Positions 1-64,000 of a stretch of 64,000 bases of DNA are shown here, piece after piece. Below the pieces are notes generated by a model that was not told where the DNA came from, did not search any database, and worked only from the letters and a program-made list of their open reading frames with translations. The translations under genes were made by a program, and so were the position numbers. The DNA is from Veillonella rodentium (GTDB taxonomy: Bacteria > Bacillota > Negativicutes > Veillonellales > Veillonellaceae): NCBI RefSeq assembly GCF_900187285.1, contig NZ_LT906470.1, forward strand, positions 1,684,001-1,748,000, given 5' to 3'. Each line of letters opens with the position of its first letter. The first letter of the stretch is position 1.

Positions 1-3000
1 ATGGCATTACGTTTCGGCTTACGCGCTTCGAACAATTCTTCGACACGCGGCAAACCTTGTGTGATATCGTCACCTGCGACACCGCCTGTATGGAATGTAC
101 GCATTGTCAACTGAGTACCCGGTTCACCGATGGATTGTGCTGCAATGATACCTACGGCTTCACCGACTTGAACCTGGTTACCCGTACCTAAATCGCGACC
201 GTAGCACTTGCGGCATACGCCATAAGGGCTGCGGCAGGTCAATACGGAACGGATCTTAACGGTTTCATAGTGTTTTACTACTTCATCAGCCAATGCTTCC
301 GTAATTTCACCGTTAAGAGGAACGATAACCTCGCCAGTTTCCTTGTTAACCAATTCTTCGGCTGCAATGCGGCCTACGATACGGTCTTTTAACGGTTCGA
401 TAACACCGGTACCTTCAACGATAGCTTCCACTTCGATACCGTGGATTTCATTGTTGCGCACCTGTACTTCTTTTACATCGGAGTTAAGAATAGCTTCGAT
501 GCCTTCTTCCGTAAGGCGTGTATCGGCAGGGAAAATTTCCACGCCGTCACTGTCGACGATGGCATTTACAGTATCCTTGTTCAACATATTCTGAACCATG
601 GTTTCCTTCAATGTTGCACGGATGCTGTCATCACTTTCACCAAGAATAATTTTCTGAACCAGGTTAGTATGGTTGATATCGCTGTCGGAGCCCAAATGCA
701 CACCGCGCAAAGCGATCGATGTAACACCGGATTCAGCAATATCCGTCAAACATTGTTCATCAAGAACGGTTTCAGCAGGCACCACAAGTTCGCCTGTTTC
801 CGCATTAACCACGTCTTTATCCAACACGCGGCCGAGAAGCTTGTCTTTCAACAAGTCCAGCGCCTGACGGGAAGATGTGGCCAAACGAGCCCGTTCACGA
901 ACGAGGTCGATACCTACCACATCACAATCATCCTCACGAACGATTACATCCTGAGATACGTCAACAAGACGACGGGTCAAGTAACCGGAGTCAGCTGTAC
1001 GAAGCGCCGTATCGGCCAAGCCTTTACGGGCACCGTGGGAGGATGTAAAGTAATCCAATACGGTCAAGCCTTCTTTAAAGTTCGCCTTAATCGGCAAGTC
1101 GATGATACGACCGGACGGATCCGCCATCAAACCGCGCATACCGGCAAGCTGACGAATCTGTTGTTTATTACCGCGGGCACCGGAGATAGCCATCATATAT
1201 ACAGGGTTAAAGCCGTCTTTATCGCAGGCCATATTATCCATCATGGCATCGGTAACATCTTCTGTCGCCTGAGTCCACAACTGAATAGTCTTACGATACC
1301 GTTCTTCCTCTGTAATGAGACCGCGCCGGTACAAGCGGGATACTTTTTCTACCTCTTGTTCCGCCGTATCAAGTAAATCAAACTTGACATCCGGTACCTT
1401 GATATCCGCAATCGCTACGGTCATGCCGGCGCGACGTGCGAAAGAATAGCCCAAGGACTTGATTCTATCCAATAATTCCGCCGTTTTTTCGTTACCGAAC
1501 AACTGGAAGCATTGATCAACCAATTTGCCGACGGTTTTCTTATCCATAACCTTACCCAAAGAATAAGTACCGTCTTCACGTTGTTCATATTGCCATAATT
1601 CAGGGAATAACGCGTTATTGAAGATCAGGCGACCAGCAGTGGTTTCCACGCGACCATGTTCAGGCATGCGGATATAGAGAATATCCTGCAATCCGATGAC
1701 ATGAGATTCATAGGCAAGCATAACTTCATCATAAGTAGCAAATGTTTTTGCCTTGTCTTTAGTATCTTCACGTACAACCGTCAAGTAGTATGTACCCAAG
1801 ATCATATCCTGAGACGGTACCGCTACCGGTTTACCGTCCTTCGTAGACAAGATATTATGGCTGGAAAGCATCAATGTACGTGCTTCCGCCTGTGCTTCAA
1901 CGGACAATGGCAAGTGACACGCCATTTGGTCACCGTCAAAGTCGGCGTTGAACGCTGTACATACTAATGGATGCAACTTGATGGCACGGCCTTCCCAAAG
2001 AATCGGTTCGAAAGCCTGGATACCAAGTCTGTGCAATGTAGGGGCGCGGTTCAAGAGAACAGGATGTTCCTTGATAACCTCTTCCAAGGACTCCCACACG
2101 CCGGGACCGATTCTTTCAACTTGACGTTTAGCAGCCTTGATATTGGATGCCTGACCGCGTTCAACCAGACGTTTCATAACGAACGGTTTGAACAATTCCA
2201 ACGCCATTTCCTTAGGCAGGCCGCATTGATGCATTTTAAGTTCAGGGCCTACTACGATAACGGAACGACCGGAGTAGTCAACACGTTTACCGAGCAGGTT
2301 CTGACGGAAACGACCTTGTTTACCCTTGAGCATATCGGACAAGGATTTCAACGGACGGTTACCAGGTCCCGTAACAGGACGACCGCGACGGCCATTATCG
2401 ATTAACGCATCCACCGCTTCCTGAAGCATGCGTTTTTCGTTGCGTACGATGATGTCAGGTGCCCCCAAATCGAGCAATCGTTTCAAACGGTTGTTACGAT
2501 TGATGACACGGCGATATAAATCATTGAGGTCAGATGTGGCAAAACGACCGCCATCGAGCTGAACCATAGGGCGCAATTCAGGTGGAATTACAGGAACCAC
2601 ATCCATAATCATCCATTCAGGGCGGTTACCGGACTGACGGAATGCTTCTACAACCTCTAAACGGCGAACCGCACGAATTTTACGCTGACCGCTGGCCGTG
2701 TTCAATTCTTCACGCAATTCAGCATTCAATACTTCTAAATCGAGTTCAGCTAAAAGCGCTTTTACCGCCTCAGCCCCCATATCGATGCAGGCGAAAAGAA
2801 TTTCTTCGGAAGCGCCTAATTCATAGCGTTCTTCACGAGTGAGTTCCTCGTATTCTTTGTCGGCTTCCGGAATCGTCGCATCATCGCGAAGAGCCGCATT
2901 ATAGCGTTCTTTGCGTTGTGCTTCACGCACGATGGCCAAACGTTCGTTGCGTTGCGCCACCGTTTCAATAACGACGGATTTACCACCGATAGTATAACCG

Positions 3001-3494
3001 TCTTCGTTAAATTGAGCTTCATATTCACGATATTCCTGCTCGGATAACAATTGGCGTTTCGCCAACGGTGTTCCAGCAGGATCTACTACGATATAAGAAG
3101 CAAAGTATAATACACGTTCCAAAGAACGTGGAGATACATCAAGGATCAGGCCCATACGGGACGGAATACCTTTAAAGTACCAGATGTGAGATACAGGAGT
3201 GGCCAATTCAATATGACCCATACGTTCACGACGTACTTTTGCACGAGTAACTTCAACACCACATTTATCGCAGACTACGCCTTTATGACGGATACGTTTA
3301 TATTTGCCGCAGTGACATTCCCAATCCTTTGTAGGTCCAAAAATGCGTTCACAGAACAGGCCATCACGTTCCGGCTTTAACGTACGGTAGTTAATTGTTT
3401 CTGGTTTCTTAACTTCCCCATGAGACCATGCCAAGATCTGTTCCGGAGAGGCTAAGCCGATTCGCATGGAATCGAATTCATTTACGTCTAGCAC
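1..3494 (-). CDS. rpoC: DNA-directed RNA polymerase subunit beta' (3' end cut off by the window edge)
   Basis: Catalytic beta' subunit of RNA polymerase. About 1164 codons are present and the C-terminus lies left of position 1. Translation from the minus strand shows the N-terminal zinc site (Cys60, Cys62, Cys75, Cys78), the metal-binding NADFDGDQM active-site motif near residue 515, and the second zinc cluster (CDVVG near 855 and [11 protein letters not shown] near 1085). The chosen start is a GTG at 3494, preceded by an AGAAGGGAG Shine-Dalgarno, giving [10 protein letters not shown]. It lies 27 nt downstream of the rpoB stop, so the two genes are certainly one operon. Large open frames on the opposite strand here are shadows. 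Confidence 0.97.
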
Positions 3495-3521
3495 TACTAT
3501 CGCTCCCTTCTATAGATAGTT

Positions 3522-6500
3522 TCAGTCTTCATCGTCAGAGGATTGATCCATAGGATATGCCAGTTGGCTGAGAATATCATCTTCCCCGCCATTATCGGCA
3601 GGTGCTTCTTCCTCTGCTTCCGGTTCTACAACTGTTACTTCATCTGTTTCAACAGCACTGCCGTCCATAACATCTTCAATACCAGTTTCTACCGCTTCAT
3701 CTTCGTCATCAAGTTCTTTCATTACTACTTCTTCTTGATCTTCATTCAATATTTTTACATCAAGACCGATACTTTGAAGTTCTTTGAGCAATACTTTAAA
3801 GGACTCAGGTACGCCCGGTTCTGGAATGTTTTCACCTTTAACGATTTTTTCGTACGCTTTCACACGGCCTACGACATCATCGGATTTAACGGTCAGCAAC
3901 TCTTGAAGTGTATAGGCTGCACCATAGGCTTCAAGAGCCCACACTTCCATTTCCCCGAAACGCTGACCGCCGAATTGAGCTTTACCACCCAACGGTTGTT
4001 GTGTAACAAGGGAGTACGGACCTGTGGAACGAGCATGAATCTTATCATCAACCAAATGATGGAGTTTAAGCATATAAACATATCCGACCGTAACGCGATT
4101 ATCCATCGGTTCACCGGTACGACCGTCATATAGTACGGTTTTACCGTCATCAGGACGACCTGCAATCGCCAAGGTTTCGAATACGTCTTTTTCGTGAGCA
4201 CCGTCAAATACAGGTGTAGCGATATGAATACCCGCTACATCAGGTTTCGGCATGCCGTATTTTTCGTAATCATAGCCGAGGCCTTCCAAGGCTTTGCGGA
4301 TTTCAACGCGCTTCGCTTCGGCGGATTCAATATCGTTAAGGGTATTCTTAACCTTATCGATAGCGGCCAGCTCCTCTACGAGAGCCGGATCCATTTCCGC
4401 CGCTTCTTCTTCGGAGTCGAAATATTCCATATGAAGTGCATTGTATTTAGCTTCCAAAGCTTTGAGCTCCTGATAACGAGCTTCACCGCCCATAACTTTG
4501 AATTTCTTCTGCGCCGCTTTTTCTATATGTTTAAGAATTTTCGCTTTCAAATCAATGATTTTTTCATTTTCATCGAAATGATCTACCGTTACATCTTCTG
4601 TAACCTTTGCTTCCAAAGCTTCAATTTCACCATATAAATCGCGAACGGCTTCGATTTCATCCCAATAAGAGCTGTCGGTACGCGCTTCTTTCAACACATT
4701 CTGAATATGAAGATCCGTTTCTTTAATCTTCATACCTAGACCTTGAACGGCCCAGCCCAAATGAGTTTCAAGAACCTGCCCGATATTCATACGGGACGGT
4801 ACGCCCAATGGATTCAACACGATTTGTACCGGTGTACCGTCAGGAAGGAACGGCATATCCTCTTTTCTCATAACGCGGGAAACGACACCTTTGTTACCAT
4901 GACGACCCGCCATTTTATCGCCTTCATGAATCTTACGTTTTTGAGCGATATATACGCGGACGAGTTTATTTACGCCCGGTTGTAATTCATCACCGTTTTC
5001 ACGAGTGAAAACCTTAACGTCTACTACTTTACCGGATTCGCCATGAGGCACGCGCAGGGATGTATCGCGTACTTCGCGTTCTTTATCACCAAAGATTGCA
5101 CGTAGCAAGCGTTCTTCCGGCGTAAGTTCAGTTTCACCCTTCGGTGTTGCTTTACCTACGAGGATATCCCCCGGATGTACCTCTGCACCGATGCAGATAA
5201 TACCGTCTTCGTCGAGATTTCTAAGCGTATCATCACCTGTATTAGGCAGTTCACGCGTAATTTCTTCGGCACCTAATTTGGTGTCACGCGCATCACATTC
5301 GTATTCTTCAATATGAATGGATGTATAAATATCTTCCTTGCAAAGTTCTTCACTGAGCAGGATAGCATCTTCGTAGTTATAACCTTCCCAAGGCATAAAC
5401 GCTACAAGAACGTTATAGCCCAATGCCAATTCACCGCCGTCGGTAGCAGGGCCGTCAGCCAACACCTGGCCTTTTACAACGTGGTCACCTCGATTGACGA
5501 TCGGTTTCTGGTTAAAGCATGTGGATTGGTTGGAACGAAGGAATTTATTCAAACGGTATGTATCAACACGGCCGTCGCTATCGCGAAGAACGTGAATTTC
5601 ATTACCCCAGCAACGTACGACTTTACCGGATTCGCGCGCCAATACGCAGACACCGGAGTCAGTTGCGGCTGTATATTCCATGCCTGTACCGACAAGAGGG
5701 GCTTGAGCCCGCAAGAGTGGCACCGCCTGACGTTGCATGTTCGCACCCATCAAGGCACGGTTAGCATCGTCATTTTCAAGGAAGGGAATCATAGCTGTAC
5801 CGATAGATACAACTTCTTTCGGACTAACGTCCATATAGTCGACCTTATCAGGTGTAACTTCCAATACATCATGACCGCGACGGCAGGCAACATGATCCTC
5901 CATGAAGTAACCGTCCGCATCAATAGGCGAGTTCGCCTGAGCGATAGTCATACCTTCCTCTTCATCAGCCGTCATGTATACAACGCTGTCAGATACGCGC
6001 ACTTTAACAACGGTATCGGCTTCTTTACCTTTACCGTAAATTTTTTCAACGCGACGATATGGCGCTTCAATAAAGCCGAATTCATTTACCTTTGCATAGT
6101 TGGACAAAGAGTTGATCAAGCCGATATTCGGACCTTCCGGCGTTTCAATCGGACACATACGGCCGTAGTGAGAATGATGCACGTCACGAACTTCGAAACC
6201 GGCACGTTCACGAGACAAACCGCCAGGGCCGAGAGCGGATAAACGACGTTTGTGAGTCAACTCCGCCAATGGATTTGTTTGGTCCATGAACTGGGACAAC
6301 TGGGAAGAACCGAAGAATTCCTTGATTGCCGCCACTACAGGACGAATATTGATCAACGCTTGCGGCGTAATCGATTCAATTTCCTGAATCGTCATGCGCT
6401 CACGAACAACGCGCTCCATACGGGTTAAACCGATACGGAATTGGTTTTGCAACAATTCACCTACGCAACGAAGGCGACGATTCCCCAAATGGTCGATATC

Positions 6501-7676
6501 ATCAGTATGACCCGCACCATCCATAAGATTGAGCAAATACGAAATATTAGCAATCATATCTTCTCTTGTAACCGTGCGATGTTCATATGGCAAATTGCAG
6601 TTATTGCAGATCACCTTGGAAGACGTGCCGTCAGAATTTTGAATATAGAACTCTGCAAAGCCTTCACCGTCGAACACGTGGCTTTCAGCCACTACACCCA
6701 ATTGTTCCTCGGAAACCTGCACGCCTGCGTCGAGAATAATTTCACCCGTCTCAGTATCTACGATAGGTTGCGCCAATGTTTGACCCAACATACGTTGACG
6801 CCAGCCGAGTTTTTTATTTAATTTATAACGGCCTACGCGCGCCAAATCATAACGGCGGGCATCAAAAAATAAATTATCGAACAAATTACGAGCGGATTCC
6901 ACAGTTGGAGGTTCGCCGGGACGTAATTTCTTATAAATTTCAACCAATGCTTCATCAGCAGATTGAGTCGTGTCTTTTTCCAGTGTGCGAACGATGCGTT
7001 CATCATATACCGGCAATCCGTCCTCACCGGTCTCGCCGTTCCAGAATAGATCGAGGATACTTTCATTAGTATCCCAGCCTAATGCACGAACCAATACCGT
7101 TGCCGGTAATTTACGGTTTCGGTCAATACGGACAGACACCACTTCACTCGCATCTGTTTCAAGTTCTATCCACGCACCGCGATTAGGGATAACGGTGGAC
7201 TCATACAATCGATTACCCATGGTATCGATTTCTTTACCATAGTATACCCCAGGGGAACGTACCAATTGAGATACGATAACGCGTTCCGCACCATTGATGA
7301 TGAAAGTACCCGTATCAGTCATCAACGGAAAATCGCCCATAAATACTTCTTGTTCCTTGATGTCCATATTTTCCGGATCATTATTTACCAAGCGAATATT
7401 TACGCGAAGTGGCGCTGCATATGTAGCGTCACGATTTTTACATTCATTAATATCATACTTAGGTTCACCCAAGCTGAACCCTTCAAAAGAAAGTACTAGA
7501 TTACCTGAATTGTCTTTAATCGGAGAAATATCGTTGAAAATATTTTGTAAACCACTCTCCAAGAACCATTCATACGATTTACGCTGAATGTCCAATAAAT
7601 GCGGCATCTTGATAACTTCGTTAATTTTTGCATATGTATAACGAGTCCTTTTGCCTACCTGTTCAGGTTTGAACAT
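3522..7676 (-). CDS. rpoB: DNA-directed RNA polymerase subunit beta, with a large lineage-type insertion
   Basis: Beta subunit of RNA polymerase, 1384 residues from the ATG at 7676 ([10 protein letters not shown]), which follows an AGGGGTG Shine-Dalgarno. The open frame continues upstream to 7835 but that extension has no family resemblance. Recognisable conserved stretches include the rifampicin region ([16 protein letters not shown]), GPNIGLI, and [21 protein letters not shown] near the end. It is about 190 residues longer than the Bacillus subtilis protein (1193). Most of the excess is a charged, heptad-like insertion at about residues 980-1145, between ETHLGWAV and IATPVFDG. This is the place where E. 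coli beta also carries an insertion. The C-terminus is a very acidic tail. rpoC follows after 27 nt. Confidence 0.97.
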
Positions 7677-7931
7677 ATTTGCTTTCACCCCTATCAAACA
7701 CACCGGTCTACCATTTTCTATAACGGCATGAAAAAGACATCTTACAGGTCTCAGTTTTCCTGCTCGAATAACGTCAAATAAAGCAAGGTCCATTTCATTT
7801 TTAAAATAACCTTGCTTCCCGTTAACCAAGCACAACCTTGGAAGAAAACCTCATCACTATTTGTGTTATAGTTTTTGCATCCAAAAGCAGAAAACGCTAC
7901 TTTTGCAATATATAATTTTATCAGTAATGCA

Positions 7932-7964
7932 AAAAACTGTCAACCAAAGGGGTTGACAGTTTTT
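7932..7964 (-). terminator. Rho-independent terminator after aspA
   Basis: Stem AAACTGTCAACC / GGTTGACAGTTT with a short loop and a T-run on the minus strand, between the aspA stop (8042) and the rpoB leader. It separates aspA transcription from rpoBC, so rpoBC should have its own promoter in about 7700-7930. I could not pick that promoter with confidence. Confidence 0.85.
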
Positions 7965-8041
7965 GATTTTCATGTATCATTCATTTGATATCATATCGAA
8001 ATAGACGTGTTCATATTAATAACGAATCTAAAAACGAATGT

Positions 8042-9457
8042 TTAGTTTCCCTTATGTTTCAAAAGGTTCGCACCGGCAATACCGGGCCGTGTCATTTCCT
8101 TAGGAGATAAGATATGATTGATTTCTTCTTCCGTTAATAAGCCTTGTTCCAAGATGATATCCCGAATAGCACGGCCCGATTTATACGCTTCCTTCGCAAG
8201 AGCCGATGCCGTTTCATATCCTAAATGCGGCAACAATGCCGTCACGATACCTACGGAACGGTTGAGCCAGTACTCACATTGCTCCCGATCGACTTCAAGA
8301 TCCACCAATAATTTATCTACAAATGTATTAACCCCATTTTTGAGGTAGCAAAGATTATTAAATAAATTATATGCCAATACCGGTTCCATTACATTCAATT
8401 CAAACTGGCCGTTTTCCACAGCCAACGTGATGGTAAGATCATTACCGATAACTTGATAACACACCTGGTTCAATACTTCCGCGATAACAGGATTAACCTT
8501 CCCCGGCATGATGGAGGATCCCGGTTGACGAGGAGGCAACTTCAATTCACCGATACCGCAACGAGGACCGGATGCCATCAAACGGAAATCGTTGGCCATC
8601 TTGATAAGTACCAATGCGGTAACTTTAATACCGCTGGAGATATCCGCGAAAATATCCGTATTATTCGTAGCATCAATGAGATTATCCGCTGTGTAGAACG
8701 GTTCACCTACGACTTCGCTGAGTTCATACGCCACATCATGAATATAACTAGGCTCCGCATTAAGGCCCGTGCCTACAGCAGTAGCCCCCATGTTGATGAC
8801 ATGAGCGCCTTCAACGGCGGATTTAATACGCTTAATACCGCGGCGTACACCGGATGCATAAGCACCCATTTCCTGACCTAACGTAATAGGAACCGCATCT
8901 TGAAGATGAGTACGCCCCATCTTCAAAATTTCACTATATTCTTCCGCTTTCTTTTCCAATTCGTCCACGAGACGTTGTAACGCTTCAAGAAGCGGTTTTG
9001 TCTTCAAGATAGCACATACCTTGATAGCCGTCGGAAATGCATCATTTGTAGATTGCGCCATATTACAATGGTTATTAGGGCTAACGATATCATAGTTACC
9101 CTTAGGATGGCCTAGAATTTCAAGAGCCCTATTGGCCAACACTTCGTTCATATTCATATTAACAGATGTGCCGGCTCCGCCTTGGATCGGATCTACAGGG
9201 AACTGATCCGCAAATTTACCGGCGATAACTTCGTCCGCCGCCTGCGCAATGGCTTTACCGATAGATACATTTAAGCGACCCGTCTTCATATTCGCCAATG
9301 CGGATGCTTTTTTTACCATCGCCAGAGATTTGATAAAATCCTGGTCTAAATGTTTACCCGTAATATTGAAGTTCTCTAATGCACGAATTGTCTGTACACC
9401 ATAATATAGCTCATCAGCTACTTCTAACTCACCCAGAAAATCGTGTTCTTTTCTCAT
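8042..9457 (-). CDS. aspA: Aspartate ammonia-lyase
   Basis: Converts L-aspartate to fumarate and ammonia in the cytoplasm. 471 residues from the ATG at 9457, which has an AGAAGG Shine-Dalgarno 6 nt upstream. The longer open frame to 9523 lacks support. Class II fumarase/aspartase signature GSSIMPGKVNP is at about residues 312-322, and the substrate-binding SPNNHCNMAQSTND block near 138-151 fits aspartase. Product fumarate would feed the Fe-S fumarase (34288-35710) or fumarate reduction. Monocistronic: own promoter upstream and terminator downstream. Its position between rplL and rpoB is unusual, since these ribosomal and polymerase genes normally adjoin. A class II fumarase (fumC) is the only realistic alternative. 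Confidence 0.93.
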   Translation of the reverse strand: MRKEHDFLGELEVADELYYGVQTIRALENFNITGKHLDQDFIKSLAMVKKASALANMKTGRLNVSIGKAIAQAADEVIAGKFADQFPVDPIQGGAGTSVNMNMNEVLANRALEILGHPKGNYDIVSPNNHCNMAQSTNDAFPTAIKVCAILKTKPLLEALQRLVDELEKKAEEYSEILKMGRTHLQDAVPITLGQEMGAYASGVRRGIKRIKSAVEGAHVINMGATAVGTGLNAEPSYIHDVAYELSEVVGEPFYTADNLIDATNNTDIFADISSGIKVTALVLIKMANDFRLMASGPRCGIGELKLPPRQPGSSIMPGKVNPVIAEVLNQVCYQVIGNDLTITLAVENGQFELNVMEPVLAYNLFNNLCYLKNGVNTFVDKLLVDLEVDREQCEYWLNRSVGIVTALLPHLGYETASALAKEAYKSGRAIRDIILEQGLLTEEEINHILSPKEMTRPGIAGANLLKHKGN

Positions 9458-9533
9458 AATAAACCTTCTTTCCAATGTACTATGTCTTTGAAAACGGTAA
9501 AATTTTGATAACGTACACTTCATTTATGGCTTC

Positions 9534-9560
9534 ATTATAACATGTATCTTGTATACACAA
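9534..9560 (-). promoter_or_regulatory. Probable aspA promoter (extended -10)
   Basis: On the minus strand an extended -10 (TGT then TATAAT, at 9534-9539) lies about 75 nt upstream of the aspA start. A TTGTGT -35-like hexamer (9555-9560) sits at a short 15-nt spacing, which the TG extension could compensate. Confidence 0.55.
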
Positions 9561-9711
9561 AAGTCATTTCAAGTATTCCTTACAAACAATATTCTATATA
9601 ATGTATAGAAATCTATTTTAATGAATAAATATATTAAATTAAAGCTGTATTTAATAATTCTCGCCCCTATAGTACAATAAGATAGACTATGTAAGTAAGG
9701 AGTACAACTAC

Positions 9712-11328
9712 ATGATTGATAATCATAAATTACGAATAGGCGCACTGTTCTTGTTAACTGTCATCAGTTACGGATTTTACAATGCCTATTTACCTGTAAC
9801 GGATCCGGTGGAATCCAACTATGTTCTGTCCGCTATCACGATGCTGAAGCATAACTCGTGGATATCGCCCATGATATATGACCAGGTATGGTATGATAAA
9901 CCGCCTCTCACCTATTGGGCTCTCATGATAACATACAAACTGTTCGGTATATCTGACTTTACATCGCGCATGCCGAATACGTTGATCGCAGGCGCCAGTA
10001 TAGCCCTGATGTATCATCTTGTATTTCGTATAAAACAATCAACACATCTTGCCGTGACAAGCGCCATACTGCTTTTCAGCACATTGCAGTTCTGGTATAT
10101 TTCACACGCCATCATAACAGACGGATTTTTATTTTTCTTCTCACTCGGCATTTTCGGCTATTCTTATTTAGCCTTTGAGAATCGCGACAGAGCTTCTATG
10201 GTGAAAGCCTATGTGGCAGCCGCTTTTGCGGTCCTCACGAAAGGGCCGGTAAGCATCGTATTGCCGGGACTGATTTTACTGTTATTTATTTGTATGAGGT
10301 GGTTCGCTCATAGAGAAAATACAGACTACAGCCTTGCAGATGATATGCGATTACTTTTTAATCCATTAGGCCTTATTCTGTTTTTCATCATCGGCTGCCC
10401 CTGGTATATGGCTATGTACACTATACATGGTCAGGATTTCATCATCGGCTTTTTAGGCCTTCATAACATTGATCGGGCCATCGTATCAGAACATCCGAAG
10501 TTTAATGTTTGGTACTACTACATAATCCTTATTCCGCTCGCCCTATTGCCATGGACGCCGACCATAATCTATCGTCTTAAAAGTATCAGCCGGAAAGATA
10601 ATTTCGATCTATTAGGTATTCTATGGTTTGCAGTTATCGTTGTCTTCTATTCAGTGGTAGCCACAAAATATATAACCTATACACTACTCGCTATCATTCC
10701 ATGTATCATATGGGGTGCGGAAGCTTTCATAACTATTATCAATAAAAATGATAAAACCTTTACATATATTATATCCATTCCATTTTTCATATATTTAAGT
10801 ATTTTCTTAACTGCCAGCTTTACATCACCGGAGCTATGGCCTGCACCGTTGATGATTACGTCAGCAATAATCCCGCTGTTACTGATAGTATCAAAACATT
10901 TCATAAAAACCCTTTGGCAGCAGACTATCTACCTGCTTACACCGATAGTTATCCTATACAGTGCGGTAACTGTCACAGTCCCTCCTATTCTGCTCAATCA
11001 ATCGGGGATTCAATTTAAATCATACATAGAATCAAGTAGTCAAAAGATCTATGTATATGGTACATATTTCACATCAATCCGGTATTATACAGAAGCTACA
11101 CCTACACAGGTATTCGTGCATACTACCGATAATCCGCTGTGGACGGAAGGTAAAACATTAATGCCGACTATCACAAAAGACGAATTCTATCAGGTAGTGC
11201 CTAAAGAACACGGTGCTATTATCATCGTTCCCGACAAATACAAGAAAAAATTTACTGAATCGTCAGCCTATCCCATGACGAGAGAAATCGGTAAAACCGC
11301 AACGGCTAAGATTTACAAGGTTCAATAA
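9712..11328 (+). CDS. ArnT/PMT-like GT-C family glycosyltransferase (integral membrane)
   Basis: 538-residue polytopic membrane protein of the dolichyl-phosphate-mannose:protein mannosyltransferase / ArnT superfamily. These enzymes move a sugar from a polyprenyl-phosphate carrier onto an acceptor at the outer face of the inner membrane, often lipid A or a surface glycan. Seen directly: an acidic DPVES motif in the first periplasmic loop (about residues 27-31), a WYDKPPLTYW segment typical of the family, about ten further hydrophobic segments, and a soluble C-terminal tail. ATG at 9712 follows a TAAGGAG site. It is the only plus-strand gene in the rpo/rpl region and shares a bidirectional terminator with rplL. 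Acceptor and sugar cannot be told from sequence. Confidence 0.85.
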   Translation: MIDNHKLRIGALFLLTVISYGFYNAYLPVTDPVESNYVLSAITMLKHNSWISPMIYDQVWYDKPPLTYWALMITYKLFGISDFTSRMPNTLIAGASIALMYHLVFRIKQSTHLAVTSAILLFSTLQFWYISHAIITDGFLFFFSLGIFGYSYLAFENRDRASMVKAYVAAAFAVLTKGPVSIVLPGLILLLFICMRWFAHRENTDYSLADDMRLLFNPLGLILFFIIGCPWYMAMYTIHGQDFIIGFLGLHNIDRAIVSEHPKFNVWYYYIILIPLALLPWTPTIIYRLKSISRKDNFDLLGILWFAVIVVFYSVVATKYITYTLLAIIPCIIWGAEAFITIINKNDKTFTYIISIPFFIYLSIFLTASFTSPELWPAPLMITSAIIPLLLIVSKHFIKTLWQQTIYLLTPIVILYSAVTVTVPPILLNQSGIQFKSYIESSSQKIYVYGTYFTSIRYYTEATPTQVFVHTTDNPLWTEGKTLMPTITKDEFYQVVPKEHGAIIIVPDKYKKKFTESSAYPMTREIGKTATAKIYKVQ

Positions 11329-11333
11329 GAAAC

Positions 11334-11363
11334 AAAAAAGGCGTACCCATGGGTACGCCTTTT
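11334..11363. terminator. Bidirectional terminator between the GT-C gene and rplL
   Basis: Perfect stem AAAAGGCGTACCC / GGGTACGCCTTTT with A-runs and T-runs on both sides, placed between two convergent genes. On the minus strand it ends the rplKAJL transcript. Confidence 0.9.
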
Positions 11364-11376
11364 AGTATGGCCGAAA

Positions 11377-11745
11377 TTATTTCAATTCTACAGTTGCGCC
11401 AGCTTCTTCCAACTGAGCTTTCAAAGCTTCAGCAGCATCAGCAGCTACGCCTTCTTTTACAGGTGCAGGAGCGCCGTCAACGATTGCTTTAGCTTCTTTC
11501 AAGCCAAGACCAGTTGCTTCACGAACAACTTTGATTACGTTGATTTTGGACCCGCCAGCCTCTTTCAAGATTACGTCGAAGGAATCTTTAGCAGCGCCGC
11601 CGTCAGCACCGCCAGCAGCTGCTACAGCTACAGGAGCTGCTGCAGTTACGCCAAATTCTTCTTCGATTGCTTTTACAAGATCATTAAGTTCAAGGATTGT
11701 TGCTTCTTTCAATTCAGCAACGATGTTTTCAATGTTCAATGCCAT
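11377..11745 (-). CDS. rplL: 50S ribosomal protein L7/L12
   Basis: 122-residue stalk protein that recruits translation GTPases to the ribosome. N-terminal dimerisation domain ([20 protein letters not shown]), Ala/Gly-rich hinge near residues 35-50, and the conserved C-terminal domain with [17 protein letters not shown]-type sequence. ATG at 11745 with GGAGG 8 nt upstream. Follows rplJ after 70 nt. A terminator lies immediately downstream, so rpoB is not read from this transcript by simple read-through. Confidence 0.98.
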
Positions 11746-11815
11746 TTTAGATTTCCTCCATAAATTAGTTTAGTATGCCGGTGTCATGCAGCCGACAAGT
11801 AGTTTGCAGTAATAA

Positions 11816-12313
11816 TTATTCCGCCGGTTTTGCGTCTGCAACAGCTTTGACAGCGTATGCAACGTTGCGAACAGGTGCTTGCAAAACGGAAAGCAACATG
11901 GAAAGCATGCCTTCGCGATTTGGAAGACTTGCGATTGCTTTAACGCCTGCAGCGTCCATAACTTCGCCTTCAACGATACCAGCTTTTACAGTGACAACGT
12001 CGCCTTCTACAGCTTTAATAAATTGCTCAATAACGCGAGCAGGTGCAACAGCATCATCTTTAGAAGTAGCCAACGCAGTTGGACCTTCTAAATGTTCAGA
12101 AAAGCCTTCAAGGTTCAATTCATTTGCAGCAATACGAGTCAATGTATTTTTGATTACTTTGTATTCAACACCTTCAGCCAACATTTTGCGACGAAGATCA
12201 GTTGCTTGCGCAACGGTCAAACCGGAGTAACCGATCAATACAGCGCCTTTTGCTTCAGAAAGAGTTTCTTTCATTTGAGCAACGATTGCTTTCTTTTGTT
12301 CAGTGACAGCCAT
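11816..12313 (-). CDS. rplJ: 50S ribosomal protein L10
   Basis: 165-residue base of the L7/L12 stalk. The start MAVTEQKK at 12313 follows AAGGAGG and matches the family. The open frame extends to 12382, but only into the structured leader. Conserved GYSGLTVAQATDLRRKM and KNTLTRIA blocks are visible. Preceded by an L10-leader RNA with its own terminator stem, so expression is probably autoregulated by the L10-L12 complex. Confidence 0.98.
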   Translation of the reverse strand: MAVTEQKKAIVAQMKETLSEAKGAVLIGYSGLTVAQATDLRRKMLAEGVEYKVIKNTLTRIAANELNLEGFSEHLEGPTALATSKDDAVAPARVIEQFIKAVEGDVVTVKAGIVEGEVMDAAGVKAIASLPNREGMLSMLLSVLQAPVRNVAYAVKAVADAKPAE

Positions 12314-12363
12314 TAGATTACCTCCTTGTAGATTTTTTGGTGCTCTATGTACTATCTTAGCGT

Positions 12364-12478
12364 AAAAACGACCCCATCGCACGCGATGAGGTCGTAACTA
12401 GTCCTAGGTTGTTCTAGTGTCAGCCTCAGCGGGCGGATTTTCATCCATTATACATACCAGCCGTCTACAGCTAAGAGA
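12364..12478 (-). ncRNA. Ribosomal protein L10 leader with attenuator hairpin
   Basis: In the 174-nt spacer between rplA and rplJ the minus strand carries the GTAGACGGCTGG ... CCGCTGAGG core that resembles Firmicute L10 leaders. A strong GC stem follows (ACGACCTCATCGC / GCGATGGGGTCGT, one G-U pair) with a T5 run at 12364-12395. This is a transcription attenuator ahead of rplJ-rplL. That the L10-L12 complex binds it is family knowledge. The core motif and hairpin are seen directly. Confidence 0.8.
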
Positions 12479-12487
12479 CATATATGA

Positions 12488-13198
12488 TTATTGCTCTTTG
12501 GAAACAGCGCTCAATTTGAACACGTTCAAAGGCACACCAGGGCCCATTGTAGCGGATAAGGTTACAGATTTAATATACTGACCTTTAGCTGCTACAGGTT
12601 TAGCCTTGATAATAGTATCAACGATTGTACGGTAGTTGTCAAGTAATTTTTCTTCATCGAACGATGCTTTACCGATGGAGCAGGAAACGATACCTGCTTT
12701 ATCAGTACGATATTCGATCTTACCAGCTTTGATTTCATTTACTGCACGAGCAACGTCCGGAGTTACAGTACCAACCTTAGGGTTTGGCATCAAGCCTTTA
12801 GGACCCAAGATTTTACCGAGGCGACCAACTTGACCCATCATGTCAGGTGTTGCCACAACTACGTCAAAGTCGCTCCAACCGCCTTGAATTTTAGATACCA
12901 ATTCTTCGGAACCTACGTAATCAGCGCCAGCTTCTTCAGCGGCTTTAATATTGTCGCCTTTAGCGAACACAAGAACGCGTTTAGTTTTGCCAGTACCATG
13001 AGGCAATACTACTGCACCACGAACTTGTTGATCAGCGTATTTAGGGTCGACATTCAAGTTGAAAGCGATTTCAACTGTTTCATCGAAATTTGCAGTTGCA
13101 GTTTTCTTAACGAGCTCAATTGCTTCTACCGGCTCATAAAATTTACCAGCTTCAATAAGTTTTACCGCCTCAGCGTATTTCTTACCTACTTTTGCCAT
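12488..13198 (-). CDS. rplA: 50S ribosomal protein L1
   Basis: 236-residue L1 stalk protein, which also represses translation of its own mRNA in many bacteria. [11 protein letters not shown] start at 13198 with AGGAGG upstream. Conserved blocks include [13 protein letters not shown] and [17 protein letters not shown]. Follows rplK after 74 nt. That spacer holds a GTGGGAGG...GACCACA element resembling the L1 target, listed separately. Confidence 0.98.
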
Positions 13199-13213
13199 TA
13201 TAATATCCTCCTT

Positions 13214-13243
13214 ATGTGGTCAAACGGGAATTCCCTCCCACCG
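13214..13243 (-). promoter_or_regulatory. Candidate L1-binding mRNA hairpin before rplA
   Basis: The minus strand reads GGTGGGAGGGA then TTCCCGTTTGACCACAT just ahead of the rplA Shine-Dalgarno. The GTGGGAGG / ACCAC pairing with an internal asymmetric loop resembles the L1 site on 23S rRNA and on L1-regulated mRNAs. Its near-copy before rplK supports a functional role. Confidence 0.55.
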
Positions 13244-13272
13244 ATCAGCGCATTGCGCCAATCCTACGCTTA

Positions 13273-13698
13273 TTAGTCAACGATTTCAATGCCCATGCTG
13301 CGAGCAGTACCTTCTACCATGCGCATACCTTGTTCTACGGTATTAGCATTCAAGTCAGGCATTTTCAATTCAGCAATTTCACGAACTTTATCGCGACCTA
13401 CTTTAGCCACTTTATCGCGGTTAGGTACACCGGATCCTTTAGGGATGCCTGCAGCTTTTTTCAACAATACTGCAGCCGGTGGAGTTTTTGTAATGAAATC
13501 GAAGCTGCGATCTTCATATACATTAATCACTACCGGAATGATCAAGCCAGCTTGCTTAGCAGTACGTTCGTTGAATTCTTTTGTGAAAGCAACGATATTA
13601 ACACCTGCCTGACCTAGTGCAGGACCAACTGGTGGTGCTGGAGTAGCTTTAGCGGCTTCAATTTGTAGTTTTACTTGTTTAACTAATTTCTTAGCCAT
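13273..13698 (-). CDS. rplK: 50S ribosomal protein L11
   Basis: 141-residue protein of the GTPase-associated centre. [30 protein letters not shown]-type N-terminus with the conserved proline-rich linker, and the C-terminal rRNA-binding domain with [13 protein letters not shown] at 13698 with GGAGG upstream. First gene of the rplK-rplA pair. Confidence 0.98.
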
Positions 13699-13725
13699 GG
13701 GTAATTAAACCTCCTATGCTTATAC

Positions 13726-13756
13726 TGTGGTGGTAACGGATGTACATCCTCCCACT
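13726..13756 (-). promoter_or_regulatory. Candidate L1-binding mRNA hairpin before rplK
   Basis: The minus strand reads AGTGGGAGGAT then ATCCGTTACCACCA in the nusG-rplK spacer. It shares GTGGGAGG and CCGTT..ACCAC with the element before rplA, suggesting that the same protein (L1) binds both. Confidence 0.5.
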
Positions 13757-13798
13757 GGCAACCAAAATCGATTGCGCTTTTAGAGTTATATGTATATA

Positions 13799-14335
13799 TT
13801 AAAGAGTTTTCTCAACTTGAGAGAACTCTACCTCTACTTCGGTATCTCGATTGAACATTTCCACATTGAGCTTCAATGTTTCCTTTTCAGGGTTAATTTC
13901 TGTAATAACGCCTAGTCTATCTTCAAAGGCCCCGGATGTAATGCGTACCGTTTCACCGACTTCAATATCAATATTGACGGTCGGCTTCTTATTCAAGCCC
14001 TGAGACTTAAGTATATGTTCTACTTCGGAATCAGAAAGTGGAACTGGTTTTGTGGCGGATCCGACGAAACCCGTTACGCCCGGCGTGTTGCGCACGACAT
14101 ACCAGGAACGGTCGTTAACCTCCATCTCCACCAATACATACCCAGGAAAGATTTTGCGTTTTACTACTTTTTTAACCCCGTCTTTTTCATCTATTTCGTC
14201 TTCAAGAGGCACCAGAATACGACTGATAACATCCTGTAAACCCATAGACTGAACCTTAAGTTCAAGAGTGGTTTTTACTTTATTTTCGTAGCCTGAATAG
14301 GTATGAATTACATACCACTTCTTATCTGCTTCCAT
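13799..14335 (-). CDS. nusG: Transcription termination/antitermination factor NusG
   Basis: 178-residue elongation factor bridging RNA polymerase with Rho or the ribosome. N-terminal NGN domain (WYVIHTYSGYE at residues 7-17) and C-terminal KOW domain (GETVRITSGAFEDRLG, about residues 125-140). Lies 11 nt downstream of secE. Confidence 0.97.
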   Translation of the reverse strand: MEADKKWYVIHTYSGYENKVKTTLELKVQSMGLQDVISRILVPLEDEIDEKDGVKKVVKRKIFPGYVLVEMEVNDRSWYVVRNTPGVTGFVGSATKPVPLSDSEVEHILKSQGLNKKPTVNIDIEVGETVRITSGAFEDRLGVITEINPEKETLKLNVEMFNRDTEVEVEFSQVEKTL

Positions 14336-14346
14336 GTAATGGCCCC

Positions 14347-14568
14347 CTATCCAACAAAGTGCAACAACGTATTAAAAAGTTGGGCAAAAATCGCATCAAA
14401 TACATAAATGAGCACAGCAATAAAAATGGTCACTAAGAATACCACAATTGTGTAATTGATGAGTTCTTTTTTTGTTGGCCAGACTACTTTTTTTAGTTCA
14501 GCTTTCACACCGCGGAAGAATTTTCCAAATCCACCACGCTGCTGCACTGCTGAGTTAGACTTTGCCAT
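14347..14568 (-). CDS. secE: Preprotein translocase subunit SecE
   Basis: 73-residue single-membrane-span subunit of the SecYEG channel. Basic N-terminus, GVKAELKKVVWPTKKEL amphipathic helix (about residues 18-35), then one hydrophobic span (about 40-62). Standard place between rpmG and nusG. Confidence 0.96.
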   Translation of the reverse strand: MAKSNSAVQQRGGFGKFFRGVKAELKKVVWPTKKELINYTIVVFLVTIFIAVLIYVFDAIFAQLFNTLLHFVG

Positions 14569-14609
14569 TGTTTCACATCCTCAAATCAACAGGTAATGAA
14601 TGATAAGAA

Positions 14610-14759
14610 TTATTTTGTTTCACGGTGTAATGTATGTTTACCGCAGAATTTGCAATATTTCATCATTTCAATACGATCAGGATTATTTTTCTTATTCTTG
14701 TTCGTTTGATAATTACGTTGTTTGCAATCTGTGCAAGCTAAAGTAATGGCATTACGCAT
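14610..14759 (-). CDS. rpmG: 50S ribosomal protein L33
   Basis: 49-residue protein read directly from the minus strand: [17 protein letters not shown] start and [18 protein letters not shown] end. It is the zinc-binding form, with CTDC and CKFC pairs. First gene of the rpmG-secE-nusG operon, with a strong sigma-A-type promoter about 70 nt upstream. Confidence 0.95.
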
Positions 14760-14830
14760 CCGGATACACCTCGCTTTATATTTACTAATCTGTCTTTTGC
14801 ACTCGAAATCGCTCGACTACATACTAAAAA

Positions 14831-14859
14831 ACTATATCATACGTAGCAAGCGATGTCAA
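14831..14859 (-). promoter_or_regulatory. Sigma-70-type promoter for rpmG-secE-nusG
   Basis: Minus strand TTGACA (14854-14859), 17-nt spacer, TATAGT (14831-14836), about 70 nt upstream of the rpmG start. This is one of the best consensus promoters in the window. Confidence 0.85.
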
Positions 14860-14874
14860 GAATTTAAGCAACTC

Positions 14875-14899
14875 AAAAAAGCCAGGCACGTGTGCCTGA
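14875..14899 (-). terminator. Terminator after the nitric oxide reductase gene
   Basis: Stem CAGGCAC / GTGCCTG followed on the minus strand by a T6 run, about 130 nt after the norB stop and just before the rpmG promoter. Confidence 0.85.
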
Positions 14900-15025
14900 C
14901 ATGAATAGTATAACAGACAACGGCGCCCCTTGTCTACCCAAAGAACGCCATGTCATGTTAACTTATATTTAACTTATATATGTCTATATATTATATTTAC
15001 ATATTTACTATTACTGCCTTGTTTA

Positions 15026-17263
15026 TTACTGTTTCTTTGTGAAAGTTACTTTCACAATCTGCCAGAAGAAGACCAATGCCCCCAATATCATGATAGTATC
15101 GCCCACCATACGAAGCCAACGCAGATTTTGTAACAGCGGCTGCTGCATGAAGTCTTCGCTGCGAGCGAGCCACAAGCCTTGTGTAACGCTTGCCCAGCCT
15201 TGAATCAAACCGATCGGCAGTAAGCTGATAAGAACCATTAACGCAAGGCCCCAGTTCAATGCCCAGAAGCCGAATTTCATCAACTTGTCGTTAAACTCCA
15301 CCTCAGGTCGAATGTAACGGGCGATGAGGAATACAAAGCCCAGGCTGAGGAACCCGTATACACCGAACAACGCCGTATGAGCATGAACGGCCGTCGTATT
15401 TAGACCTTGAATATAGAACAGTGAAACCGGCATGTTGATAAGGAAGCCGAAGATACCTGCACCCACCAGATTCCAGAAGGACACCGCAATGAAACAGTAT
15501 ACAGGCCATTTTAGTCGATGCATCCAAGGCGCACTGTGAAGGCGTGTATAATTTTCAAATGCTTCATACCCCAAGAGAACAAGAGGCACTACTTCCAATG
15601 CGGAGAATGATGCCCCTGTGGCCACCACAGTCGATGTAACACCGGTAAAGTAAAGATGATGGAATGTCCCCGGAATACCGCCGATGAGATAAATAGCACC
15701 GGACGAGATCGCCGCGATTGTACCGGCACGATATGATACAAGTCCGAGGGTTACAAAGATAAACGCCATTAAAGTAGTGGAGAATACTTCAAAGAAACCT
15801 TCTACCCATAGATGAATCACCCACCAGCGCCAGTATTCCATGATTGCCAAGTGGCTGTGTTCCCCGTAAAAAAGCCCAGGACCATAGAAAATACCGACCA
15901 TGACAACCGAGAAGATAAACGCGGCTATGAGGTTTTTATCCCCTTTGTTTTTGAAAGCTCCGATGATGCTGCGCACCATGAGCACAAGCCAGAACAGAAT
16001 ACCGATATATTCAATCCATTGCCATACGCGGCCCAGCTCGATGTACTCATATCCCTGGTGGCCCAAGTAGAAGTTCAAAGCCGCCGGAATTTCATGAGCG
16101 ACACCTAAGTATGTGCCCGCAAACGACCCCACTACGAGAACAACGAGTGCCCAGAATAAAATGTCCACCCCAAGTTTTTGGAATTTCGGATCCTTACCGC
16201 CGTTAATGATCGGCGCCAAGAATAAACCGGCACTCAAAAAGGACATTGCAATCCAGAACAAGGACGCCTGAATATGCCATGTACGAGCAATAGAATACGG
16301 GAAGTATTGCGCCAACGGAATACCATAAAAGGCCTGTCCCTCTACGGTGTAATGCGCAATGATACCGCCCATACCGAGCTGTAATAAAAATAATGCCAAA
16401 ATCGTAAATAAATATTTTCCCAAAGACCGCTGAGACGGTGTGAGATTTAATTTGGAAATCGGATCTTCCGCAGGCGGTGTCAATTCATGATCATCCTGTT
16501 TGCGACCGAACGCCCACATCCATACAACGATACCGATACCGCAAAGTAAAATAATAACACTCACAACGGACCAGGCAATGCTTTCCGGTGTCGGATTGTG
16601 ATCTAACAACGGTTCATGCGGCCAGTTGTTCGTATATGTTGCATCTGTCCCCGGACGTTGAGCGGATGCCATCCACGTAGTCCAGAAGAAAAACCGCGCC
16701 ATATCGATACGGTCCTGTAATTCCGGCAACGTATTATCCTTCATCGCGAAATGATCACGCGTTTCGGATAATTTCGGGTTGTCTCCATAAAGTTCAACAA
16801 AATATTGCCCAGTTATATTCATCGCCGCAATACGTTCCGGTGAAAGCACTACGGTTCCGTCTTCGCGAACGGCGCTCTTGAAGTACTCCGTTTTAACGAC
16901 TTCTTTAACAGCAGCCTGCTGAGCAGGACCTAACTGTTCATAAAGAACACCGAAGGCCTGTTGAGACTTGATGTCGAGCATAACGGACACCTCTTTGTGC
17001 AGCCAGTCAGCTGTCCAGTCAGGCGCCTGATATGCACCATGCCCCAATACGGTACCTACGGATTGACCGCCTGTAGATTGCCAAGCCGACTGACCATGCA
17101 GAATATCCTCTTTAGTAAATAAGACCTGTCCATCTCGAGAAACATACGCTGTCGGCACCGGCGGTGCTTGATGATACACATCAGTACCCAGATAACCGAG
17201 AATCGAAAATCCGATAACAAGAACAGCTACCACGGCTATCCAATACTTTTTGTATTCACCCAT
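15026..17263 (-). CDS. norB: Quinol-dependent nitric oxide reductase (qNor, single subunit)
   Basis: Reduces two NO to N2O with quinol electrons at the cytoplasmic membrane. 745 residues from ATG 17263, which has a perfect AAAGGAGG; the frame to 17329 is unsupported. N-terminal membrane anchor (residues 10-30), an extra-cytoplasmic domain to about 220 carrying HGQSAWQSTGGQ and GHGAYQAPDW typical of the qNor N-terminal extension without a haem c CxxCH, then about twelve spans of the haem-copper oxidase fold. Haem and non-haem Fe ligands lie in HIQASLFWIAM, GTFHHLYFTG and AHTALFGVYG. Monocistronic, with promoter-like elements and a terminator. In a fermenter this is NO detoxification rather than denitrification (inference). 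Confidence 0.95.
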   Translation of the reverse strand: MGEYKKYWIAVVAVLVIGFSILGYLGTDVYHQAPPVPTAYVSRDGQVLFTKEDILHGQSAWQSTGGQSVGTVLGHGAYQAPDWTADWLHKEVSVMLDIKSQQAFGVLYEQLGPAQQAAVKEVVKTEYFKSAVREDGTVVLSPERIAAMNITGQYFVELYGDNPKLSETRDHFAMKDNTLPELQDRIDMARFFFWTTWMASAQRPGTDATYTNNWPHEPLLDHNPTPESIAWSVVSVIILLCGIGIVVWMWAFGRKQDDHELTPPAEDPISKLNLTPSQRSLGKYLFTILALFLLQLGMGGIIAHYTVEGQAFYGIPLAQYFPYSIARTWHIQASLFWIAMSFLSAGLFLAPIINGGKDPKFQKLGVDILFWALVVLVVGSFAGTYLGVAHEIPAALNFYLGHQGYEYIELGRVWQWIEYIGILFWLVLMVRSIIGAFKNKGDKNLIAAFIFSVVMVGIFYGPGLFYGEHSHLAIMEYWRWWVIHLWVEGFFEVFSTTLMAFIFVTLGLVSYRAGTIAAISSGAIYLIGGIPGTFHHLYFTGVTSTVVATGASFSALEVVPLVLLGYEAFENYTRLHSAPWMHRLKWPVYCFIAVSFWNLVGAGIFGFLINMPVSLFYIQGLNTTAVHAHTALFGVYGFLSLGFVFLIARYIRPEVEFNDKLMKFGFWALNWGLALMVLISLLPIGLIQGWASVTQGLWLARSEDFMQQPLLQNLRWLRMVGDTIMILGALVFFWQIVKVTFTKKQ

Positions 17264-17320
17264 CACATTACCTCCTTTTCTATAAACGCACAAAAGAGGA
17301 CCTATGCCCTCCTCGTATAT

Positions 17321-17340
17321 ACTATACACTAAATCTAGTG
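17321..17340 (-). promoter_or_regulatory. norB promoter -10 with adjoining dyad operator
   Basis: On the minus strand TATAGT (17321-17326) lies directly downstream of the dyad CACTAGATTTAGTG (17327-17340, 5-bp arms). There is no good -35 hexamer at the right distance. A weak promoter with a dyad in the spacer suggests regulated transcription. The cognate regulator is not identified. Confidence 0.4.
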
Positions 17341-17610
17341 ATAAAGCTGTATCCTAAGTTACAATGTATTGAAATTTTTCTCACTACAAATCATTACAAA
17401 TAAATCCTACGTATCATTTCATCATAACCCGATCAATTTTCAACACAAAATGTTTAGCACATTACAGGGAATCGGACATATTATATCTATATCTATATCT
17501 ATATCTATATCTATATCTATATCTATATCTATATCTATATCTATATCTATATCAGGATTATATATTTGGACATTCAATCCTGTTTTTCAATCAATGCATG
17601 AGACAAATAT
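17341..17610. other. Non-coding spacer upstream of norB containing the hexamer tract
   Basis: This 270-nt AT-rich stretch lies between the norB promoter region and the tuf terminator. Apart from the (TATATC)12 tract I see no gene. The open frame that runs through it on the plus strand is just translated repeat (alternating Ile-Ser). Confidence 0.6.
17482..17553. repeat. Perfect hexanucleotide tandem repeat, (TATATC) x 12
   Basis: 72 bp made of twelve uninterrupted copies of TATATC, about 220-290 nt upstream of the norB start. It is perfect from the first to the last unit, so it is recent or actively maintained by slippage. It lies outside any credible gene. Copy-number change would alter spacing in steps of six bp. 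Confidence 0.97.
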
Positions 17611-17637
17611 AAAAAGGGACCCGACGGGTCCCTTTTT
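17611..17637 (-). terminator. tuf terminator
   Basis: Stem AAAAAGGGACCCG / CGGGTCCCTTTTT with a T-run on either strand, about 60 nt after the tuf stop. Confidence 0.9.
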
Positions 17638-17696
17638 AGAATCTATGATTCAGTTATCACACTCAGCGCATCACTGCGATGAGCATAAAAGGCATA

Positions 17697-18884
17697 TTAA
17701 CCTTCGATTTGTGTTACTACGCCGGCGCCTACTGTGTGGCCACCTTCGCGGATCGCGAAGCGAAGACCTTCTTCGATAGCGATTGGAGTGATCAATTCGA
17801 TTTCCATTGTTACGTTATCGCCAGGCATACACATTTCTACACCTTCAGGAAGGTTTACAACACCTGTTACGTCTGTTGTACGGAAATAGAATTGTGGACG
17901 GTAGTTGGAGAAGAATGGAGTATGACGGCCACCTTCTTCTTTAGTCAAAACGTACACTTCCGCTTTGAATTTAGTGTGTGGGTTGATGGAACCCGGTTTA
18001 GCCAATACTTGACCACGTTCGATGTCTTTACGGTCAACACCGCGAAGCAATGCACCGACATTGTCACCTGCTACTGCGGAATCCAATGTTTTGCGGAACA
18101 TTTCAAGACCTGTAACAACGTATTGTTCAGCTTTTTCTTTCAAGCCTACTACTTCTACAGTGTCGCCAACGTTTACTTCACCACGTTCAACACGGCCGGT
18201 TGCTACTGTACCACGACCGGTGATTGTGAAAACGTCTTCCACAGGCATCAAGAAAGGTTTATCAGTATCACGAACCGGCGTTGGGATGTAGGAATCTACA
18301 GCCGCCATCAATTCGTCGATTTTCGCTACGTATTGAGCGTCGCCTTCCAACGCTTTCAATGCGGAACCTATGATAATAGGCACTTCGTCGCCAGGGAATT
18401 CGTAGGAAGAAAGAAGTTCACGTACTTCCATTTCAACCAATTCGATCAATTCTTCGTCGTCAACCATATCGGCTTTGTTCAAGAATACTACGATTGCAGG
18501 AACGCCAACCTGACGAGCCAACAAGATGTGTTCGCGAGTTTGAGGCATAGGGCCGTCAGCTGCGGATACAACCAAGATAGCGCCGTCCATTTGAGCTGCG
18601 CCGGTGATCATGTTTTTAACATAGTCAGCATGGCCCGGGCAGTCAACGTGTGCATAGTGACGATTTTCAGTTTCATACTCAACGTGTGCAGTGTTGATTG
18701 TGATACCGCGTTCACGTTCTTCAGGAGCTTTATCGATCATGCTGTAATCCTGGAAGTCAGCTTGGCCTTTTTCAGCCAATACTTTAGTGATTGCAGCAGT
18801 CAAAGTAGTTTTACCATGGTCAACGTGACCGATTGTACCGATATTAACATGCGGTTTCGTACGTTCAAATTTTTCTTTTGCCAT
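17697..18884 (-). CDS. tuf: Elongation factor Tu
   Basis: 395-residue GTPase delivering aminoacyl-tRNA to the ribosome. G1 GHVDHGKT (residues 19-26), G3 DCPGH and G4 NKAD are intact, followed by the two beta-barrel domains. ATG at 18884 with AGGAGG. Not joined to fusA or rpsG here. It stands alone downstream of a tRNA operon, as tufB does in enterobacteria, with its own promoter and terminator. Confidence 0.98.
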
Positions 18885-18930
18885 TTAGGATTGTATCCTC
18901 CTTCACAAAAACAAATTACATTCTAATATT

Positions 18931-18959
18931 AATATAATATATTAAACTAATTTAATCAA
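18931..18959 (-). promoter_or_regulatory. Probable tuf promoter
   Basis: Minus strand TTGATT (18954-18959), 17-nt spacer, TATATT (18931-18936), about 50 nt upstream of the tuf ATG in a very AT-rich spacer. Confidence 0.55.
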
Positions 18960-19078
18960 CGGAATTAACATCCTTACAAGATATTATATCATAATCTATA
19001 AAGCTTGATAAACAAAAAATGCTTTCACCTGATTCACTCATCACAGGCAAAAGCATAATAAGTATTAGATTTGGACAT

Positions 19079-19103
19079 AAAAAAATCCCCACCAGGTGAG
19101 GGT
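19079..19103 (-). terminator. Terminator of the tRNA operon
   Basis: Minus strand CCTCAC / GTGGGG stem with one U-G pair, followed by T7, four nt after the tRNA-Met CCA end. It is a modest stem, so some read-through into tuf is possible. Confidence 0.6.
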
Positions 19104-19106
19104 ATA

Positions 19107-19183
19107 TGGTGGCGGCACACGGATTTGAACCGCGGACACACCGGGTATGAACCGATTGCTCTAGCCAACTGAGCTATGCCGCC
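19107..19183 (-). tRNA. tRNA-Met (CAU), elongator type
   Basis: 77 nt with encoded CCA. Acceptor GGCGGCA / TGCCGCC, T-loop GTTCAAATC, anticodon loop TTCATAC. It lacks the GGG/CCC anticodon stem of an initiator. A tRNA-Ile with modified CAU cannot be fully excluded by eye. Last tRNA of the operon. Confidence 0.88.
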
Positions 19184-19188
19184 ATATG

Positions 19189-19264
19189 TGGAGCTAGTGA
19201 CCGGGATTGAACCGGTGACCTTATCCTTACCAAGGATACGCTCTGCCGACTGAGCTACACCAGC
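19189..19264 (-). tRNA. tRNA-Thr (GGU)
   Basis: 76 nt with encoded CCA. Acceptor GCTGGTG / CACTAGC, anticodon loop TTGGTAA, T-arm GGTTCAATC. Five nt upstream of tRNA-Met in the same transcript. Confidence 0.93.
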
Positions 19265-19294
19265 ACAATGAACGTTCACGTCACTGTAAAAACA

Positions 19295-19370
<76 letters not shown>

Positions 19371-19375
19371 ATAAC

Positions 19376-19460
<85 letters not shown>

Positions 19461-19469
19461 AAAATAAAA

Positions 19470-19545
19470 TGGAGCTGGCGATAGGAATTGAACCCACAAC
19501 CTGCTGATTACAAGTCAGCTGCTCTACCTATTGAGCTACGCCAGC
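19470..19545 (-). tRNA. tRNA-Thr (UGU)
   Basis: 76 nt with encoded CCA. Acceptor GCTGGCG / CGCCAGC, anticodon loop CTTGTAA. First tRNA of the operon, about 20 nt from a near-consensus promoter. Confidence 0.94.
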
Positions 19546-19563
19546 ATTTTCACGACAAGATGT

Positions 19564-19592
19564 ATTCTATCATCCGTCGCACTCAGTGTCAA
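19564..19592 (-). promoter_or_regulatory. Proximal promoter of the five-tRNA operon
   Basis: Minus strand TTGACA (19587-19592), exactly 17 nt, TAGAAT (19564-19569), about 20 nt before the first tRNA. A typical strong stable-RNA promoter. Confidence 0.88.
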
Positions 19593-19645
19593 GATTTTTT
19601 TGATAAATTAATCTTGTTTACCAAGGTGCCTCTTTATGCTTAATC

Positions 19646-19674
19646 ATAATATCATGAAACCATGACCTATGCAA
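19646..19674 (-). promoter_or_regulatory. Possible distal promoter of the tRNA operon
   Basis: Minus strand TTGCAT (19669-19674), 17 nt, TATTAT (19646-19651). It could be a second, upstream start for the tRNA transcript. Confidence 0.45.
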
Positions 19675-19696
19675 GCATTTTATCAAAAATTATTGA

Positions 19697-19744
19697 AAAA
19701 GCACTTTTGTTGAAAGAACCGCTAAAATTCAACAAAAGTGCTTC
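19697..19744 (-). terminator. Terminator of the cca-to-brxF-like gene run
   Basis: Long stem AAGCACTTTTGTTGA / TCAACAAAAGTGCTT around an 18-nt loop, T-rich on the minus-strand 3' side, about 50 nt after the last gene of the run. Confidence 0.8.
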
Positions 19745-19791
19745 TCTATCACAATTAAATATAATACAAATCAAAATCAATTCCGATCAGA

Positions 19792-20256
19792 TTAATCGAT
19801 TTCCAATACATGACTCGGATGTGTAATCGTTACGGAAGCATGTTTCGGATCATTATTATGTTCCAAATACAGTTTGTCGCCTTCAAGATGGCCTCTCCAA
19901 CCGACGACAATAGGATATGTTTTACTAATAGTTTTCAATAGTTCAAAAGGTTGTAAGTTTAAAATCGGTGCGAAGAACACATTAATTCCGTCCAATAATA
20001 CGACCTCCGTATCGCTGCGACTGAGGGCGCGACGAACGGCCTCCTCTGCAAGCTTCGGACGTTCATCACGAGGAACCAACAGAAATTCCTCTTCGATTAA
20101 TTGTTTCGCTTCCAGATATTTCCAACCCTTTTGTTCAGACAACTCACGAATCAGCAGACTTTTACCGGACCCGGGCCCCCCGACGATAAATAGTATGCGT
20201 TCATCGTCACCTTGAATTTGTTCCCATCGTTCCTTTACATCTTGAACAGTAACCAT
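19792..20256 (-). CDS. BrxF-like P-loop ATPase (orphan, no other BREX genes nearby)
   Basis: 154-residue P-loop protein from ATG 20256, which has a strong GAGGAGG; the longer frame to 20340 is unsupported. Walker A GGPGSGKS is at residues 26-33, and Walker B-like EVVLLDGIN near 85-92. The C-terminal half (LQPFELLKTISKTYPIVVGW ... GDKLYLEHNND) matches my memory of BrxF, the small ATPase of type 3 BREX phage-defence systems, where the same place reads like LDNIEILFDP...LLQ-LSRNRTVVAAWNGEY. No brxC, pglZ, methylase or helicase gene lies near. It ends a run of housekeeping genes, so a cellular role is as likely as defence. Its function is unknown. Confidence 0.65.
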   Translation of the reverse strand: MVTVQDVKERWEQIQGDDERILFIVGGPGSGKSLLIRELSEQKGWKYLEAKQLIEEEFLLVPRDERPKLAEEAVRRALSRSDTEVVLLDGINVFFAPILNLQPFELLKTISKTYPIVVGWRGHLEGDKLYLEHNNDPKHASVTITHPSHVLEID

Positions 20257-20284
20257 ATCCCTTGCCTCCTCGCTGTGATCGTCT

Positions 20285-21571
20285 CTATTTAACAGGACGA
20301 TCAGATAACATAACGGATTTGATATATTGGTTTTTATCATCTAGGGCAAACTGTAAGTAAGAATTGCTTGCCGCCGGATTTTTATATTCATATACGGTAG
20401 CAGTGCCGGTATTCGTTGTAGATTCAACGATACGTGTCGGCATTCCGTAAACAAAGAGCAATAGATATTTTGTATCCCCCATCGCGATACCGCGGCGAGT
20501 AGGCGTATAAATATTGAGTAACACCCGGTTGATCAAGGAATTCTTATCAACGCTGACACCGTATTCGTTATAGCCGATAAAGGTGGAACCGAACAACATA
20601 CCTTGCGTCTTCCATTCATTATTCGGATCATTGACGAAATGATCGTTCAACTGAAAACCGCGCAGTACAAAGTCATCAGCCGTCAATTTTCCCGCCTCGA
20701 AATTATATACAGGCGCTTTAGGTAATCCGAAACGAGGCCATACCTGCCCGGAAATAAAATCAACAGCCTCCACCGTATTGTTTTTGATAGTAAAAGCAAT
20801 ATAGTTTTTGCGATCATCTAACATGGATTTTTTTTGGCTATTATTATTTGTATTCTCTACAGAGGCGGTAAACTCCTTTTTTTGATCCCATGAATTTTCC
20901 TCATGGCCTTCATATAGGAAAATATAAGTCTCATTCTTTTGGTCACGCCACATCGCATTGGGACTGCCATAAGCAAAGACAAGTTCCATACGCGTGCTGC
21001 CCGGACCGATTTCCCGTACAGTAGCGGTGCCCTTTTTCGTACTATGAATATTAGTAATGGTATTCGGTTCAAAGAAGTAATTGGCCCCTTGTCCCCGTAA
21101 CTGATTATCTACCAATCGTTCCTTTGCAGGCCCGGTATAAACGGTAACATCAAAATCCTTCATGAAATAGGTTGTGAAATTATCCCGCACGGAGGTACGT
21201 TCCACATCTTTAGGCGCTGTAAAGTGATCACCCAAACGGTATCCTTCAATCGCATAATCATCCGCCGTATCACCGAGAGCCGGTAAATTATTAGCCGTAT
21301 AGGACTTACCGATATCAGCCAGGTTGTTCTTTGTCGCACTCGGCAAAGGCCCTTCATTTTCACTGGCCGCCTGCCAATACTGAATGGAATCACCGAAATC
21401 TGTAACGGCCATCTGTTCCGCAAGCCAGCCCGTTTTGGACTGTTCCGGGCTTTTCGTAGTCGCCACAGGCATAGTCTTCGTAGCAGCAGGTTCCTCCGCA
21501 TATCCGATGCCGGTTGCAGATAGTCCTACCAAAAGTGTTGCCGCAATGCGACGCTTCATAGAATGGTTCAT
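20285..21571 (-). CDS. Exported protein of unknown function with two related halves
   Basis: 428 residues. Residues 1-25 are a Sec signal peptide (KRR, hydrophobic core, cleavage after GIGYA). The mature part has a linker to about 100, then two units starting DDYAIEGYRLGDHF and DDFVLRGFQLNDHF. Each leads into a beta-rich segment with LVFAYGSPNAM or LLFVYGMPTRI and an end like NYIAFTIKNNTVEAVDF or QFALDDKNQYIKSVML. This is an internal duplication, and I recognise no named family. The start ATGA overlaps the hypB stop by 4 nt, so the two are translationally coupled. Probable periplasmic or outer-membrane-facing location. Confidence 0.8.
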   Translation of the reverse strand: MNHSMKRRIAATLLVGLSATGIGYAEEPAATKTMPVATTKSPEQSKTGWLAEQMAVTDFGDSIQYWQAASENEGPLPSATKNNLADIGKSYTANNLPALGDTADDYAIEGYRLGDHFTAPKDVERTSVRDNFTTYFMKDFDVTVYTGPAKERLVDNQLRGQGANYFFEPNTITNIHSTKKGTATVREIGPGSTRMELVFAYGSPNAMWRDQKNETYIFLYEGHEENSWDQKKEFTASVENTNNNSQKKSMLDDRKNYIAFTIKNNTVEAVDFISGQVWPRFGLPKAPVYNFEAGKLTADDFVLRGFQLNDHFVNDPNNEWKTQGMLFGSTFIGYNEYGVSVDKNSLINRVLLNIYTPTRRGIAMGDTKYLLLFVYGMPTRIVESTTNTGTATVYEYKNPAASNSYLQFALDDKNQYIKSVMLSDRPVK

Positions 21572-22221
21572 CGATTATTCTCCAACTGTGCACGCAACCA
21601 CGCGAGCCATGGTTCTAGACCATCGCGAGCGGTGCAACTCACTTCAAAAATTTCCCCTGCGGGATTCAAATTTCGTATATCCTGTAAAGCCTTATCCTTT
21701 TTAAACGGTATATACGGCAGTAAATCAATTTTATTCAGTAAAATCGCTTTCGATTCTTTAAAAATCAACGGATATTTGAGGGGCTTATCCTCTCCTTCCG
21801 TAACGGATAGAACGGTGACCTTCATACTTTCACCGATATCAAATTCCGCAGGGCACACAAGATTACCTACATTTTCTATGATAATCATATCAAGGTCATC
21901 CAGATTCAAATCGCCCAATGCGTCTTGAATCATTTTCGCATCCAGATGACAACCGCCTACCGTATTAATTTGAATAACCGGTACACCCAGTGCGTGGATT
22001 CGTTCCGCATCCTTAGCGGTGAACAGATCTCCTTCAATAACGGCAAGGCGATAGTCTTTAGCAAGATCCTGTAACGTCGCCTCTAAAAGAGATGTCTTAC
22101 CCGACCCCGGAGAGCCCAGCAGATTAAATACAAATATGTTCTTTTCCTTAAACAGCTGTTGTAAGGACTCTGCAATGGCATCATTTTTCGCCAGTACATC
22201 CGTTTTAACTTGAACTTGCAT
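21568..22221 (-). CDS. hypB: HypB-type nickel-insertion GTPase
   Basis: GTPase that helps HypA load nickel into [NiFe]-hydrogenase. 217 residues from MQVQVKTD (22221), whose alignment with the family is natural. An in-frame ATG at 22239 overlapping the hypA stop is the alternative start. Walker A GSPGSGKT, metal-site NTVGGCHLDAKM, IIENVGNL switch region and NKIDLLPY base-recognition motif are all present. There is no histidine-rich nickel-storage N-terminus. It sits between hypA and an exported protein, with no hydrogenase structural gene in the window. Confidence 0.93.
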   Translation of the reverse strand: MQVQVKTDVLAKNDAIAESLQQLFKEKNIFVFNLLGSPGSGKTSLLEATLQDLAKDYRLAVIEGDLFTAKDAERIHALGVPVIQINTVGGCHLDAKMIQDALGDLNLDDLDMIIIENVGNLVCPAEFDIGESMKVTVLSVTEGEDKPLKYPLIFKESKAILLNKIDLLPYIPFKKDKALQDIRNLNPAGEIFEVSCTARDGLEPWLAWLRAQLENNR

Positions 22222-22235
22222 GGCCTTCCTTTCTC

Positions 22236-22577
22236 TCAATCTATATCCATAGAGGTCACCTGTAATTCACGACCGCCTACGGTTTGTACAAAATGACTGT
22301 CACAATAGGGACAGATAAATTTATAATCTTCCACGTGAAAGTGACGGTCACAATCCAAACACCTTCCTTCAATAGGAATGCTATTAATGTCAATACGAGA
22401 TCCTTCTGCAGGGGTATTTTTCGTTACCGCATCCCAACAGAACAGCAATGCATCCGGCTCGACTCCACTCATAAGGCCTAGATCAAGTTGTACAGAATGA
22501 ACGACTTTCGCCTCATGTTGTCGCAATGTATCAAGAGCTATATCTAGGATGCCTTCAGCAATGGACATTTCATGCAT
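22236..22577 (-). CDS. hypA: HypA-type nickel metallochaperone
   Basis: 113 residues. The N-terminal MHE carries the nickel-binding histidine (His2). The zinc loop has two CxxC pairs (CLDC and CPYC). Start at 22577 overlaps the end of folD by 8 nt, and the stop overlaps an ATGA that may start hypB. Delivers nickel with HypB. HypC, D, E and F are not in the window. Confidence 0.94.
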   Translation of the reverse strand: MHEMSIAEGILDIALDTLRQHEAKVVHSVQLDLGLMSGVEPDALLFCWDAVTKNTPAEGSRIDINSIPIEGRCLDCDRHFHVEDYKFICPYCDSHFVQTVGGRELQVTSMDID

Positions 22578-23397
22578 GATATGCCTCGTATACAGCCTCG
22601 AGCATCATCGTTGTCGTAACGGATCCGACACCGCCCGGCACCGGAGTGATGGCCGAAGCAATCTCCTTCACCGCATCATAATCCACATCGCCCACCGTTT
22701 TCCCGTTCAATTCATTGATGCCTACATCGATAACTACGGCTCCGGGCTTAATCATATCCGCAGTAATCATATGAGGTCGACCGGCCGCAGCAATAACGAT
22801 ATCACCTTGTTTTACATAATTTGCTAAATCCGGCGTCCTGGAATGGCAAATCGTAACGGTGCCGTGTGCGGCGAGGGTCATGAAAGCTACGGGCTTCCCG
22901 ATAACCTGGCTGCGTCCTACAACGACCACATGTTTTCCCTCTACAGGAATACCATAGTGATCCAGAATAGCCATACACGCCTTTGCGGTACACGGTGCGA
23001 AGCCTCCCTTGCCGGCCGTTACGAGTCCGATATTATACGTAGTGAGACCGTCGATATCCTTTTTAGGGTCAAGCGCGTCGATGAGCACTTCCGTATCGAT
23101 ATGTTTCGGCATCGGCATCAACGGCAAAATGCCGTGAACGGTGTCATCATCATTCAGTTCCCGTAATGCCGTCACCACTTCATCATGAGAGACTGTTTCA
23201 GGTAATTCTCTCAGTACAAATCCATACCCGAAATTCTTCGCCGTTTTTTCCATAAATGTGGCATACATATGAGCACCGTGATCACTTCCCACAAGTAATA
23301 CCGCCATGGTAATCACCGCATCACCAACCGCTGCGATTTTATCCTGCAATGCCTCCTTATGGGCATCGGCCACCGCCTTACCGCGTAATTCAATCAT
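22570..23397 (-). CDS. folD: Bifunctional methylene-THF dehydrogenase / methenyl-THF cyclohydrolase
   Basis: 275 residues from MIELRGKAV at 23397, with GGAG 6 nt upstream. Interconverts 5,10-methylene-THF and 10-formyl-THF for purine and formyl-methionine synthesis. Conserved PMPKHID, DGLT, VVVGRSQVIGKP nucleotide-binding loop and terminal TPVPGGVGSVTTTMM are visible. Overlaps hypA. Confidence 0.96.
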   Translation of the reverse strand: MIELRGKAVADAHKEALQDKIAAVGDAVITMAVLLVGSDHGAHMYATFMEKTAKNFGYGFVLRELPETVSHDEVVTALRELNDDDTVHGILPLMPMPKHIDTEVLIDALDPKKDIDGLTTYNIGLVTAGKGGFAPCTAKACMAILDHYGIPVEGKHVVVVGRSQVIGKPVAFMTLAAHGTVTICHSRTPDLANYVKQGDIVIAAAGRPHMITADMIKPGAVVIDVGINELNGKTVGDVDYDAVKEIASAITPVPGGVGSVTTTMMLEAVYEAYHA

Positions 23398-23442
23398 AAC
23401 TATCTCCATTCCAAGGGATCTAACAAAATTACCGCTAAACTA

Positions 23443-25413
23443 TTAGCGACTAAAATGAACTGTAATAGCATCGCCCGCTTTGACGGTAGAACCGGGGCTT
23501 TCATCCTGAGAAACCGCGGTACCCGTACCGTCCGGCTTAAATGCAAGTCCGGCCTTATGGAGCCAGTCGCGCACTTCGCCATATGTAAAGCCCCCGAAAT
23601 TAGGCAATACAATAGAACCGTCACCGGACGGATTCACCGGCGGCAACGAAATGCTCGGTGCAGATGCTACTTCAGCACCATCCTTAACATAAGGACTGAT
23701 CTGATAATATCGCACGAGCTGCGCCATGATGTTCTTAAATACCGGCGCCGCAATTTGCCCGCCGTAAATAGATCCTTTTTTCGGATCATCAATGGCTACG
23801 AGGACTACGAATTTAGGATCTTCTACAGGGCCGAAACCGATAAAGGAGGCGATATATTGTCCATCCAGATAACCGCCGTTTTTCGTATCCAGTTTTTCGG
23901 CTGTCCCCGTCTTACCGCCGAAATGGTACCCTTCAACCATCGCTTTCGTACCGCCCCCTTCGGAGACTTCTTTTTCCAGAATATCTACGATGGTTTTCGC
24001 CGTTTCAGTCGGAATCGGTTGACCTACGGTAGTCGGTTCCGTCGTGCTCGTCACCTCGCCCTGAGCATTGCTGTAGGACTTGATGATGTGAGGTTTCATC
24101 ATGGTGCCCCCGTTGGAGATAGCCCCAAAGGCACGCACCATTTGAAGCGGCGTTACCGCTACACCTTGACCGATAGACATCGTCGCCACGTCGAGTTTAC
24201 TCATATCCTGAGGATCATATAAAATGCCTTCCCCTTCTCCGGGCAATTCAATGCCGGTAGTGGAGCCGAACCCATAGTCGCGAACATATTTCGAGAGGAT
24301 TTCGGCACCGGTTGTCGTACCGACTTCCGCCATCCCCGTATTGATGGAATATTTCAGGATATCCAAAAGGCGTACCTGACCATATCCTTCACCATTCCAG
24401 TTTCGAATTATATGTCCATTGGCTAAAAAGGCACCTTTATCGTTGTACACCTTATCGAGCTCCCATTTACCGGAAGCCAATGCGGCAGACGCGATAATCG
24501 GTTTAAACGTGGAACCCGGTTCATACAAGTTCGTAACGGCAATATTTTTAAAGTCTTCTTCCGTCCCCTGATTATAATGATTAGGATCATAGGTCGGACG
24601 GTTTGCCATAGCGAGAATTTCACCGGTCTTCGGATCCATAACGATAACGCTGGCGTGCTTCGCCCCTGTATCGGCCATGGCCTTATCCAAAGCTCGTTCC
24701 GCCATAAACTGAATCGTAGCATCAATCGTCAATGTTATACTTTTACCCTTATCAGGTAAAAACTTGGATAATACGGAACCGAAAATAGCGTTCCCCTTGT
24801 TATCCGTTGCAACGATTTCCTGCTGAACCCCGCCCTTCAGTTCATCGTCCAGCACCATTTCAAGGCCGTCCAGACCTTTATCATCGGTGCCGACAAAGCC
24901 GAGGATCTGAGCCGCCAGGATACCGTTCGGATAATATCGTTTGGACTCTTCTACAAAGTTGAGCCCCACAATATTGTTATCCTTAATAATCTTCGCCACC
25001 GCCTTGGAGTGCTCCGGTTCCATCATCCTGTCAAGCCAGACGAATGCGGAATCCTCCTGCAAGGCTTTCACAATATCCGATTCGGACATCATCACATGCG
25101 GCGCAATCAGTTCCGCGATTTCCTGCGGCGATTGCTTGATCATTTTCGGATCCGCATATAAGGATTTTGTCACCACGCTCATGGCCAGCGGTTTACCGTT
25201 TCGATCATAAATGGTGCCACGCGGCGATTGCAGTTTTCTATCCACCTGCACCTGCGACAAATTCTTTGCCTGCAAGTCAAAGGTATCAAAAATTTGTAAT
25301 TGTGCCAGTCGGCCTACGAGCGCGAAGGCCACCCCCATGAGAATCGCCAGACAACATGTCGTTCTGTTCCAGCTGCTCATTCGTTTCAATATTTTTTCTA
25401 CTATATTCATCAT
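23443..25413 (-). CDS. Penicillin-binding protein 2 / FtsI-SpoVD type transpeptidase with PASTA domain
   Basis: 656-residue class B PBP cross-linking peptidoglycan, probably at the septum. One N-terminal membrane span (about 18-38), PBP dimerisation domain with SPRGTIYDRNG, then the transpeptidase: active-site STFK (Ser about 301), SIN (about 353) and KTGT (about 499). The C-terminal ~60 residues form one PASTA repeat (VLPNFGGFTYGEVRDWL). The ATGATG start overlaps the cca stop, so two starts are possible. No dcw-cluster neighbours are present, so this could be a second FtsI paralogue or a SpoVD-like protein. Confidence 0.92.
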   Translation of the reverse strand: MMNIVEKILKRMSSWNRTTCCLAILMGVAFALVGRLAQLQIFDTFDLQAKNLSQVQVDRKLQSPRGTIYDRNGKPLAMSVVTKSLYADPKMIKQSPQEIAELIAPHVMMSESDIVKALQEDSAFVWLDRMMEPEHSKAVAKIIKDNNIVGLNFVEESKRYYPNGILAAQILGFVGTDDKGLDGLEMVLDDELKGGVQQEIVATDNKGNAIFGSVLSKFLPDKGKSITLTIDATIQFMAERALDKAMADTGAKHASVIVMDPKTGEILAMANRPTYDPNHYNQGTEEDFKNIAVTNLYEPGSTFKPIIASAALASGKWELDKVYNDKGAFLANGHIIRNWNGEGYGQVRLLDILKYSINTGMAEVGTTTGAEILSKYVRDYGFGSTTGIELPGEGEGILYDPQDMSKLDVATMSIGQGVAVTPLQMVRAFGAISNGGTMMKPHIIKSYSNAQGEVTSTTEPTTVGQPIPTETAKTIVDILEKEVSEGGGTKAMVEGYHFGGKTGTAEKLDTKNGGYLDGQYIASFIGFGPVEDPKFVVLVAIDDPKKGSIYGGQIAAPVFKNIMAQLVRYYQISPYVKDGAEVASAPSISLPPVNPSGDGSIVLPNFGGFTYGEVRDWLHKAGLAFKPDGTGTAVSQDESPGSTVKAGDAITVHFSR

Positions 25414-26825
25414 TTCTCCAATGGACGGCGTAGTTTATGATCCAAGGCGTTATATAAAGCATCAGATTCATTCGGAATAATACCGTTCTGCACCTGTTGC
25501 AACAGATACTGCAAGCCTTCCCCGACTCGTTTCCCCGCCAATTCAATCACCCGTTCATCATAATTCAGGTCCTTAGTATGTACAGGCATGGATAAACTCA
25601 AATCCGCCATGCATTCACCAAACGCCAACGTGCCATCCGTCGCCGCATTAGGCTTTCCGCAGCCCAATACATCGGCAGCGCACACCTTGGCCAACTGTTC
25701 CCAGGCCTCACGCATAATTCGACTATCCCTAAATTCACCGCTTCGCGCTTCTTTGCGGATCCACTTTCGTTCATCCGCATCACCGTTCTGAGCAAAATAG
25801 TGAAAGCGCATGTGATTCTTTACAATCCACGCGACACGATGCACAAAATTTTTAGAATATCCCAATCGGGTCAATATAGTCTCCGCCATCTCGGCACCTA
25901 ATGTATCATGACCGCGATCTGTAAGCCTCCCGTTATGAACGGCGCGAATCGCAGGCATTCCCTTTGCCACATCATGCAGCAAGGCCCCCCAGCGGACCGT
26001 TAAATCCGGCTCCGTATGGGCAACAACGGCCAATGTATGATACCAACCGTCGAACTCGTGAAAGTCCTTTTCTTGAGGCAGATTCACCAAGTGATACAAT
26101 TCAGGCAAAATCGGCACCTCTCTCGCCACGCCATTTTCCACAACGCGACACGAGCATTCCGCAAGGCGTGATTGAACGAGCACATCCAAGCCCTTCGCCA
26201 CAGCAGGCTCCAACATAAGTCGGTCCAGCTCACCTCGAACCCGGTCCAGTGATAACCCCGATACACGATGAAATGCCTTCGGCATTGCATCCAGTAACTC
26301 CTTGGTCGGCAGAAAATCAAGCTTTGCCACGAAACGGCAGGCCCGAAATAGTCGTAACGCATCTTCTTCGAACCGCTCCACCGGATTGCCGATGGTACGC
26401 AATGTTTTATGCTTAATGTCTCGACGGCCTCCGACGAGATCAATGATTTCACCTTGTCGGTTCATGGCCATACCGTTCACCGTAAAATCGCGCCGTGCCA
26501 CATCTTCCTCAAGGGTATCCGCATAGGAGATTTCCTCGGGTCGATGACTGTCTGTACCGTATCGCTCTTTTCTGAATGTCGCAATTTCATAATGCGCATC
26601 ACCGACAGTGGCCACGACGACCCCGAAAGACTTTCCTACGAGATCTGTCGTCTGCACATCATGACTGCGCAATGTATCGATAACCGCATCGGGACGTGCA
26701 GATGTAACAATGTCTATATCATGAGGTTCACGATGTAACAATACGTCGCGAACAGCACCGCCTATGATATAAGCTTCATAGCCGGCATCTTCCAATATGG
26801 ACAATATGCGTTTCGCCTGTTCCAT
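25410..26825 (-). CDS. cca: CCA-adding tRNA nucleotidyltransferase with HD domain
   Basis: 471 residues. Adds or repairs the 3' CCA of tRNAs. Class II nucleotidyltransferase head: GGAVRDVLL (residues about 22-30), catalytic HDIDIVTSA, then RRDFTVNGMAM and RLFRACRF. A C-terminal HD domain (LLHDVAKG, about 288-295) is present. All complete tRNAs in this window already encode CCA, so its main role is probably repair (inference). First gene of the minus-strand run ending at 19792. Confidence 0.93.
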   Translation of the reverse strand: MEQAKRILSILEDAGYEAYIIGGAVRDVLLHREPHDIDIVTSARPDAVIDTLRSHDVQTTDLVGKSFGVVVATVGDAHYEIATFRKERYGTDSHRPEEISYADTLEEDVARRDFTVNGMAMNRQGEIIDLVGGRRDIKHKTLRTIGNPVERFEEDALRLFRACRFVAKLDFLPTKELLDAMPKAFHRVSGLSLDRVRGELDRLMLEPAVAKGLDVLVQSRLAECSCRVVENGVAREVPILPELYHLVNLPQEKDFHEFDGWYHTLAVVAHTEPDLTVRWGALLHDVAKGMPAIRAVHNGRLTDRGHDTLGAEMAETILTRLGYSKNFVHRVAWIVKNHMRFHYFAQNGDADERKWIRKEARSGEFRDSRIMREAWEQLAKVCAADVLGCGKPNAATDGTLAFGECMADLSLSMPVHTKDLNYDERVIELAGKRVGEGLQYLLQQVQNGIIPNESDALYNALDHKLRRPLEK

Positions 26826-26898
26826 CTGACGCCCTCCTTTCCACGCTAGTCTAACTTTTATTTTACTACAAATGGAGACATGAAAAAAGATGCAACCC

Positions 26899-27771
26899 TT
26901 ATAAGGATTGCACCCGTTTTGTAATTGCCAGTCCCGTCGGTGTTATCGCAAGACCGCCATCGCTCGTTTCGCGCAATGCCACAGGCATAGCACGACCGAT
27001 ATTATTCATTGTTTCAATAACTTCATCCGGCGGAATCTGGCTTTCAATACCAGCCAAAGCCATTTCCGAAGCGGTAATAGCATGGACCGCATAGAAACCG
27101 TTACGTTTTACACACGGTACCTCTACAAGCCCCGCCACAGGGTCACAGGCAAGGCCCAATAAATTTTTCATGCACAAAGCCACCGCATCGCCCACTTGAC
27201 GCGGTGTACCGCCCATCATTTCCACGATGGCACCGGCCGCCATACACGCGGCGGTACCGACTTCCGCCTGACATCCGCCAACGGCACCGGCCACACATGC
27301 ACGGTTTGCCACCACATTTCCGATGCCTGATGCCGCTAAAAAGCCCTTTATCACCGCAGCCTTATCCAATTTATAGTGCTCGACTATGGCTTTCACCGCA
27401 CCCGGCATTACGCCGCAGGAGCCGGCCGTAGGACACGCGACAATGCGAAACATTTTCGCATTCGCCTCGTTAACGGCAATGGCATAGGTCATCGCCTTAT
27501 ATGCAATCTCGCTCATAAAACGAGGCGTTTGTCCATTCAGATGTGCCGCCTGACCGCCGGACATTCCGGATGTCGTTTTTTCGGTATAAGATAATCCGGC
27601 TTGAATGGATTCTTCGAAAATATCTAAGCGGCGTTCAATTTCATTGAACACATCCGACTCTGTGCGGTCGTAATTTTCCAATTCATTGCGCAATACTACT
27701 TCACCAAAGGAGATATTATTCTCCTCCGCCAGGCGAATAATATCTGCAACTGTATCGTATGCATAACTCAT
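26899..27771 (-). CDS. sdaAA: L-serine dehydratase, alpha subunit (Fe-S)
   Basis: 290 residues. Deaminates L-serine to pyruvate and ammonia with an oxygen-sensitive [4Fe-4S] cluster. Cluster cysteines are in ACPTAGSCGVMPG and ACDPVAGLVEVPC. Substrate motif TSGMSGGQAAHLN is present. 11 nt downstream of sdaAB, so one operon. Confidence 0.96.
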   Translation of the reverse strand: MSYAYDTVADIIRLAEENNISFGEVVLRNELENYDRTESDVFNEIERRLDIFEESIQAGLSYTEKTTSGMSGGQAAHLNGQTPRFMSEIAYKAMTYAIAVNEANAKMFRIVACPTAGSCGVMPGAVKAIVEHYKLDKAAVIKGFLAASGIGNVVANRACVAGAVGGCQAEVGTAACMAAGAIVEMMGGTPRQVGDAVALCMKNLLGLACDPVAGLVEVPCVKRNGFYAVHAITASEMALAGIESQIPPDEVIETMNNIGRAMPVALRETSDGGLAITPTGLAITKRVQSL

Positions 27772-27782
27772 AATTCGCCCTC

Positions 27783-28445
27783 CTATAATGCCTCAAAGGT
27801 CATAACATCCTGAATTCCGGGACACTCGCGCATAAACTGAACCGTAATGGGATTGACCACGGTATCCGTAGTAATAACCATAACCGCATCCTTATGCCTG
27901 CCCTTGCGGAATACGCGCATCGTCGCAATATTGATATCCGATTCGCTGAGCGCCTGGCTGACAAGAGAAATAGCACCGGGACGATCCTCATGAAATACGA
28001 CGAGCGTAAATTCGTCCCCTGTAATGGACATGTCATTTCCATCCACTTCGGTAATCATGATTTGACCACCGCCGAGCGAACGTCCCACAACAGCCATATG
28101 CCGATTATGCTCATCATACATATCAAATTGCACCACATTCGGATGCCCCACATCAAGCGGAGACTCGATAAACTTATACTCCATGCCCGCCTGCTGCGCC
28201 ATAGTATCGGCAATGCGAATATTCGCATCATCCTCCTTAAAGCCCAACAAGCCGCCCAAGAGCGCCTTATCCGTACCATGTCCCTTATACGTCTTAGCGA
28301 AGGAACCGTATAATGTGAGGTCCACCTTCTTTGGCGTAGACCTGAATATGCAGCGCGCCATCTTTCCCAGCCGCGCGGCCCCTGCCGTATGCGAACTGGA
28401 CGGTCCGATCATCACGGGTCCTATAATATCAAAAATACTATTCAT
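27783..28445 (-). CDS. sdaAB: L-serine dehydratase, beta subunit with ACT domain
   Basis: 220 residues from MNSIFDIIGPV at 28445 (GAGG 6 nt upstream). The longer frame to 28475 is not supported. GPSSSHTAGAARLG is the family signature. The C-terminal ~75 residues are an ACT domain (TLVVFHEDRPGAISLVSQAL) that probably senses serine. Preceded by a structured leader (28519-28584) and a promoter. Confidence 0.95.
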   Translation of the reverse strand: MNSIFDIIGPVMIGPSSSHTAGAARLGKMARCIFRSTPKKVDLTLYGSFAKTYKGHGTDKALLGGLLGFKEDDANIRIADTMAQQAGMEYKFIESPLDVGHPNVVQFDMYDEHNRHMAVVGRSLGGGQIMITEVDGNDMSITGDEFTLVVFHEDRPGAISLVSQALSESDINIATMRVFRKGRHKDAVMVITTDTVVNPITVQFMRECPGIQDVMTFEAL

Positions 28446-28518
28446 AATCGCCTCTACAGTAGATATACAAAACAATTTAAAACGATAATTACCATACCGA
28501 TACCATTTTCATATAACC

Positions 28519-28584
28519 ATGAATGAAAACGCCATCTATAATTCCCTGAAAACATAGGGATTAACAGGAATTATCCTCATTCAT
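28519..28584 (-). ncRNA. Structured leader RNA of sdaAB-sdaAA (candidate cis-regulator)
   Basis: The minus strand transcript would fold into a two-tier stem. The outer pair is AUGAAUGA / UCAUUCAU (28577-28584 with 28519-28526). The inner pair is AUAAUUCC / GGAAUUAU (28567-28574 with 28538-28545), extended by CUG/CAG. A large asymmetric internal loop separates the tiers and the apical loop is about 20 nt. It begins right at the expected transcription start and lies about 75 nt before the sdaAB ATG. I recognise no known riboswitch class. Confidence 0.5.
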
Positions 28585-28588
28585 CTAT

Positions 28589-28618
28589 AGTATAACAATG
28601 AAGTTACAGGACTGTCTA
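28589..28618 (-). promoter_or_regulatory. Probable sdaAB promoter
   Basis: Minus strand TAGACA (28613-28618), 18-nt spacer, TATACT (28589-28594). Transcription would start just at the leader stem. Confidence 0.5.
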
Positions 28619-28670
28619 TATGTACATTGACGGCATATTTGTACGTCTTCAATAGACTTTCTTTATTCTT

Positions 28671-28862
28671 GTGAAAGTTATCTTAGAAGGATTGTATATT
28701 GACGGGGCCCAGATTTCATTACTACATTTTAATTAAAAAGGAAGGGCTATACTTCTTTGCTCCTCGTGACCTGATGTCGCTGCATAAGTATAGCCCTTCC
28801 TTTTTATAACTGTAGATGTGAAGGTGTCCCATCAATATACTGTATCTATAAATAACTTTCAC
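28671..28862. repeat. 192-nt nested inverted-repeat element (MITE-like or large structured RNA)
   Basis: The outer ends are GTGAAAGTTAT and its reverse complement ATAACTTTCAC. Similarity continues inward with mismatches for about 40 nt per arm (shared TATATTGA and GGG). The inner part is a perfect 20-bp inverted repeat (28735-28754 against 28786-28805, core GGAAGGGCTATACTT) around a 31-nt loop. There is no clear target-site duplication and no coding capacity. Confidence 0.7.
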
Positions 28863-28865
28863 AGG

Positions 28866-28901
28866 AAAAAAACGCACCCCGGGAGAGAGGCCCAGGGTGC
28901 G
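28866..28901 (-). terminator. hcp terminator
   Basis: Minus strand CGCACCC / GGGTGCG stem strengthened by inner GG/CC pairs, followed by T7, about 80 nt after the hcp stop. Confidence 0.85.
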
Positions 28902-28981
28902 CCATATATATATATAACAACAGTCCTAAATCATAAAAGAGAGGGGAAATAGGACTGCAGTTACCTAGATAATAGATCCGA

Positions 28982-30547
28982 TTAGCCCAAGATAGCTTTC
29001 ATATCAGCTTCCGGAGTTGTAATTGGATGCAATTGGAATTTTTCTACCAAAATGTTCAATACATTACTGGAGAAGAATTTAGGCAAGGAAGGTCCGATGT
29101 AAATGTTACGGATACCCAATGCCAACAAGGTTAACAGGATACATACCGCTTTTTGTTCGTACCAGGACAATACCAATGTTAATGGCAAGTCGTTTACGTC
29201 ACATTCAAATGCACCGGCCAAGGCTACTGCTACTTGAATAGCGGAGTAGGCATCGTTACATTGACCCATATCAAGGATACGAGGGATACCGCCGATTTCG
29301 CCGATATTCATGTCGTTGAAACGGAATTTGCCGCAAGCCAATGTCAATACAACAGTATCATCAGGAGTCTGTTTTACGAATTCAGTGTAGTAGTTACGGC
29401 CTACTTTAGCACCGTCACAACCACCTACCAAGAAGAAGTGTTTAATAGCACCGGCTTTTACAGCATCGATTACTTTATCAGCAATACCTAATACTGTGCC
29501 ATGACCGAAACCTGTAGTCACTTCATGACCGCCGTTAATGCCTGTGAAATGTTGAGCTTCCTTGTAGCCGCCCAATTCGATAGCACGGTTGATAACTGCA
29601 CTGAAATCTTTAGTGCCGTCTTCTTTTTCTTCGATATGTGCACAACCGTCGAAACCTACCATATCTGTAGTGAAGATATTTGCTTTGTAGTTTTCTTTAG
29701 GCGGCATAATGCAGTTTGTAGTGAACAGGAATGCGCCAGGAACATCAACGAATTCTTTTTGTTGGTTTTGCCATGCGGTACCGAAGTTACCTTTCAATTG
29801 AGGATGTTTCTTCAATTCAGGGTACGCGTGGCAAGGCAACATTTCACCGTGAGTATAGATATTTACGCCTTTACCGTCAGTTTGTTCCAATAATTGTTTC
29901 AAATCATGAAGGTCATGACCGGTTACAACGATGAAAGGACCAGGTTCTACAGTCAAAGGAACTGTAGTCGGTACAGGTGTACCATATGTTTCAGTATTAG
30001 CTTTATCAAGAACAGCCATACATTTCAAGTTGATATGACCGAATTCCATCAAAAGATCAAGCCATTCTTCAGCGCTGTGATCTTTAGCGAATTCTACCAT
30101 GCCTTTAACGAACCAAGCGTCAACATCAGCATCGTGGAAACCGAGGCGAGCAGCATGCCATGCGTATGCAGCCATACCACGCATACCTAACAATAATGTG
30201 GAGCGAAGGGATACGATGTCTTCTTCACCTTTCCACAATTGTTCCCAATCGAAATTTTGTTGAACGCTGTCCACTTTTGCGTGGTAAGCATTCACTTCGT
30301 CAATGAATTCTTGAACGCGGTCTTCAGAGAAGTTTACGTTTGTTACACACATGAACAAACCGCGCATAATATAATCGATACCTTCTTTAGTGTGACCTTT
30401 TACGTCTAACGCACGAGCCAATCCCACCAAAGCTGCAGTTAATTCGTCTTGTTTGTTTGCAACCGGTGCAGTTTTACCACATACACCTTGTACTGTACAG
30501 CCACCTGGTGCTGCTGATTGTTCACATTGATAACAGAACATACTCAT
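28982..30547 (-). CDS. hcp: Hydroxylamine reductase / hybrid cluster protein
   Basis: 521 residues from MSMFCYQCEQ at 30547, with perfect AGGAGG; the frame to 30583 is unsupported. N-terminal Fe-S cysteines are Cys5, Cys8, Cys17 and Cys23. Hybrid-cluster ligands lie in the C-terminal half (GGCDG, LTLACGKFRF, MGQCND). Family members reduce hydroxylamine or NO and act in nitrosative-stress defence. Divergent from a Crp/Fnr regulator across a dyad-rich spacer. With norB (15026) it suggests this organism meets NO. Confidence 0.95.
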   Translation of the reverse strand: MSMFCYQCEQSAAPGGCTVQGVCGKTAPVANKQDELTAALVGLARALDVKGHTKEGIDYIMRGLFMCVTNVNFSEDRVQEFIDEVNAYHAKVDSVQQNFDWEQLWKGEEDIVSLRSTLLLGMRGMAAYAWHAARLGFHDADVDAWFVKGMVEFAKDHSAEEWLDLLMEFGHINLKCMAVLDKANTETYGTPVPTTVPLTVEPGPFIVVTGHDLHDLKQLLEQTDGKGVNIYTHGEMLPCHAYPELKKHPQLKGNFGTAWQNQQKEFVDVPGAFLFTTNCIMPPKENYKANIFTTDMVGFDGCAHIEEKEDGTKDFSAVINRAIELGGYKEAQHFTGINGGHEVTTGFGHGTVLGIADKVIDAVKAGAIKHFFLVGGCDGAKVGRNYYTEFVKQTPDDTVVLTLACGKFRFNDMNIGEIGGIPRILDMGQCNDAYSAIQVAVALAGAFECDVNDLPLTLVLSWYEQKAVCILLTLLALGIRNIYIGPSLPKFFSSNVLNILVEKFQLHPITTPEADMKAILG

Positions 30548-30561
30548 TGAAAATCCTCCTT

Positions 30562-30578
30562 TGCGAGACTTTCTCGCA
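30562..30578 (-). promoter_or_regulatory. Stem-loop in the hcp 5' leader next to the ribosome-binding site
   Basis: TGCGAGA / TCTCGCA with a 3-nt loop, immediately upstream of the hcp Shine-Dalgarno. It could stabilise the mRNA or modulate initiation. Confidence 0.45.
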
Positions 30579-30613
30579 GTCAAGCTTAAAATCTATAAAA
30601 CCTGTACGATACA

Positions 30614-30636
30614 CCGATAATTATCGGATATCCGAT
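30614..30636. promoter_or_regulatory. Overlapping palindromes in the hcp control region
   Basis: Two perfect palindromes overlap: CCGATAATTATCGG (30614-30627) and ATCGGATATCCGAT (30623-30636). Together they make three alternating CCGAT/ATCGG units on a 9-bp period. About 70 nt upstream of the hcp start. Likely operator for a dimeric regulator, possibly the divergent Crp/Fnr protein. Confidence 0.6.
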
Positions 30637-30820
30637 TGATTACATTGCAAAGTATATCCTAAAGGTGATACAATTTCTGTAGCTTGAGCAACAAATAAAA
30701 ACTTTTTTGAAAAATTTACCTGACTCCCCTTACGGAACAGGTCGGACATCAATCCCTATATTATAATTATACAGAACCTATTTAAGATTACATATACGTT
30801 TTATCACACAGGAGGCGCTT

Positions 30821-31546
30821 ATGAAACAAATACTTTCAAATGATATTATCAACCAATATATGCCTATCCTCACACAATGTCCCCTCTTCAACAACTTAGG
30901 GGAAACGGAATTGCGCAGCTACTTGAACAACGCAAAGGTTATCGTACACAGCTACAAGAAAAATGAATTCGTCGCCCTCTCCGGCGATCCGATGGAGGGT
31001 ATCGGCGTTATCCTCGAAGGCAGTACACTCTTAACACGGGAAAACGTGATGGGGCAACGCGTTATCATGGCGAACCTCGACGAATCCGCCATCTTCGGCG
31101 AGGCGCTGTTATTCAGCAAACATCCGCTCTGGCCTGCTACGATCAAGGCCGTGAAAGCAACAAAAATCATGTTTATTCCGTTGGAAACATTCATCGAAAC
31201 CTTGCCGGACTGTCACCAGTGTCAGACGAAAATCCTGTCAAACCTGTTGCAGGACTTATCTGAAAAAGCAATCCTTCTCACAAGAAAGGTTCACTATCTC
31301 ACATTAAAGGGAATGCGAGAAAAAATATTCGCATATTTCACAGATCTGTATAACCGTCAGCAGTCCACGACAATCCACCTGCCTCATAATCGCGAACAGA
31401 TGGCGGAGGTTCTCAACGTATCCCGCACCGCCCTCAGCCGTGAACTGGGCCGTCTGCGTAACGAGGGTATCATAGACATTGCAGGCCGCAATGTAACATT
31501 AAAAGACATAGATGAAATCGAAGAGTTCGGGTTTAACGGACTATAA
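30821..31546 (+). CDS. Crp/Fnr family transcriptional regulator
   Basis: 241 residues. N-terminal cyclic-nucleotide-binding-like beta barrel (about 20-125, EGIGVILEGSTLL, GEALLFS), long dimerisation helix, and C-terminal helix-turn-helix (EQMAEVLNVSRTALSRELGRLRNEG, about 185-210). Cysteines at 19 and in DCHQCQTK do not form the classic Fnr Fe-S pattern. Divergent from hcp and probably its regulator (HcpR-like role, inference). ATG at 30821 with CAGGAGG. Confidence 0.9.
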   Translation: MKQILSNDIINQYMPILTQCPLFNNLGETELRSYLNNAKVIVHSYKKNEFVALSGDPMEGIGVILEGSTLLTRENVMGQRVIMANLDESAIFGEALLFSKHPLWPATIKAVKATKIMFIPLETFIETLPDCHQCQTKILSNLLQDLSEKAILLTRKVHYLTLKGMREKIFAYFTDLYNRQQSTTIHLPHNREQMAEVLNVSRTALSRELGRLRNEGIIDIAGRNVTLKDIDEIEEFGFNGL

Positions 31547-31552
31547 TCGATA

Positions 31553-31588
31553 AAGCCTCACCCGTCATATCGACAGGGTGAGGCTTTT
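31553..31588. terminator. Bidirectional terminator between convergent genes
   Basis: AAGCCTCACCC / GGGTGAGGCTT stem with T- and A-runs, shared by the Crp/Fnr gene (+) and the gene ending at 31608 (-). Confidence 0.88.
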
Positions 31589-31607
31589 CTTTACAATCCG
31601 AAATCTA

Positions 31608-33506
31608 TCAGAACCAATGAGACAAATCAAATTCTTCACCGATGGTTGCTTTCACATGGGCGCGTCCCAAATAAAGACCTAATAAAGTCAAGCTGATGGA
31701 CGACATCGGAGTATTGTCAAATACATCCGCCAAGTCGAGAAGTACCGGTGAAATATCATCCATGATATCGCGCGCTTCCTGCCCTGAAAATGCGGTAGGC
31801 TTACTCTTCATAAGAGCGATCAGATCGCGCTGTACCATGAAGTTAGAAATACGCGTTTCTCTAAAGAATCGCGGTGCCATCGCTTCATCAACGAGGGCCA
31901 GTTTATACAGATTGGAATTCAAGCTGCGCACCACATAACGCGGATCAACACCATGCCCGTCCGTAGCTCGGAACAATTCCTCCTTGGTAAAACCGCGATA
32001 GTTGAATACAAACGGATACGAGTTCGACAACACCTGCGCCAATGTAATCGGTTCCCGTTCCTCCTGCGTACAGCGGAGATACTCTAGCTGACGATAAAAC
32101 GACGGATTCTGAGGCAAATCGGAAATAAACGGCTCAATATATTTTTCCACATAATGCTGAAAGTGAATGAGACCATAGTTATTTGAATTACGAGAATACT
32201 GTAACAGCAATGTTAAGGCCATCACCTGAAAGTGCCCCAATGTCATATGCGGTAACACGCGCAACGCATCAAAGGCCACTAAATAAGGTGTGCTGGACTT
32301 CGGCGACTGTACCACATCGAGGAACGCCCCCAATGCAGCGGATTTCATCCACTCCGTCGTCGTGCCCGCATAGGCTTTCTGCATACTCATCAACGCCTCT
32401 TGGATAACGATATTATCCAATAATACATTGACCTCTGCCACAGTTGTGACATTAAGCGCCGCCAATGCATCCCGTGTGATCGATTCAACATACTGATGCG
32501 TATCACCGGACAAAACACCAAAGGCATGAGTGAAAGGAGCCATCGCCATTTCAAGATATTTATCTTCATAATCTATTTGCGGTACAGCATGAGAGGATGA
32601 CTCTTCATGTAACCGTTCAGTCGCAGCCAGCTGCTCGTTGATTTCCGCAGCATCAAAGAGGCGTGTTTCTTCTAAGGCGGATAGCGCTTGAGGTGCCGCC
32701 TGCTCCTGATCATTCCGCTTTTCCTTTATAACGCCGCCGATCATCTGTGTGGCGTCAATGGCTTCCTCTTTATCCGCCGCAAGGGCTTCCAGGGATTCAC
32801 CCATGGCAATCGTATCCTCAACACCTTCAGATTGCTGACGCATTTCATCCGTAACAGCATCAAGAATAATTGTATCTGATGTAGCTTGCAAATTCGGTGC
32901 AATCGACTGTTCCGGGGAATCGGCTACATCCTGTGTATCAGGTACATCTGATGTAGTCGATGTATCCTCACGCTCCGGATCGCCCAGTTTTAATGATGTT
33001 TTATAAGCGACATACTCATCAGGTATCAAATCGCTTTCACGAGAATCCACAAGGGCAAGAGCATATTCATTTTGAGGTTGTGTATCCTGAGCCGACGCCT
33101 CTTGATTATCGTCTACATTAAAAGTTTGATTTTGAGGTGACGGAACGCGATAATACTCATCTTGATATTCATCCGCATTATAACTGTCGCTATGAAACGG
33201 CGTATCCGGCAAAGACTCATGTTGATACACATCTACACCCGAACCATTATTTTGAATCGGAATATCATACTGAGGTTCACGCTGATAAGGATCGGCACCA
33301 GGTTCTTTATTTAAAAATGGTATTTCCGGATACGCTTTACTGCTATGACCCGTATCCGTATTATGCCGCGTATGACGAACACGTGTGTCACGTTTCGTAT
33401 CACGTGTTTGACTTTTACCATCACCACGATTAAATACGGCGTAACAAACCGCAAAAAAGCCCAATGCCACAATGGTCAAAACAAAATAAGGTACTACGCT
33501 TGACAT
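31608..33506 (-). CDS. Membrane-anchored protein of unknown function with four 20-residue repeats
   Basis: 632 residues. One membrane span at residues 5-24, then a low-complexity hydrophilic region. Residues about 60-139 contain four degenerate 20-residue units (starting YPEIPFLN, PQYDIPIQ, SLPDTPFH, YYRVPSPQ; each ends in a V/A-D-x-YQxE-like motif). An acidic linker runs to about 310. The last ~310 residues form a globular, largely helical domain beginning DKYLEMAMAPFTHAFGVLSGD. I recognise no named family. Topology suggests an inner-membrane anchor with the rest on one face. It is followed upstream by the YwlG-family gene 10 nt away, so they are co-transcribed. Confidence 0.75.
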   Translation of the reverse strand: MSSVVPYFVLTIVALGFFAVCYAVFNRGDGKSQTRDTKRDTRVRHTRHNTDTGHSSKAYPEIPFLNKEPGADPYQREPQYDIPIQNNGSGVDVYQHESLPDTPFHSDSYNADEYQDEYYRVPSPQNQTFNVDDNQEASAQDTQPQNEYALALVDSRESDLIPDEYVAYKTSLKLGDPEREDTSTTSDVPDTQDVADSPEQSIAPNLQATSDTIILDAVTDEMRQQSEGVEDTIAMGESLEALAADKEEAIDATQMIGGVIKEKRNDQEQAAPQALSALEETRLFDAAEINEQLAATERLHEESSSHAVPQIDYEDKYLEMAMAPFTHAFGVLSGDTHQYVESITRDALAALNVTTVAEVNVLLDNIVIQEALMSMQKAYAGTTTEWMKSAALGAFLDVVQSPKSSTPYLVAFDALRVLPHMTLGHFQVMALTLLLQYSRNSNNYGLIHFQHYVEKYIEPFISDLPQNPSFYRQLEYLRCTQEEREPITLAQVLSNSYPFVFNYRGFTKEELFRATDGHGVDPRYVVRSLNSNLYKLALVDEAMAPRFFRETRISNFMVQRDLIALMKSKPTAFSGQEARDIMDDISPVLLDLADVFDNTPMSSISLTLLGLYLGRAHVKATIGEEFDLSHWF

Positions 33507-33516
33507 AACTCTCCCC

Positions 33517-34068
33517 CTACATCAACGCTTCATTATATACAGCACGTCCGCCCCCAATGCTCTTAGGACGAACACGACACGCGGTCACATGAGCGGAACC
33601 GATCTCCTTAATACTGAGACGCACCGGCACCGTCACATGTTTCATATGCATACCGATAAAAGTATCGCCGATATCTATACCGGCATCGGCTTTAATAAAC
33701 TCGACCACCACAGGATTTGTGAACTGTTCATAGGCCCTCACCGCCATAGCGCCGCCGGCATGCAGCTGAGGAACCACATTCACCTCTTCCTCCCATGTAA
33801 CGGCTCCACGCTCCATCACCAAAGCGCGATTAATATGCTCACAACATTGAACCGCTAAATTAAGCCCACGAGCCTTAACGGCATCATATATTTCATCAAA
33901 TACGACATGAGCCACATCAACGTGGGAATCAGTGCCTATTTTTTTACCCATGATTTCACTGGTAGAGCAACCGACAACAAATAATTGTCCTGCATGAATC
34001 TTTGCTAAATCTAATAACTCAGTCATCGCCACACGAACAGACTGACGTATATCTTCTAAGGAACTCAT
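33517..34068 (-). CDS. YwlG / UPF0340 family protein (TIGR01440)
   Basis: 183 residues. Matches the conserved UPF0340 family: VGCSTSEIMGKKIGTDSHVDV, QCCEHINRALV, VPQLHAGGAMAV and DIGDTFIGMHMKHV. The biochemical role of the family is not established. First gene of a two-gene unit with the repeat protein. Confidence 0.88.
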   Translation of the reverse strand: MSSLEDIRQSVRVAMTELLDLAKIHAGQLFVVGCSTSEIMGKKIGTDSHVDVAHVVFDEIYDAVKARGLNLAVQCCEHINRALVMERGAVTWEEEVNVVPQLHAGGAMAVRAYEQFTNPVVVEFIKADAGIDIGDTFIGMHMKHVTVPVRLSIKEIGSAHVTACRVRPKSIGGGRAVYNEALM

Positions 34069-34236
34069 ATCATCGCCTCACTCGATAATGAATATATAAA
34101 ATCTATAATGTATGTTATCACAAAATCGATAGATTCGATAGACTATACTCTACACATATGAGGTGAACATCGCATGATAATACCGTATAAATCGCGAAAA
34201 TATCGCCCTATATCACCGGATACATTTAAAGATAAC

Positions 34237-34267
34237 AAAAAAGAGGCTCGCTAAAGCAAGCCTCTTT
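34237..34267 (-). terminator. Fumarase operon terminator
   Basis: Minus strand AAGAGGCTTGC / GCGAGCCTCTT with one mismatch, followed by a T-run, 20 nt after the beta-subunit stop. Confidence 0.85.
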
Positions 34268-34287
34268 CAATCGCTCAATGGCGACGA

Positions 34288-34848
34288 TTAGATTTTTCTG
34301 TAAGGTTTTTGACCTAATTCGTAGAAGTTATTACCTTCAGTATCACCAACTACGATGCAAGGGAAGTCTTCAACAGTCAATTCAGCCAAAGCTTCTGGGC
34401 CAAGTTCACCATAAGCAAGTACTTCGTATTTTTTGATGGATTTTGCAATCAATGCTGCAGCGCCACCTACTGCCGCGAAGTATGTGCAACCATTTTTCTT
34501 CATGGATTCAACTACTTCTGGTTTACGGGAACCTTTACCGATCATGCCTTTGATACCTTGATCAAGCATTGTCGGTGTGTAAGCATCCATACGGCCGGAA
34601 GTTGTAGGACCAGCGGAACCGATTGGATCACCAGGTTTTGCAGGTGTTGGTCCAAGATAATAAACGAATTTATTTGTCCAGTCGATTGGCAATTTTTCAC
34701 CACGCGCTAAAGCTTCAGTCATAACTTTATGAGCAGCGTCACGAGCGGAGTAAATTTTACCGGTGATAAGAACGCTATCACCAACTTTTAATTTGCGGGA
34801 AAACTCTTCATTATATTCTTCAGTATTAATGCGAATTGATTCAGCCAT
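34288..34848 (-). CDS. fumB: Class I fumarate hydratase (Fe-S), beta subunit
   Basis: 186 residues. Swivelling-domain subunit of the two-subunit [4Fe-4S] hydro-lyase interconverting fumarate and malate. GPTTSGRMDAYTP and MIGKGSRKPEVVESMKKNG are conserved. 19 nt downstream of the alpha subunit. L-tartrate dehydratase is the alternative, but the fermentative context favours fumarase. Confidence 0.9.
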   Translation of the reverse strand: MAESIRINTEEYNEEFSRKLKVGDSVLITGKIYSARDAAHKVMTEALARGEKLPIDWTNKFVYYLGPTPAKPGDPIGSAGPTTSGRMDAYTPTMLDQGIKGMIGKGSRKPEVVESMKKNGCTYFAAVGGAAALIAKSIKKYEVLAYGELGPEALAELTVEDFPCIVVGDTEGNNFYELGQKPYRKI

Positions 34849-34867
34849 TGTTTTTACCTCCTATCGA

Positions 34868-35710
34868 TTAAAGTACTACGTGAGCATGACGAGCAGCATG
34901 GCACATGATAGTAACTGCAACAGGAAGACCTGCGATATGAGTTGCGCCCCATTCGATGTTTACACCGATACAAGTTGTAGTGCCGCCCAATTGTGGTCCG
35001 ATACCGGTCTTGTTAACCATTTCCATGATTTCTTTTTCCAATTTTGCATAGTCTGCATCTTTATGAGGTACGCTAATGTCACGAAGCAATGCTTTTTTGG
35101 ACATAACAGCTGCCTGGTCCATAGTACCGCCAATACCTATACCGAGTACGATTGGAGGACATGGGTTAGGACCTGCATGTTTTACGATTTCAAGAACTGC
35201 GTTTTTAACGCCTTCCACGCCATCAGCAGGTACGAGCATAGCTACATCGGATTTATTTTCAGAACCGAAACCTTTTAATTCTACTTGAATATCTACTTTA
35301 TCGCCAGGAACGATTTCAGTATAAATGATAGCAGGTGTGTTATTTTGTGTATTTTTACGGTTGAATAACGGTTCAGCTACAACGGATTTACGAAGGTAAC
35401 CTTCAACATAACCGGCAGCAACACCAGCATTGATAGCTTCTGTAAGATCTCCGCCAACAAAATGTACGTCTTGACCTACTTTTAAGAATACCATTGTCAT
35501 ACCGGTATCTTGGCAGTAAGGACGATCTTCAGCATCGGCAATTTCTGCATTTTTGATGATTTGATCGAGAACGATACAACCTACCGGAGACTCTTCCGTT
35601 TCACGGCCTTTTTTCAAACCTTCATAGATGTCTTTTGGCAAGTGGTAAGCTGCGTCCATACACATTTGACGGACTGTTTTTGTGATTTCAGATACTTGAA
35701 TCTCGCGCAA
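34868..35710 (-). CDS. fumA: Class I fumarate hydratase (Fe-S), alpha subunit
   Basis: 280 residues carrying the Fe-S ligands (CQDTGM, GPNPCPP, GTTTCIGVN). With the beta subunit it makes malate from fumarate, connecting with aspartase and the succinate/propionate branch expected in this lineage. ATG 35710 with AGGAGGG 6 nt upstream. Confidence 0.92.
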   Translation of the reverse strand: MREIQVSEITKTVRQMCMDAAYHLPKDIYEGLKKGRETEESPVGCIVLDQIIKNAEIADAEDRPYCQDTGMTMVFLKVGQDVHFVGGDLTEAINAGVAAGYVEGYLRKSVVAEPLFNRKNTQNNTPAIIYTEIVPGDKVDIQVELKGFGSENKSDVAMLVPADGVEGVKNAVLEIVKHAGPNPCPPIVLGIGIGGTMDQAAVMSKKALLRDISVPHKDADYAKLEKEIMEMVNKTGIGPQLGGTTTCIGVNIEWGATHIAGLPVAVTIMCHAARHAHVVL

Positions 35711-35797
35711 GATAATCCCTCCTCAGGAAAATAGTTGAATATTAATTCTAATACAGATGAGATGAATTACATTCCTCAAGCATATGAGAGAATATCC

Positions 35798-35815
35798 ATC
35801 TCAAACCGATGAGAT
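35798..35815. promoter_or_regulatory. Dyad upstream of the fumarase operon
   Basis: ATCTCA-AACCGA-TGAGAT, about 90 nt upstream of the alpha-subunit start. Operator-like. The regulator is unknown. Confidence 0.35.
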
Positions 35816-36410
35816 TAACTCTATACATAAATCGTAGCACACAATATAGGGGGATTCAACGCCCTACCTATACAGTTTTCTCAATGCTTTTTAATTTTTT
35901 GAGAATTATTTTCATGCATAATTCTACAGATATTATAGCCCTCCTACGAGTATGTTTTCATGATTCATTCTATAATCATTCTATTTTATAGGTGTGATAA
36001 AAGTCATACATATACAGCAGTCTTCCCGCTCTATAGAATGCTTTATATAAAATTTTCAAAACCTATACAATATCTTCCGAAAACCTTGTGAAAGCAGTCT
36101 ATATCTAATAAGATAAATACAGTAATTATATTAATTGATATTATCTTTCAACAACTTTGATTAAACTTTTTAATCTTGCATATCTATACCGATTATCTTC
36201 AATATAGATATATTGCTAACTCTTACCTATATTCTTATTACAAAACACCGACAATCCCAGTAAATAACTGTATATTCTTTTCTTATCAAGTTTTATAAAA
36301 ATTACTGACTAACTCATCACTTTTTGTTATGAGCTATATAATTCATAATGTTATGTCTTTTAGTCATACCATTCAACACGAATTTTGGCGACTTTAGCCG
36401 AAAAAAATGC

Positions 36411-36439
36411 TTGCTTTTATAATAAAACTAACATATAAT
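36411..36439 (+). promoter_or_regulatory. Promoter of the Asn-Glu-Val tRNA operon
   Basis: TTGCTT (36411-36416), 17-nt spacer, TATAAT (36434-36439), 15 nt before the first tRNA. Confidence 0.88.
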
Positions 36440-36453
36440 AACAAACGTACCAT

Positions 36454-36529
36454 TCCTCGATAGCTCAGTCGGTAGAGCAATCGGCTGTTAACCGATCGGT
36501 CGTAGGTTCGAGTCCTACTCGGGGAGCCA
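36454..36529 (+). tRNA. tRNA-Asn (GUU)
   Basis: 76 nt with encoded CCA. Acceptor TCCTCGA / TCGGGGA (wobble), anticodon loop CTGTTAA. Confidence 0.95.
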
Positions 36530-36534
36530 CTTTT

Positions 36535-36609
36535 GGCCCGTTGGTCAAGCGGTTAAGACACCGCCCTTTCACGGCGGTATCCCGGGTTCGATTCCCGGAC
36601 GGGTCACCA
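36535..36609 (+). tRNA. tRNA-Glu (UUC)
   Basis: 75 nt with encoded CCA. Acceptor GGCCCGT / ACGGGTC, anticodon loop CTTTCAC. Confidence 0.94.
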
Positions 36610-36612
36610 CAT

Positions 36613-36688
<76 letters not shown>

Positions 36689-36691
36689 GCT

Positions 36692-36723
36692 AAAGAAGCA
36701 AGCTCAAGGCTTGCTTCTTTTTT
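36692..36723 (+). terminator. Terminator of the Asn-Glu-Val tRNA operon
   Basis: AAAGAAGCAAGC / GCTTGCTTCTTT stem followed by TTT, four nt after tRNA-Val. Confidence 0.9.
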
Positions 36724-36788
36724 GTTACACTATGATATAATAGTTATTAATATTAACCTTTCCTTTTATTTAAATTCGTGGAGGAATC

Positions 36789-37664
36789 ATGACATATAGA
36801 TTTAAAAGCTTTATTCGTCCATTACTCATTCTAAGCGCTGTGGCAGTTATTTCAGCTGCGAGCATTGCCCACGCGGCGACAATCCAATCGGAAACATCGG
36901 TTCAAACAAGAGAACAACACCCCATACTGTCCGCATCGACTCAAAAAGCTTCTATAGCGCCATATGATGCGAATGTGATAAACCAAATACCAACTGCCGC
37001 CGGTAATGCCGGTGCACAGGACAAAGCGACTATCAACGATTCCACAGCAAATTATGACGGTCAACTAAAAAATTTCCCGAGCCGAAAGGTAACCATCGTT
37101 GTTCCCGCCACATTAAAAAATGAAAAAACCGCTCAATTCGGTCAATATATGACGGAACGCGTATCAAGCCTATTAAAATATCCATATTATGATACGACCA
37201 TCGTCAGCACAAACACGCCGACTGCCAATATTTCGGCTACCGATTTAACTCAAATTGCGGCGGCGCAAAATTCAGATATCGTAATCATGCCGGTTCCGAT
37301 TCAGGATACATATGTCCAGTTAAACTCCATCAATAGAATTCCCCCAGCCGATAATGATGAAATCTACATCACTGCAAAGGTAAGCGGACTCTTATACTAC
37401 TATGATACAAATGACAAAATAGTCCATACGGTACGCAGCGGTTTCAATCAGACAGACGACACATTGACTATGCCAACGCATAAAATGATTTGGAACAAGG
37501 TCGTATCCATGTTACTCGATCAATTGCCATACAAGCGAATCCCGACGGACCAAGACCGTTATCAGGCTCCCGGCGTCAATGCGGAATCACCGGTAGTGCT
37601 GGACTTTCAAGTTGAACAACCTAAAAATACGGCATATTCCCTCAAAGGGGTCAGCGTATTATAA
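36789..37664 (+). CDS. Exported protein of unknown function
   Basis: 291 residues. Signal peptide 1-29 (cleavage after AHA), an unstructured Ser/Thr/Gln-rich part to about 95, then a compact domain. The domain starts with RKVTIVVPATLKNEKTAQFGQYMTERVSSLL and contains AAAQNSDIVIMPVPIQDTYVQL and VSGLLYYYDTNDKIVHTVRSG. This pattern suggests a periplasmic or lipoprotein-like domain that forms oligomers, but I cannot name the family. ATG 36789 with GTGGAGG. Monocistronic and convergent with atpC. Confidence 0.8.
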   Translation: MTYRFKSFIRPLLILSAVAVISAASIAHAATIQSETSVQTREQHPILSASTQKASIAPYDANVINQIPTAAGNAGAQDKATINDSTANYDGQLKNFPSRKVTIVVPATLKNEKTAQFGQYMTERVSSLLKYPYYDTTIVSTNTPTANISATDLTQIAAAQNSDIVIMPVPIQDTYVQLNSINRIPPADNDEIYITAKVSGLLYYYDTNDKIVHTVRSGFNQTDDTLTMPTHKMIWNKVVSMLLDQLPYKRIPTDQDRYQAPGVNAESPVVLDFQVEQPKNTAYSLKGVSVL

Positions 37665-37682
37665 AATCGCATAATACACAAC

Positions 37683-37711
37683 AAAGGGCTAACCGATCGG
37701 TTAGCCCTTTT
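37683..37711. terminator. Bidirectional terminator between the exported protein gene and the ATP synthase operon
   Basis: AAAGGGCTAACC-GATC-GGTTAGCCCTTT, perfect stem with T-rich flanks on both sides. Confidence 0.9.
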
Positions 37712-37712
37712 A

Positions 37713-38120
37713 TTATATTTGTTTTGTTACATGTAGTCGCAACAGCGCTCGTTTCAGAGCAGCTTGCGCCCGTTCCACATCAATATCCGGTGTCGGATGA
37801 GACAGACGTCCTTCGGCACGCTCTTTCGCACGCCGAGCACGTTCAATATCAATCACGTCCGGATCTTGACAGTCAGGTGTTACGATATTCACCTTGTTAT
37901 GTTCGATTTCACAGAAACCGCCGAATACGGCATATTCCTTTGATGAACCGCCAGGCTCATCAATGCGTAACGGAGCCACATCTAAAGCGATAATCATGGG
38001 TGCATGATTTGGTAATATCCCGAAGCTCCCGTCGATAGCACGGCCCACAAAGAATGTAGACTGTCCATCATATATAACCGAATCAGGCGTAATAATCTGT
38101 AGGGTCATAGGTTCCGCCAT
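37713..38120 (-). CDS. atpC: ATP synthase F1 subunit epsilon
   Basis: 135 residues. N-terminal beta-sandwich (TLQIITPDSVIYDGQ, GSFGILPNHAPMI) and C-terminal helical hairpin that can inhibit ATPase activity. Three nt after atpD. Last gene of the operon. Confidence 0.96.
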   Translation of the reverse strand: MAEPMTLQIITPDSVIYDGQSTFFVGRAIDGSFGILPNHAPMIIALDVAPLRIDEPGGSSKEYAVFGGFCEIEHNKVNIVTPDCQDPDVIDIERARRAKERAEGRLSHPTPDIDVERAQAALKRALLRLHVTKQI

Positions 38121-38123
38121 GGA

Positions 38124-39566
<1,443 letters not shown>

Positions 39567-40421
39567 CTATTGCAAGGCGTTAGCGCCACCAACGATTTCA
39601 GAAATTTCATTTGTAATACTGGATTGACGTAACTTATTATATTCAAGCCCTAGGGAATCAATGAGTTCCCCTGCATTATCCGTTGCGGATGTCATGGCCG
39701 TCATACGAGCACCCAATTCACTGGCAGCGGATTGCAACAATCCATTATATACGGTAATTTCTAAATACTTCGGCAATAGCGCTTCCAAAACGGATACGGC
39801 GGACGGCATAAAATCATATTCCTCGCCCTGTACCTCGTCTTGCGGCTGCTCAATCGGCAACAAACGTTCAGCCTGTGCAATTTGCGTCATAGAATTTACA
39901 AACCGTGTATAAATCATGATGACTTCGTCTACTTCATGACGTTCGTATAGTGAAAGCGCCTCATTCATAATAGCTCGCGCATGTTCATAGGACGGCTTGT
40001 CCGAAAATCCGCTGAAGGATTTATCGATATGGATACTTCTGGATTTCATGCTGTCCCGAGGTTTCCGCCCCACCGTGATGACACGGTACGCTTCCGGACT
40101 TTTACCGTGAAGCTGCTCCATAGCAAACTTCAACACATTCGACGAGAATGCTCCGGCAAGACCTTTATCGGCGCCTACTACAATATAACAAGTTCTCTCT
40201 ACGGGGCGTACCTCCAAGAGAGGGCTTTCAAAACCTTCCAAGTCACTATTCGACATATGACGCAAGATTTGCCCAACCTTCTCCGCATAAGGACGGGTTG
40301 CTTCCGCCTTGATCTGAGCCTTACGGAGTCGAGCTGACGCTACCATCTTCATCGCTTTTGTAATTTGTTGCGTATTGGTAACACTTTTTATACGCTTTCG
40401 CAAATCTTGTGCACTAGCCAT
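39567..40421 (-). CDS. atpG: ATP synthase F1 subunit gamma
   Basis: 284 residues, central rotor shaft. N-terminal RIKSVTNTQQITKAMKMVASARL and C-terminal TSATDNAGELIDSLGLEYNKLRQ helices are typical. Three nt after atpA. Confidence 0.97.
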   Translation of the reverse strand: MASAQDLRKRIKSVTNTQQITKAMKMVASARLRKAQIKAEATRPYAEKVGQILRHMSNSDLEGFESPLLEVRPVERTCYIVVGADKGLAGAFSSNVLKFAMEQLHGKSPEAYRVITVGRKPRDSMKSRSIHIDKSFSGFSDKPSYEHARAIMNEALSLYERHEVDEVIMIYTRFVNSMTQIAQAERLLPIEQPQDEVQGEEYDFMPSAVSVLEALLPKYLEITVYNGLLQSAASELGARMTAMTSATDNAGELIDSLGLEYNKLRQSSITNEISEIVGGANALQ

Positions 40422-40424
40422 ACA

Positions 40425-41963
40425 TTACGCCTCCTTATGAGACACTAACGTATGAGTAGAGCCAAATGCTTCCACACATTCAGGAATTGCTTGCTTCAAT
40501 AGGTTTTCAGTTTCTTCCTCTAATTTCTTAGATGTATCGATATTGCTGATAATTTCAGGATAATTAGCCTTCACATAGCGCAATAATTCCGCCTCAAACG
40601 CCAATACATCATCAACCTGAATAGACGATAAATATCCCTTTGTACCTGCATATAAACAGATAACCATTTCAGCAACGCTCATAGGCTCGTATTGCCCCTG
40701 TTTCAACATCTCCGTCAACCGTTCGCCGCGATCGAGCTGCGCGCGAGTCGCCGCATCAAGATCAGAACCGAACTGGGCAAATGCCGCAAGTTCACGATAT
40801 TGAGCAAGGTCCAAACGCAATTGACCCGCTACCTGTTTCATCGCTTTAGTCTGTGCACTACCGCCTACACGGGATACGGATAAACCTACGTCAACAGCAG
40901 GACGAATACCTGAGTAGAACATATCGGTTCCCAAGAATATCTGACCGTCCGTAATGGAAATTACATTTGTCGGAATATAGGCGGATACGTCGCCGGCCTG
41001 CGTTTCAATAATCGGCAACGCCGTAATGGAACCGCCGCCGAGTTCTGGTGAAAGCTTCGCCGCACGTTCCAACAAACGGCTATGTAAGTAGAATACGTCA
41101 CCTGGATAAGCCTCACGCCCCGGTGGACGACGCAATAATAGAGACATAGCACGATATGCAGCCGCCTGTTTTGTTAGATCATCATATACACACAATACAT
41201 GTTTGCCTTGATACATGAAGTATTCACCCATGGCAACACCTGCATATGGTGCGATATATTGAAGCGGCGCACCTGTAGATGCACTGGCGGATACTACGAT
41301 AGTGTAATCCATCGCACCGGCCTCTTCTAATTTCTGAACCACGCGCGCAACGGTGGATTCCTTTTGCCCGATGGCTACATAAATACAGATAACGTCTTTA
41401 CCCTTTTGGTTCAAGATCGTATCCAAGGCGATTGCCGTTTTACCGGTACCGCGGTCGCCGATGATAAGTTCACGTTGTCCACGACCAATCGGTACCATCG
41501 AGTCGATGGCTTTAAGACCGGTTTGCAACGGTTCATTTACGGACTGACGGTCTGCAATGCCCGGTGCAGGATGCTCGATAGGACGACGTTCCGTAGCATG
41601 GATGGTGCCCTTGCCGTCAAGCGGTTGACCCAATGGATTCACAACGCGACCAATCAAGGCATCCCCTGCCGGAACATCCATAATTTTGCCGGTACGACGC
41701 ACTTCATCGCCTTCTTTAATCAGGAAGTCATCACCTAAAAGTACGGCGCCGACATTATCCAATTCCAAGTTTAAAACCAAGCCATAAACACCGTGAGGTA
41801 ATTCCAACAACTCACCGGCCATGGCTCTTTCAAGACCATAAATATGGGCGATGCCATCCCCTACGTCGAGAACAGTACCCACGTCATCGACATTGAGGTC
41901 AACATCATAGTCCTGAATCTGCTGTTTGATTATAGCAGTGATTTCTTCAGGCTTCATTTTCAT
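40425..41963 (-). CDS. atpA: ATP synthase F1 subunit alpha
   Basis: 512 residues, regulatory nucleotide-binding subunit. Walker [20 protein letters not shown], and [28 protein letters not shown] all present. 16 nt after atpH. Confidence 0.98.
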
Positions 41964-41979
41964 ATATACCCATTCACCC

Positions 41980-42531
41980 CTATCTAATAGAGTTCGTTCG
42001 CAATAAAGATTTTTCTAATTCCTGTAACCGGCGAGATACAGATCCGTCTATGCGCTTATCCCCTAATTGGATAACGATACCGCCCATAATGGATGGATCC
42101 TGACGCACCGTCAGGATGACCTCTTTCCCCGTTACATCTTGCAGTTTAGCCTGTACGGATTGTTCTACCGCCGCGGTAATCGGTTCCGCTACGATGACAG
42201 TAGCTTCCAATATACCTCTCGCTTCCCGAGACTTTTTGATAAACCCTTTTATAGCCGTTTCAATATAGCGATAACGACCGCGTTTAATCATAACATACAG
42301 GAAGTGTAGAGCCGTTTTATCGATAGCGGACTCAAAAATCTTGCCCATCAACTTGATTTTCGCATCTGTCATAACCAGCGGATTTTCTAAAAACGCCCGC
42401 AACTCAGGCTGTTCCTCCATAACAGAGGCTACATAACCCAACTGTTCCTCCATGAGGGCTAAACTATTTTGTTCTTGCGCTAATTCAAACATAGCCGAAC
42501 TGTATTTATCTGCTACAATTTCTGTGCTCAT
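41980..42531 (-). CDS. atpH: ATP synthase F1 subunit delta
   Basis: 183 residues, connects F1 to the peripheral stalk. N-terminal helical bundle and C-terminal [23 protein letters not shown] signature. Four nt after atpF. Confidence 0.95.
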
Positions 42532-42535
42532 CGTA

Positions 42536-43033
42536 TCACAACCCTATCGTTTTACTATCAAGTTGACGAATAGCGTCTTCGATTAATTTTGTATTAGTTT
42601 CACTGTTCATGTCTTTAGCCACTACTTTACCGGCCATAGCCACAGACAAGGATACAACTTCATTGCGCAAGCTGTTCATCGCACGATCGCGTTCATTGGC
42701 GATATCCTGACGGGCACGGTCCTTTTCGGATTCGATTTGTGCACGTGCCGCCGCCACTTCTTCAGCGGTATTCACCTTAGCTTGATGGTTCGCTTTTTCA
42801 ACAATTTCCTGTGCTTCATGACGGGCGTTAGCAATTTGAGCCGCATAATCAGCTTTAATTTGCTCCGCTTCCATGCGCGACTGTTCGGCACTGGCCAAGT
42901 CATTCGCAATTTGTTCCTTGCGAGCCTCCATCATAGACACTAACGGTTTATAAGCAAAACGGTGTAATATCCAAACTAATATAAAAAAGTTCAACATCTG
43001 AGCAAGAATTGTTCCTGGGCTTAAATCAACCAA
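42536..43033 (-). CDS. atpF: ATP synthase Fo subunit b
   Basis: 165 residues. One N-terminal membrane span (TILAQMLNFFILVWIL), then a long charged coiled coil that forms the peripheral stalk. Single copy, so probably a homodimer. Confidence 0.95.
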   Translation of the reverse strand: MVDLSPGTILAQMLNFFILVWILHRFAYKPLVSMMEARKEQIANDLASAEQSRMEAEQIKADYAAQIANARHEAQEIVEKANHQAKVNTAEEVAAARAQIESEKDRARQDIANERDRAMNSLRNEVVSLSVAMAGKVVAKDMNSETNTKLIEDAIRQLDSKTIGL

Positions 43034-43051
43034 GGTAATTCCTCCCTGCTA

Positions 43052-43994
<943 letters not shown>

Positions 43995-44104
43995 AGCTTA
44001 TAAAAAAACCATATATATGCATCATATATATATGTATTATAATACATCGTTATAGATATATAATCAACACTTGACGAGTATATAATTCCCCAAAAAGATA
44101 TTTG

Positions 44105-44153
44105 AATTGCATTTTACGCATTAAAGAATCAGTAATTGCGTTTTGCGCATTAA
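44105..44153. repeat. Two 20-nt dyad-containing direct repeats upstream of atpB
   Basis: AATTGCATTTTACGCATTAA (44105-44124) and AATTGCGTTTTGCGCATTAA (44134-44153) differ at two positions and have a 29-nt period. The second contains TGCG/CGCA symmetry. They lie in the atpI-atpB spacer about 110 nt before atpB. Operator-like. Confidence 0.6.
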
Positions 44154-44184
44154 TCACATAGGTCAATCCGTAATATCAAATGAA

Positions 44185-44550
44185 CTATATACGACTGTTC
44201 CACCAATACAACATATATAATACGGGCTGTATTATTACAACTGCCGCAAATAAACTCAACGGCTCCACCCCGGGAATTTGAATACCGATCGAAACTAATG
44301 CCCCCACTAAAACCAGTCGCCACATCATCTGGCGACGCGCTTTTCGAACCGCTCCATGCGGATTTCCGCAGGTAAAGCTGTTAGCATGAACACCAAGGGT
44401 CAACAGATAGAGAATCATGATCAACATGCCCCAGCCCCAGCCCATCATATATCGCTGTAAATTCAGCACAGACAGAACTAACAGCCCTAAAAGGGCAATA
44501 AAAAAACAGGTCAGCAGAACATGCAGTATGAATTTTACATATCGATTCAT
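44185..44550 (-). CDS. atpI: AtpI-like ATP synthase accessory protein
   Basis: 121 residues from MNRYVKF at 44550 (GAGG 7 nt upstream). Four hydrophobic segments with ANSFTCGNPHGAVRKARRQMMWR between spans 2 and 3. Position directly before atpB and topology match the AtpI/UncI accessory proteins that help assemble the c ring. Sequence similarity of this family is weak, so the name rests mostly on context. Confidence 0.65.
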   Translation of the reverse strand: MNRYVKFILHVLLTCFFIALLGLLVLSVLNLQRYMMGWGWGMLIMILYLLTLGVHANSFTCGNPHGAVRKARRQMMWRLVLVGALVSIGIQIPGVEPLSLFAAVVIIQPVLYMLYWWNSRI

Positions 44551-44560
44551 ATACACCTCA

Positions 44561-44755
44561 CTACATAACCTGTTTATACAACATATAGAATCCTGTGACG
44601 GCTCCGATCAGACCCAATATTATCATACATAGCGGACTGGTTTCTAACCAACCGTCCAGTTTATATCCGATCCAAACAAAGCCGCCGATACAGGCAGCCA
44701 GTGTCATCCCTGCTGATGTAGCCATAGCCAGGGCTTTCACAGTATCCTTATCCAT
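44561..44755 (-). CDS. AtpZ-like small membrane protein
   Basis: 64 residues from MDKDTVKALAMAT at 44755. The longer frame lies inside wecB and is unlikely. Two membrane spans: TLAACIGGFVWIGYKLDGWL is the typical AtpZ first helix with GYKLDxWL, and LCMIILGLIGAVTGFYMLY is the second. AtpZ and AtpI are often found together before atpB. Starts one nt after the wecB stop. Confidence 0.75.
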   Translation of the reverse strand: MDKDTVKALAMATSAGMTLAACIGGFVWIGYKLDGWLETSPLCMIILGLIGAVTGFYMLYKQVM

Positions 44756-44756
44756 C

Positions 44757-45899
44757 TTATTTACCGAACCGTTCCGGACGTTTCGCATCACCCAAGAATT
44801 CATGACGAAGCGCCTGAATGATGCGTTCCGATGCTTTGCCGTCACCGTAAGGATTCACGGAGTTCGACATTAATTTATAGGCTTTTTCGTTACTTAATAA
44901 TTCATAGGCCGCACCATGTACAGCATCCTTATCCGTGCCTACGAGACGCACCGTACCGGCTTCAACAGCTTCGGGACGTTCCGTCGTATCGCGCAACACG
45001 AGAACCGGTTTTCCAAGAGCAGGAGCCTCCTCCTGAATCCCGCCGGAATCGGTGAGAATCAGATAGGATTTAGCCATCAAATTTGCGAACGGTTCATAAT
45101 CGAGAGGATCAATAAGAGTCACACGCTCAACGGAGCCCAGTTCCTCCTGTACCACTTGACGCACCTTCGGATTCTTATGAACAGGGAATACCACTTGAAT
45201 ATCGTCAAACTCAGCAATCAGATCGCGGATAGCCTGATATACATGGCGCATAGGCTCGCCCAAATTCTCTCTGCGATGAGTCGTTACGAGAATTGTTCTC
45301 TTAGCGGGATCCAGTGCATTAATCGCTTCGTCCTCAAAGACATAATTATCCTGTACCGTCGTATCGAGAGCATCGATAACGGTGTTGCCCGTTACATATA
45401 GATGAGCATCATTGATATTTTCTTTTTTCAGATTGCTTTCAGAACTGGACGTGGGCGCAAAATGATAAGTTGCAATAGAGCCTGTGAGTTTACGGTTCAT
45501 CTCCTCAGGAAACGGTGAATAGATATCTCCCGTCCGAAGTCCCGCCTCCACATGTCCCACGGGAATTTCCTGATAAAAGGACGCCAGAGCACCCGCAAAG
45601 GTTGTCGTCGTATCACCGTGAACGAGAACGACATCGGGTTTCGCTTTTTCCAACACATCCTTGAGGCCCAACAATGCACGATTTGTTACGTCATACAACG
45701 TTTGCCCCTGACTCATAATATTCAAATCATAATCCGGCGTAATGTTAAATAAATGCAGTACTTGATCGAGCATATCTCTATGCTGAGCCGTTACCGTTAC
45801 AATAGGCTCCATATCCGGAGCTGCCTGCAATGCTTTCACAAGAGGGGCCATCTTAATCGCCTCAGGTCTTGTACCGAAGATTGTCATAACTTTTAACAT
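44757..45899 (-). CDS. wecB: UDP-N-acetylglucosamine 2-epimerase (non-hydrolysing)
   Basis: 380 residues from [14 protein letters not shown] at 45899 with GGAGG. Makes UDP-ManNAc from UDP-GlcNAc for surface glycans. [28 protein letters not shown] and SGGIQEEAP motifs are intact. It appears to begin the transcript leading into the ATP synthase genes, since a terminator lies just upstream. Confidence 0.95.
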
Positions 45900-45924
45900 A
45901 GTTGCCTCCAATATAATAAGGTAG

Positions 45925-45947
45925 AAAAAAAGGGGCGCAAGCGCCCC
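45925..45947 (-). terminator. Terminator between wecA/tagO and wecB
   Basis: GGGGCGC-TT-GCGCCCC on the minus strand followed by a T7 run, 25 nt before wecB. It separates the wecA and wecB transcripts at least partly. Confidence 0.85.
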
Positions 45948-45955
45948 ACATATGG

Positions 45956-47107
45956 TTATTCCTTATGAGAATCATCCGGATTCTCCAAGGCTTTGGCCAA
46001 TTCATCGCGATCGAAGGATATGGTATCATCCGAGTCGCTGCGTTCAATTGTAGGACGTGGTAACGGATGCCCTGCCGCATCGCTATGCATGATAACACCA
46101 AGGCGGCGGGCAATATAGATACTGCACAAGAAAATCACTAATACCAAGGTCGCTCCGACCCAGGCGTTAACCTCCGCAACGATAACGGATACGCCGCCGA
46201 AAAGAGCTGTTACGGCATACATCATGAGGACCGCCTGCTTTTGAGATAACCCTTGAGCTAGCAAACGATGATGCACATGACCCTTATCGGGTTTAAAAAT
46301 CGGACGCCCGCTGATTTTGCGGCGTACAATGGCGAATAAGGTATCCAGAATCGGCAACCCTAACACGATAGCCGGCACCACTAAAGCAATCATGGCCGCC
46401 GTCTTTACGGCACCCATAACGGAAATAGCCGCCAACGTATAGCCTAACAGCATAGATCCCGTATCACCCATGAATATTTTAGCCGGATTAAAGTTATAGC
46501 GCAAAAAACCTACCGTAGCACCCGCCAAAGCAAGTGCAATACAAGCCAAATCAATCTGACCGAGCTGTAAGGTCATCGCACACACGGCGATACAGGCGAT
46601 AAAGGATATGCCCGCAGCCAACCCGTCAAGGCCGTCGATGAGGTTTACGATATTCGTAAAGCCTACAATCCAAAATATAGTCAAAGGAATCGCCCAATAT
46701 TTGAGGTATATCACACCGCCCCAAGGAAGGTTGATAAAATCCACTCGAATATCATACGCCACGAGAATAGCCGCCGCAATAATCTGCCCCATCAGCTTTG
46801 TCTTAGGTTCGATCTGCTTGATATCATCCCAAATACCGACGATAACGAGAATGACCGTACCGAGCACAAAACCGAATAATTTATGGTCATGAGGAATTGA
46901 ACCGTTAAGCAGAACAGATCCCATATAACCGAGAAAAATCGCCAATCCACCGAGTCGTGGAATCGCACCGTGATGCACCTTACGAGCATCCGGCTTATCT
47001 ATTGCCCCGACGGCGACCGCAAAGCGTTTCACCAGGGGCGTCAATGCATATGTTATGATGAGCGCCAACACAAAGGCCCACACATAATCAGGCATGAACT
47101 CTCTCAT
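45956..47107 (-). CDS. Undecaprenyl-phosphate GlcNAc-1-phosphate transferase (WecA/TagO type)
   Basis: 383 residues, about eleven membrane spans. Starts lipid-linked glycan synthesis by moving GlcNAc-1-P to undecaprenyl phosphate. [26 protein letters not shown] and GHVHHRLL motifs are present. C-terminal ~40 residues are hydrophilic and acidic. In a diderm this fits O-antigen or enterobacterial-common-antigen-like polymers, together with wecB. Confidence 0.93.
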
Positions 47108-47142
47108 AAGACACCTCCAACAACCGGGTCACATTCACTGAA

Positions 47143-48501
47143 TTAGTTCGTCAAACTGCGGATAGGTGCCGGAATACGACCGCCACGCGCAATAAACTCT
47201 GCCGCACTATAAGGACTCACCTCAATAATAGGAGCATAGCCTAACAGTCCGCCAAACTTAACGACTTCGCCGACCGTTTTACCCGGTACAGGAATGACGC
47301 GAACCGCTGTCGTCTTATTATTAATCATGCCAATCGCCGCTTCATCAGCGATGATAGCGGAAATCGTATCTGCCGTCGTGTCCCCCGGGATAGCGATCAT
47401 ATCAAGCCCTACGGAGCACACACAAGTCATGGCTTCCAACTTATCAAGGGAAAGACTGCCGCAAGCCACGGCATCGATCATGCCCGCATCTTCCGATACG
47501 GGGATAAATGCGCCGCTGAGGCCGCCTACATGCGATGATGCCATGAGACCGCCTTTTTTCACCGCATCGTTAAGCAGTGCCAACGCAGCCGTCGTACCAT
47601 GACAGCCGCAGGAAGATAAACCCATTTCCTCCAGAACATGTGCCACCGAATCGCCTACGGCCGGTGTCGGTGCCAACGACAAATCGATGATGCCGAACGG
47701 TTTACCGAGGCGACGGGACGCCTCTTGTGCCACCAGTTGGCCTACGCGAGTGATTTTGAAAGCCGTTCGTTTAATCGTTTCAGCCACTACATCAAACGGC
47801 TCACCGCGAACGGACTCCAATGCATGTTTCACAACGCCAGGACCGGATACCCCCACGGAAATAGCACTATCCCGTTCCGTAACACCGAAGAAGGCCCCCG
47901 CCATAAACGGATTATCCTCAACAGGATTACAGAATATAACGAGCTTTGCACAGCCAAGGGCATCGTTATCCTTGGTGAGTTCCGCCGTTCTTTTTACGAT
48001 GAGGCCCATTTCCCGCACCGCATCCATATTGATACCGGTCTTAGTAGAACCTACACCTACGGAGCTGCACACGATATCCGTCGTCGCCAATGCTTCGGGA
48101 ATTGATTCAATCAGGATGCGATCCGCTCGTGTCGCCCCCTTTGTAACGAGAGCCGAGAAACCGCCGATAAAATTAACACCGACGGTCTTTGCCGCTCTAT
48201 CCATGGCCTCCGCCACAGGTACATAAGACGTTAAATCGGTACCGCCCGCCACGAGGGATATAGGTGTCACGGAAACACGTTTATTGATGATAGGAATACC
48301 GAACTCTCGCTCGATATCTTCACCGATGGATACCAGGTGTTCCGCCTCCTTTGTAATGCGATCATAGATGCGATCACATAACTCTTTACCGGAACTGGAA
48401 GCACATTCTAACAAACTGATGCCCATCGTAATCGTACGCACATCAAGCTTATTATCATGAATCATCTGATTCGTTTCTAGAATATTATCGATAGATAACA
48501 T
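47143..48501 (-). CDS. PFL family protein (UPF0210 / DUF711)
   Basis: 452 residues, full-length match to a conserved family of unsettled function: [18 protein letters not shown]-terminus, [30 protein letters not shown], and [11 protein letters not shown] near the end. It is typically paired with the small ACT protein that lies 8 nt upstream here. Confidence 0.9.
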
Positions 48502-48509
48502 AGTGCCCC

Positions 48510-48785
48510 CTATCCTACGCGGTGCATGCTCAAGAAAATATCCGCATGTTGAGCGCGAATTTCCACGCCGAGTTTCGTTCCTAATGCTGTCAATGCATCC
48601 TGAATAGACGTCAAATCCTTTACGTCTTCGGATTCAGTCTCGCACATCATAATCATATTGAACAGACCATCTAAAATAGTCTGATTAATTGATAGAATAT
48701 TGACTCCATGATCAGCCAAAACTGTACTGACCCCCGCAATGATACCAACGCGGTCGACGCCGACAACGGTAACAACTAATTTCAT
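48510..48785 (-). CDS. ACT domain protein (UPF0237 family)
   Basis: 91 residues from [14 protein letters not shown] at 48785 (AAGGTG upstream). A single ACT fold with [25 protein letters not shown]. Probably a ligand-sensing partner of the PFL-family protein encoded immediately downstream. Confidence 0.9.
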
Positions 48786-48920
48786 AATATCACCTTTTCT
48801 ATGGACTACAAACCATCTAACCATATACGGTCATTCGATAAACTATATTAATATATTATATCATAATTTATCGCTTTTTTACGGTGAATTCTTCATGAGA
48901 TTACACAAAACTATAAATAG

Positions 48921-50558
48921 TTATGCATCTTCTGAAAGTGCGGCGGTTACAATTTCTTCACCAGCCGTCAACAATGCTACGAGGCCGCGGTCACCTTTAT
49001 AGCTTTCACCATAAATTTTATACAGGTCCTCCGTACCCGACGGACGCGCTACAAACCATCCTGTCTCAGTCTCCACACGGACCCCGTCAATAGGCATATC
49101 TTTATAAAGTGATGTGGTGCGAATCGCAGTAATCGGATCACCATCCACCTCAACAGCCGTAATCGCACCCGCATCAAGGGCTTTCAATTTTACCTTTGCC
49201 GCCTTGGAGCAAGGCGCATCGATGCGACCGAATCGAGGTTCTCCGCAATCTTCAATAATACCCTTATATAATTTTTCAACGGTAGCACCCATAACAGCCA
49301 GCATTTCAATGGACAACAAGGCCATAATCATGCCGTCCTTATCCGTGGTCCAAACGGTGCCATCCTTCTTGAGGAACGATGCTCCGGCTGATTCTTCGCC
49401 GCCGATACCGATAGTTCCGTCGAATAAAAGAGAACTGAAATATTTAAAGCCCACCGGTACTTCATAGACCTCAATGCCTTTCTTTGCAGCCCATTTATCG
49501 ATCATAGTAGTACATACTACGGTCTTTCCGACGCCTTTATCCTTCCATCCGCGCGTCGTAAAGAGATAGTCCGCCGCAGTCGCCAAAAAGGCATTCGGCG
49601 ATGCCAGCCCTTCCGGACTTACCACACCGTAGCGGTCATAATCAGGATCATTACCGACAGCCAAATCATAATTCCCGATTTGCTTGATGACATCCGCCAT
49701 GGCATACTCGGACGAGCAGTCCATACGAACCTTGCCGTCATGGTCATAGGTCATAAAGCTGAACGTAGGGTCGTAATCATCATTGATGATGTCCATATTC
49801 AAATGATATCGTTCATTAATAGCGCGCCAGTAACTGCTGCCGCTACCGCCAAGAGCGTTGACGAGGACCTTCAGTTTCGCACTTTGAATGGCCTCCATAT
49901 TGATAATGGAAGATAGTTCTTCCACATAAAGCCCTTTGTAATCATACGGTTCCTGTTGCGACGGTTCTATATTGTCCAAACTGATGCGTTTAAATCCATC
50001 CATCTCGCAATAAGCGCGCAAATATTCATTCGCTCTGGTTTCAATCCACTTCGTCACCAATGTGTCCGCCGGCCCGCCGTTAACGGTATTATACTTAATG
50101 CCGCCGTTATCCGGAGGATTATGAGACGGCGTGATGACAATTCCGTCAGCCTTATCATCATGACTTTCATTATAACGAATAATAGCACGGGAAATAGACG
50201 GCGTCGGTACAAAGTCCATATCGCTGTCAACCATTGCAACGATACCGTTGCCGGCCAGCACCTCAAGAACCGTCACCAATGCCGGTTGTGATAAAGCATG
50301 TGTATCCTGACCTACGAATATAGGGCCGGTAGCGCCGAACTGTCCACGTCCATCGCAGATAGCCTGTGTAATAGCCGCCACATGAAGATCCGTAAAAGTC
50401 CCGTTAAGCGACGTACCGCGGTGTCCTGACGTACCGAAAGACACCAGTTGCGTCGGATCATTCATATCCGGTGTATTGTCAGAATACGCCTCTATCAAGG
50501 CCTCTAAATCAATAATATCTTGTTCTTGTACAGGCTTGCCTGCTAACTCATGAGCCAT
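48921..50558 (-). CDS. pgm: Phosphoglucomutase (alpha-D-glucose phosphate-specific)
   Basis: 545 residues from MAHELAGKPV at 50558 with GGGAGG. Interconverts glucose-1-P and glucose-6-P for sugar-nucleotide and LPS synthesis. FGTSGHRG N-terminus, catalytic TPSHNPPDNGG (phosphoserine about residue 145), metal loop GNDPDYDRYG and substrate GGEESAGASF are present. Confidence 0.95.
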   Translation of the reverse strand: MAHELAGKPVQEQDIIDLEALIEAYSDNTPDMNDPTQLVSFGTSGHRGTSLNGTFTDLHVAAITQAICDGRGQFGATGPIFVGQDTHALSQPALVTVLEVLAGNGIVAMVDSDMDFVPTPSISRAIIRYNESHDDKADGIVITPSHNPPDNGGIKYNTVNGGPADTLVTKWIETRANEYLRAYCEMDGFKRISLDNIEPSQQEPYDYKGLYVEELSSIINMEAIQSAKLKVLVNALGGSGSSYWRAINERYHLNMDIINDDYDPTFSFMTYDHDGKVRMDCSSEYAMADVIKQIGNYDLAVGNDPDYDRYGVVSPEGLASPNAFLATAADYLFTTRGWKDKGVGKTVVCTTMIDKWAAKKGIEVYEVPVGFKYFSSLLFDGTIGIGGEESAGASFLKKDGTVWTTDKDGMIMALLSIEMLAVMGATVEKLYKGIIEDCGEPRFGRIDAPCSKAAKVKLKALDAGAITAVEVDGDPITAIRTTSLYKDMPIDGVRVETETGWFVARPSGTEDLYKIYGESYKGDRGLVALLTAGEEIVTAALSEDA

Positions 50559-50737
50559 AGGAACCTCCCAATCACATGTACGGCGAACATGCATAAAACC
50601 GTACATGTACCTATCTTAATAATAATGAACATCTGCTCTGTTTACATAACGATAGATGTCTACATAGTATAGTCCATAAAATCATACTCTGTGAAATAAT
50701 AATATAATCTATTAATTAGCCTAACATGACCACGCAC

Positions 50738-51655
50738 TTACTTATTTGTCACATAATGTGCATTTTCCTGACATTCTTTCGCCAGCATTTCCACCGAAGC
50801 CGGTATCGTAGGTCGTGTAAAACCTTCTCCGATAACCTCCTGCGCATCGGTAATGAGGATAAACGCATGTTCGTCCGCCTCTTGAATGACTTCTTTCAGT
50901 TTATTCACCTGCAACAGATTTACCGCCACCATGACGATTTGTCGCGGGGTCCGCGTATAGGCACCGATACCGTTGATGATGGTCGCACCGCGACCGACCT
51001 TATTGATGATGCATTCACAAACTTCATCGGTCCGATAGGTGATGATGAAAGCAACCTTTCTCTGGTTAAACCCGATGACTACTTTATTCGTAATGATCGT
51101 ATATACATAAACGCTGACAAGTGTCACCGCCACCGCCTCAAGACCTACAACGGCGACAGCCACTGCGAGGATAACGCAGTTAATGATGCTGTTAATGGAC
51201 CCCATCTGCAATCCGTAATATTTCCGCACGATAAGGGCGATCGGGTCAAGGCCGCCCGTATTTCCGCCAACCCGATATACTATACCGAGTCCCACACCGG
51301 TCGTAACACCGGCCATCATGGAGCTCAACAGAGGATCCTGAATAATCATGTTATATTGCAGAAAATCAAACTGATCAATCATCCAGGACAGCATCAACGT
51401 ACCGTATATCGTATTGACTACGACACGTTTTCCCAACCAGTGCCAGGCAGCCCAACATATAGGTATATTCAAAATAATATTCCACGTCCCGATGGATAGT
51501 CCCGTAAGATAATATAATATAAGCCCCAAACCGCTGAGACCGGTGCTCACCAGCTTATGAGGCAGAACGAATGCATCAAGCCCGGCGCCGAAAACAGCAC
51601 ACCCGACGGCGACCATCACAACCTGGTATATATCGGCTTTATACTTGGTTAACAT
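50738..51655 (-). CDS. YitT family membrane protein with DUF2179 domain
   Basis: 305 residues. Five to six membrane spans in the first ~200 residues, with GGNTGGLDPIALIV typical of the family. A C-terminal cytoplasmic DUF2179 domain (GRGATIINGIGAYTRTPRQIVMVAV) follows. Function not established. Monocistronic, divergent from ispE. Confidence 0.9.
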   Translation of the reverse strand: MLTKYKADIYQVVMVAVGCAVFGAGLDAFVLPHKLVSTGLSGLGLILYYLTGLSIGTWNIILNIPICWAAWHWLGKRVVVNTIYGTLMLSWMIDQFDFLQYNMIIQDPLLSSMMAGVTTGVGLGIVYRVGGNTGGLDPIALIVRKYYGLQMGSINSIINCVILAVAVAVVGLEAVAVTLVSVYVYTIITNKVVIGFNQRKVAFIITYRTDEVCECIINKVGRGATIINGIGAYTRTPRQIVMVAVNLLQVNKLKEVIQEADEHAFILITDAQEVIGEGFTRPTIPASVEMLAKECQENAHYVTNK

Positions 51656-51876
51656 AACCCCTCCAAATTGCCATTTCCCTATAAATATTCTATAATGGAG
51701 TATCTAAAACATACGCATTTACAATACGTTTAAGAATAATACAACTAGCGTATACAAATTCATCATAAACCACTTAATGGTTATTTTCAATCACTTTATA
51801 ACAGTATAGAATAAACATATGAAATGCATATATCACAAATCCATTCGAGGCTTTATGATAAGGTTTACAATCCGGC

Positions 51877-51904
51877 TTCGACACATATTCTTCGACGCAT
51901 ATTT
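51877..51904. repeat. Tandem 14-nt repeat upstream of ispE
   Basis: TTCGACACATATTC followed directly by TTCGACGCATATTT, about 40-65 nt before the ispE start. Two units only. It may be an activator or repressor site pair. Confidence 0.5.
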
Positions 51905-51941
51905 CAAAATCTAACTATATACATATATTAGCGAGGATTTT

Positions 51942-52838
51942 ATGAGTAAAAGTTTCGAACAACTCGGTTGCAGTAAAATTAATATAGGGCTCGCCATCAC
52001 GGGCAAACGCGATGACGGTTATCACGATATCGATTCCATCTTTCAATCTATCCGTCTCAGTGATTCCATCTACTTTGCCAAACACCATTCCGTCGTATTT
52101 TCCGGAGGTGCTCCGGAGCTGCCCGACTACATGCAGAACCTCGTCACATATGGTGAAAGCAATCTCGCCCTTAAAGCGTTACGCGCCATCCAGGCCTATA
52201 CGGGATGTAAGGCGGGTGCCGCCATTCACCTGTTAAAACGCGTGCCCGTTCAGGCCGGCCTGGGCGGCGGCAGTGCCGATGCGGCGGCGATGTTAAAAGG
52301 ATTAAATAAATTTTGGGACCTGCGTCTGACGCAAGATGAATTATTGACATTAGGATCTCAATTAGGCTCCGACATTCCGTTTCTATTACACGGCGGTACG
52401 GCACGCGGCACGGGTCGCGGAGAGATCCTTACCTACGGTACGTCTCCGCAACCGCATTGGCTCCTATTGGTTAAACCGACGACATCCGTTTCAACGGCAG
52501 CCGCATATAATCAATTCAAAGGTAACTCAAAGGCCACATCCGAAACGATTGATACGGTGCGGAAACACATCGAAAACAACGATATGTATGCGGCTTTCAC
52601 CAGCAGTATCAACACCTTCGAAGAACTATTGTTCCCCGAACACGAGGAATTGGCCCAATGTAAGGAGTTCTTTATATCCCGCGGATATCCGACCATCATG
52701 ACCGGCAGCGGTCCGACGATGGTCGTACTGCTCGAGAAAGCGACAGATGCCTTGCACCTGCAGGACGAAATCTCAAAAGCGGGCCACGACTGGCTCTCAC
52801 TCATTACAAAAACATGCACAGAGGAGGATTTACCATGA
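51942..52838 (+). CDS. ispE: 4-diphosphocytidyl-2-C-methyl-D-erythritol kinase
   Basis: 298 residues, GHMP-kinase fold, MEP isoprenoid pathway. SKINIGLAITGKRDDGYHDI N-terminus, ATP-binding PVQAGLGGGSADAAAM (about residues 101-116) and C-terminal TGSGPTMVVL. First gene of a plus-strand three-gene unit. Its TGA overlaps the ATG of the GntR gene. Confidence 0.95.
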   Translation: MSKSFEQLGCSKINIGLAITGKRDDGYHDIDSIFQSIRLSDSIYFAKHHSVVFSGGAPELPDYMQNLVTYGESNLALKALRAIQAYTGCKAGAAIHLLKRVPVQAGLGGGSADAAAMLKGLNKFWDLRLTQDELLTLGSQLGSDIPFLLHGGTARGTGRGEILTYGTSPQPHWLLLVKPTTSVSTAAAYNQFKGNSKATSETIDTVRKHIENNDMYAAFTSSINTFEELLFPEHEELAQCKEFFISRGYPTIMTGSGPTMVVLLEKATDALHLQDEISKAGHDWLSLITKTCTEEDLP

Positions 52839-53530
52839 CAAAACGGTTGCAACCCATACGCCTCGATGCGTACAAACCGCTACGGGAAGTTGTAAGTGAA
52901 ACATTACGACAGGCCATCCAGGAAGGCATTTTAAAGCCCGGTGAACGGCTCATGGAAATTCCTCTGGCAGAGGAACTGGGCGTCAGCCGTACACCGATTC
53001 GCGAAGCCATCCGCAAACTCGAACTGGAAGGCTTCGTCGTTATGATACCGCGCCGCGGCACCTATGTGGCGAACATCTCCTTAAAGGATATTACGCAGGT
53101 TTTTGAAATTCGCTCAGCTCTCGAGGAACTCGCGGCGGGTCTTGCGGCGGAACGCATCACGGCGGAGGAAATCGAAACCTTGGAGCGCATGCTCGTCGAA
53201 ATCGGTGATCACATGGAAAACAAGGACATGGAATCCGTCATCACCGCCGACGTGGAATTTCACGAAGTATTATACAAAGCGTCCCGTAATCAACGGCTGG
53301 CGGATATTGTTCACAATCTGCGGGAGCAGACCTACCGCTTCCGCAGTTTCTCCATGAACCAGCCGGGTCGGTTGCGCAAAACATGGGAGGAACATCGCCA
53401 GCTCGTGGAGGCCATCGCCTCCCATAACGAGACGCAAGCACGCAAGCTGGCGCGAATTCACATGGAACATTCCGAACAGACCCTCTTAAAAGGGATGGAG
53501 GAATCCACCGAATTCGATATGTCCAGATAA
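52835..53530 (+). CDS. GntR family regulator, FadR/FCD subfamily
   Basis: 231 residues from MTKRLQPIRL at 52835. The Shine-Dalgarno GAGGAGG lies inside the end of ispE and the ATGA overlap shows translational coupling. N-terminal winged helix (LREVVSETLRQAIQEGILKPGERLMEIPLAEELGVSRTPIREAIRKLELEG) and C-terminal all-helical FCD ligand-binding domain with metal-type residues DVEFHEVLY and ASHNETQARKLARIHMEHS. May control the alanine symporter downstream (inference). Confidence 0.93.
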   Translation: MTKRLQPIRLDAYKPLREVVSETLRQAIQEGILKPGERLMEIPLAEELGVSRTPIREAIRKLELEGFVVMIPRRGTYVANISLKDITQVFEIRSALEELAAGLAAERITAEEIETLERMLVEIGDHMENKDMESVITADVEFHEVLYKASRNQRLADIVHNLREQTYRFRSFSMNQPGRLRKTWEEHRQLVEAIASHNETQARKLARIHMEHSEQTLLKGMEESTEFDMSR

Positions 53531-53554
53531 GTTTTAACAAGAAAGGGATTTTTT

Positions 53555-55018
53555 ATGGAAGCATATTTAAATGATCTAGTGTCCACCATAAACGGTTATT
53601 TGTGGAACTACCTCATCATCTTCATCCTCATCGGCGCAGGCCTCTTCTTTACAATGACGACGAACTTCGTACAGATTCGCATGTTCAAAGAAATGCTTCG
53701 CCTCGTAGCGAATGGTGCAGGCAACTCGACCGAAAAAAATCACGTATCCTCATTCCAGGCCTTTTGTGTCAGCACCGCCTCCCGCGTAGGTGTCGGCAAC
53801 ATCGCAGGCATCGCCATCGCCGTTGTATTAGGCGGTCCCGGTGCCATCTTCTGGATGTGGATTATCGCCCTCATCGGTGCGGCAACCGGTTTTATTGAAA
53901 GTACATTAGCTCAGATCTATAAAGAACCCCTTGCAAAAGGCGGCTTTTACGGAGGCCCTGCCTACTACATCCGCTACGGCCTCAACAATAAGTTCTTATC
54001 CGTTCTTTTCGCCATCTTGATCAGCGTCACCTTCGGATGGATTTACAATTCCGTACAGGCCAATACATTAGCGGCCTCCCTTGTCACCTTCGACTTTGAT
54101 GTAACATACACAGGTGCTGTCGTAGCTGTACTCGTAGGTCTCGTCATCTTCGGCGGTATCAGCCGTGTAGCCAAGGTGTCGGAAGTCCTGGTACCGATTA
54201 TGGCCGTTCTCTATATCTTGACAGCCCTCTTCGTTGTCATCATGAATATCGAGCATTTTCCTCATGTCATTTACACCATCGTTACATCCGCCTTTGATCC
54301 TTATGCGGCAGGCGGCGGCTTCATGGGCGCTACCATGATGAACGGTATCAAGCGCGGTCTCTTCTCAAACGAAGCCGGCGAAGGTTCCGTGCCGAATGCG
54401 GCGGCTACAGCAGCCGTTAATCATCCGGTGGAGCAGGGCCTCGTCCAAGCCTTCGGGGTCTTCCTCGACACGTTCATCATCTGTACCGCATCCGCTTTCA
54501 TCGTCCTCGTCGTAGGCGACTACAGCACGACAGGTCTTACCGGCATCGCGCTTGTGCAACATAACCTGGCACAACAGCTCGGCTCCTGGGCCCCATTAGC
54601 CGTAGCCGTATTTATCGTGATGTTCTCGTTCAGTTCACTCGTAGGCAACTATTACTACGGCGAAATCAACATCAGCCATTTGACGGATAAAAAAGGCTAT
54701 CTCTATGCGTTCCGTATCGGTGTTGTCATCATGACATTCCTCGGCTCCATCGCATCGCTCGATCTCGTATGGAATCTGGCCGACTTGTTCATGGCATTCC
54801 TGGTACTGACAAATGTGAGCTCCATCGTACGCATGGGCAGAACCGCAGGTCTCGCCCTCGACGATTACATCAAGCAACGCAAGGCCGGCGTCGAATCACC
54901 CGTATTCCACCGCTCCGTATTGAATCATCCGTACGGCGTTGTATGGTGGGGTGACGGTCAGACGACGGATTCCTCCGTACCGCCTACACCGATTGAAAAT
55001 ACGGTAGAAAACAGGTAG
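53555..55018 (+). CDS. Alanine (or glycine):Na+ symporter, AGCS family
   Basis: 487 residues, about eleven membrane spans. Family signature GPGAIFWMWIIALIGAATGFIESTLAQ is present, as are the N-terminal TNFVQIRMFKEMLRL and SNEAGEGSVPNAAA segments. Imports alanine or glycine with sodium. ATG at 53555 with AAAGGGA, 25 nt after the GntR gene. A strong terminator follows. Confidence 0.95.
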   Translation: MEAYLNDLVSTINGYLWNYLIIFILIGAGLFFTMTTNFVQIRMFKEMLRLVANGAGNSTEKNHVSSFQAFCVSTASRVGVGNIAGIAIAVVLGGPGAIFWMWIIALIGAATGFIESTLAQIYKEPLAKGGFYGGPAYYIRYGLNNKFLSVLFAILISVTFGWIYNSVQANTLAASLVTFDFDVTYTGAVVAVLVGLVIFGGISRVAKVSEVLVPIMAVLYILTALFVVIMNIEHFPHVIYTIVTSAFDPYAAGGGFMGATMMNGIKRGLFSNEAGEGSVPNAAATAAVNHPVEQGLVQAFGVFLDTFIICTASAFIVLVVGDYSTTGLTGIALVQHNLAQQLGSWAPLAVAVFIVMFSFSSLVGNYYYGEINISHLTDKKGYLYAFRIGVVIMTFLGSIASLDLVWNLADLFMAFLVLTNVSSIVRMGRTAGLALDDYIKQRKAGVESPVFHRSVLNHPYGVVWWGDGQTTDSSVPPTPIENTVENR

Positions 55019-55323
55019 TATTTAAATTTTCTAATACTATATAATTTCTTAACAGAAATACTGAGACCCCTTTGGTGCGATTATCGACACCAAAGGGGTC
55101 TCAGTATTTTCTAGTATGTTTTCTACTATTTTTTCTAAAATATTCTCTATTACCGCTTATCAAAACCTTCCTAATCCCTTCCCCGCCTTACCCTCCATAA
55201 ACTTTCACAGACTATAGAATATAGTTATCATTTATGCAGGTTATTTTATAAAACATGTCGAATACTATTAATATAGAATTCTTTTCGTATTCTCATAACA
55301 TATTCTATATACAGGAGGTATGT
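55019..55323. other. 305-nt spacer between the alanine symporter and gdhA
   Basis: Contains the symporter terminator, then AT-rich sequence with an AACTTTCACAGACTATAG element about 120 nt before gdhA. That element carries the same TGTGAAAGTT core (minus strand) as the ends of the 28671-28862 element. No gene seen. Confidence 0.5.
55057..55110 (+). terminator. Terminator of the ispE-GntR-symporter operon
   Basis: Perfect 21-bp inverted repeat with core GAGACCCCTTTGGTG / CACCAAAGGGGTCTC around a 9-nt loop, followed by TTTT. Confidence 0.9.
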
Positions 55324-56580
55324 ATGAAAGCATATAACCCTTATGAAAACATGTTGAATACCCTGGATGTGGCTGCGGAAAAACTCGGCTATTCCCGCAG
55401 TGATTACGAAGTATTGCGCCATCCGGAACGGGAACTCAAGGTGTCCGTTCCGTTACAGCTCGACAACGGCGAAGTACGCGTATACGAAGGATATCGTTGT
55501 CAACACTCCACATTGCGCGGCAGCGCTAAAGGCGGCCTCCGCTTTCATCCTGATTCCGATGAAAACGAAGTGCGTGCCTTGGCCGCATGGATGACCATTA
55601 AAAACGCTATCGCCAATCTTCCGTACGGTGGCGGTAAAGGCGGTATCAAGGTCGATCCAAAGACGTTGAGCCAACGCGAGCTGGAACGCTTGACCCGTAA
55701 TTTCGTTCGTCGCATCGCCCCTATCATCGGCGTAAATACGGACGTACCTGCACCGGATGTAAATACAAACGCTCAGATCATGAGCTGGATTGCCGACGAG
55801 TACAGCACATTAAAAGGCGAATGGAGCCCGGGTATCGTTACCGGCAAACCGATTGAGGTCGGCGGCTCTCTAGGTCGTAACGAAGCGACCGGTCGCGGCT
55901 GTCTCATCGCGTTGCAAAGCTACCTCGCCAAAAAGAATCTGGACATCAAAAATCTCACAGTAGCCGTACAGGGCTTCGGCAACGTAGGATCCGTCGGAAC
56001 GCGCCTCATCGCACAGGCAGGGGCTAAAGTCGTTGCCATCGGCGATGTGAGCGTCAACATCTACAATCCGAACGGCATCGACGTTGAAAAAGCATATGAA
56101 TATGCAAATTCTCACGGTCGCTCCTTGGAAGGTTACTCCGAGCCGGGTATGACCCTCATCGGCGGACAGGAACTATTGGCTCAGCCTGTTGATGTTCTGT
56201 ACATGGCAGCCCTTGAAAACCAATTGAACAAAGATAACATGGAAAATATCCAGGCAAAAATCATCTTGGAAGGTGCGAATGGCCCTACTACAAATGATGC
56301 GGATAAGTACTTCTACGAAAAAGGTATCGACATCATCCCTGACGTTCTCGCTAACGGTGGCGGCGTAGTCGTATCGTACTACGAATGGGTTCAAAACAAG
56401 GCAAGCTACTACTGGACCGAAGAAGAAGTCAACGAACGATTGACGAAAAATATGCAAAACAGCTTCGAAGCGGTTTGGAATATGCAGCAGAAATATAATG
56501 TACCGCCTCGCCAAGCGGCATACATGGTCGCTCTCGAACGCCTCGTAATAGAAACCACATTGCGTGGATACAACTGCTAA
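55324..56580 (+). CDS. gdhA: Glutamate dehydrogenase (Glu/Leu/Phe/Val family)
   Basis: 418 residues from MKAYNPYENM at 55324, with ACAGGAGGT; the frame to 55255 is unsupported. Interconverts glutamate and 2-oxoglutarate plus ammonia. Catalytic-site GGGKGGIKVDP, APDVNTNAQIMSW and nucleotide-binding VQGFGNVGSVGTRL present. Length fits the short hexameric class used by fermenters. Coenzyme preference is not clear by eye. Confidence 0.95.
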   Translation: MKAYNPYENMLNTLDVAAEKLGYSRSDYEVLRHPERELKVSVPLQLDNGEVRVYEGYRCQHSTLRGSAKGGLRFHPDSDENEVRALAAWMTIKNAIANLPYGGGKGGIKVDPKTLSQRELERLTRNFVRRIAPIIGVNTDVPAPDVNTNAQIMSWIADEYSTLKGEWSPGIVTGKPIEVGGSLGRNEATGRGCLIALQSYLAKKNLDIKNLTVAVQGFGNVGSVGTRLIAQAGAKVVAIGDVSVNIYNPNGIDVEKAYEYANSHGRSLEGYSEPGMTLIGGQELLAQPVDVLYMAALENQLNKDNMENIQAKIILEGANGPTTNDADKYFYEKGIDIIPDVLANGGGVVVSYYEWVQNKASYYWTEEEVNERLTKNMQNSFEAVWNMQQKYNVPPRQAAYMVALERLVIETTLRGYNC

Positions 56581-56658
56581 GCTTTCAGTAAGAAAACAGA
56601 TTTATAATCAATAAAATAATTCCGCAATTTCTAATCCATCCTCCTATGCTATAAGCAT

Positions 56659-56701
56659 AAAAAGAGCGTAAACTCTACATATACAGAGTTTACGCTCTTT
56701 T
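56659..56701. terminator. Bidirectional terminator between gdhA and queT
   Basis: AAAAAGAGCGTAAACTCT / AGAGTTTACGCTCTTTT stem, loop about 8 nt, with A/T runs for both convergent genes. Confidence 0.9.
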
Positions 56702-56771
56702 ATTTGAAAGTCTCATCAATATTGTCATCATACGAAGGATTGCTATTTCATGCGAAGGTTCCCGACGGCTT

Positions 56772-57263
56772 TTATTTAAAAGCCCCCATCAACGCAATCA
56801 TACGCGGATTCGCCATTAAGGATCTCACCAGAACAGATCCGACCACGGCCGGCACGGTCTGCCCCACTAAAAGATTCAACACCAACGGCCAATATGGAAT
56901 ATCGAGCAGCCGGCTGAGCCATAACGGCACACAGAGAGCGGGAACCATGATAATCGGCAAGATAACCCACCACGAACCGAGCCCCATGCGGCGCATGCCT
57001 ACTATGATGCCCGTCGTCAATATGCCGACACCGAAGCCGCCCAGCATATCGAGAATACCGAGACCGCCAAATAAAAAATTGGAAATGAGGTTGCCAATCC
57101 CCATGGGGATCACCAAAAACGGAAAGGCATAAGCAAGTGCATACAATGATGTCGCTATACGAATTTGATACGCTCCGAAAGAAATACTTTGGGTCACATA
57201 CAATAAGACGATATAAAGCGCTATAACCATAGCGGAAATTGTCATTTTTCGGGTAGAACTCAT
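56772..57263 (-). CDS. queT: QueT-type queuosine precursor transporter
   Basis: 163 residues from the ATG at 57263, which has AGGAGG 8 nt upstream; a GTG at 57272 would overlap that site. Five to six membrane spans with ISFGAYQIRIATSLYALAYAFPFLVIPMGIGNLISN typical of the QueT S-component that works with an ECF module. A preQ1-like riboswitch precedes it and queC lies upstream, which supports a role in importing a queuosine precursor. Confidence 0.9.
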   Translation of the reverse strand: MSSTRKMTISAMVIALYIVLLYVTQSISFGAYQIRIATSLYALAYAFPFLVIPMGIGNLISNFLFGGLGILDMLGGFGVGILTTGIIVGMRRMGLGSWWVILPIIMVPALCVPLWLSRLLDIPYWPLVLNLLVGQTVPAVVGSVLVRSLMANPRMIALMGAFK

Positions 57264-57289
57264 AACACTCACCTCCTCAAATAAAAAAA

Positions 57290-57369
57290 GAGCATGGCAA
57301 AACTACCATGCTCGAATGCTTATGATTTTCCGTAGTTTTGTTTAGAGACAGGATGGTTTCAAACTGTCT
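57290..57369 (-). promoter_or_regulatory. PreQ1-I-like riboswitch with terminator, controlling queT
   Basis: Minus strand: stem GACAG / CTGTC with loop TTTGAAACCATC, then an A-rich tail TCTAAACAAAACTACGG (57330-57369). This is the compact stem-plus-A-rich-tail layout of preQ1-I aptamers. The terminator stem GAGCATGG / CCATGCTC with T7 follows (57290-57313). The terminator loop GTAGTTTTG can pair with the aptamer tail CAAAACTAC, giving a plausible ligand-dependent switch. Confidence 0.75.
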
Positions 57370-57473
57370 TATTCAATTGTCGCCTTTCGGCATATACACA
57401 TCTTAGCATACATCCGATTGTTTCGCAATTGGTGAAAGTTCAACACCTATTACGCAACGTCAGACGAGCCGGA

Positions 57474-58175
57474 TTATTTCCCGAAATGAATCGCCGGGTC
57501 CTCAACGCCGTTAGCACGAAACGCTTCAGCCCGGTCAATACAGGTTCCGCAATGTCCACACGGCACCGCTCCGCCTTCGTAACAGGACCACGTCAATTCG
57601 TAAGGCACATGAAGACGCAATCCTTCTTTCACCACATCCGCCTTGTTGGCGTTGATGAAAGGCGCCTCCAATGAACAGGCTTCACCTGAGCCTTCAAAGA
57701 TGGCATCGCCCATGGACTTATAAAACTGTTCCGTACAATCTGGATAGGCATTTCCTGCCGCATCATCGCTATGCGCACCGTAGTAAATATAACCGCAGTC
57801 GAGTGATAGAGCCAAGGACGCCGCCGCCGACAGGAACAATCCGTTTCTAAAAGGCACATAGGTACTCACAGGGCCGTCCCCTTCCCGGTCCTGCTGCTCT
57901 TTATAGGAACCTTGCGGCACGGCTTCATCGGATTGCATCAGGAGAGACGAATTGCTGAAAGCGAACAGCTTCGTCACGTCCATCGTCTTTCCTTCGATGC
58001 CGTAATACGCCAAAACGGCGGCTGCCGCCTCTAATTCCTTACAGTGCTTCTGACCGTATCGGATGGACAACGGCACCACATTCTCCTTACCGAATCGCTC
58101 AACGGCAAGCGCCAGACATGTCGTACTATCCACGCCGCCGCTGAACAAAACAACGGCACGTTGTTTCTGAGCCAT
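57474..58175 (-). CDS. queC: 7-cyano-7-deazaguanine synthase
   Basis: 233 residues. Makes preQ0 from 7-carboxy-7-deazaguanine with ATP and ammonia. PP-loop SGGVDSTTCL (residues 12-21) and C-terminal zinc cysteines in SCYEGGAVPCGHCGTC. queD, queE and queF are not in the window. Confidence 0.96.
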   Translation of the reverse strand: MAQKQRAVVLFSGGVDSTTCLALAVERFGKENVVPLSIRYGQKHCKELEAAAAVLAYYGIEGKTMDVTKLFAFSNSSLLMQSDEAVPQGSYKEQQDREGDGPVSTYVPFRNGLFLSAAASLALSLDCGYIYYGAHSDDAAGNAYPDCTEQFYKSMGDAIFEGSGEACSLEAPFINANKADVVKEGLRLHVPYELTWSCYEGGAVPCGHCGTCIDRAEAFRANGVEDPAIHFGK

Positions 58176-58197
58176 AATTTCTCCTTTCAGAACACGA

Positions 58198-58953
58198 TTA
58201 TAAATCGATATCGAGTTCTACAGGACAGTGGTCGGAACCGAAAATCTGTTGATGAATCTTCGCCTCTTTAATCTTGTCATCAAGCCGCTTGGATGTGATG
58301 AAGTAGTCGATTCTCCACCCCGTATTCCGTTCACGAGCCTTGCCCATGTAGGACCACCAGCTATATTCCTCAATCGCATCCGGATAGAGGTGGCGGAATG
58401 TGTCCGTAAAGCCGGACTCCAATAATTCCGTCATCTTTGCCCGTTCTTCATCGGAAAAGCCCGCATTTTTGCGATTTGTCTTCGGATTTTTAAGGTCGAT
58501 TTCCTGATGCGCCACATTCAAATCACCGCAGAGAATAACCGGTTTCTTCTTATCCAGTTCAAGCAAGTAATTGCGGAACACATCTTCCCAGGTCATGCGG
58601 TAATCAAGACGTGCCAATTCACGCTGACTGTTCGGCGTGTAGCAACACACGAGATAGAAGTTATCATATTCCGCGGTAATAACACGACCCTCCTGGTCAT
58701 GCTCTTCAATACCGATACCGTTTGTTACTGAAAGCGGCTTGATACGCGTAAATACGGCGGTACCGCTATACCCCTTCTTCACCGCGCTGTTCCAAAACTG
58801 TTCATAGCCGGGCAATTCCAATTGAATCTGATCCGGCTGCAACTTCGTTTCCTGCAGGCAAAAAATATCCGCATCCAATGCGTTAAAGGATTCTATAAAT
58901 CCCTTTGTTACAGCGGCACGCAGGCCGTTTACATTCCAAGAAATTAACTTCAT
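58198..58953 (-). CDS. xth: Exodeoxyribonuclease III / AP endonuclease
   Basis: 251 residues, base-excision repair nuclease. SWNVNGLRAA, CLQETKLQPDQI, GDLNVAHQEIDL and GSDHCPVELDI motifs of the ExoIII family are complete. 23 nt upstream of queC, and overlaps nothing. Confidence 0.96.
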   Translation of the reverse strand: MKLISWNVNGLRAAVTKGFIESFNALDADIFCLQETKLQPDQIQLELPGYEQFWNSAVKKGYSGTAVFTRIKPLSVTNGIGIEEHDQEGRVITAEYDNFYLVCCYTPNSQRELARLDYRMTWEDVFRNYLLELDKKKPVILCGDLNVAHQEIDLKNPKTNRKNAGFSDEERAKMTELLESGFTDTFRHLYPDAIEEYSWWSYMGKARERNTGWRIDYFITSKRLDDKIKEAKIHQQIFGSDHCPVELDIDL

Positions 58954-59187
58954 TTAAACTCCTTTATTTTTATGCTTCTTCGCATGGCGTGCTTCAGCAC
59001 GGGCCTTACGGGACTCCTCATTGGCACGCATGGCATTTCCCTTTTTTCCTCTATAATAATTAGCCAGCACGGATAGAAGGAAAATAATCATGACCGTTAC
59101 ATTAAATGCACCGGGACCGAACGTATAGATATGATAGCATAAATAACCGAAAGCGATAATCGACAATATGTGTTTTAAACTTTCCAT
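58954..59187 (-). CDS. Small membrane protein of unknown function
   Basis: 77 residues from the second ATG (59187), which is better spaced from AGGAGG than the first. Two hydrophobic segments (about 7-25 and 28-44), then a very basic tail (RKARAEARHAKKHKNKG). Abuts xth with no gap and follows the sulfurtransferase by 8 nt. No family recognised. Confidence 0.7.
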   Translation of the reverse strand: MESLKHILSIIAFGYLCYHIYTFGPGAFNVTVMIIFLLSVLANYYRGKKGNAMRANEESRKARAEARHAKKHKNKGV

Positions 59188-59195
59188 CATACCTC

Positions 59196-60020
59196 CTAAG
59201 ACTGTTGCAAGGTTTCGATGCCGGTATTGAGCGGAAATCCGTCATAGGTCACCCAGTCGCTGGAACTACCTACATATAAAGCGGATTCAAGCCCGATTTC
59301 ACTCATCGCCATCAAGGCATTACAAGCGGTAACACCGGATCCGCAATACGTCACAAGCGGACGACTTTGGTATAACTCGTTATAAAACTCGGCCTCCAAC
59401 TCTTTTACAGATTTAGGACCGTCAGAGGTATAGCCGCTTTCATAAAAATGATTCACGGCCCCCGGAATATGCCCGGTCATACCGTCCATGGTATCTATTT
59501 CAGAGCCGTCATATCGGTGCGGCGCACGAGCATCGATGATGACATGATCCCCGCTTTCACTGGCCTTGAGAACCTCATCGCGACTCATCACCATGTGAGT
59601 CTGCAATTCATAGTTGAACACTGACGGTTTGTCCGGCAACGGTGTCGGTTCCTTCGTTAAAGTATGACCTTCCTTAATCCAGCGTTCAACGCCGCCGGAT
59701 AAGACACGCACATCCTTGAGCCCCATGTACCGCAACGTCCACCACAAACGACCGGCCAGGAACAACCAGGAATCATAAATGACAACCTTCGATTCGCGTG
59801 TTATTCCGTATGATTCAAGAGTATGCGCCAGCTGATCCATATCGGGCAACGGATGACGACCGCCATGCTCACTGAGCGGTCCTGTCAAATCCTTGTCCAA
59901 GTCGACGGCATAAGCCCCCTTGATGTGACCCTGCTTATAATTTTGATACCCGCGAGCATCGAGAATGATGACTTCATCTAGGCAACTTAACAATTCTTTA
60001 GGAGTGATAAAATTAGACAT
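59196..60020 (-). CDS. sseA: Sulfurtransferase with two rhodanese domains
   Basis: 274 residues. The N-terminal rhodanese domain lacks the cysteine (VVIYDSWLFLAGR). The C-terminal domain carries the catalytic loop YCGSGVTAC (Cys about 226). The architecture matches thiosulfate or 3-mercaptopyruvate sulfurtransferases, which transfer sulfane sulfur to thiols or cyanide. CGSGVTA is closer to the mercaptopyruvate type. First gene of a run with the small membrane protein, xth and queC. Confidence 0.9.
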   Translation of the reverse strand: MSNFITPKELLSCLDEVIILDARGYQNYKQGHIKGAYAVDLDKDLTGPLSEHGGRHPLPDMDQLAHTLESYGITRESKVVIYDSWLFLAGRLWWTLRYMGLKDVRVLSGGVERWIKEGHTLTKEPTPLPDKPSVFNYELQTHMVMSRDEVLKASESGDHVIIDARAPHRYDGSEIDTMDGMTGHIPGAVNHFYESGYTSDGPKSVKELEAEFYNELYQSRPLVTYCGSGVTACNALMAMSEIGLESALYVGSSSDWVTYDGFPLNTGIETLQQS

Positions 60021-60034
60021 ATGTACTCCTTTCT

Positions 60035-60071
60035 ATAAACATATCGAAAATGTCAGATACGATATGTTTAT
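60035..60071. promoter_or_regulatory. 12-bp inverted repeat at the sulfurtransferase promoter
   Basis: ATAAACATATCG (60035-60046) and CGATATGTTTAT (60060-60071), perfect arms with a 13-nt spacer, 15 nt upstream of the sulfurtransferase start. A minus-strand TATAAT overlaps its upstream end. Either an operator or a leader hairpin. Confidence 0.55.
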
Positions 60072-60194
60072 TATATAACGAAGGAAGGTTGTAGACAATG
60101 AATATCAGCTTTCATTAGAAGTAATATTAATAAATTTCATGAATCTCTTATAATTCTGTGTCCTATACGTCTTTTTTACCCCTTTAACATATGA

Positions 60195-60230
60195 TATAAT
60201 GTAACTAATTACTCTTGTGTGTGTAATTAG
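60195..60230 (+). promoter_or_regulatory. Extended -10 and dyad before the DUF3829-like gene
   Basis: TGATATAAT (TATAAT at 60195-60200) is followed directly by the dyad CTAATTAC / GTAATTAG (60205-60212 and 60223-60230), which would cover the transcription start. Confidence 0.5.
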
Positions 60231-60275
60231 CTAAGTATCTAGAAGGGTTTGTGTAGTTGTAAGGAGCGTACACAG

Positions 60276-61217
60276 TTGAAAAAAGGTTACATCAAACTAA
60301 TTGCAGCCGTTGTACTCGGCATTGCTATTATTGGTGGCGGAATCTACGGGGTATATACCCTCTTATCATCCAATACAGCGACAATTTTATATCGCTCTAC
60401 CGTAGAGGACAAAATCAACGCGCTTCGACCTTATATCAATGCATTGGATGCGTATAATTCTTACAGCGTAGCCTACGAGAGCCAATTACAGCCAACCCTT
60501 GAAGAACTTCGAAACGGTACACACAACACAACGGTTACCTTACCGAAATATAAGGACTTAAAACAAGCTTTAGAAGAAGCAAAGCAGGAAAGTCCTACCG
60601 CCTACGAGGATGTAAATCAGGCAACAAATGACGTGCTTGCCCTTTTAGATCAAATCATTCCGATTGCGGACCAACTGCAAGTCTATTACGTAGCGAGAAC
60701 CTACGAAAAAGATAATTACAAGGGCAGCGATGAATTAGCCGCTCAATACGTACCGTTGGCGGAACAGTTTAATGCCGCTTACAATGCATTAGATCTCGCT
60801 TTGGATAATCGTAACAATCAACTCTACAAGGAACGTATGGGTGAATTCCAAGAGGAAAAACGGGAAAATGCGGTAAACTTTATCGAACTCAACCTTATCA
60901 CAGCACAGACGATCAACCTTATCGACCCGGACGGAAACACCGACACACAAAAGGTCGAATCCAACTTACAACAGATTACACAACGCATCAATAAATTACA
61001 ACCAGGCTCAACGCCGAGCACACAGGCCGCTGTGAAAGCATATCAGGATTCCACAAAGGAATTCGTTGCGGAGGCACGGAACTACATCATTATCAATTCA
61101 TCTTACGGCGAAGCATACACCCAGTTGTTTATAAAATATAACAAGATGGTGAGCAAAGCCAACTCCGTTAACATGAATGATCTTGATATAACCGAAAAAG
61201 CAAGAAATGAAGAATAA
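60276..61217 (+). CDS. DUF3829-like membrane-anchored or exported protein
   Basis: 313 residues from a TTG at 60276 (LKKGYIKLIAA). AAGGAG lies 9 nt upstream, inside the longer open frame, so the earlier TTG at 60249 is less likely. One N-terminal hydrophobic helix (about 5-26) serves as anchor or signal, then an almost all-helical domain (KINALRPYINALDAYNSY, LEELRNGTH, PIADQLQVYYVARTY). It resembles DUF3829 proteins, whose function is unknown. Monocistronic. Confidence 0.7.
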   Translation: MKKGYIKLIAAVVLGIAIIGGGIYGVYTLLSSNTATILYRSTVEDKINALRPYINALDAYNSYSVAYESQLQPTLEELRNGTHNTTVTLPKYKDLKQALEEAKQESPTAYEDVNQATNDVLALLDQIIPIADQLQVYYVARTYEKDNYKGSDELAAQYVPLAEQFNAAYNALDLALDNRNNQLYKERMGEFQEEKRENAVNFIELNLITAQTINLIDPDGNTDTQKVESNLQQITQRINKLQPGSTPSTQAAVKAYQDSTKEFVAEARNYIIINSSYGEAYTQLFIKYNKMVSKANSVNMNDLDITEKARNEE

Positions 61218-61250
61218 GCCGAGTCCGATTATCGTCGGAGTCGGCATTAT
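61218..61250 (+). terminator. Terminator of the DUF3829-like gene
   Basis: GCCGAGTCCGA / TCGGAGTCGGC stem with a weak T-rich tail (ATTATTAATTT), directly after the stop codon. Confidence 0.6.
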
Positions 61251-61272
61251 TAATTTAAATACTGAAATAAAA

Positions 61273-61307
61273 AATAAACCTCCTAAGGTAAGCCTCGGGA
61301 GGTTTAT
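61273..61307 (-). terminator. Terminator of the ABC binding-protein gene
   Basis: Minus strand ATAAACCTCC / GGAGGTTTAT with a T-run, about 40 nt after the stop at 61344. Confidence 0.75.
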
Positions 61308-61343
61308 TTATATTCTGACTATTCACAGGAATTTATTTTCAGC

Positions 61344-62897
61344 TCATTTTCGTTTCAAATCTTTCGTAATTATATAATACTCAGCAGGAGAAATAGCGAT
61401 ACCGTCAATCTTATTATTCCCTACCACATTGATATTCGGATACGCCAGAAAAAGGGCTACGCTATTGTCGAGCATCAATTGTTGTGCATTGATAACTGCG
61501 TTGCGGCGCACCGTCGGATCATCGGAGCTTTCAGCAAGGGCTAAGAGTTCATCAAATCGTGCATTGGAAAATCCCGTACCGTTATTTTCACTGCCGGTCC
61601 CCCAATATTGTTTCAGGAACCACACGGGCTGCCCCGTATTAGATGTCACTATGCTGGATAAAATCATGTCATAATCGCCGGACTGCGCAATCGAATCCAC
61701 CACGGTATAATCCATGATTTTGATTTGCACATCAATACCGATTTTCTTGTAATCCGCCTGCAACGCCTCCGCATATAGAGGCAATTCAGGACGGGATGCA
61801 TAGGTATAAAGCGTCAATACGAGGTTCTCCCCGTCTTTATCGACGATACCGTCCCCATTCGTATCACGATACCCGTCGCGAGCCAACAATTTCTTCGCAC
61901 ATTCCACATTATATGCATTCGGATCGCGCAACTGATTAAATCCATAGTCCACCGATGGCGGCAACGGTGCTTTCCCGGGTGTGAAAGTCCCCTTCATAAG
62001 GGTTTTCGCATATTCCTCACGAGGGGCTGCACTGATAAGAGCGCTGCGAAGATTGGCACTCTTCAACACACCTTTTTGGCTCATACGCACCATCAAATCT
62101 CGCAATGATGCGGTTTCATAGACCGTAAAATTCTTGTCATTCTTAAAGGTCTCGTATTCGCCGGGACCGATATTGACGGCCATGTCCACATCGCCGGACT
62201 GTAACGCCATCGCGCGCGTATTCGCATCATTGATGGCAGGAACCTCTACTCTACTGAATCCGGCCTTGCCATCCCAGTAATTTTCGTTACGTTTAAGTAC
62301 CGCCCGTTCCTTCGTAAACGATTCCACTTCATAGGGACCTGTCGCTATCGGACCGTCCTTGCTGATATCACGCCCCTGTTCCTCTGCGGTCACATCGATA
62401 ATGAGGAATAGAGGATCTCCTAACAAATTAGGCAAATTATAATAGGGCTTGTCCGTCTTAATCGTGAGCTCCTGCCCCTTTGCAGTTATCTCCGTGTAAT
62501 TAAAAAAAGTTTTAGCGCGATTACTCTTTTTAAAAGTTCGCTCCAGCGATGCTTTCACCGCCTCAGCCGTCAATCGATTGCCGTTAGAGAATTTCACCTT
62601 GTCATTGATGTTGAAAGTCCAGGTCAGTTTATCATCCCCCTGTTTCCATGATGTTGCAAGCCACGGTTTCACCTGCATGGAATCATCAAACTTAACGAGT
62701 GTTTCACCGATACCGTAGCGAACCACCACCCAGCTGAAATAATCCGCCGTCGGCTCTAATGTGCTGGCAAACCCGATAGTGCCCACTTTAAGGACATCAC
62801 CGGAGCCCGACTCCGACTGATTCATACAACCCGTGGTACCAAGCACCATGATACCCAATGCAGCACCTATCAATAAAGCCTTACTAAATCCTTTCAT
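61344..62897 (-). CDS. ABC transporter substrate-binding lipoprotein (peptide/nickel family, SBP_bac_5)
   Basis: 517 residues. Lipoprotein signal with cysteine at 24 (LGTTGC). Family 5 solute-binding fold: ETLVKFDDSMQVKPWLATSW, WTFNINDKVKFSNGNRLTAEAVKASLER, GPIATGPYEVESF. Contains a DTNGDGIVDKDGE loop near residue 345 that looks like a calcium-binding or dockerin-type loop and is common in the family. Ligand could be peptides, nickel or a metallophore. Sequence alone does not decide. Downstream of OppDF-type ATPase genes and preceded by an 18-bp palindrome. Confidence 0.88.
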   Translation of the reverse strand: MKGFSKALLIGAALGIMVLGTTGCMNQSESGSGDVLKVGTIGFASTLEPTADYFSWVVVRYGIGETLVKFDDSMQVKPWLATSWKQGDDKLTWTFNINDKVKFSNGNRLTAEAVKASLERTFKKSNRAKTFFNYTEITAKGQELTIKTDKPYYNLPNLLGDPLFLIIDVTAEEQGRDISKDGPIATGPYEVESFTKERAVLKRNENYWDGKAGFSRVEVPAINDANTRAMALQSGDVDMAVNIGPGEYETFKNDKNFTVYETASLRDLMVRMSQKGVLKSANLRSALISAAPREEYAKTLMKGTFTPGKAPLPPSVDYGFNQLRDPNAYNVECAKKLLARDGYRDTNGDGIVDKDGENLVLTLYTYASRPELPLYAEALQADYKKIGIDVQIKIMDYTVVDSIAQSGDYDMILSSIVTSNTGQPVWFLKQYWGTGSENNGTGFSNARFDELLALAESSDDPTVRRNAVINAQQLMLDNSVALFLAYPNINVVGNNKIDGIAISPAEYYIITKDLKRK

Positions 62898-62956
62898 CTA
62901 CGCACCTTCCTTTTCGCACATATCTATGTATATAACTTCATATGAACATACATCTA

Positions 62957-62974
62957 TATACCCATATGGGTATA
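62957..62974. promoter_or_regulatory. 18-bp perfect palindrome upstream of the binding-protein gene
   Basis: TATACCCATATGGGTATA, 60 nt upstream of the lipoprotein start and within a TATA-rich promoter-like region. The ATACCC-N4-GGGTAT core resembles operators of metal-sensing regulators such as the CsoR family (resemblance only). It probably controls this gene. Confidence 0.65.
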
Positions 62975-63039
62975 CTAAATCTATTCAAATATACTATATT
63001 CCAAGGATTTACACAATGTAAATTTATGAATATTTGTAC

Positions 63040-63074
63040 AAAAAATCCCCTTTACTGGTTGTCCAGTAAAGGGG
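63040..63074 (-). terminator. Terminator after the OppF-type gene
   Basis: Minus strand CCCCTTTACTGG / CCAGTAAAGGGG followed by TTTTTT, so the binding protein is transcribed separately. Confidence 0.88.
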
Positions 63075-63105
63075 GGACATATCAAAGAGGGCTTTCACCA
63101 TGCTC

Positions 63106-63915
63106 TTATTCTGCTACGCTATCCATCGTCAACGGTTTATGGTCCTGTCCGATTTCAAAAATGGAGCTCAACAACACCTTCGTATACGGATGTTTCGCAT
63201 CAGCCAGATGGAACGCATCCAGTTCCTCCACGATAGTACCTTTATACATGACTACAACCTTGTGACACATAGTACGGATGAAGGCAATATCATGGGCGAT
63301 AAATAGATATGTCAGGTTTTTCTTTTTCTGCAATCGCGCTAACAGATACGCGATGGAATCCTGTACGGATACGTCAAGGGCACTTGTCGCTTCATCGAGA
63401 ACGAGAATTTCCGGCTCCAATACGATAGCACGGGCAATCGCTACGCGTTGACGCTGACCGCCGGACATTTCATGAGGATAGCGATACATAAACTCACGCG
63501 GTAAATCTACCATTTCCAGGTAATCACCGGCAATCTGTTCCTCTTGTCCCTTTTCAAGCAGACCGAAGTTATACAGAGGCTCCAGAATAATGTCCTTTAC
63601 TTTCATGCGCGGATTAAACGCTGCTGACGGATCCTGAAATACCATTTGAATCTTTTGACGATATTGTTTCGTCTGCTCCCGATTCATATGCTGAATTTCA
63701 ACACCGTCCACATAAATTTCGCCTTCCGTAATAGGAAGCATCTTCATGATCATGCGCACCAACGTAGTTTTACCGGAGCCGGATTCCCCTACAATGCCCA
63801 TGGACTGACCTTTTTCGAGCGTGATATTGATATCTTTACACGCCTCGAGCTCGCCGCCGGTCGGCAAAGGAAAGCGCTTACATACATGTTTTAATTCTAT
63901 TGCATAATCAGTCAA
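63106..63915 (-). CDS. ABC transporter ATP-binding protein, OppF/NikE type
   Basis: 269 residues from a TTG at 63915 (LTDYAIELKHV codons follow GGAGGAGG by 8 nt). The frame to 63948 has no start signal and lies within the upstream gene. Walker A GESGSGKT, Q-loop MVFQDPSAAFNPRM, signature MSGGQRQRVAIARA, Walker B ILVLDEATSALD and H-loop AHD are complete. Overlaps the preceding ABC gene by 8 nt. Energises import together with an OppD-type partner. Confidence 0.92.
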   Translation of the reverse strand: MTDYAIELKHVCKRFPLPTGGELEACKDINITLEKGQSMGIVGESGSGKTTLVRMIMKMLPITEGEIYVDGVEIQHMNREQTKQYRQKIQMVFQDPSAAFNPRMKVKDIILEPLYNFGLLEKGQEEQIAGDYLEMVDLPREFMYRYPHEMSGGQRQRVAIARAIVLEPEILVLDEATSALDVSVQDSIAYLLARLQKKKNLTYLFIAHDIAFIRTMCHKVVVMYKGTIVEELDAFHLADAKHPYTKVLLSSIFEIGQDHKPLTMDSVAE

Positions 63916-64000
63916 TGTAACGGCCTCCTCCCAATGTCGGTACCGCATCCTTCAACTGTTTCGTGTATTCATTGGATGGGTTTTCCAGGATATCCTGTGG
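63908..64000 (-). CDS. ABC transporter ATP-binding protein, OppD/DppD type (C-terminal end only)
   Basis: Last 30 codons plus stop, reading QDILENPSNEYTKQLKDAVP then LGGGRYID. The P-x-H/N-x-YTKxL pattern is the typical C-terminus of Opp/Dpp/Nik ATPases. The rest of the gene is to the right of the window. Its stop overlaps the OppF-type start. Confidence 0.8.
   Translation of the reverse strand, partial: PQDILENPSNEYTKQLKDAVPTLGGGRYID

Follow-up and report, generated by a model that had tools for sequence, protein, structure and literature searches.

A nested palindrome beside hcp

Between hcp and an sdaAB-type gene of Veillonella rodentium lies a nested palindrome of 192 nucleotides, and the question it raises is what kind of sequence this is. 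The original prediction, made from the letters of the 64,000-nucleotide stretch of DNA analysed here (the window), proposed a non-autonomous mobile element (MITE) or a large structured RNA.

The architecture is largely as described (Table 1). The outer ends, GTGAAAGTTAT (28671–28681) and ATAACTTTCAC (28852–28862), are present and extend to a 20-nt pair that is 90% complementary. The inner inverted repeat is perfect (100% complementary) and encloses the 31-nt loop given for it, but it measures 21 bp and not 20 bp; nested between this stem and the outermost arms is a third pair. Folded as RNA, the palindrome reaches −79.6 kcal/mol, compared with −37.2 (s.d. 3.75) for 200 dinucleotide shuffles, none of which folds equally well (z = −11.3). 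The end motif TTGTGAAAGTT, said to recur at two other places in the window, has one further exact copy, at 15037–15047 (0.04 expected by chance), and the second named place holds no exact match. No element was detected at 15037–15047.

Table 1 Features of the hairpin and its neighbours, in window positions
Feature	Position	Strand	Basis
Whole nested palindrome of the original prediction	28671..28862	.	Inverted-repeat search and fold
Element core, polarity from GGGGCC side to GTCCC side	28693..28841	+	R1 153.9 bits, E 2.8e-33; R2 141.1 bits
Outer core stem, 5′ arm GTATATTGACGGG, adjoining the conserved GGGGCC junction	28694..28706	+	Inverted-repeat pair and alignment
Outer core stem, 3′ arm CCCATCAATATAC	28828..28840	+	Inverted-repeat pair and alignment
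Inner perfect stem, 5′ arm	28734..28754	+	Inverted repeat; covariation
Inner perfect stem, 3′ arm	28786..28806	+	Inverted repeat; covariation
Conserved loop motif GCTCC	28759..28763	+	Alignments A1 and A3
Conserved loop motif GTCGC	28776..28780	+	Alignments A1 and A3
Outermost left arm, same direction as G008 orthologue	28662..28681	+	Inverted-repeat pair; intergenic comparison
Outermost right arm, same direction as G008 orthologue	28852..28871	+	Inverted-repeat pair; intergenic comparison
Segment inverted relative to seven orthologues, limits approximate	28696..28838	.	Read from intergenic sequences
hcp, hydroxylamine reductase / prismane protein (neighbour)	28982..30583	-	NF003658 740.6 bits, PF03063
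sdaAB-type L-serine ammonia-lyase beta subunit (neighbour), start codon provisional	27783..28475	-	TIGR00719 202.5 bits

A dispersed family in Veillonella

A plain DNA search detects relatives of the hairpin in its own genome and, among 60 relatives, in 9, which all belong to one genus; the five stretches in named genome records that match its exact loop string are all from Veillonella. A covariance model (R1) locates multiple dispersed copies in the own genome, at seven places with E ≤ 3e-6, and matches 13 of 14 Veillonella genomes at E ≤ 0.01, the exception being G004. The further copies envisaged in the original prediction are thus present in the same genome and in relatives, and a single-copy palindrome is ruled out.

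Outside the genus the family thins out. R1 matches 5 of the 14 genomes in the rest of the taxonomic family at 1e-4, the match in G020 being weak and made by R1 only. A wider model, R2, adds G018, the only match independent of a training set that included four sequences from outside the genus. R1 and R2 combined match five of seven genomes in g3, the one genome in g4 and none of six in g2. With stricter filters, R2 finds nothing in 33 genomes from other families of the order.

For the analyses below, one genome per species was compared and open reading frames were taken from a simple script, not from annotation. The 122 matches listed, less 14 that are antisense to the same places, leave 108 copies in 74 of 82 sources. 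These were sorted into 28 groups of loci, which include loci seen in a single genome and of which group 4 may join neighbouring loci; counts are given by group because the same locus sampled in several species does not yield independent copies.

An Rfam search of the window returned only tRNAs. The same search of nine loci at E ≤ 1 gave four sub-threshold matches, none at its family's gathering score, ruling out a known RNA family at Rfam thresholds. A phage or plasmid origin was also rejected, with no match in plasmid or phage records and one exact loop string absent from viral contigs. No paper in the literature on Veillonella repeats, palindromes and RNAs was recognised as describing the hairpin family, as far as the available portions of these sources extend. 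The supplement of an intergenic RNA survey of 26 genomes may list it; the available text of that survey assigns the gltD, ldh2, ilvD and potE motifs to Veillonella or to its order or class (PMC8632094). The ncRNAs in the available part of PMC7160235 are other than this family.

Structure and covariation of the core

The core of the element, of about 149 nt, comprises two nested stems whose sequence varies freely while pairing is kept, and a set of unpaired motifs that are fixed across copies (GGGGCC, CTACAACTTNATTA, GCTCC...GTCGC and GTCCC). From the 5′ side, the outer stem leads into GGGGCC and a weakly paired stretch containing CTACAACTTNATTA, and then into the first arm of the long inner stem. 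Between the two inner arms lie GCTCC, a small hairpin whose length varies, and GTCGC. The second inner arm is followed by another weakly paired stretch, GTCCC and the other arm of the outer stem.

Covariance analysis of homologous copies, named in the original prediction as a check, reveals strong covariation. The consensus fold from 23 aligned copies has compensatory changes in 23 of 35 pairs. For a named structure of 43 pairs over 23 distinct copies, 88.5% of cells are paired, double-changed cells number 152 compared with 47.2 in shuffles, and the covariation score is 0.427 compared with 0.122, a value reached by none of 500 shuffles; sliding the pairing partners abolishes the signal. Within the helix of the inner perfect stem, 14 of 17 pairs change on both sides among the 23 copies.

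The pairing of the inner stem is DNA-like. Among 67 distinct inner stems (copies of at least 55 bits, with two lacking a recognised loop dropped and identical stems merged), there are 1,365 Watson–Crick pairs and, read on the plus strand, 13 G·T, 29 A·C and 24 other mismatches, and in alignment A1, outside a conserved wobble pair, G·U and A·C each occur 11 times. On neither strand do these counts give the strong G·U excess expected of an RNA helix drifting through wobble; RNA folding with wobble tolerance was accordingly set aside, the counts giving no plus-strand RNA signal. Copies at least 90% alike (17 sequence pairs) differ by 10 double and 12 single changes. Since double changes are a product of template switching, covariation alone is no proof of RNA function.

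These observations bear on the idea that the hairpins are dispersed copies of a regulatory structured RNA, either an sRNA or a riboswitch-like class. Strong covariation and fixed internal-loop motifs would suit such a class. Set against them are the low G·U, the lack of an Rfam match at threshold and the lack of a consistent neighbouring gene, and we regard a regulatory RNA as quite improbable.

Several copies depart from the standard form. An unusual small loop hairpin is common to dispersed copies of one genome, in L112 and L128 (G013) and again in L113 and L129 (G006). L077 and L122, from close species, have a common outer stem at one locus and different inner stems and loops, which suggests, from their sequences, an exchange of the hairpin inside. 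Half-elements (L007 1275–1339 and its neighbours, L023 and L025) all end near the same loop position and look as if one arm had been removed from the hairpin tip.

Position and polarity among genes

The core is intergenic and its polarity is fixed. In 24 of 28 groups, one or more copies have their 5′ edge near the end of a gene in the same orientation (stop codon at −60 to +45 nt from that edge), a closeness to gene 3′ ends like that of the SPRITE repeats discussed below; the opposite arrangement is found in 3 of 28. Among the 108 copies, neighbours less than 1 kb apart are convergent in 22 cases, tandem in 10 and divergent in none. Because convergent pairs combine the two orientations at a single locus, there is no support for a replication-strand rule behind the polarity. 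The host genes are diverse (hcp, dnaB, purL-like, TrkA, MFS, SfsA, NirA-like and malic enzyme), with no consistent neighbour. A degenerate convergent pair of elements is seen in G000 and G008 (L080 4080–4243 and L159), at a locus that seems to carry a full copy in other species.

Such positions invite a role at the RNA level, in which the upstream gene and the hairpin would share a transcript and the hairpin would act, as has been proposed for SPRITE, as a transcription terminator or as a stabiliser of the mRNA 3′ end. The 24 to 3 bias in stop codon placement speaks for this, as do a TTTTT run in the 3′ half of 64 of the 108 copies and an AAAAA run in the 5′ half of 69. At dnaB in G009, where the copy lacks its right arm and no other terminator is seen ahead of the next gene, the inner hairpin may serve. 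Against it, the T run is missing from 44 of 108 copies, so termination is rejected as a universal role, and one member of the pair in groups 2, 3 and 7 sits at a gene 5′ end rather than a 3′ end. Read by eye, dnaB in G003 and G011 has a separate terminator-like hairpin further downstream, and at hcp the element lies beyond the gene's own hairpin. The inverted copies of host DNA described below would also be left unexplained, and we consider a 3′-end role unlikely.

The same placement recalls integron attC, in which case the hairpin would be a single-stranded-DNA recombination site whose folded strand a putative recombinase recognises. The hairpins sit right after genes, their stems vary with pairing kept and little wobble, their unpaired motifs stay constant and one of the two strands is singled out; G009 carries two additional genes between its group 2 copies. 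Against it, the loci read show no gene cassettes moving between copies, adjacent hairpins frequently converge, and it is the loop and the inner junction that hold the conserved motifs. We give an attC-like site only a slim chance. The two extra genes (L107 4219–7172), of 251 and 455 codons, are followed by downstream genes of 250 and 462 codons, and the two gene pairs are possible duplicates.

Inverted copies of the host flank

In about half of the copies, 30–190 nt of the 5′ flank reappear in inverted form 3′ of the core. Outside the core, 60 of 108 copies (15 of 28 groups) have flanks that match one another better than any of 40 foreign flanks; a mirrored flank is undetectable by this comparison in the other 48 copies, several of which look intact, and the signal of the window copy is marginal (20 versus 19). 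Examples over long aligned stretches are L131 (82 of 108 positions), L130 (129 of 207) and L165 (128 of 176).

The mirroring has a direction. Among the 52 of 108 copies that were scored (score of at least 17, arms at similar distance), mirrored coding sequence is on the 5′ side only in 33, on both sides in 2, on the 3′ side only in none and on neither side in 17. The left arms are genuine coding DNA, belonging to the TrkA_C domain in L131 (to residue 214 of 215) and to the GATase_5 domain in L156 (to residue 1246 of 1247); these end codons recur inverted beyond the core, with little codon-position bias in the identity. Group 7, read by eye, has a promoter and start codon as its native flank and still keeps the 5′-side rule; its locus lacks the element in G013 and G006. 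In the group 7 copy of G010 (L228), also read by eye, the outer palindrome is left and the whole inner hairpin is gone.

Changes in the distal arms are mostly confined to the right arm (2,294, compared with 672 on the left only), and concerted changes number 197, where about 70 are expected. The distal right arms thus mostly decay alone, which indicates that the long arms are mainly scars and are not maintained.

Alleles across species

The hcp–sdaAB gap is readable in 13 of 14 genomes and spans 172 to 1,008 bp. The core is absent from it in G001, G005, G006 and G013 and is reduced to a remnant in G002. In the eight genomes with a full core, the GGGGCC side faces hcp in seven and sdaAB only in the window genome, where the core is inverted relative both to the same subtype in G008, G003, G010 and G011 and to another subtype in G007, G009 and G012; the window copy thus breaks the polarity of the family as kept by its orthologues. 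The outermost arms keep their direction although the window core is reversed, which we read, from the alleles, as a flip of the core between its arms. The gap in G009 reaches 1,008 bp (172–680 bp in the 12 others) because it contains three tandem units of about 228 nt, which are half-elements cut at the loop (L029 1200–2300).

Seven genomes have the element at dnaB, and four others with a readable gene end do not. Element-free alleles, which the original prediction had named as something to look for, therefore occur in relatives at the hcp–sdaAB, dnaB and group 7 loci. For the group 28 copy no clean empty site was obtained, the DNA next to it differing in G000 by about 1 kb. No direct target-site duplication is seen in the filled and element-free alleles read, which have diverged too far to give a clean junction.

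An ordinary non-autonomous DNA transposon, or MITE, moved by a host transposase would likewise be dispersed in the genus, less than 200 bp long and palindromic at its ends, and would leave element-free alleles. The terminal stems are, however, locus-specific, and substitutions in the outer stems are paired, the stem sequence tracking the host flank. No direct target-site duplication is seen in the alleles read, diverged as these are, and Y1 transposases (PF01797) are not co-distributed with the copies: they are not found in G012 or G001, with 22 and 15 element matches listed (R1 counts per genome include antisense matches to the same place), and have 14 matches in G004, which has no element. 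The original prediction therefore holds in so far as this is a multi-copy structured family, with covariation and element-free alleles; the MITE half of it fails on the locus-specific terminal stems, and we think a MITE very improbable.

Y1 transposases do not track copies across the genus, and a Y1 or RAYT enzyme is ruled out as a required partner. The distribution of reverse transcriptases (PF00078), found in 6 of 28 family genomes and absent from the element-rich G003, G007, G009, G010, G011 and G012, likewise rules out a reverse transcriptase, as would go with a retron or other reverse-transcribed element, in that role.

A proposed fold-back copying mechanism

On balance, and with confidence barely above even, we favour a family of interspersed hairpin elements in which a strand folds back and copies host DNA one way, template switching keeping the arms matched. 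There is good support for the existence of the family, for its structure and polarity and for the inverted copies of host DNA; self-primed fold-back copying and the mode of core spread are what we infer from them.

In this mechanism, the core's plus strand, attached by its 5′ end to host DNA, would fold into the hairpin, whose 3′ end would then be extended with the host flank as template. The inverted copy would be made in this way, and synthesis would afterwards return to the chromosome. Within the palindrome, recurrent template switching would keep the inner arms perfectly matched and would occasionally flip a segment between the arms, a proposed cause of the window core lying opposite to its orthologues. 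Insertions would survive mainly where the side receiving the copy faces free spacer, which may explain why copies lie after stop codons and why pairs converge. Template switching is reported to create and maintain hairpins (PMC8794818) and to homogenise arms and invert spacers (PMC8604942) in the available parts of these papers. Some observations weigh against this reading: no insertion event emerged between close strains in a comparison of one genome per species, 48 of 108 copies show no mirrored flank when scored against foreign flanks, the window copy reverses the polarity of its orthologues, and the distal right arms mostly decay alone. So do the invariant loop motifs, which imply a sequence-specific partner; none was found among the Y1 transposases and reverse transcriptases tested.

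The fold-back family might further represent a new kind of mobile element: a protein-free, strand-specific hairpin that joins the host by its 5′ end and primes itself, whose signature would be an inverted duplication of the 5′ flank with no direct target-site duplication, and which template switching would maintain and reorient. We offer this tentatively and think it rather less probable than its opposite. To our knowledge, directional inverted copies of host gene ends or promoters are the signature of no insertion family.

If the fold-back reading is true, a dispersed bacterial repeat leaves inverted copies of gene ends and promoters, and repeats can spread and reshape genomes in one direction. 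The palindromes, being of different age, would offer a natural series in which to test how hairpins arise, persist and become inverted through template switching. A warning comes with them, as RNA function does not necessarily follow from covariation in such elements.

Comparison with known systems

Like MITEs, the Veillonella hairpins are short, palindromic, dispersed and non-coding, but they have no conserved terminal repeat, and neither a direct duplication nor a partner transposase was found (Y1 tested). REP and BIME elements, which are associated with RAYT transposases, are palindromes that follow genes, often as inverted pairs. The Veillonella hairpins resemble them in both respects and differ in size and motifs, and the Y1 domain is not co-distributed with them.

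Similar in general character are SPRITE, RUP and BOX, the small interspersed structured repeats of Streptococcus pneumoniae, which are likewise taxon-restricted; in the available text of their description, SPRITE is enriched near gene 3′ ends and terminator-like, and BOX is modular (PMC3049150). BOX and RUP are given there terminal inverted repeats and target-site duplications, whereas the Veillonella hairpin has locus-specific end stems that mirror host DNA, and a fixed polarity (PMC3049150). Repetitive hairpin and double-hairpin elements of mitochondria are similarly mobile-looking, gene-free, limited to close relatives and often clustered; they belong to different genomes, and the available part of their description reports no directional inverted copy of a flank (PMC2800124). 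Quasipalindromes shaped by template switching have in common with the Veillonella hairpins the homogenisation of arms, apparent double substitutions and inversion of the spacer (PMC8794818, PMC8604942). As presented in the available parts of those papers, quasipalindromes are unrelated single loci, whereas the Veillonella hairpins form a family spread over different loci, in which both the motifs and the direction of copying are fixed.
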